This document shows, piece by piece, positions 1 through 24,386 of a stretch of 24,386 bases of DNA (its first letter is position 1; each line of letters begins with the position of its first letter). The stretch spans positions 1-24,386 of the IMG/VR virus record IMGVR_UViG_3300010412_000078; one strand, given 5' to 3'. The translations under genes and the position numbers were made by a program. A model generated the notes under the pieces. It saw only the letters and a list, made by a program, of their open reading frames with translations. It ran no database searches and had not been told where the DNA came from. The DNA comes from a virus.

Positions 1-1
1 A

Positions 2-631
2 CGCGCAGCAAGACTTCAAGGTTTTTTTTGGGTTTCAACCTATGGTGGAAACATTCGATTGACCGAAGCCGCGCGTGGGCGCGCAACTGACGAACTTCAC
101 CAGGACAAAAATCTTCTTTCAGCAAGTGTGACGTTTGACGAAACACAACGATTTTCAACATACACAATCAAAGGCCAAACAAGTGGAACCGAAGAATTCT
201 TCGGCCCAAACGCGTCCGGCCCAGTTGGTCAGGCGACCGACAAAGGTGTCAAACGAACAAGACCGCTTGTTGTTGTTGCCGAAGGAAATGTTGACACTGA
301 CGGTGCGAAAAAAAGGGCTGAATGGGAAGCTGCGAGTCGTGTTGCAAAAGCAATGACCGTCAACGTGGCCGTTCAAGGTTGGCGTCAAAGCGACGGGACA
401 CTTTGGGGAACCAACCAAGTGGTTCGTGTGAAATCAAGTTTCATTGGTCTCAACGCTGACCTTTTGGTGACAAGCGTGACATTCAGTCAAAGTCATTCTG
501 GTGGAACAACAACTGAAATGGAACTTGTCAGAAAAGACGCATATGCCGCAAAGCCTGAATTCCAAGAAGACGATGACCTTTTGAAACTTCTTGGACAGTC
601 TGAAGGTGTGAAGGACAACACCGATGACTAG
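2..631 (+). CDS. Mu gp44/gpP-like baseplate hub protein, 5' end outside window
   Basis: This is the C-terminal part of a baseplate hub protein of the Mu gp44 (gpP, late control D) family, which sits at the end of the tail tube around the spike. The reading frame is open through the left edge, so the gene starts upstream; the TTG at 59 is only an internal codon. Family features visible are a lysine-arginine-alanine-glutamate-tryptophan stretch (KKRAEWEAA), then VQGWRQSDGTLW, and near the end the GGTTTEMELVRKDAY strand typical of the last domain. The acidic tail after that is not conserved in my memory of the family. The gene overlaps the start of the next baseplate gene by 8 bases, as expected in a packed tail operon. 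Family assignment is quite secure; the missing N-terminus prevents a length comparison. Confidence 0.85.
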   Translation, partial: RAARLQGFFWVSTYGGNIRLTEAARGRATDELHQDKNLLSASVTFDETQRFSTYTIKGQTSGTEEFFGPNASGPVGQATDKGVKRTRPLVVVAEGNVDTDGAKKRAEWEAASRVAKAMTVNVAVQGWRQSDGTLWGTNQVVRVKSSFIGLNADLLVTSVTFSQSHSGGTTTEMELVRKDAYAAKPEFQEDDDLLKLLGQSEGVKDNTDD

Positions 632-1328
632 ACAGGCCAAACAACTTTCTGATTTTATCATGAGAATTGTCGACCCAATCAGGACAAAAATCATAATGTC
701 ATTGAGTCGCGGTGTGATCGAAAGTGTGAACGACGCAAACGGAATCCAAGTTGTGAAACTTTCACTTTTGGCCGGTGAAAACAAAGACAAAGTCGAACGG
801 TTCCAAAACTTTGGTTTCACTTCAAACCCACCGGCTGGAAGTGAAGCTGCAATCATTTTCGTTTCTGGAAATAGGGAACACGGAATAGTGGTTGCGTGCG
901 ACGACAGGACAAAACGAAAGAAAAGTCTAGCGCCTGGTGAAGCTGCAATCTATACTTCCGACGGAACTTTCGTTCACTTGAAAACAGGTGGAAACATTGA
1001 AGTTGTTGCTTCAACAAAAGTTCTTGTCACTTCACCACTTGTTGAGTTTTCTGGAAATGTGAAAGTCGGTGGAAATATTGAAATTATAGGCGACGCATCG
1101 GTTGGTGGAAAACTAGACGTCACTGGAATCATCACTGGTTCGGCAACTGTTTTGGCCGCCGGTTTTGGTGGTTTGTCTGGTGGACCTATGACATCAACGG
1201 TGAACATAGAAACAACCGCGAACGTTGTTGGCGGTGGAACAAATTTGGCAACAATCAAATCGGTTTTCAACGGTCACACACACAACGAGACCGGAACCGT
1301 GACGACTGGACCAAGTGGTTCAGTGTGA
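624..1328 (+). CDS. Mu gp45-like baseplate assembly protein V (tail spike)
   Basis: A 234-residue homologue of Mu gp45/P2 gpV, the trimeric spike that pierces the host outer membrane. The N-terminal half has the Mu gp45 pattern of an OB-fold domain: RGVIESVND, then LLAGENKDKVERFQNFGFTS, PPAGSEA and a GNREHGIVVA strand. From about residue 125 it becomes a repetitive, glycine- and valine-rich beta-helix with short GGN and GGK turns. The C-terminus contains NGHTHNETG, with H218 and H220 forming the HxH motif that binds iron at the spike tip in this family. The ATG is preceded by AAGGAC at 611-616 with a 7-base spacer. At 234 residues it is somewhat longer than Mu gp45, consistent with an extended beta-helix. 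Confidence is high. Confidence 0.9.
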   Translation: MTRQAKQLSDFIMRIVDPIRTKIIMSLSRGVIESVNDANGIQVVKLSLLAGENKDKVERFQNFGFTSNPPAGSEAAIIFVSGNREHGIVVACDDRTKRKKSLAPGEAAIYTSDGTFVHLKTGGNIEVVASTKVLVTSPLVEFSGNVKVGGNIEIIGDASVGGKLDVTGIITGSATVLAAGFGGLSGGPMTSTVNIETTANVVGGGTNLATIKSVFNGHTHNETGTVTTGPSGSV

Positions 1329-1335
1329 GGTTTTG

Positions 1336-1788
1336 ATGCAAGACGTTGGATTTTTCAATGTTGACGGATATAATGCAGACCTTGTCATTGAAAATGGTGA
1401 CTTGAAAGATGACAGTGGTCTTGAAACCGCCGTGTTGATTTCACTTTTCACGGATAAGCGTGCAACTCTGGAAGAACTTCCAACCGGCGAACAAAGTCAA
1501 AAAGGTTGGTGGGCCGACCAAATTTCAACACCTTCGGATGACCAAATAGGTTCACTTCTTTGGACTTTGGACCGTTCAAAAATAAATGAATCAACCGTTG
1601 TCGCCGTTGAAGATTTGGCAAAAAAAGCCCTTCAGTGGATGATTGAGGACGGACTTGCGAAAAGCGTTGAAGTTTCTGCGGAAATTTCAGACAGTCAAAG
1701 AGTGAATTTTGCAGTTGCAATCACAAGACCTGACGGAAAAGACGTCACGTTTGAAGTCTTTTGGAACGCGCAGGCGTTGAAAGGATAG
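1336..1788 (+). CDS. Mu gp46-like baseplate protein (gp25-like wedge)
   Basis: A 150-residue protein of the Mu gp46 family, a small wedge component functionally comparable to T4 gp25 that helps attach the sheath to the baseplate. The start is like the family: a short DVGFFNVDG segment followed by ENGDLKDDSGLETAVLISLFTD. Next comes the KGWWADQI segment and the GSLLWTLDRSK helix region that I associate with Mu gp46. An upstream GTG at 1315 in the same frame would add residues but has no ribosome site; ATG 1336 follows GTGAGG at 1325-1330, so I chose it. It sits between the spike and the J-like wedge gene, in the standard Mu order. High confidence in family. Confidence 0.87.
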   Translation: MQDVGFFNVDGYNADLVIENGDLKDDSGLETAVLISLFTDKRATLEELPTGEQSQKGWWADQISTPSDDQIGSLLWTLDRSKINESTVVAVEDLAKKALQWMIEDGLAKSVEVSAEISDSQRVNFAVAITRPDGKDVTFEVFWNAQALKG

Positions 1789-1796
1789 GGCAAAAA

Positions 1797-2888
1797 ATGG
1801 CATTTTCAAGACCGACACTTTCTTCCATTCTTTCAAGAATCGAAGCCGACATTCGAACAGGACTTGCAATCGGTGCGGTCCTTCGCCGAAGTTTTCTCGG
1901 TGTGATTGCAAAAGCACTTTCAGGCGCATCACACACATTGCACGGCCACATTGCATGGGCCGTTGACCAACTTTTCCCGGACGTTGCTGACGCTGACTAT
2001 TTGGTCAGGTGGGCAACTATTTGGGGAATCAACCGAAACGAAGCAACATATGCGCGCCTGAACATCACAATCACAGGAACAACCGGCGGTGTGGTTCCGA
2101 TTGGAACTGTTTTTCAAAGAACTGACGGAACACTTTATGAAACCGAAGCCGAAGTGACTGCGCCTGCGGCTGGAACAATAGCTGCGGTCATCGTTGCGCA
2201 AGAACCTGGAACCGGGCCGAACCTTTCAAATGGTTCGATTGTTTCAATGACTTCACCAATTGCAGGCGTTGAAAGTGACGCAACCGTTGACTCAACCGCA
2301 ACCGAAGGTGAAGACCAAGAAACGGTTGAAGACCTTCGTGTCAGACTTTTGGAAAGAATTCAAAGTCCACCTTCCGGCGGCAAAGTTTCCGACTACATTG
2401 CTTTTGCAAAAACGGTCACTGGTGTGACCCGTGTTTGGGTTCTTCCTGGATACTTGGGCGAAGGAACGGTTGGATTGACTTTTGTTGAAGATAATGAAGT
2501 TCCAATCATTCCAGACAACGCAAAAGTTTTGGAAGTCCAAACGGCGGTTGACATGTTGAAGCCAATCACTGCGGATTTGTATGTTTTTGCACCGAACGAT
2601 TTTCCAATGAATCCAACAATCAAATTGAAGCCGAACACTTTGGCCGTTCAACAAGCCGTTCAAACTGAACTTGAAGATTTGATCTATCGTGAAGCGCAAG
2701 TTGTTGGTGCGTGGGAATCAATCACGTCAACATATAGTGGAACCATTTCACTTTCGAAAATCAATGAAGCCATTTCAATTGCGCAAGGTGAAACTGACCA
2801 CATTTTGGTCTCGCCAACGTCTGACGTGACTCCCGGTGAAGGTGGAATTGTGACACTTGGAACAATCACTTTTGAAACTTTGGTGTGA
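1797..2888 (+). CDS. Mu gp47/P2 gpJ-like baseplate wedge protein
   Basis: A 363-residue baseplate J family protein (Mu gp47, T4 gp6-like), the main wedge subunit that triggers sheath contraction. The N-terminus (RPTLSSILSRIEADIRTGL) and the following region with HGHIAWAVDQLFPDVADADYL match the family, as do the TGTTGGVVPIGTVF strand and the later SPPSGGKVSDYIAFAKTVTGV segment, which is the most recognisable part of baseplate J. Start ATG 1797 is chosen over an in-frame upstream start at 1761 because AAGGAT at 1781-1786 precedes it and homologues begin here. It is separated from the next gene by only 8 bases. Length is close to the usual 350-380 residues. High confidence. Confidence 0.9.
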   Translation: MAFSRPTLSSILSRIEADIRTGLAIGAVLRRSFLGVIAKALSGASHTLHGHIAWAVDQLFPDVADADYLVRWATIWGINRNEATYARLNITITGTTGGVVPIGTVFQRTDGTLYETEAEVTAPAAGTIAAVIVAQEPGTGPNLSNGSIVSMTSPIAGVESDATVDSTATEGEDQETVEDLRVRLLERIQSPPSGGKVSDYIAFAKTVTGVTRVWVLPGYLGEGTVGLTFVEDNEVPIIPDNAKVLEVQTAVDMLKPITADLYVFAPNDFPMNPTIKLKPNTLAVQQAVQTELEDLIYREAQVVGAWESITSTYSGTISLSKINEAISIAQGETDHILVSPTSDVTPGEGGIVTLGTITFETLV

Positions 2889-2896
2889 GGTGAACT

Positions 2897-3535
2897 TTGA
2901 GTTTGTCTGAAAAATACAAGGATTTACTCAAAAACTTGTTTCCGCAAGGAAAATTGTGGGAATTTGGACTTTCGCAACCAGTCCTTGACAGTCTTTTGGG
3001 TTCACTCGCCGAAGAATTTTGCCGAGTGGACACAAGAGTTCAAGACATGCTTCGTGAGTCGGATCCGTCACAAACAACGGAACTTCTCGAAGACTGGGAA
3101 CGTGTCGCCGGTCTTCCTGACCCATGCGACGTGGTTCCGGTGACAATAGGTGAAAGACGTGACGCGCTTGTCCAAAAACTGACAAACATTGGTGGACTTT
3201 CAAAATCATTCTTTGAATTTGCAGGGCTTCAACTTGGATTCACAATCACTGTTTTGGACTACAAAAATTTTCGGGCTGGTTTTTCAGTTGCAGGCGACCC
3301 ACTGACAAACTATTTCCACAGACATTTTGAAGCCGGTGACCTTGCTGGAACCGCACTTCAAGAATTTGGTTGGCGGTTTTATTTTCACGTTGAAGCGCCG
3401 CTCACTTTGGACAATCATTTCGTTGCTGGAAGTTTCGCTGGTGACCCACTAAGGGAATTCGGGAACCCGGCGGTTGAGTGTATGATAATGAGGACTAAAC
3501 CGGCTCACAGCGCGGTTTTCTTCACTTATGTTTGA
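2897..3535 (+). CDS. Mu gp48-like (DUF2313/YmfQ) baseplate protein
   Basis: A 212-residue member of the DUF2313/YmfQ family (Mu gp48), the tail protein that completes the wedge and often anchors tail fibres. Visible family signs are the early KNLFPQGKLWE segment, the WERVAGLPDPCD motif, and a stretch of helices beginning with IGERRDALVQKL. The start is a TTG at 2897, with GAGG at 2887-2890 six bases upstream and no closer ATG. The C-terminal half carries a duplicated motif: AGDLAGTALQEFG and AGSFAGDPLREFG are related copies about 35 residues apart. Order after gp47 is as in Mu-like tails. Confidence in the family is high, and moderate for the TTG start. Confidence 0.85.
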   Translation: MSLSEKYKDLLKNLFPQGKLWEFGLSQPVLDSLLGSLAEEFCRVDTRVQDMLRESDPSQTTELLEDWERVAGLPDPCDVVPVTIGERRDALVQKLTNIGGLSKSFFEFAGLQLGFTITVLDYKNFRAGFSVAGDPLTNYFHRHFEAGDLAGTALQEFGWRFYFHVEAPLTLDNHFVAGSFAGDPLREFGNPAVECMIMRTKPAHSAVFFTYV

Positions 3536-3556
3536 GAAACAAAAAAGGAGTGAAAA

Positions 3557-4114
3557 ATGCACAGAATAGACGCGCCGGGCGCAACAATCACCGAACAGTT
3601 TACGGAAGGAAATCCGTCTTTAGGAATTCCAGCAACGGAAGTTTCTGACGACTGGTTGAACGATGTCCAAGAAGAACTTTGCAATGTGATCGAAGACCAA
3701 GGAATCACACTTGTCAAAGCAACACAAACGCAGCTCTTGACTGCAATTTTGTCTTTGATTGGACAAGGTGGAAGCCAACTTCAACAAGCAATTGCGAACA
3801 ATCAAGTTGCGGCCGCAAACGTTGTTGGTCTTTTGATTGACAAAAACACCTACAAGTCGGCCCAAATTCATTTTGACATCCACCGACAAACCGACTCGGT
3901 GAACTATGACGAAACAGGAATCATCTTTGTGACCTATGACCCGGTCCTTGACAGTTTTGAACTTGCGGTGACTTCGCAGTTTGACGACGCTGGTGTTGTT
4001 TTTTCAATTGCAGCGAGTGGTCAAATCCAATACACAAGTTCGAACATGGCTGGAACAAACTATGCTGGAACCGCGCGTTTCACGCACATTTTGAAAACGA
4101 AACAAACCCTTTAG
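3557..4114 (+). CDS. Short tail fibre or fibre-connector protein
   Basis: A 185-residue protein whose first 65 residues match the conserved N-terminus of many Mu-like and environmental phage tail fibres: HRIDAPGAT, then TEGNPSLGIPATEVSDDWLNDVQEEL and a VIEDQGITL segment. This part normally docks the fibre onto the baseplate. The remaining part is beta-rich and polar with no receptor-binding motif that I recognise. A good ribosome site (AAGGAG, 3545-3550) precedes ATG 3557 with a 6-base spacer. It lies directly after gp48 and before the long fibre gene, so it may be the adaptor between the baseplate and the longer fibre. Fibre role is well supported; its exact position in the virion is inferred. 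Confidence 0.75.
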   Translation: MHRIDAPGATITEQFTEGNPSLGIPATEVSDDWLNDVQEELCNVIEDQGITLVKATQTQLLTAILSLIGQGGSQLQQAIANNQVAAANVVGLLIDKNTYKSAQIHFDIHRQTDSVNYDETGIIFVTYDPVLDSFELAVTSQFDDAGVVFSIAASGQIQYTSSNMAGTNYAGTARFTHILKTKQTL

Positions 4115-4132
4115 AATGAAAGGAAAATAGAC

Positions 4133-6415
4133 ATGAAATTCGCAATTCGAGCATTTTTGACAATCTTTTTTATTTCGGTTGTCGCCTTTGCTGCAAAGAT
4201 CACTTCAAACATTTTGATTGTTGGTGACCAAAACGCAGCGACCGACAAACAAATCCAAATGGGCGACGGAATTCTCAAGTGGGTTGGAACAACTGGACGT
4301 CTTGAGTTTTCAAACGATGCTGGTGGACTTTACAAGGCCGTCGGAAGCGGTGCTGGCGGCGGTGCTGGCGGAGTGAATCTTTTGGCTGAAAGTGGAAACG
4401 CAGACTTTGAAGCCGGAAATCCACCCGACGGCTGGACAGCGAGTGCCGGAACATATATCAGTGAAACAACCGCACCAGGATTTGACGGACAAAGTGCAAG
4501 TTGGGATTCGTCCGGCATTTCTCAAACTTTTGATTCAATTGCCGTTGACCCGCCAAAAGCATTAGAGTCAAATTCCTGCGCTGGTCAGATTTACTACAAA
4601 TGGGACGGTGGAACACCAGGCGACCTTCAATTTCAAGTGGTTGACGGAAGTGCAAACATTCTCGCGCAAACCGGAACTTCAACCGACGGAACACCTTTTC
4701 CAGCCGGTTCAACATGGCAAAAAATGACTCTTGTCTTTACTTGTCCAACTGGAACAACAACTGTTTTTCTTCGATTGAAGTCTTTGGTTGCTGACCCAGC
4801 GTTGATTCTTTTGGACAACGCCCATTTAGGAAGTGACCCGACAACAAGTGAAATTGCGCAGGCTGAACTTGTTGCGCACGCATATTATGCGGACACTACT
4901 TCGTGCAACTGGAATAGAACAAACGCCGCACTTGGTGAATTTGGAACTACTGCGGCATGTCCTTCAATCACTGTCGTTTCTTCAACATATCCAGTTGACA
5001 CAACTGACAATGACCTTCCTGACATTGATTTTGATATGCTTCCACCTGGAAGTTACAAAATCACAGCGACATTTTCAGGTGAAATTACATTGGTTGCATC
5101 TTCAGGTGGTTCTTATGGAATTTCTGACGGTTCGAGTTTTAGGGGCGTGATTTCATCTCGAAATGGTAGTGAAACAACACCAGGGATCAGACAATATACA
5201 GTTATCGCAAACTATGTTTATACGACATCAGGTGCAAGAAATTTCAGAATAGTTGGTGCTGCCGATTCAGGTCAAACTATTCGACTTTACAACGAAGGTT
5301 CTGCCTCTCAAACCAGACAACTCACCTGGACAATCGAACGATATCCACTCGGAACCGACAAAGCAATCACGCTCGATGCGGCTGATTGGTATGTGGATGC
5401 GAATATTGGTGGGGCGAACATAAGTCTTGGGTCAAGTAACCAGACATCTTACATTTCTCTTTCAAATGGCTCGCTTGATCTTGTATTAAATTCTGGATCT
5501 CAAAGTGCACAAATAACATGTAGCTCAACAAACCCACCTACAGGGCTCACCTGCGCGGCTGGGAGTGAAAATCCAGGGATAGCTGTAACAATTCCAAGAG
5601 TTGGAACATATGAAGTTTGCTTTGACATTGCTCACTATTCGTCAACGGATGCGGCTGGTTTCGTGAACGCAGCATTTCAGGTTGTTCGAACGTCTTGCAC
5701 AGATGACACTTCTATTGAGGCCGAAGGTGGAGTGAGGTTGCAATCTTCTGTCGAGGATTCGACAGGAGTTGCATTGAATGGTTCGAATCCTCAACATGTT
5801 TGTGGATATTTCAATGAAACGACAGTTGGTCAAAAATGTTATAGGTTGTTTTTTGAGCAGCAAGTTGCGGCCACTGTTTCAACAAACGTGATTCTAGCGG
5901 ATAGAAATGCGACTATTGGTCAACGTGACATCCACGTCACTGTCCGACCATGGACTACAGCTTCGAATACTTATCTTGCAGAAACAAATAACTATGCTGC
6001 ACACTACATAACATCTGGTGCTTCTGCAAATCTCTCTTTTGCTGATAATACATTTGAAACAGTAGACTACAATAGCAAAGTCTTTGATACATGCAATCCT
6101 GATTGCGTGACCGTTGGTGCTTCGTGGGTGTATACGTGTCCTAAAAATGGGCTTTACATGGTTGCTGGTGGTGTTTATTGGGGAAGCACTACAAACATGA
6201 TAAACACTGGAATCGCAATACGACTTGGCGGGTCATCAAAAGCTCGAAGTGACTTTGCAATATCATATTCGGTAGTAGCTAGCTCCTTAGTGACATGTAA
6301 TGCTGGTCAAACTATAGATATACAGGCATACCAAGATGATTCTACGTCTGCGGCACGATCTATTGCTACGGATCAGAGAAATTATATCTCCATTTGGAGA
6401 ATTGGGCCACAATAG
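4133..6415 (+). CDS. Exported fibre/adhesin with signal peptide, carbohydrate-binding-like and C1q-like domains
   Basis: A 760-residue probable fibre or adhesin. Residues 1-21 form a classical Sec signal peptide: MKFAIRAF, a hydrophobic core, then AFA before the next alanine. After a glycine-rich linker (about 72-82) comes a beta-sandwich segment opening with NLLAESGNADFEAG and DGWTASAGT, a pattern of CBM-like modules in phage and bacterial fibres. Several beta-rich repeats follow. The last 150 residues look like a C1q/TNF-type jelly roll: WVYTCPKNGLYMVAGGVYW, a central strand region, then TCNAGQTIDIQAYQ and a final YISIWRIG. About 14 cysteines are present, mostly in the second half, suggesting disulfides formed outside the cytoplasm. 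A cytoplasmically assembled tail fibre should not need a signal peptide, so it may act on the cell surface, or the peptide may be inherited from a host adhesin. Domain calls are by eye. Confidence 0.7.
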   Translation: MKFAIRAFLTIFFISVVAFAAKITSNILIVGDQNAATDKQIQMGDGILKWVGTTGRLEFSNDAGGLYKAVGSGAGGGAGGVNLLAESGNADFEAGNPPDGWTASAGTYISETTAPGFDGQSASWDSSGISQTFDSIAVDPPKALESNSCAGQIYYKWDGGTPGDLQFQVVDGSANILAQTGTSTDGTPFPAGSTWQKMTLVFTCPTGTTTVFLRLKSLVADPALILLDNAHLGSDPTTSEIAQAELVAHAYYADTTSCNWNRTNAALGEFGTTAACPSITVVSSTYPVDTTDNDLPDIDFDMLPPGSYKITATFSGEITLVASSGGSYGISDGSSFRGVISSRNGSETTPGIRQYTVIANYVYTTSGARNFRIVGAADSGQTIRLYNEGSASQTRQLTWTIERYPLGTDKAITLDAADWYVDANIGGANISLGSSNQTSYISLSNGSLDLVLNSGSQSAQITCSSTNPPTGLTCAAGSENPGIAVTIPRVGTYEVCFDIAHYSSTDAAGFVNAAFQVVRTSCTDDTSIEAEGGVRLQSSVEDSTGVALNGSNPQHVCGYFNETTVGQKCYRLFFEQQVAATVSTNVILADRNATIGQRDIHVTVRPWTTASNTYLAETNNYAAHYITSGASANLSFADNTFETVDYNSKVFDTCNPDCVTVGASWVYTCPKNGLYMVAGGVYWGSTTNMINTGIAIRLGGSSKARSDFAISYSVVASSLVTCNAGQTIDIQAYQDDSTSAARSIATDQRNYISIWRIGPQ

Positions 6416-6424
6416 GTGAAAACA

Positions 6425-6766
6425 ATGAAAAAACCGACTCGAATTCTTTTGATTGACGACAATGCGCTTCACGCAAACTTGACAATCCTTGCGTTCGAGT
6501 CGGTCCATTTTCAATGGTGTCCACGGATTCACAACGCAATTGAATTCTTGGAACCAATGATGATTGATTTTGACCTAGTGGTTTGTGACTATGTTGGAAC
6601 AACACATGACTTTGATTTTGAAATTTCAGCGTTGAAACAATTCACCAACGCAAAAGTTTTGGTCACAAGTTCACATGTTGTTCCACTTGACGGTGAAGGT
6701 CTGGACTTTGTTCTGAAAACTGAACTCGGAACATGGCTTCAAAGGTGGTTGGATGCCAAGAAATGA
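6425..6766 (+). CDS. Stand-alone response-regulator receiver domain
   Basis: A 113-residue single-domain receiver protein of the CheY type, which takes a phosphoryl group from a histidine kinase or phosphotransfer protein. The complete active site is visible: acidic pair D11/D12 after a hydrophobic strand (ILLIDDN), phospho-acceptor D55 (LVVCDYVG), T81 (KVLVTSS) and K98 (DFVLKTEL). There is no output domain and no kinase gene in the window. GTG 6416 is in frame, but ATG 6425 has AGGTG six bases upstream and fits the family start. It lies between the long fibre and the holin-like gene, overlapping the latter by 14 bases, so it should be expressed with lysis proteins. Receiver domains are rare in phages. 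What it signals to is unknown. Confidence 0.8.
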   Translation: MKKPTRILLIDDNALHANLTILAFESVHFQWCPRIHNAIEFLEPMMIDFDLVVCDYVGTTHDFDFEISALKQFTNAKVLVTSSHVVPLDGEGLDFVLKTELGTWLQRWLDAKK

Positions 6767-7049
6767 CAAGGAAAAGACAAACGACTGGTTGGAATATAAG
6801 ATGTATATTCTCAACGAACTTCCACGCCTTCACAAAGGAATCGTCGAGTTGTCAAAAGACCTTGCAAAAAACCACGGGGAACTTCTTTCAAAGATTGAAG
6901 ACTTGAAAAAAGAATCAACAAAGACCGCCGTGCAATTGGCCGGTGTGTCTATGAAACAAAAAATAATTTGGGGAATCATCGGCGGGGCCGCAGCGTTTTT
7001 ATCGACGACAATTGGCGGACTTGTTGTCTATTTCCTGAAAGGACCATGA
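6753..7049 (+). CDS. XhlA-like holin/haemolysin family membrane protein
   Basis: A 98-residue protein with a charged, coiled-coil-prone N-terminal two thirds (ELPRLHKGIVELSKDLAKN and following KIEDLKKES) and one C-terminal transmembrane helix at about residues 71-95 ending in KGP. This layout is that of XhlA-type phage membrane proteins, which act with a partner holin to open the inner membrane at lysis. The start ATG overlaps the receiver gene by 14 bases and follows AAAGGTGG. Neighbours downstream are another small membrane protein, a lipoprotein and an amidase, which supports a lysis role. A spanin-like i-subunit is an alternative, but the helix is C-terminal, which disfavours that. Confidence 0.6.
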   Translation: MPRNDKEKTNDWLEYKMYILNELPRLHKGIVELSKDLAKNHGELLSKIEDLKKESTKTAVQLAGVSMKQKIIWGIIGGAAAFLSTTIGGLVVYFLKGP

Positions 7050-7050
7050 A

Positions 7051-7329
7051 ATGGAAAAACTCAAAATCGAAGTTGAAGTTTCAAAAGAAATGTATGAACT
7101 CGGAATCGGACTTGGACAAGTTGTGTTGAAAATGAAGGAAGCTCTTGAAGACGGTTTCCAAGTCACTGACGACATTCCAGTCATAATTCAAACCGCAATC
7201 AAAGACTTGGTTCCGGCAATGAAGGGAATTGAACAAATCGACGACGAAGCAAAAGAAGACTTGGGAAGTTTTCTCGACGCAGTTTGGTTGTCTCTGAAAC
7301 CAGTGGTTTTCGGCCTTTTGAAAAAGTGA
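7051..7329 (+). CDS. Hypothetical acidic protein of lysis cassette
   Basis: A 92-residue acidic protein that I cannot assign to a named family. It starts with a short beta-like KLKIEVEVSKEMYELGIGLG segment, then helices including DLVPAMKGIEQI and a hydrophobic C-terminal stretch, SFLDAVWLSLKPVVFGLLKK. There is no transmembrane helix of full length and no signal peptide. ATG 7051 lies one base past the preceding stop, with AAAGGA at 7038-7043. The 3' end overlaps the next small membrane protein gene by four bases. Position between two holin-like genes suggests a lysis-associated or structural accessory role, but that is context only. Confidence 0.7.
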   Translation: MEKLKIEVEVSKEMYELGIGLGQVVLKMKEALEDGFQVTDDIPVIIQTAIKDLVPAMKGIEQIDDEAKEDLGSFLDAVWLSLKPVVFGLLKK

Positions 7330-7529
7330 ACGACACGAAAGGATTGTTGAAGTCAAAGACCATTGCCTTCAACTCAATCAGTGGACTTCTTGCAACCGCC
7401 GTTTGGCCTTTCTTGCCGGAATCGATGCGGCATGACCCGGACTGGTTCCCGGCGGTTGTTGCGTGGTTCACGATTGCGAACATTGTCCTTCGGTTGTTGA
7501 CCACAAAAAGCGTGAAAGGTTGGAAATGA
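7326..7529 (+). CDS. Small two-helix holin-like membrane protein
   Basis: A 67-residue protein with two likely membrane helices at about 13-29 and 41-58, separated by a short PESMRHDPDW loop, and a basic tail (TTKSVKGWK). The layout SKT..FN followed by two helices and ANIVLRLLTT is one I know from many small phage holin-like proteins. The start is GTG 7326, overlapping the previous stop as GTGA; the ribosome site is weak, so translational coupling is likely. It overlaps the lipoprotein gene by four bases (ATGA). Holin function is inferred from topology and neighbours. Confidence 0.65.
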   Translation: MNDTKGLLKSKTIAFNSISGLLATAVWPFLPESMRHDPDWFPAVVAWFTIANIVLRLLTTKSVKGWK

Positions 7530-8236
7530 AAAATGATTGGACTCTCGTTTTTCTTCTTTGGTTGGGGACTTTTTTCCTTCTATGTTTTTGCATTTTTGGT
7601 TGCGCAACTTTTGACATTTCCGGCGGCCTTAATCCGAAAACATACTATCGACATGATTTGGAAATAAGTGTCAACGGAATTGAAGCCGTCGGTGTGTTGA
7701 CGGTTCCAAAATCAAAGAGCTATGAAATCATTGTCAATGCGACAAGCAACATTGACTTTCTTCTTTTGACGTCTTGTCATAGGCAATTCACGGTTGAAAA
7801 ACAACTAGGTCGCGTTTTCAATTTTGACTTCATTCCACAAGCCCCAATCGAAACCACTGGTAGTTGCACACTTCGAATCGAGGCTTTTGAAAAACAAAAG
7901 TTCATTCGCTATTCAAGTGCGTTGATTGAATTTGAAAATTCAGACACCAAACTTCCGGCGGTCCTTGTTTGCAATGGAAAAAGTGACCAAGTTGGTGGGG
8001 CTTCAATTTGTCAGGCGTGGAATGGACTTGAACAAATGATTGTGTTTTCCACACCTGTCAACGTGGCAACTCCGTCAAGTGGTTGTGCGACTATGGAAAA
8101 GGTTGGTGACATAGGTTTTCGGTGGGTCATGACTGCAAAAGAGTGTGTCTATTGGTTTCGTGAAATAGGTGGGGAAAAGCGTTTTCATAGGCTTCAAACG
8201 GTTGGATATGAAGAAATTGCAGTGAGGGGCGACTGA
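7526..8236 (+). CDS. Putative phage-encoded lipoprotein of lysis cassette
   Basis: A 236-residue protein with a strongly hydrophobic N-terminus and a lipobox-like IFGC, with C26 as the likely lipidated residue after a 20-residue hydrophobic core. The mature part is mainly beta-rich with several cysteines (for example TSCH, GSCT, LVCNG, SICQ, SGCA, KECV), compatible with a periplasmic or outer-membrane location. I do not recognise the family. ATG 7526 overlaps the preceding stop; an upstream in-frame start at 7463 would add 21 polar residues before the signal and is rejected. Placed between a holin-like gene and the amidase, it could be an outer-membrane spanin-like or superinfection-exclusion lipoprotein, but it is far longer than usual o-spanins. 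Confidence 0.65.
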   Translation: MKNDWTLVFLLWLGTFFLLCFCIFGCATFDISGGLNPKTYYRHDLEISVNGIEAVGVLTVPKSKSYEIIVNATSNIDFLLLTSCHRQFTVEKQLGRVFNFDFIPQAPIETTGSCTLRIEAFEKQKFIRYSSALIEFENSDTKLPAVLVCNGKSDQVGGASICQAWNGLEQMIVFSTPVNVATPSSGCATMEKVGDIGFRWVMTAKECVYWFREIGGEKRFHRLQTVGYEEIAVRGD

Positions 8237-8237
8237 A

Positions 8238-9023
8238 ATGGCAATTTGGGAAACCGTTTTGAAACTTGGAATTTGGGCAATCGACTTTTTTGTCAGAAAT
8301 GAACGTGAAAAAAACGATTTGAAGCGCCGATTTGTTGCCTTTGTGAAGGAACGTGTCGGCCAACAAACTGGATCAAGTGAAGCAAGACTTGAAAGTCAAA
8401 GACAGGTGGACGAATTGAAAGACGAACAGGAAGTTCAAAAGGAAGAAACAAAACGCCTTGCGTTGATTGTCGGACACACCAAACAAAGCCCTGGTGCAAT
8501 TGCAGTCAATCCAATTGACGCAACGGAATATGAATTCAACTGCGAACTTTGCACCATGATTCAACAAATAGGCGAGAAAAAAGGCATTGAAACGCTCATA
8601 TTCCTTCGTGACGGCGTTGGAATCAATGGGGCCTATGCTGACGCTATGGCTTTTCAACCTGACGCAATTGTGGAAGTCCACTTCAACGCCTACAATTCAA
8701 CGGCCCAAGGAACGGAAGTTCTTTTCCATTCCGACAAACAAGACCAGACCGAAAAATTGTTTGCAGACCTTTTGCAACTCAAACTTTGCGACGCGTTGGG
8801 CCGTGAAGGAAAAACAAACCGTGGAACAAAGGACCTGGCCGACAAGCCTGGTGAACGTGGTTTCTTCAATTTGACACGGACAAGTGAAGTTCCGTGCGTC
8901 TTGATTGAACCGTTTTTCGGCGACAATTTCACTGACGCCGAGTTAGCATTTGAAAGAAAAGAAAACATTGCAAAAGCCGTCGTTTCGGCTTTTTGTGATT
9001 GGAAGAAAGCAATGAAGGGATAG
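8238..9023 (+). CDS. N-acetylmuramoyl-L-alanine amidase (Amidase_3), endolysin
   Basis: A 261-residue endolysin that would cut the bond between muramic acid and L-alanine in peptidoglycan. The C-terminal 190 residues fit Amidase_3: zinc ligands H80 (IVGHTKQ), E99 (YEFN) and H148 (VEVHFNA), and catalytic E224 (CVLIEPFFGDN). The opening differs slightly from the usual DPGHGG motif, as here only GH is kept. Residues 1-20 form an amphipathic, hydrophobic helix (WETVLKLGIWAIDFF) and residues 20-73 a highly charged coiled coil, an unusual N-terminal extension that might tether the enzyme at the inner membrane until release. ATG 8238 has GAGGGG eight bases before it. It is the last gene of the lysis cassette. 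Enzyme family is well supported. Confidence 0.85.
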   Translation: MAIWETVLKLGIWAIDFFVRNEREKNDLKRRFVAFVKERVGQQTGSSEARLESQRQVDELKDEQEVQKEETKRLALIVGHTKQSPGAIAVNPIDATEYEFNCELCTMIQQIGEKKGIETLIFLRDGVGINGAYADAMAFQPDAIVEVHFNAYNSTAQGTEVLFHSDKQDQTEKLFADLLQLKLCDALGREGKTNRGTKDLADKPGERGFFNLTRTSEVPCVLIEPFFGDNFTDAELAFERKENIAKAVVSAFCDWKKAMKG

Positions 9024-9027
9024 ACTT

Positions 9028-9357
9028 TTGGCGGTCTCAAGTTTTCGACCGTGGGTCGTGAAACAAAAACAAGTTGGTGGGAATTCGACACAAATTGTCG
9101 ATTCTTTCAACGCATCAACGTGGCGCACGGCTGAATATTTGTTCCAGTTTGCAGAAAATGCGGGAACAAAAGTCAAATCACTAAAGTTGCTGGTGACCAA
9201 AGACGATATTGAAGTCAAGGAAACTGTCTTTGCAAGACAAGGGTCGACAATCGACCTTGAAGTCAATTCAAATTTGAATGGTGGAAACATTGAAATTGAA
9301 GTTGTCAACAAGGAAACTTTTGCAATCGACGTGAGTTTTGCGAGACTAAGACTATAA
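9028..9357 (+). CDS. Small beta-sandwich virion or fibre protein
   Basis: A 109-residue protein with alternating short strands and no membrane segment. The core (WRTAEYLFQFAENAGTKV through the final DVSFARLRL) follows the same strand pattern as the C-terminal domain of the next gene product, which has YEQVKWLVEIQ and ends in VRAARIAN. I therefore read it as a single copy of a fibre or decoration domain used repeatedly by this phage. The start is TTG 9028, just five bases after the amidase stop, with AAGGGA at 9015-9020; no ATG is available nearby. Role in the virion is inferred from location and fold pattern. Confidence 0.65.
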   Translation: MAVSSFRPWVVKQKQVGGNSTQIVDSFNASTWRTAEYLFQFAENAGTKVKSLKLLVTKDDIEVKETVFARQGSTIDLEVNSNLNGGNIEIEVVNKETFAIDVSFARLRL

Positions 9358-9375
9358 CCAATAGGAGGTTAGTCA

Positions 9376-10530
9376 ATGGCAAGAAATTATTTTGGAATCG
9401 AACATGGTCTCCGAATTTACCAAGACAATTCCGACACGTTTTTGGAAGTGTTGTTTGGTTCCGGCGCGCCTGGTGGTGACGCTGGTGTTCAGGACGCAGC
9501 TCCAATCGGGTCAATGTATCTTCGTTCAAGCGACGGTGCAACCTACAAGAAAATTGCAAACAACGGAAACGCACAAGACTGGAAAACAACCAACTCACCA
9601 ACGTTTGGAAATTGGCGCAACGAAGTTGTTCGCGCTGCAACCAACGACACACTGACCGCCGGTGCAACTGACCCGACTTCTTGGTCAGACAACGACGGTG
9701 GACTTGACTACACGGCTTTTCAAGTCGGTGAATTTGTCATTTCTGACGCTGACGGAACGCCCACTTTGTTTCGAGTTGCTTCAATTGCAAACCCGAACAT
9801 CACTTTGGAAGCGGTTGTTGACCCACTGACAGACAACGACATGTTGATTGTCAGAAATTATCTTCCTGACCCAAGTGGACAGGAAGCGCAAGCAATCGTT
9901 CTCTATCCAGGTGGGGCGCTTGTCAAAATTGCTGACTTCAACTGGGAACTCGCAACTGGAATCAACATTTCCGGTGGTTATACTGCGGCCAACGGAACGG
10001 TTTCAAGTGCTGACACTGTTGAAAGTGCAATTGAAAAATTGGACGGCAATCAACAAGACCTCATCACTTTGAGTGGTGTTGCACAAGGTTCGGTTGATCT
10101 TGGAACTTTCACTGGTTCAATCATTCCAGACAGTTCCACAATCAAACAAGCCCTTCAATCTTTGGAAACAGAAATTGAAGCAAACCACATCAAGACGAAA
10201 AACACTGGTGTCACAACTGCAATCACTCAAGACGAAGTTTTGGTTGATTCCTATGAACAAGTCAAATGGCTTGTCGAAATCCAAGACGAAACGACTCCGA
10301 CTGGAAAAGTTGCGGTTGAAGTTCATGCAATCCACAACGGTCATGCCGGTGCCGACGCAACTTTGACAGACTACAACGTCTTTTCAAAATTGAAAGTTGG
10401 AACCGCACCTTCATACACAATTGACGTTGATGTGAACGGTGTTGGTGCTGCGCAAACCATGAGACTTCGGGTTTCTGCCTCAAGTGCTGCGACTGTTCGT
10501 GCCGCACGAATTGCAAACAACCCGGTCTAA
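9376..10530 (+). CDS. Putative fibre protein, multi-domain
   Basis: A 384-residue, threonine/alanine/glycine-rich, beta-type protein with no membrane segment. Residues about 28-71 carry a motif found in many phage fibre or appendage proteins: GSGAPGG, then APIGSMYLRSSDG, YKKI and a closing QDWKTT. The middle has the TVESAIEKLDGNQQ and STIKQALQSLETEIEANH segments, two predicted coiled-coil or helical trimer stretches. The C-terminal 100 residues form a beta-sandwich resembling the preceding 109-residue protein. A very strong ribosome site (AGGAGG, 9363-9368) precedes ATG 9376, suggesting high expression as for a structural protein. Specific receptor is unknown. Confidence 0.7.
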   Translation: MARNYFGIEHGLRIYQDNSDTFLEVLFGSGAPGGDAGVQDAAPIGSMYLRSSDGATYKKIANNGNAQDWKTTNSPTFGNWRNEVVRAATNDTLTAGATDPTSWSDNDGGLDYTAFQVGEFVISDADGTPTLFRVASIANPNITLEAVVDPLTDNDMLIVRNYLPDPSGQEAQAIVLYPGGALVKIADFNWELATGINISGGYTAANGTVSSADTVESAIEKLDGNQQDLITLSGVAQGSVDLGTFTGSIIPDSSTIKQALQSLETEIEANHIKTKNTGVTTAITQDEVLVDSYEQVKWLVEIQDETTPTGKVAVEVHAIHNGHAGADATLTDYNVFSKLKVGTAPSYTIDVDVNGVGAAQTMRLRVSASSAATVRAARIANNPV

Positions 10531-10544
10531 ATTGAGGTTAATTG

Positions 10545-11108
10545 ATGGGAGTGTTTGACTATTCAAAAGCATGGGAATGTGAGAACGGAATTTTCTTCAC
10601 TTCCACTGGTGTATTCTTAACTTCGGGCGTCGGATCTCCAATGGGGAACGACGCCCCTCTTTGGACTTTCTATGTTCAGGCCGACACACAAGACTATTGG
10701 CGAAAAATTGGCGCTGGTGTCAACGATTGGTTGAAAGTCACCGCCGCCGAAGGAATTCCAGGTCTTGGTGTTGTTTGTGGTTACAAGGGAAGCGCAAACT
10801 CTGTCAAATATTTGGAGTTTTTTGCTGGAAACGATTCATTCACAAACCCTTGGTTGTTCGCCGCAGACCACGAACTCAAAGCAATTTCATTCAAATCAAG
10901 AACCGCTCCGACTGGAACATTGACATTCACGGTTTACAAGAATTTTGTGGCAATTGAAACACTGACGGTCGATAGTGTTGACAGTGGCTACAAGTCTGGA
11001 CTTTCATATTCTTTTGCAGCAAACGACAAAATGTCAGTTGCAGTCACGGTTGGTTCCGTGACTGACCCAAACTTCTATCTTGATCTCATAAAGGTGCCAA
11101 CGCCATGA
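10545..11108 (+). CDS. Putative fibre or virion protein
   Basis: A 187-residue beta-rich protein. Its first 65 residues repeat the appendage motif of the gene before it: GSPMGNDAPLWTFYVQ, a YWRKIGAG segment and DWLKV. The C-terminal part (KAISFKSRTAPTGTLTFTV onward) has the strand pattern of a jelly-roll or Ig-like domain. ATG 10545 is chosen rather than the TTG one codon earlier, with GAGGTT at 10534-10539. The stop overlaps the next start by four bases. Most likely it is a second short fibre or head/tail decoration protein, produced with its neighbours. No enzymatic motif is visible. Confidence 0.65.
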   Translation: MGVFDYSKAWECENGIFFTSTGVFLTSGVGSPMGNDAPLWTFYVQADTQDYWRKIGAGVNDWLKVTAAEGIPGLGVVCGYKGSANSVKYLEFFAGNDSFTNPWLFAADHELKAISFKSRTAPTGTLTFTVYKNFVAIETLTVDSVDSGYKSGLSYSFAANDKMSVAVTVGSVTDPNFYLDLIKVPTP

Positions 11109-12016
11109 GTTACAACATTTGCAAAGTCAAAAATATTGATTCGGTTTCTCACACCTACAACGGACAAGTCATTTCAGCCGGTGGAACATATGTCATCCAA
11201 GACGGTGAAAGAATTTCTTGGGCAACACTTTCTGATTTACTTGCTGACATCACAAACGACAAAGCCCAAATTGGTGACGGAACAAACTATTTCACTGACT
11301 ATTCAGACCAAATTGATTGGTTGAAAGACGCCGCACCAAAGAAAGTTCAACAAGTCACACCTGCAAATGAACACGAACTCACACCGATTGGAATGGGGAA
11401 AAAACACATTTCAAATTCTTCATATTGTGGAACACTGACACTTTCTGGAAAAAGTGGTGACACGTTCAGCTATTCGGTCGCAACATTCACACCGACGGTC
11501 GGTTGCATTTTGACTGAAGACGAATATCAGACAATGGCAACAATCACCGCCGTTGACACTGGTGCCGGAACGCTGACCGTTGACGATGCGACAAATCTTT
11601 CAAACGGCACGCTTCGTTATATGACAAAGCCTATTGACCTTCAATACAAACTTCCAACAATCACAAAGGAAGGTGTTCTTCCCTACCACATGTTGTGGGG
11701 CGTTCGAGTTGGAACAATGGACACACACAATGAAAACGATTTTGGTCGAGCCCAAATTGTGGACGTCGACGGAGTTGGTGTTTCTTTTGGCTGGTATACA
11801 CAAGCCGAGTTCGATGCAATGGGCGAATATGTTGTCAGTGACTACGACAAAACTTGGATGCAATTTTTCAAAGCCGAACCACTTTTCAGAATTCCAGACA
11901 ATTCCCCAGGTCCGGTTCCACCTGGACTTTATTTCAGATTGAAATATTATGTGACCCAATTGACAGGAACAACAAAAGTTTGGTGGGACTATTTGACCAC
12001 AGTGAAGGATGCGTGA
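11105..12016 (+). CDS. Hypothetical virion-associated protein
   Basis: A 303-residue protein that I cannot assign to a family. The N-terminal 90 residues look like a small domain with a basic and polar surface (SYNICKVKNIDSVSHTYNG, then GGTYVIQDGERISW). A middle portion has beta-turn repeats with TAVDTGAGTLTVDDATN. The C-terminal part is aromatic-rich (FKAEPLFRIPDNSPG, then YFRLKYYV and WWDYL). There is no signal peptide or transmembrane helix. ATG 11105 overlaps the previous gene by four bases with AAGGTG at 11091-11096. Given its place among fibre genes, a structural role is probable but not shown. Confidence 0.65.
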   Translation: MSYNICKVKNIDSVSHTYNGQVISAGGTYVIQDGERISWATLSDLLADITNDKAQIGDGTNYFTDYSDQIDWLKDAAPKKVQQVTPANEHELTPIGMGKKHISNSSYCGTLTLSGKSGDTFSYSVATFTPTVGCILTEDEYQTMATITAVDTGAGTLTVDDATNLSNGTLRYMTKPIDLQYKLPTITKEGVLPYHMLWGVRVGTMDTHNENDFGRAQIVDVDGVGVSFGWYTQAEFDAMGEYVVSDYDKTWMQFFKAEPLFRIPDNSPGPVPPGLYFRLKYYVTQLTGTTKVWWDYLTTVKDA

Positions 12017-12017
12017 C

Positions 12018-12563
12018 ATGCAAAACTTGGATTTTCAACCGGCTGACGTTTTTTTCTTGATTCATTCCAAAAACGACATTTCAAAAGCCATTGCGAAAGT
12101 GACCGGCTCACGTTGGAGTCACGCCGGAATGATAATGGAAATCGGAGTTTTTGCAACATACACAATCGAAACTTGTGACTTCAATGTGTGGACAAACCAC
12201 TTTGAAAAATATTTGACTGACCAATGGGTCGAAATGGAAGTGTTCAGGCCAAAACGTGAACTTCCTATGAAGGAACAAATTGTCAAAGCGGCCCAAAAAA
12301 CACACGGAACAATCTATGGTTTCCTTCAATTCATTTCACTTGGAATAAGGGCTCGAATTTCACGGTTGATTCCAAACTTCATTCGACAAGGCATTGTCTG
12401 CAACCAAGTGGTTCTTTCAGGGCTGACGGTTTCTGACATTCCAGGATTTCAAGGCATTGACCCGGAATCAATGGACCAAGAAGAACTCTATAAGTTGGTC
12501 AAAAATTCACCTGATTTTGAACTTGTTTTTGAGAAAAAGGCTGGTGAAAAGTGGGCGTTTTAG
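12018..12563 (+). CDS. Permuted papain-like (NlpC/P60, YiiX-type) hydrolase
   Basis: A 181-residue protein of the circularly permuted NlpC/P60 papain-like fold (YiiX/YebB type), whose members cut amide or thioester bonds in peptidoglycan or lipids. Expected catalytic residues are in order: H35 in SRWSHAGM, E51 in TIETCDF, and C128 in GIVCNQVV. The start DFQPADVFFL is typical, the opening of a strand in which PADVF leads to the first histidine motif. ATG 12018 is preferred over ATG 12009 because GAAGGA at 12004-12009 is well spaced from it. No signal peptide is present, so it may be virion-carried and act during entry, or be an intracellular effector. The gene sits between fibre genes; its 3' end overlaps the next gene by 13 bases. 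Confidence 0.7.
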   Translation: MQNLDFQPADVFFLIHSKNDISKAIAKVTGSRWSHAGMIMEIGVFATYTIETCDFNVWTNHFEKYLTDQWVEMEVFRPKRELPMKEQIVKAAQKTHGTIYGFLQFISLGIRARISRLIPNFIRQGIVCNQVVLSGLTVSDIPGFQGIDPESMDQEELYKLVKNSPDFELVFEKKAGEKWAF

Positions 12564-13060
12564 TCAAAGTGGGCGAGAAAATTCCACTGAATTGCCAACT
12601 CGCTGACAGAGTGTCGGACAAGTTCGTCAAAGCCTATCTTTTTGACAAATTGGGCGCACCACTGACACCGGCAAGTGTGAACCTTTCACACGTTGCAAAC
12701 GGTCTTTTTCTGGACACAACCGTCGACATGCCTGACATTGCATCGGTCATTGCGCAATATGTGGTTTTCGAAGATGCGGGCTATTTGGTGCCGCACGATG
12801 AACACGACGCCGTGACTGACATGTTCGAACGTGACGAAATCGACGCAGCAATTGACCAACTCTTGATTGCAGCTAGAAAGACTGACATGGAAATGAAACT
12901 CTATGAAGCGTTGAGTTTCACAGCCGAAGTTGACGACTCCGACGACAGTCCAACTGCGAGTGTTGAAAGTGCTTCAACGTTGACCGCAACCGTCCAGGAC
13001 GGACAAAATGTCAGTGGTGAAGTGATCGAAAATGAAGACTTTGAAGGAAAAATCGACTAG
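12551..13060 (+). CDS. Putative virion protein with acidic tail
   Basis: A 169-residue protein starting with GTG 12551, with GGTGA a few bases upstream, overlapping the hydrolase gene by 13 bases. The first 80 residues look like an Ig-like or BppU-like beta domain: KIPLNCQLADR, KAYLFDKLGAPL, VNLSHVANGLFLDT, then QYVVFEDAGY. This pattern recurs in fibre-associated proteins of environmental phages. The remainder is acidic, with helices followed by a low-complexity serine/threonine/aspartate tail. I read it as a virion or baseplate-associated protein; a named family cannot be given. Confidence 0.6.
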   Translation: MGVLVKVGEKIPLNCQLADRVSDKFVKAYLFDKLGAPLTPASVNLSHVANGLFLDTTVDMPDIASVIAQYVVFEDAGYLVPHDEHDAVTDMFERDEIDAAIDQLLIAARKTDMEMKLYEALSFTAEVDDSDDSPTASVESASTLTATVQDGQNVSGEVIENEDFEGKID

Positions 13061-13075
13061 AAAAAGGGGCCGAAT

Positions 13076-13411
13076 ATGATTGAAGTGATTCAAGGGGAAA
13101 AACAAACAGTGAACATTGACCTGGTTTCAAAAACCAGTGGAAAACCTTTTGACCTGACCGGGGCGAGTGAAATCAAGGTTTGCTTCAAGTCGGGCTCGAC
13201 AATCATCACAAAACTTCTTTCGCTTTTGGAAGTTTCCGTTGTCGGTGACCCACTTCTTGGACAAATCACAACCGACCTTTCAACCACAAACACCGATGCA
13301 ATGACCGCAACCAACAAAGGCGACATTCAGGTCACGGTTGACTATGGTGCCGGAAACGTGAAAAAGGCAATCATCAACGAAGCGTTTTCAGTGACGACAA
13401 AAATTTGCTAG
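13076..13411 (+). CDS. Putative BppU-like N-terminal beta domain protein
   Basis: A 111-residue beta-rich protein with the strand pattern of the BppU-like N-terminal domain: VIQGEKQTVNIDLV, GKPFDLTGASEIKVCFK, a central stretch, then GDIQVTVDYG and a final EAFSV strand. Such domains attach receptor-binding assemblies to baseplates in other phages. ATG 13076 has an AAAAGGGG purine stretch at 13062-13069. It is the last rightward gene of the late cluster; its TAG stop shares the four-base palindrome CTAG (13408-13411) with the stop of the leftward gene beyond, so the two transcripts converge with no spacer. Function is inferred from fold pattern only. Confidence 0.6.
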   Translation: MIEVIQGEKQTVNIDLVSKTSGKPFDLTGASEIKVCFKSGSTIITKLLSLLEVSVVGDPLLGQITTDLSTTNTDAMTATNKGDIQVTVDYGAGNVKKAIINEAFSVTTKIC

Positions 13412-14106
13412 AAAAACTCTGGTGCGAACTCTGAAAAAACCGGGTTTTCTTTTGGTTCGAGTTTCAACATGTCCTTTGGATAGCACTCGATTTTTTTCAT
13501 TCGCCATTTCCAAAGCTGGACGAACAAGTCCGACAACCAATAGTTTTGCATCTTTTCATTCATGACAAAACGCAAAAGCCTTCCTGACGCATCGTCAGTT
13601 CCTTTTTTTGTCGCAAACATATCAACAACCAAATAAAGGGAATATTTCAGTTGTGACAAAAGACTGACTGATTTTCCGGCACATGACCGAAGGTAGGGAT
13701 CCAGCCAAACGAAACGGTCCATGTCCTGACTTTCAGGCAAAACATTTCCAGCGTCTTTGTTCATATAAATGCCGTCGTTTTCGAACAAAACGTGAAGAAT
13801 TCTCAGCGCCGCGTCTTCATTGAGATAAGCAATTCCAATCAATTCGTCCTGACTTGTCGGGTTTGAGTCAAATTTTGGTTTCGGCCAACGGTCAAAAAGG
13901 CCGGGTTCCTTTTCACAACCGGCCATGAAATTCAAAACCGCTTGGTTGAATTCCTTGATTGCGAGTGGGTCAACGTTGTCGTGGTTCTTGATGATTTTTG
14001 CACCAAGGGCCGAATAGAACCAAGGATTGTTGTTTGTTGGTGACGTTGGAAGTTGGTGTTCCTGGTCCCATGCGTTTGATTGTTTGAACGCTTCAAAGGC
14101 CGTCAC
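13408..14106 (-). CDS. Hypothetical 232-residue protein at end of early operon
   Basis: A 232-residue soluble protein with a mostly helical look and many aromatic residues. It starts with GTG (GTGA overlap with the stop of the gene upstream). Recognisable but unassigned blocks are NPWFYSALGAKIIKNHDN, SQDELIGIAYLNEDAALR, VWLDPYLRSCAGK and WLSDLFVQLWKWRMKKIE. There is no signal peptide, membrane helix or nucleic-acid motif. As the last gene of a leftward operon with recombination genes, it may be expressed early, yet it abuts the virion cluster, so a virion or lysis role cannot be excluded. I do not recognise its family. Confidence 0.6.
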   Translation of the reverse strand: MTAFEAFKQSNAWDQEHQLPTSPTNNNPWFYSALGAKIIKNHDNVDPLAIKEFNQAVLNFMAGCEKEPGLFDRWPKPKFDSNPTSQDELIGIAYLNEDAALRILHVLFENDGIYMNKDAGNVLPESQDMDRFVWLDPYLRSCAGKSVSLLSQLKYSLYLVVDMFATKKGTDDASGRLLRFVMNEKMQNYWLSDLFVQLWKWRMKKIECYPKDMLKLEPKENPVFSEFAPEFF

Positions 14107-14375
14107 AATTCGGCTTCCTTTTGAAGTCTTTCATAAATCTTCACCAACGAACGAAGCGGTGTGATTGTTCCACGTTTGAAGTTGGCGAGTTCGACGGCTT
14201 CAACAACGATTTGTTCCTTGACGTCGTCGAGTTGACTTTTTGTTTGTCTGGGCGCTTCGGCTTCGGTGACTTCACCAGTTTTTTTGTTCACAACTTCCCT
14301 TTTTGTTGGTCTTTCTAGAATTTCGTCCACAAGTTCAAATCCTTGTTGTTTTGGGTTGCGGTGTTTCTTTGACAT
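14103..14375 (-). CDS. Small charged hypothetical protein
   Basis: A 90-residue, highly charged protein with a basic N-terminus (MSKKHRNPKQQG), a low-complexity middle (KKTGEVTEAEAPRQTKSQ) and a C-terminal helical part (LDDVKEQIVVEAVELANF through YERLQKEAEL). ATG 14375 is used because AAGGAC lies seven to eight bases upstream; an in-frame start at 14396 would fall in the end of the nuclease gene. It is translationally coupled to the gene downstream (4-base overlap) and close behind the YqaJ nuclease gene. It might be a nucleic-acid or protein adaptor for recombination; no family is recognised. Confidence 0.6.
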   Translation of the reverse strand: MSKKHRNPKQQGFELVDEILERPTKREVVNKKTGEVTEAEAPRQTKSQLDDVKEQIVVEAVELANFKRGTITPLRSLVKIYERLQKEAEL

Positions 14376-14379
14376 GAGT

Positions 14380-15291
14380 TTAGTCCTTCGAATCAACTAG
14401 ATCAATCTTGAAATAGGTGGTTTCTTTCTTTCTGTATGGTTCAAGGTCAATGCCTTTCAATTCCTTGACTTTGGAATAGTCGACGTTTCCCTTCCTTGTG
14501 ACTTCGGTCATTCTTGTTCTTTGACATTTGACCCGATTCCAACCTTTTTGTTTGCAATGTTCAATGAATTCTTCCTTAACAAGTTCCAGGCGTTGTTTTG
14601 CAACGTTGAATTCTTGGGTTGCAAGTTCAAAGCGTTCAGCAATTCGAACAAGTTCGCCTTGCTTGACTTCGTGAAAGTCTCGATCTCCAATCGGCGGCGG
14701 AGTGTCGTTTGTGACGAGCGTCCAAAACTTTTCAGCCCTTTCCACATATTTGTTGATTGCTTCTTTGTCTGGATAGCATCGGATTTTTTCACAGTCGCCG
14801 TCATATTTGTCGCCGTCCTTTTCCACAAAATATGAAAAGTAGTCAATCCACTTCGCACCAGTCACGAAAAATTGGTGTTGGATTTGCCAAAAATATTTTT
14901 CAGGAATTTCTTTTTGTTTTGCGCGTTCGTGGTCTTCACGTCCAGGACACTTGATTTCAAGACCACAATGAAGTTCGTCGTTCCAGCCGTCCATTGAAGC
15001 CCTGAAAATTCCCGCTTCGAATGTCCTTGGTGGAAAGGCGAACTTGTGAAGTTCTTCATATTTTTTGCGGGCAATTGGTTCAAGAGCCTGACCACGTTTG
15101 GCCGCAAACCCGGCTTCGTCAGGAAGTTTTCTTCCGGTCTTGAGTTCCCAAAGTTTGAACGGAGTTGACCAGGGGCTCACTTCCATTATGATTGGGGCGT
15201 CACTTGCACCAAGACCTTTTGACCGCCAATCGTGCCACGCTTTTCCACCTTGAACGTCTTCCGGTTTTTGTGCCCATGACATGTCAATCAT
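14380..15291 (-). CDS. YqaJ-family (lambda Exo-like) phage recombination exonuclease
   Basis: A 303-residue member of the YqaJ viral recombinase family, related to lambda Red exonuclease, which resects double-stranded DNA 5' to 3' to feed a single-strand annealing protein. The motifs are clear: WHDWRSKGLGASDAP (residues 19-33) with SPWSTPFKLWELKTGR after it, E71 in GQALEPIARKKYE, D101 in ASMDGW, then E112-x-K114 in GLEIKCP, and Q-rich YFWQIQHQFFVTG. These supply the PD-(D/E)XK catalytic set. The C-terminal third is charged and coiled-coil-like. Start ATG 15291 overlaps the HTH gene's end by eight bases; ATG 15282 is an alternative. It shares the operon with a Sak4-like ATPase and a DUF669-like protein, its probable partners. 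Confidence 0.9.
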   Translation of the reverse strand: MIDMSWAQKPEDVQGGKAWHDWRSKGLGASDAPIIMEVSPWSTPFKLWELKTGRKLPDEAGFAAKRGQALEPIARKKYEELHKFAFPPRTFEAGIFRASMDGWNDELHCGLEIKCPGREDHERAKQKEIPEKYFWQIQHQFFVTGAKWIDYFSYFVEKDGDKYDGDCEKIRCYPDKEAINKYVERAEKFWTLVTNDTPPPIGDRDFHEVKQGELVRIAERFELATQEFNVAKQRLELVKEEFIEHCKQKGWNRVKCQRTRMTEVTRKGNVDYSKVKELKGIDLEPYRKKETTYFKIDLVDSKD

Positions 15292-15568
15292 ATGCTTTGA
15301 ATTCCTCTTCCCATTGGACTTTTTTGTCCATTAAATAAGACCGAACAAATTCTTTCCTCGGAAACTTTCTTGTTGGAAACAAACTCAAAAGTTTTTGAAC
15401 CAACCACACCGGCGGTGGACAAACACCGCGTTCAATGTTCGACACTTGTTGTGGATGACATTCCAACGCCGTTCCCAGGTCCCTTTGAGAAAGTTTCAAG
15501 GATTGTCTGAACTTCTTGAAGGTCATTGCTGAGTGATAATATTCCACGTCGTCGTTCCTTTTCTTCAT
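15284..15568 (-). CDS. XRE/Cro-CI type helix-turn-helix protein
   Basis: A 94-residue DNA-binding protein. The HTH_3 fold is evident: MTFKKFRQSLKLSQRDLG as helices 1 and 2, then TALECHPQQVSNIERG as the recognition helix and exit, followed by PPPVWLVQKLL. Thus it is probably a phage repressor or Cro-like regulator. The start is uncertain: ATG 15568 (MKKRNDD) and ATG 15526 (MTFKKF) both lack a strong ribosome site, and a longer frame reaching 15643 has a cysteine-rich leader unlike the family. The 5' part overlaps out of frame the small membrane-protein frame at 15432-15713. Regulator placement deep within the early operon, rather than beside the divergent promoter, is unusual. Confidence 0.75.
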   Translation of the reverse strand: MKKRNDDVEYYHSAMTFKKFRQSLKLSQRDLGTALECHPQQVSNIERGVCPPPVWLVQKLLSLFPTRKFPRKEFVRSYLMDKKVQWEEEFKAYD

Positions 15569-15713
15569 GAATACAACTCGGAATTGATAGCATTGAAATG
15601 CTGACGATGGCAAGACACAAACCCCAAATGACCAACAAAACAAAAACAGGTTTCAAAAAATCCCCACTCAAATGAAAAAACAACATCTTGTGTTTAGACT
15701 TGCAGTGGTTCAT
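15432..15713 (-). CDS. Possible small membrane protein, overlapping the HTH gene
   Basis: A 93-residue frame that begins with ATG immediately after the VRR-NUC stop (TGA then ATG), preceded by AGGTG in the end of that gene, a good coupled start. It encodes one membrane helix at about residues 19-43 (FLKPVFVLLVIWG and onward) followed by a cytoplasmic tail. The last 137 bases overlap the HTH gene in a different frame; the helix-coding part does not. The unique part is otherwise unexplained sequence, so a gene is plausible, but the tail reads like an out-of-frame shadow. I give it moderate-low confidence. Confidence 0.4.
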   Translation of the reverse strand: MNHCKSKHKMLFFHLSGDFLKPVFVLLVIWGLCLAIVSISMLSIPSCIHEEKERRRGILSLSNDLQEVQTILETFSKGPGNGVGMSSTTSVEH

Positions 15714-16136
15714 TCACCTGTCAAGGTGAAGACCAACGCCGGAAAGAATCTTTTGTGCGTCTTCGACGCTGGATGCAACACCGGCAAGACCGCCACACTT
15801 TTGAATTGCCTTCAAAAATGCAAGTTGTTCCTGCGCATGTTCCCATGCCTTTAGATTCTTCCCGGCTGGTCGATAGCCGTCGTGCGTCAAACGAAGGAAG
15901 GTCTTCAGTCCACTATCGGATTTGACTTCAATGGCAATCAACCGACCTTCAGGCGCAACAACGCCCAAGATGTCACTTGTTCCTTTGATTGAATAGCCTT
16001 GAAGTGGACGGAAGAAACCTTTGTTCTTGTCGAAAATTCCAGTGGTGTGATTTTTCCAAACGAAAACATTTGGAAGCATAGTGAGGAAATCAAGAATTGA
16101 ACGTTCGGTGTGTTTCTCTAAGTCGGTGTGTCTCAC
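15714..16136 (-). CDS. VRR-NUC domain nuclease (Holliday-junction resolvase-like)
   Basis: A 140-residue stand-alone VRR-NUC domain, a PD-(D/E)XK nuclease fold found in phages and in eukaryotic FAN1; phage forms are thought to cut branched DNA. Catalytic blocks: an early E11/R12 helix (TERSILDFLTML), VWKNHTTGIFD, then GTSD at residues 52-55, E70-x-K72 in GRLIAIEVK, and the helical QLAFLKAIQKCGGLAGVASS end that is diagnostic for the family. The start is GTG 16136 and lies inside a small hairpin (16123-16141); the ribosome site is weak. Length is normal. It probably resolves recombination or replication intermediates made by the YqaJ/Sak4 system in the same operon. Confidence 0.85.
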   Translation of the reverse strand: MRHTDLEKHTERSILDFLTMLPNVFVWKNHTTGIFDKNKGFFRPLQGYSIKGTSDILGVVAPEGRLIAIEVKSDSGLKTFLRLTHDGYRPAGKNLKAWEHAQEQLAFLKAIQKCGGLAGVASSVEDAQKILSGVGLHLDR

Positions 16137-16155
16137 ACCGAAAAGTGTTTAGTGG

Positions 16156-16353
16156 TCAGTCTTTGGTGTCAACTGCAAAAAGACGTCTTTTGTCACCAGT
16201 TGAAAGGTGTTTCTTCAAAATGGAGTTTTCAGCCCGCAAAACTCTGTTTTCTTGTTTGAGACTGACGACTTGTTCAATTAACCAAAGGGCAAACGGTCTT
16301 GACCGATGACTGAAAATGTCTTCAAGTTTGCGTTTGATTTCAAAAATGTTCAT
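16156..16353 (-). CDS. Small leucine-zipper-like protein
   Basis: A 65-residue protein with an N-terminal helix (MNIFEIKRKLEDIFSH) and a clear coiled coil in the second half: LIEQVVSLKQENRVLRAENSILKK, in which leucine or isoleucine recurs every seven residues or so. ATG 16353 is chosen because GGTGA lies six bases upstream; an upstream in-frame start at 16404 would overlap the membrane protein gene. The coiled coil suggests a dimer and possible DNA or protein binding, but no basic DNA-contact region comparable to bZIP is convincing. It stands between the VRR-NUC and a membrane protein. Family unknown. Confidence 0.6.
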   Translation of the reverse strand: MNIFEIKRKLEDIFSHRSRPFALWLIEQVVSLKQENRVLRAENSILKKHLSTGDKRRLFAVDTKD

Positions 16354-16357
16354 GTCT

Positions 16358-16576
16358 TCACCAATGTTTTGCAATTCTTGCGACCTCAAACGACACAAGG
16401 ACAACCGAAATGATTGTCAGGACAACCGTGAATCCAAACCTTAGATAAGGGCCAACGGCTAGACAAAGTCCAGCCGCTAGCCCACGAACGAAGCCCCACG
16501 TCATGGCTTCATTTTTTCCAGTTTCAAAAACCATTCGAATCGACTTGTTCGTCAAATCTTCAAACGGCAATTTCAT
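16358..16576 (-). CDS. Small two-helix membrane protein
   Basis: A 72-residue protein with a 25-residue polar start (MKLPFEDLTNKSIRMVFETG) followed by two hydrophobic segments at about 27-44 and 47-66, ending in a basic ARIAKHW. Hence it is likely an inner-membrane protein. Its ATG overlaps the stop of the zinc-finger gene (ATGA), so it is coupled to that. I do not recognise a family; small membrane proteins in early phage operons can be superinfection-exclusion or host-takeover factors, but nothing here proves this. Confidence 0.6.
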   Translation of the reverse strand: MKLPFEDLTNKSIRMVFETGKNEAMTWGFVRGLAAGLCLAVGPYLRFGFTVVLTIISVVLVSFEVARIAKHW

Positions 16577-16785
16577 GGTTCAAACCCACTTTCTTGCATC
16601 TTCGAACATGACCCACACATGCGGTTTGCCTTCACGTCTTCAGATTCAAATTCTTTGTTGCACCGAAGACACCGCCGAACACCACGAACTATTTTTTTCA
16701 TTCCAAGTTTTTTTCTCAACCATTCAACTTGTCGGTTGAGTTCCCTTGAAGTCAGTTCTTCGTGGCATTGACGGCTTGAACTCAT
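16573..16785 (-). CDS. Small zinc-ribbon protein (C4)
   Basis: A 70-residue protein with a C-terminal four-cysteine zinc-binding knuckle: C39-x2-C42 and C57-x2-C60 separated by 14 residues, in a form common among small phage zinc-ribbon proteins. The N-terminal 35 residues are helical and basic (ELNRQVEWLRKKLGMKKI). ATG 16785 overlaps the upstream stop by four bases. Such proteins often bind nucleic acid or RNA polymerase; which one this does is not visible. The tight coupling to the HTH protein upstream suggests joint production. Confidence 0.65.
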   Translation of the reverse strand: MSSSRQCHEELTSRELNRQVEWLRKKLGMKKIVRGVRRCLRCNKEFESEDVKANRMCGSCSKMQESGFEP

Positions 16786-17144
16786 ATGATTCGCATATGT
16801 GAAAAAATAGTTTGCTTTTCAGTTTTTGTGAAGTCTTCAGAAATAGAAATTTTCGCAACCAACTTCAACATGTTTGAATCAACTTCCTTTGGCGGTCGCC
16901 TTTCGGTTCTTGCCTTTTTAGTTCGTTTGGTTTGGTTCTTCATTTTTCTTTTCTTCCTTGGCTTCAAGGTTCGAAGACCTGACCGACAAAGAACATTTGA
17001 AACGTCCGTTTGCGTCCACGGTCTTCCGGTTCCATTCAACTTGATTCCTTCGTTGTTCAGGATTGTTGCAATTTCACTTTGCTTCAATCCCTGGTTTCGA
17101 AGTTCAATGGCTCGATTGATTGCTTTCACTTCAACTTGTCCCAT
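16782..17144 (-). CDS. Small HTH DNA-binding protein with basic tail
   Basis: A 120-residue protein with an N-terminal helix-turn-helix like that preceding recombinase domains and in homeodomain-like phage regulators: INRAIELRNQGLKQSEIATILNNEG, then GRPWTQTDVSNVL as a second helix pair. Residues about 61-85 are extremely basic (KPRKKRKMKNQTKRTKKART), suggesting non-specific DNA or RNA contact. There is no catalytic recombinase domain. AAAGGTGA six bases before ATG 17144 gives a strong start. It follows the DUF669-like gene in the operon. It may be an operon regulator or an accessory to replication; sequence alone cannot separate these. Confidence 0.65.
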   Translation of the reverse strand: MGQVEVKAINRAIELRNQGLKQSEIATILNNEGIKLNGTGRPWTQTDVSNVLCRSGLRTLKPRKKRKMKNQTKRTKKARTERRPPKEVDSNMLKLVAKISISEDFTKTEKQTIFSHMRII

Positions 17145-17166
17145 GTTTTCACCTTTCGGTTAAAAG

Positions 17167-17628
17167 TTAAAGAAACGACGGAAGATTGTCTTTTTCTTCC
17201 GTTGATTTCCACTTTGATTTTTCTTCAAAATAGCTGACTTCGTTCTTCTCGCCCCACGAGTCACGAACTTCTTTGACGTTGGCAACAACTCGATAGCCAA
17301 CAAGTTCTTCGGCTGAAGAAATGTGGTTCGGGTCAGGATGACCGACCGTTGTCAAAAAGCCTTTCAAATAGCCGAGTTGTTTTTCAAGTTTTTCAGCGTC
17401 TTGGTCTGCAATGACAAACGCCTTCCAAAGTTTTCTTCCTTTGAATCCTTCGGGTTCCAAAACTGAAAGTTCAAGATTGATGTATTCACCAGTCTTTGCC
17501 TTGTTTTCTTTGACCGTTGCGCCGGTGGTTGCGCACAAATATTTTCCCGCAGGCATCAACGCAAATCCTTCCTTTGCTTTGACGCCGGTCATGTCAACAA
17601 GAGTGTTTCTTTGGGTCGTGGTTTCCAT
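17167..17628 (-). CDS. DUF669-like single-stranded-DNA-binding accessory protein
   Basis: A 153-residue protein resembling the DUF669 family of phage proteins, often encoded beside Sak4/RecA-like ATPases and thought to act as a phage SSB. Features: GFALMPAGKYLCATTGATV, KENKAKTGEYINLELSVLEPEGFKGRKLW, then LGYLKGFLTTVG, EELVGYRVVANVK and a closing acidic stretch rich in K and E, ending in LPSFL. The beta-strand spacing suits an OB fold, and an acidic or hydrophobic C-terminal tip is reminiscent of SSB proteins. ATG 17628 has GGAG eight bases upstream. It is only 3 bases past the end of the ATPase gene. Family call is fairly good; binding activity is inferred. Confidence 0.75.
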   Translation of the reverse strand: METTTQRNTLVDMTGVKAKEGFALMPAGKYLCATTGATVKENKAKTGEYINLELSVLEPEGFKGRKLWKAFVIADQDAEKLEKQLGYLKGFLTTVGHPDPNHISSAEELVGYRVVANVKEVRDSWGEKNEVSYFEEKSKWKSTEEKDNLPSFL

Positions 17629-17631
17629 TTT

Positions 17632-18372
17632 CTATTCTCCTTTTGTGGTGGGTGGTTTTTGAATTGGTTTTGTTTGTCGAATCTTTGCAACAATTGCTTT
17701 GAGATTCGGACTTTCAATCATGTTCAATTTTCCTGACCTATCTTTTGCGACAATGTTTTCCCTTGGTTGAGTCAACAAATAGCGGTCACCATTGTCTTTG
17801 TTGATTCCCATGTAGAACACTTCGTCGAAAAATGCTGGAAGTTGCTGACCGATTTTTCCGGCCATGTCCACTTGAAGGAAGCGTCGATTGTTTTCGTCCT
17901 TTTCTGTCTTATCGAGTGCGGTGAAAACAATGTTATAATAGGGAATGTCACGAAAACTTTTGACAAGGGCTCTTGCCTTTTTGGAGTAATCGCCCCACAT
18001 ATTGATTGACTCTTTTTTCTCTGGATAGACTTCCGACAATTGGTCAACCAAATTCTGGGAAATCTCTGTCATCGAATCAATGAAAACCCAATCATATTTT
18101 TGACGCGTCTTTTCTTCCAACAAAAATTGGAACACCTTCCCAAGACGTTCCATTCGCCTTTCTTTTGGAATCATGTCACCATTGTCGTCAGTGGAAATGT
18201 CAATGACATCAATGTCTTTGCCTGACAAGGACAAGAGCCCACTTTCAGCACTTATCAAAAGAGTTGGTGCGTCAATTGTTGACGCAAGTGTTGTCTTGCC
18301 AACACCAGGACTTCCATAGACCAGAAACCGAAGTTTCTGCAATTCAACTTGTTTAGTGTTCGTCACTTTCAT
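17632..18372 (-). CDS. Sak4-like RecA-fold ATPase (AAA_24), recombination
   Basis: A 246-residue P-loop ATPase of the phage Sak4/AAA_24 group, short relatives of RecA that help single-strand annealing. Walker A is GSPGVGKT (residues 20-27), a catalytic-type glutamate follows in SAESG (E43), Walker B is YDWVFIDS with D99, and ALDKTE plus the GKIGQQLPAFFDEVFYM block are characteristic. AAGGAA precedes ATG 18372 with about eight bases of spacing. It is first in the leftward operon, directly facing the divergent primase gene. With the DUF669-like and YqaJ products it would form a complete exonuclease-annealing system. A host RecA role cannot be excluded, but length and context favour Sak4. Confidence 0.85.
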   Translation of the reverse strand: MKVTNTKQVELQKLRFLVYGSPGVGKTTLASTIDAPTLLISAESGLLSLSGKDIDVIDISTDDNGDMIPKERRMERLGKVFQFLLEEKTRQKYDWVFIDSMTEISQNLVDQLSEVYPEKKESINMWGDYSKKARALVKSFRDIPYYNIVFTALDKTEKDENNRRFLQVDMAGKIGQQLPAFFDEVFYMGINKDNGDRYLLTQPRENIVAKDRSGKLNMIESPNLKAIVAKIRQTKPIQKPPTTKGE

Positions 18373-18396
18373 TGTGGTTTTTCCTTGTTTTTATTT

Positions 18397-18513
18397 TGAC
18401 CGTTTCGAAAACTTAATCTAGCTTTGAAAAAGTTACAAGCGCAAAAAACAAAAAAAATTTGGGGAAGGCGTTTCGCCGTTGTTCTTGTAACTTCCAAAAG
18501 GGTGGGTGTTTTC
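18397..18513. promoter_or_regulatory. Divergent intergenic region with 10-bp inverted repeat
   Basis: The 143-base space between the leftward ATPase gene and the rightward primase gene should hold both early promoters. It contains a perfect 10-bp inverted repeat, AAGTTACAAG at 18430-18439 and CTTGTAACTT at 18484-18493, with centres 54 bases apart, plus a small GGCG-TTT-CGCC hairpin at 18467-18477 between them. Weak promoter boxes can be drawn on both strands (for example TTGACC at 18397 on the plus strand and TTGTAA on the minus strand), but neither has a good -10. Two operator half-sites or two sites for a dimeric repressor is the likely reading. Confidence 0.45.
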
Positions 18514-18515
18514 TC

Positions 18516-20708
18516 ATGTATACAGAGCTTTTCGAACATGGTTTGGTTCCGATTCCTATTCAGCCAAAATCAAAAGCCCCGGTGTCAGATGCGCGTGGTT
18601 TCAACGTTTGGGCGCGTGACGGAATTCCACCTGAAATGGTCGAACTGTTTGAACAAAAGTATCCTACTGACAAATATGGCATTGCTATTGTCTTGGGTCC
18701 AGCATCCAACCTTTGCGTTGTGGACATTGACTCTGACGACGAAGAACTTTTGCGGATTTGTCCACCAAGTCCTGTCAGGCGTCGAGGCAAAAAAGGTGAA
18801 GCAAGGTTTTTCAAATACAATCCAAATGTGAAAAACATTTCCTTCAAGAACGGAACAAAAGGAGTGGATGTCCTTTGCGACAAAAAATATATCATCATTC
18901 CACCTTCAATCCACCCGGACACTGGGCTTCAATATCGGTGGACTTCCTACGACGACTTGTGCGGTGGACTTGAACTTCTTGAACCACTTCACGAACAATC
19001 AATTGAACCCGTGGCCGGTTTCTTCCACTCGCCCCTCAATAGTTCAGAAAGTTCGTCCGTTGAACTCACCGGCACCTTTCAAAGTCCCGACGGCGTCCGT
19101 GCCCCACATGGTTCCTATCTTCGAATCAAAGCCCTTGCACACGGGTTCATAAATGAGTGTATGCCGATTGAACAAGCGGTGCAAAAGTTAATTGACTACG
19201 ACAAAGAACACCACTTGGGCGTTCGGTTCTTTGAAGACAAACGAACACACGCTGATTTCGGTGCGGATCCGTATTCAAACGCGCTTCGAATCTATTCGAA
19301 TTTCATGAAATCAGTGAATGAAGAACGACTCAGGCGTGGTGAAAGTCCGCAAATTCCAAGTCAACGAATTGAAATAGTGGATGTGAGTGATTTGACAAAA
19401 GCCGAAAATGCCTATTTGTTCAAGTCATATCCTGAACCACGCGGGTTCATGAAAACATTTGTCGACCATTGCGACACACTTTCAAAGGGAAGACAAGACG
19501 CGCTTGGACTTGGTGGGGCGCTCGCACTCATGGCGGGACTTTGTTCAAACAGAGTTCAAACAAAGGTGCGTGGTCTTTCGGTGTGGCCGAACCTTTTTGT
19601 GTTGAACATAGGCTATTCGAGTTTTGGAAAAAGTGCGCCACAAAGATTGATTGATGACCTTTTGCTTGAAACAGACCTTGTCGGTTCAGCCAACTATCGA
19701 AGTGGTTCAGCAATCGTGCAAAACCTTCCCAAACAACAAGAACGGGTGGATGTCATCGACGAAGCGTCGGCCCTTTTGAAAGCCCTTGGTGGAAGGGAAT
19801 ATTTTCAAAACGAAATGGTGGAAGTTCTTTCAGACCTTTTTTCAAAATCAAGTGGGTTCTTCACCGGCTTTTCCAGCATCACACACGGTCAACACCACGG
19901 CGCTTGTTGGAACCCTTGCGTGAATGTCCTTGCCTCGACCACACCAGTCGGATTCAAGACGTCAGTGACCAAAGACATGGCCGGGAAAGGTTTGCTTCCA
20001 CGGTTTTTGACTTTCTTCCAAAAAGAAATCGGAACGTTCAAGGCCGAAGTGGACGAAGAAAGATTGGCTTCATTGAGGTTGGATCTCGAGAAGTTTGTTT
20101 CCAAAATTCTTGGAACAAAGAAACCGCTTCACAACGAATTTAATCCAACCCCGAACCTGGTCGCCAAACATAAGGACAAAGAAGGAAAAGACATTTCGCA
20201 AGGTGTCAGGTATAGTCCCCTTATAGTCCCTTTTGACGACGGAGCGAGAAAACTTTGGACAGACTTTGACAGAATGAACTTCAACAAAGCCAAACAGGAC
20301 CCGGACGGGTTTGAATCGGCGTTCTATGGAAGGCATGCTGAACTTGTCGCAAAGGTCAGTTTGCTTGATGCTGTTTCGCGCAAGGATGACATTATCCGAG
20401 CTGAATGCGTTCAATGGTCCATTGACCTTGTCACGACCGCTTGGGACAACTGTCGGCCCTTGTATGCGCTGACAAGTGCCGAGAATAGTTTGGAAGCGAG
20501 TCACATGAAAGTTTTGGAATTGATTCGTCAACACACCGAGCCAATGACACGCAGCAAGTTAGCAACAAGAACTCAATGGTTGAATAGAAAACTCCGAAAT
20601 GATATTGTTGAAAGTCTGATCGAAGGTGAATACATCGACGAAGTCGAGGTGAAAACCGATGGGTCGAAGAAACCGACTCGCTATTTGCGCGCACGCGCAA
20701 CCAAATGA
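18516..20708 (+). CDS. Primase-polymerase / P-loop helicase fusion (replication protein)
   Basis: A 730-residue replication protein. The N-terminal 180 residues resemble the bifunctional primase-polymerase domain: LVPIPIQPKSKAP, then VVDIDSDD with metal ligands D70 and D72, and later KGVDVLCDKKYIIIPPSIHPDTG. The middle and C-terminal part is a P-loop NTPase of the DUF3987/SF3-like kind: GYSSFGKS (residues 366-373) as Walker A and RVDVIDEAS with D415/E416 as Walker B. The last 70 residues read like a winged helix (MKVLELIRQHTEPMTRSKL through YLRARATK). It should make primers and unwind DNA at the origin. ATG 18516 is chosen over a start at 18459, which adds a cysteine-rich leader. The gene abuts the iteron cluster downstream. 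Confidence 0.85.
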   Translation: MYTELFEHGLVPIPIQPKSKAPVSDARGFNVWARDGIPPEMVELFEQKYPTDKYGIAIVLGPASNLCVVDIDSDDEELLRICPPSPVRRRGKKGEARFFKYNPNVKNISFKNGTKGVDVLCDKKYIIIPPSIHPDTGLQYRWTSYDDLCGGLELLEPLHEQSIEPVAGFFHSPLNSSESSSVELTGTFQSPDGVRAPHGSYLRIKALAHGFINECMPIEQAVQKLIDYDKEHHLGVRFFEDKRTHADFGADPYSNALRIYSNFMKSVNEERLRRGESPQIPSQRIEIVDVSDLTKAENAYLFKSYPEPRGFMKTFVDHCDTLSKGRQDALGLGGALALMAGLCSNRVQTKVRGLSVWPNLFVLNIGYSSFGKSAPQRLIDDLLLETDLVGSANYRSGSAIVQNLPKQQERVDVIDEASALLKALGGREYFQNEMVEVLSDLFSKSSGFFTGFSSITHGQHHGACWNPCVNVLASTTPVGFKTSVTKDMAGKGLLPRFLTFFQKEIGTFKAEVDEERLASLRLDLEKFVSKILGTKKPLHNEFNPTPNLVAKHKDKEGKDISQGVRYSPLIVPFDDGARKLWTDFDRMNFNKAKQDPDGFESAFYGRHAELVAKVSLLDAVSRKDDIIRAECVQWSIDLVTTAWDNCRPLYALTSAENSLEASHMKVLELIRQHTEPMTRSKLATRTQWLNRKLRNDIVESLIEGEYIDEVEVKTDGSKKPTRYLRARATK

Positions 20709-20745
20709 ATCAATGAAAAATCTGGACGCAGCACTTCAAACCAAC

Positions 20746-20990
20746 GAAGAAATTCAAGAAATTCAAGAAATTCAATTTTCTGAATTTCTTCCAACTATCG
20801 GAAACAATTCATGATCTGAAGAAATTCAAGAAATTCAAGAAATTCAACGGCCCACCTTGGACGTGTGTGGAATAGGGGACACTTGAATTTATTGAATTTA
20901 TTGAATTTGTTCATTCTGAAAGAAGAATCTAAAGTGAAAACAAGGTGTTGTGAAAAATTAAGAAATTCAAATTTCCCTTGAACTTCTTAA
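20746..20990. other. Candidate replication origin: iteron-like 9-bp repeats
   Basis: The stretch after the primase gene has no convincing gene for about 370 bases. It holds the 9-bp unit GAAATTCAA three times in tandem at 20749-20775, three more at 20821-20847, and one at 20962-20970. The same unit, inverted, occurs as TTGAATTT plus a variable base three times at 20883-20909, as TTGAACTTC at 20978-20986, and partially at 20781-20789. GAAGAAATTCA (20746-20756) and TGAATTTCTTC (20781-20791) form a perfect 11-bp inverted repeat, and 20958-20970 pairs with 20978-20990 with one mismatch. Such AT-rich iteron sets next to the initiator gene are the hallmark of a replication origin; function is inferred. 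Confidence 0.65.
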
Positions 20991-21077
20991 GAAACCCAGA
21001 ATCACCGCGTCAAAACGTCCTTCCTTCCAACTTTCTCTGGAAAAAGAAATTTCGTGTGATAAACGCTTTTGCAAAAC

Positions 21078-21494
21078 ATGGTCACAAAAGAAAGGTGGTT
21101 CCAAGTGCATTGGAAAATGGGAACTGAAGAATTGTCGCAAGTCCTTGATGATTTGTCCTATCGAATTCGTGAAGCGTTGAGAATCGTCAATAGTCTTGAA
21201 GAAATTGTCACATATCAGCAAAACCAACAAAAGGAAGGTTGGGTTGCAGTCGACATGTCAAAAAGAAGAAAACCACTTCAAACAGACTTCGACATTGAAG
21301 ACGGAATCAACGTTCAGGAAGACGAAATGTTGGAATTTTGTATGAACAACTTTTGCAATGAAAAACAACGAACATTCGTCAATGGGCTTTCTGATTTCAA
21401 AAAGAAATACGGTCACCTGACAGAAAAACAAAAAAGTTCGCTCGCTGCAACATTTGCCCAATGCGGTGGTTTACTAGACGACAACATTTTCTAA
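21078..21494 (+). CDS. Hypothetical early protein
   Basis: A protein of up to 138 residues with no recognised family. The first half is helical (EELSQVLDDLSYRIREALRI and on to EEIVTYQQNQQ), the second contains MSKRRKPLQTDFDIEDGINV and a helical FKKKYGHLTEKQKSSLAATF region. The start is not settled: ATG 21078 and ATG 21117 are in frame, and neither has a strong ribosome site. It is the first gene after the iteron cluster and reads away from it, so it may be a replication accessory or an early takeover protein. It is followed by a long inverted repeat before the next gene. Confidence 0.6.
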   Translation: MVTKERWFQVHWKMGTEELSQVLDDLSYRIREALRIVNSLEEIVTYQQNQQKEGWVAVDMSKRRKPLQTDFDIEDGINVQEDEMLEFCMNNFCNEKQRTFVNGLSDFKKKYGHLTEKQKSSLAATFAQCGGLLDDNIF

Positions 21495-21505
21495 ACTAAA
21501 CATTC

Positions 21506-21570
21506 CCACCTGAACCATTGGCAAAGTCACATTGGAAGCAATGGTGCGTTCAATGTTGTGGTTCAGGTGG
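21506..21570. repeat. 12-bp perfect inverted repeat in short intergenic gap
   Basis: CCACCTGAACCA at 21506-21517 and TGGTTCAGGTGG at 21559-21570 are exact reverse complements, and a second pair, ACCATTG (21514-21520) and CAATGGT (21539-21545), is nested and partly competes with the first. The gap lies between two same-strand genes, and the right arm ends about ten bases before the ribosome site of the next gene. It could fold in RNA as a leader or terminator, but no T-run as in a standard terminator follows. Confidence 0.6.
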
Positions 21571-21591
21571 TTTCTTTGAAAGGTGGATGAC

Positions 21592-21789
21592 ATGGCAACG
21601 TCTGAACCAAAAATCAAACTCGAAATGGCAATTGTTGAACCTTGGTCCGTCTATTTCCACACAAAATTGAATCAACTTGTGTGTGGACGTTTCAACGCAG
21701 ACATGTTTGAAATATTGACTCCGCACTATCAGGCAATTGCAAAAGAATTTGTTGAAAAAACATGGCTTGTCAGAATAGGTGAATTGTGA
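21592..21789 (+). CDS. Small hypothetical protein
   Basis: A 65-residue protein starting MATSEPKIKLEMAIVEPW. ATG 21592 follows AGGTGG at 21581-21586; the GTG at 21583 in the same frame lies inside that ribosome site and is rejected. The sequence looks like a compact mixed alpha/beta domain (YFHTKLNQLVCGRFN, then ILTPHYQAIAKEFVEKTW). No membrane helix or family motif is visible. Its end overlaps the next gene by four bases, so they form one unit. Function unknown. Confidence 0.6.
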   Translation: MATSEPKIKLEMAIVEPWSVYFHTKLNQLVCGRFNADMFEILTPHYQAIAKEFVEKTWLVRIGEL

Positions 21790-22058
21790 CTGAAAAACAA
21801 TTCGAACGCGCAAAATGGTGGGCTGAAAAGAAAATTCCAAAAGGTGAAGGTCCTGACCTTGAGTTCTTGAAAATTAAACATGACATTCAAGTCTATTCCT
21901 TCCTGATCGGTTACACATGCGCAGTCAAAGATGCAAATGTCCTTGAAGATGCACTCATAGATGCAATCAACACCGAAGCTGCGGCCTATGGAAAACATTT
22001 CAATCGTGAAAATTGTGTCTATGCAAAAGCACTCAAACTTTGGCGTGGTGAAGAATGA
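21786..22058 (+). CDS. Small hypothetical protein
   Basis: A 90-residue helical protein starting at GTG 21786, with AGGTGA a few bases upstream. Charged start (TEKQFERAKWWAEKK) then LEFLKIKHDIQVYSFLIGYT and DALIDAINTEAAAYG helices. No family recognised. Overlaps on both sides by four bases, which indicates translational coupling in a cluster of small early genes. Confidence 0.6.
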   Translation: MTEKQFERAKWWAEKKIPKGEGPDLEFLKIKHDIQVYSFLIGYTCAVKDANVLEDALIDAINTEAAAYGKHFNRENCVYAKALKLWRGEE

Positions 22059-22210
22059 AAAAACTTTCAAAGACACTGTTCTTCATTTCATTGCTTTTTT
22101 GCATCAACATCACAGCACAACTATTCTCGGAAGGAAAAACAACTTGGGCAATCATTTGCGCCTTTTGGACAACTTTCGCAGCAATCACTTTCATTCATGG
22201 TGAATTATGA
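22055..22210 (+). CDS. Very small membrane protein, 51 residues
   Basis: A 51-residue frame starting at ATG 22055, overlapping the stop of the previous gene (ATGA) and overlapping the next gene's start by four bases (ATGA at 22207-22210). It has two hydrophobic segments, residues about 7-24 (TLFFISLLFCINITAQLF) and 31-47 (WAIICAFWTTFAAITFI), split by a short EGKTT loop, and an ATG with a GGTGA-like site. The exact start-stop coupling on both sides argues strongly that this is a real gene despite its size. Family unknown; a membrane-acting takeover or exclusion factor is one option. Confidence 0.6.
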   Translation: MKKLSKTLFFISLLFCINITAQLFSEGKTTWAIICAFWTTFAAITFIHGEL

Positions 22211-22530
22211 ACAAATATGAAGAACTCCGAAAACTATTGCTTCGACTTCCACCTTCCAAACAACTCGACCGCGTTCAAGACCTATTCGACGAATTGATTT
22301 CAGAAATTCAAGAATTCGCTTGGGATTCATTCGTCGGTCGCGCACACTATGACAAAGAAAAAGACCTTTATGACAGTTGCGCACTTAGTTCCGTTTGTGA
22401 CGCCGGTGACAAACTTGTCGAACTCGGTGTCCTGACCCGAATTCCTGACGGCTTCGGTCGCCGGTGGTTCTATCGAATGAAGAAAACCGACCCAATCGTT
22501 GAGAAAATCATCGACACACAACTTGATTGA
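22207..22530 (+). CDS. Hypothetical protein
   Basis: A 107-residue mostly helical protein: LRKLLLRLPPSKQLDRVQDLF, DELISEIQEFAWDSF, then YDSCALSSVCDAGDKLVELG and a basic RIPDGFGRRWFYRMKK. The latter half looks like a small winged-helix or regulatory fold but I cannot support that firmly. Its start couples to the membrane protein gene. It is the last rightward gene before a hairpin at 22537. Function unknown. Confidence 0.6.
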   Translation: MNKYEELRKLLLRLPPSKQLDRVQDLFDELISEIQEFAWDSFVGRAHYDKEKDLYDSCALSSVCDAGDKLVELGVLTRIPDGFGRRWFYRMKKTDPIVEKIIDTQLD

Positions 22531-22536
22531 AAAAAA

Positions 22537-22573
22537 CCCACCCTGGACCTTTAGGCACGTCTTCCAAGGTGGG
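22537..22573 (-). terminator. Hairpin terminator for the leftward gene pair
   Basis: CCCACCCTGGA at 22537-22547 pairs with TCCAAGGTGGG at 22563-22573 with one mismatch and a 15-base loop. On the minus strand the stem is followed by a run of seven T (AAAAAAA on the plus strand, 22530-22536), the arrangement of an intrinsic terminator for transcripts from the two leftward genes at 22813-23303. On the plus strand no T-run follows, although the hairpin lies just after the previous rightward gene. Confidence 0.6.
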
Positions 22574-22576
22574 CCG

Positions 22577-22812
22577 AAAGGAAGAGTGAATGAAACGTCA
22601 CTCACTCTGTCGTCAAAACTGTCAGAAACTTGAATTTTCTTTTTGTTCAAGGCGTCAAGTCCACGGACACACGTTGCAGAAACCCCAGGAAAACTTCGTC
22701 AAGTTGGCCGCCTGACAAAATGAACACGCTAGAAACTAAACCTTGTAGGAATGAAAATGCAAAAAAGAAAAAACACCTTCATATGTATCCGTGGACTCGA
22801 CAAAATGTTTTT
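22577..22812. other. Stretch of about 236 bases without a supported gene
   Basis: No reading frame here has a ribosome site, typical codon choice or a recognisable product. The only structure seen is a small hairpin, GAGTGA at 22584-22589 with TCACTC at 22598-22603. It would be the 3' untranslated part of the leftward transcript ending at the hairpin beyond. Confidence 0.4.
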
Positions 22813-23076
22813 CTATGCGTCTTTTTTCTTCTTTTCATATGGGTCCAATATCCCCGCGTGCCTCAATGACGAAATCATATCACATGATTTTCTTGGTTGT
22901 AACAAAATCCGAACACACGGTGGACCTTCAAAATTCGGGTTGTATGTCAAAAGCCAAAAAATGATCTTCTCTGGATGACGCCCAAACTCTTCCACCAAGT
23001 GGTTTGCAATCTCAACAAGTTCCTTCGATGCCAAAAAATTCGATTTCGGCCTATGCTTGTTTGTCAAATTCTTCAC
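22813..23076 (-). CDS. Hypothetical protein
   Basis: An 87-residue basic protein starting with GTG 23076, overlapping the stop of the gene upstream (GTGA) and preceded by GAAGGGAA. It has a helical centre (SKELVEIANHLVEEFGRHPEKIIFWLL), a short NPNFEGPPCVRILLQ section and a lysine-rich end (YEKKKKDA). I do not recognise the family. It is the second of a leftward pair sharing one terminator. Confidence 0.55.
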   Translation of the reverse strand: MKNLTNKHRPKSNFLASKELVEIANHLVEEFGRHPEKIIFWLLTYNPNFEGPPCVRILLQPRKSCDMISSLRHAGILDPYEKKKKDA

Positions 23077-23303
23077 AATTCAAGTTCCCTTCCGTGTTCA
23101 CGCATCCCTGTCAACCACAACAAAATTTCAATCCGCTCACTTCCGTTTTCGTCAAAATCAGTCACCATGACACTTGAAAGTTCCTTCAAAACAAATTCAA
23201 CGTCTTCAAACCTGATTGCACGTTCCGTCAAATCACAACGCCGGTGAATTTCATGAATCAAATCACTCAACGTGATTGTGTCGCCTTCGAACAAGTCCGC
23301 CAT
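23073..23303 (-). CDS. Small hypothetical protein
   Basis: A 76-residue acidic protein starting at ATG 23303. The pattern DLIHEIHRRCDLTERAIRFEDVEFVLKELSS is reminiscent of the two helices that open HU/IHF-type proteins, but no basic beta-arm follows, so I do not claim this family. On the minus strand a perfect TTGACA occurs upstream (23339-23344), yet no -10 at standard spacing. It is the first gene of the leftward pair. Function unknown. Confidence 0.55.
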   Translation of the reverse strand: MADLFEGDTITLSDLIHEIHRRCDLTERAIRFEDVEFVLKELSSVMVTDFDENGSERIEILLWLTGMREHGRELEL

Positions 23304-23360
23304 AGCCTATTTTGCAGACTTTTTGTGGTTTTTGCGCCTGTCAAAAAGACCTTTTTTGTG

Positions 23361-23389
23361 TTGGACATTGGACAAGTCTAGTCTATGCT
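23361..23389 (+). promoter_or_regulatory. Weak candidate promoter before csrA-like operon
   Basis: TTGGAC at 23361-23366 and TATGCT at 23384-23389 are 17 bases apart, the standard spacing. The -35 matches the sigma-70 consensus at three positions, the -10 at four. Starting near 23396 the transcript would run about 70 bases into the hairpin terminator at 23433. No gene lies between. Evidence is weak and rests on spacing. Confidence 0.3.
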
Positions 23390-23432
23390 TCAAATCACCA
23401 TGTTTGTTGCAAAATCTTGCAAACACCTTTCA

Positions 23433-23466
23433 AAAAAGCCCCTTGGGGAAACCTTCGGGGCTTTTT
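23433..23466. terminator. Strong bidirectional intrinsic terminator
   Basis: AAAAAGCCCC at 23433-23442 pairs perfectly with GGGGCTTTTT at 23457-23466 across a 14-base loop. The GC-rich core followed by T5 on the plus strand, with A6 at the left (23432-23437), fits an intrinsic terminator in both directions. It separates the leftward gene pair from the CsrA homologue. No rightward gene immediately upstream explains it, unless it stops read-through from the early genes at 22530 or a short leader RNA. Confidence 0.8.
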
Positions 23467-23507
23467 CCTTTTTGACAAATCAACACTTTCACTGACAAGG
23501 TCAATCT

Positions 23508-23774
23508 ATGGGCTTTTTGGTCATATCAAGGCGAATTGGTGAACGAATCCTTGTCGGTGACGACATCGAAATCCTGGTCTCTGACATCTCAAGTGGAAAA
23601 GTCGACATTGCAATCAAAGCCGACAAAACAAAAGCAATCAAACGCCTTCCAACACTCATAGAGGCAAACAATGTCACTGAACATCACACTAGAAGAAGAA
23701 TTCAAAAGGATGGAACACATATTCGACGGAGTGAAGAAAAAAGCGTTTCCAACGTCGACAAGACAAGCCCTTAA
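23508..23774 (+). CDS. csrA: CsrA/RsmA family post-transcriptional regulator homologue
   Basis: An 88-residue protein whose first 54 residues align with CsrA, the dimeric RNA-binding regulator that blocks or stabilises mRNAs at GGA sites. Matches: MGFLVISRRIGERILVGDDIEI for the start (arginines R8 and R9 correspond to CsrA R6 and R7), KVDIAIKADKTKAIKR for the middle, with R46 at the position of R44, which contacts RNA. Residues 55-88 are a basic, H/R/K-rich extension beyond normal CsrA (about 60 residues) that overlaps the next gene completely. AAGG precedes ATG 23508. It is the first gene of the operon with the gpZ-like gene. It may alter host or phage mRNA translation; no target can be shown from here. 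Confidence 0.85.
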   Translation: MGFLVISRRIGERILVGDDIEILVSDISSGKVDIAIKADKTKAIKRLPTLIEANNVTEHHTRRRIQKDGTHIRRSEEKSVSNVDKTSP

Positions 23775-24282
23775 CAGAACACTCCGATTTGCCGGGTCAT
23801 ATGCAAACAAAGAAATCAGAAAGAACCGTGCAATCAAAGCGTCATATGTGAAGAACAAACTTATCCAAACAACACAAGCCCGTGGCAACATGGTGTCTAT
23901 GATGTGGGCTCGACTTGTCGTCAAGGGAACACCAATCAGCATGATTCACTTTGTCCGTGGGTCAAAGACACCACGCAAACAAAAAGGCGTGAAGGTCAGG
24001 TCTCGACGCAAAGTCAACGTCACAATCAAACCAGGCATGAAAGAAACAAAACGTTTCGCCTTCATTGCAAAGGGTCGAGGTGGAAACGTTCAGTTGTTCC
24101 AACGCAAAGGAAAGAAACGCCTTCCACTGTTCAAACAATCCGTTGCCGCAGCGTCACGCATCTTCGATAGGGAAGGCGCAAGAACAAAGGCTGGACAGGA
24201 AATGGAAATCAAAGCAACAAGACAATTCGAAAAAGAATTCAATCGGGCCTTTTCCTATAATATTGACAAGTTAAGAAGATGA
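23671..24282 (+). CDS. Lambda gpZ-like minor tail protein (Prophage minor tail protein Z)
   Basis: A 203-residue protein of the gpZ family (PF06763), which in lambda acts at tail completion and head-tail joining. Typical parts are FPTSTRQALNRTLRFAGSYANKEIRK at the start, then ASYVKNKLIQTT, a middle PRKQKGVKVRSRRK stretch, FIAKGRGGNVQLFQRKGKKRLP and the end AGQEMEIKATRQFEKEFNRA. The protein is strongly basic. ATG 23671 has AGAGG seven bases upstream. Its first 104 bases overlap the end of the CsrA-like gene in another frame. Here the rest of the tail is Mu-like, so the presence of a lambdoid gpZ beside a cos-like site suggests it came with a packaging module. Confidence 0.8.
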   Translation: MSLNITLEEEFKRMEHIFDGVKKKAFPTSTRQALNRTLRFAGSYANKEIRKNRAIKASYVKNKLIQTTQARGNMVSMMWARLVVKGTPISMIHFVRGSKTPRKQKGVKVRSRRKVNVTIKPGMKETKRFAFIAKGRGGNVQLFQRKGKKRLPLFKQSVAAASRIFDREGARTKAGQEMEIKATRQFEKEFNRAFSYNIDKLRR

Positions 24283-24323
24283 GACTAAACAAAAACAATT
24301 GTGCAGTGATTTCAAGGGCTTCG

Positions 24324-24386
24324 ACGCAGTGGGTCCTTTTGAGATTTTCCACAGGGCGGGTGGCGCAGCGCGCGGCATTTCGCTAG
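24324..24386 (+). other. Lambda cos-like sequence at right edge
   Basis: The last 60 bases contain GTGGGTCCTTTT (24329-24340), the core of the lambda cosQ element. Then, 13 bases on, comes a GC-rich block beginning GGGCGG (24354) like the left cohesive end of lambda, and finally TTTCGCTA (24378-24385), also present in lambda to the right of cosN. The order is that of lambda's right end joined to its left end, though spacing and the middle differ. Terminase genes would be expected beyond the edge. The 35-codon frame 24279-24386, ending exactly at the last base, is the only frame through here and is probably not a real gene. Match is from memory of lambda and needs alignment. Confidence 0.5.

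Follow-up and report, generated by a model that had tools for sequence, protein, structure and literature searches.

What purpose is served by the cluster of short repeats that directly follows the primase-helicase gene of this virus was the question raised by the locus. The window comprised all 24,386 bases of an IMG/VR virus contig whose record notes no end repeats. The initial annotation had described about a dozen iteron-like repeats in both orientations beside the gene and proposed an iteron origin. We consider it highly likely that the non-coding region 20709–21068 is the replication origin of the phage and that its iterons are bound by the adjoining primase-helicase, probably through a winged helix. 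The features are collected in Table 1.

Table 1. Features of the putative origin and of the neighbouring replication genes (positions in the window)
Feature	Position	Strand	Remarks
DUF669, SSB-like	17167..17628	-	
Sak4-like recombinase	17632..18372	-	PHROG 2.4e-47; replication-module partner in relatives
Putative initiator	18516..20708	+	Prim-Pol + DUF3987 + winged helix
Putative replication origin, non-coding	20709..21068	.	No covering ORF; repeat score 95
Iteron run 1	20746..20775	+	Three forward AAATTCAA cores (20750, 20759, 20768), 9-bp period
One-mismatch reverse cores	20771..20790	-	Two cores (20771, 20780); pairs with run 1 as hairpin
Iteron run 2	20818..20847	+	Three forward cores (20822, 20831, 20840); 30-mer same as run 1
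Spacer	20848..20882	.	35 bp, G+C-richer; separates oppositely oriented runs 2 and 3
Iteron run 3	20883..20909	-	Three reverse cores (20883, 20892, 20901)
Candidate unwinding element	20883..20933	.	Weakest 50-bp duplex of the 24,386-bp contig in a nearest-neighbour scan
Single forward iteron	20958..20970	+	Core 20963; one arm of 13-bp inverted pair
Single reverse one-mismatch iteron	20978..20990	-	Core 20978; second arm of 13-bp inverted pair

Between 20746 and 20990 the 8-bp core AAATTCAA was found exactly 10 times (7 forward, 3 reverse), together with 3 further reverse copies with one mismatch, the first core lying 41 bp past the stop codon of the primase-helicase gene; the background outside the array was 1.7 copies with at most one mismatch per 360 bp. 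The 8-mer repeat score of 20709–21068 was 95. The mean of 1000 dinucleotide shuffles was 5.5 and their maximum 19, and the highest score among 256 other contig windows within 8 kb of the gene was 18. GAAATTCAA was present in 9 copies contig-wide, 7 of them within the array, compared with an expectation of 1.6 for the shuffled contig, and no shuffle reached 9. Iteron-like repeats in both orientations were therefore confirmed, at a number far beyond that of the shuffles.

The identical 30-mer GAAGAAATTCAAGAAATTCAAGAAATTCAA occupied both 20746–20775 and 20818–20847, and TTGAATTTATTGAATTTATTGAATTTG at 20883–20909 was oriented opposite to both. The two forward runs of three exact units were found as first described, but the inverted run was not made of exact GAAATTCAA units, because the base beside the shared exact 8-bp core differs from that in the forward runs. 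Inverted pairs said to be of 11 and 13 bp were present with small corrections: the first is perfect over 10 bp (20765–20774/20781–20790) and part of a longer 21-bp pair (86%), and the second spans 13 bp (20958–20970/20978–20990) with one mismatch. Exact GAAATTCAAGAAATTCAA was found in 24 IMG/VR contigs with a single match each and no arrays, which we took as chance or coding matches.

The region had been called one with no clear gene, and this held: no ORF of at least 60 aa covered 20746–20966, and only a doubtful minus-strand ORF overlapped from 20967 on. It is extremely improbable that the runs encode EIQ tripeptides of a small protein, as might be suggested by the 9-bp period (three codons) and by an ATG at 20713 that opens 33 codons across run 1. 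The frame ends at 20812–20814, ahead of run 2, run 3 is inverted, and in relatives the repeat words vary and are located in non-coding sequence. Coding of the runs was rejected because the frame stops between them.

The candidate unwinding element also coincided with the AT-richest 40 bp of the region downstream of the gene (80% AT). It overlapped run 3 and was bounded by run 2 and the 20958–20990 pair, and it did not lie cleanly between the iteron sets. Runs 2 and 3 were able to pair over 31 nt at 90% around a 35-nt loop, and the DNA folding of the array region gave a z value of −5.4. Such pairing could indicate an origin recognised by structure: the protein would recognise a large stem-loop beyond the 3′ end of its gene, and the repeats would matter only as cruciform-forming opposed runs. 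pRN1, which has a related Prim-Pol, depends on a 100-bp stem-loop located downstream of orf904 (PMC4234260). We regard this reading as improbable, as folding of this kind is expected of any opposed repeat array, one stem-loop needs no head-to-tail tandem units at a regular 9-bp period, and the relatives L005 and L122 also have single iterons at variable distance. With regard to other signals, the exact DnaA box TTATNCACA was absent from the window, and 20600–21100 held no one-mismatch match to TTATCCACA. GC skew, which the initial annotation had offered as a check, followed gene orientation and gave no origin signal beyond that. An Rfam search gave no match.

The product of 18516–20708 matched DNA primase in PHROG (1.2e-46). 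It showed an AEP Prim-Pol domain at residues 5–144 (PF09250, E = 1e-13) and a DUF3987 AAA+ (MCM-like) helicase-like domain at about residues 300–645 (PF13148, E = 1.5e-12). The AlphaFold2 model, built with 23 relatives (mean pLDDT 72), predicted a C-terminal winged helix at about residues 656–730 in the order H-E-H-H-E-E, with a block pLDDT of about 70–91. The N-terminus of the family profile matched pRN1 ORF904 structures, and its C-terminus matched the winged-helix proteins RPA32, RNA polymerase III RPC39, and MarR with weak E-values. Foldseek matched MCM helicases at low TM-scores, consistent with the AAA+ core. As model and profile both point to a C-terminal winged helix, the fusion protein is the natural candidate for the initiator, in line with the initial proposal.

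Divergent and upstream of the primase-helicase gene lay the Sak4 and DUF669/SSB-like genes and, further off, YqaJ/RecE-like exonuclease genes. The Sak4-like gene had the same neighbours in Sfi21, Pseudomonas 73, and H40/1. The contig elsewhere carried baseplate, neck, endolysin, and tail genes, and because of its baseplate, neck, and endolysin genes the virus is a tailed phage and not a satellite. Since the contig is a linear fragment, a second origin may lie outside the window. Two other genes were observed in the neighbourhood. A CsrA-family RNA-binding regulator (23508–23774, plus strand; PF02599, E = 1.8e-11) adjoined the neck protein gene. A 120-aa protein (16782–17144, minus strand) matched PF07508 (E = 8e-6), the Recombinase domain of large serine recombinases, and had no resolvase domain; it may be a remnant or may bind DNA.

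Relatives of the primase-helicase gene were drawn from viral and genome contigs and were distant (about 16–25% identity). IMG/VR gave no close relative of the primase, and phage records gave no useful similar DNA; conservation of the layout was therefore established among distant relatives only. Each 400-bp window was scored for repeated 8-mers on both strands and compared with the other windows of the same contig (about 140–300). The 400 bp directly 3′ of the stop codon ranked above all control windows in 12 of 22 distinct loci, where about 0.1 would be expected by chance; this first set was not blind, because the score was devised after several loci had been inspected. The remaining 10 ranked below first, and several (L079, L102, L076, and BPP-1) had no array. 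For comparison, the same position ranked first in 6 of 26 Prim-Pol genes that are combined with helicases of other types. A later set was retrieved with other queries and consisted mostly of such Prim-Pol genes; of its roughly 8 groups, 3 reached first rank (L132, L133, and L139/L140), and L131 and part of the L145–L150 group came near it. In most L145–L150 contigs few control windows scored higher, but none of these contigs ranked first. The view that iteron origins are unusual for phages with Prim-Pol/DUF3987 proteins was wrong, as such an array immediately followed the 3′ end of the gene in over half of the loci surveyed. The match to an iteron origin itself stood, since the anatomy recurred beside diverged relatives and in the origin annotated for Sfi21, and we strongly infer an origin role for the array from these sequence comparisons.

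The arrays of relatives contained both orientations in nearly all cases, often with an 8–9 bp period, and usually around a TATATA-like core. In most loci the AT-richest 40 bp lay about 110–230 bp past the stop codon, between iteron groups, and in most relatives the opposed sets flanked the AT-rich region cleanly. The repeat word differed in nearly every relative (e.g., GTGTCACA, CGCCGACAA, GGTTTTGTCA): it was AAGTGTCACA in L005, CACTGTCACA in L006, AGTGTCATA in L007, AGGTTTTGTCA in L045, AGGTTTCGTCAC in L073, CCGCAAAAACC in L055, and CGCCGACAA in both L050 and L072. Iteron similarity correlated with primase identity (Mantel p about 0.005). The C-terminal domain correlated no better than the remainder of the protein did, and the partial correlation was about zero; the correlation belongs to the whole protein, and the winged helix is therefore not singled out.

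Some further repeats were observed among the relatives. A GTCA-/GACA-like core was visible in many iteron words (L005, L006, L007, L043, L045, L071, L073, L050, L072, L116, and L122), and the AAATTCAA of the window lacked it; this core is maybe an ancestral recognition motif. In L145–L150 the 120 bp that follow the Prim-Pol gene held GGGGACA repeats in both orientations, near-identical in several contigs. In L114 (Synechococcus phage Yong-M3-232) the top repeat window, at about 5550–5950, began about 314 bp past the primase stop codon, near the gap behind the small following gene, and is a possible displaced origin.

Streptococcus phage Sfi21 (NC_000872) served as positive control. Its GenBank feature 34487–34784 reads ‘origin of replication, 302 bp non-coding region, phage inhibitory sequence’, and this annotated origin ranked first of 231 windows in the same scan. 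As in the window, it lies directly 3′ of the primase gene, its repeats (GTAAC-type) surround an AT core and occur in both orientations, and the Sak4, SSB, and prim-pol genes form one module; unlike in the window, Prim-Pol and helicase are separate genes, and the repeat word and the host are different. First rank was obtained for 5 of 15 named records, namely Moraxella phage Mcat10, Sfi21, Rhizobium phage 16-3, Spartinivicinus plasmid pC, and Sphingomonas phage Kharn. Vibrio H188, Pseudoalteromonas H40/1 and C7, Pseudomonas 73, BPP-1, and others did not rank first; the array layout, though common, is therefore not universal.

The array also lies upstream of a plus-strand gene, and regulators bind direct and inverted repeats, so an operator array might be considered, on which a phage repressor or activator, for example the HTH regulator encoded at 15284–15643, would control the genes from 21069 onward. 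This seems unlikely. In relatives the array stayed behind the primase gene whatever followed (a VRR-NUC nuclease, small genes before terminase, and others), no sigma-70 promoter was found on the plus strand of the region, and an origin is favoured by an AT core with opposed sets around it, as in most relatives, and by the resemblance to the origin annotated in Sfi21. Autoregulation may occur alongside initiation. Partition sites, packaging sites, and recombination arm sites are likewise made of short direct and inverted repeats; any of these is a very unlikely substitute for an origin here, as the window showed no adjoining parA/parB, terminase, or integrase gene and the array lies behind the primase gene in relatives.

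For the preferred reading, a replication origin, iteron binding, melting, helicase loading, and bidirectionality are proposed by homology. Primase-helicase molecules would bind the AAATTCAA iterons, most likely via the C-terminal winged helix, and would assemble in opposed orientation on the two iteron sets. The weak duplex at about 20883–20933 could then be melted, the protein would load as helicase rings, and the Prim-Pol domain would prime DNA synthesis.

With somewhat better than even confidence, we extend this to phage Prim-Pol replication proteins generally, with DUF3987 or other helicases: the origin would lie directly 3′ of the protein's own gene and consist of fast-changing, often 8–9 bp-spaced iterons in both orientations with an AT core. 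If this is true, every phage would have a private initiator–iteron pair, and the PICI-type layout would be an ancestral design common to phages, plasmids, and satellites. A candidate location and mechanism of replication start would be available for a large phage group whose origins are mostly unannotated, with a simple rule for finding them, namely to look 3′ of the Prim-Pol gene. The differing iteron words of homologous proteins would form a natural series on how the specificity of winged-helix initiators changes. A plasmid-borne origin may titrate the phage initiator; the Sfi21 origin carries the annotation of a phage inhibitory sequence.

The kind of origin is already known from SaPI/PICI and Sfi21; in one open-access library we found no paper on DUF3987 proteins with iterons. 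PICI origins lie immediately 3′ of rep and have an AT-rich region flanked by two iteron sets, a layout once said to occur in no other known bacterial replicon (PMC6092414). Both the survey and the annotated Sfi21 origin speak against a layout restricted to PICIs, and suggest that the design is not private to them. The C-terminal domain of SaPI Rep recognises iterons directly downstream of its own gene, and that of SCCmec Cch2 binds direct repeats located downstream of the cch2 gene (PMC7581432). The window resembles SaPI/PICI in the array immediately 3′ of the candidate initiator gene, in short iterons forming two oppositely oriented sets, in a candidate AT-rich melting site, and in a predicted C-terminal DNA-binding domain; primase and helicase are sometimes fused there, as here. 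It differs in its tailed-phage gene set, in a weak duplex that overlaps run 3, in the additional inverted pair outside, and in its DUF3987 helicase domain; the Rep of SaPIbov1 has DUF927 helicases as its relatives, and that of SaPI5 is of the D5/Primase_Cterm type.

The phage protein shares with pRN1 ORF904 the combination of Prim-Pol, helicase, and C-terminal winged helix, the profile match at the N-terminus, and a position of the origin, putative here, 3′ of the gene (PMC4234260); in pRN1 that origin consists of a long stem-loop and has no iterons, whereas the array here is foldable but built of iterons. Phage P4 alpha protein with ori1 likewise joins primase, helicase, and iteron-binding winged helix in one polypeptide, but with a Toprim-type primase, an SF3 helicase, and another origin layout (see also PMC4234260).
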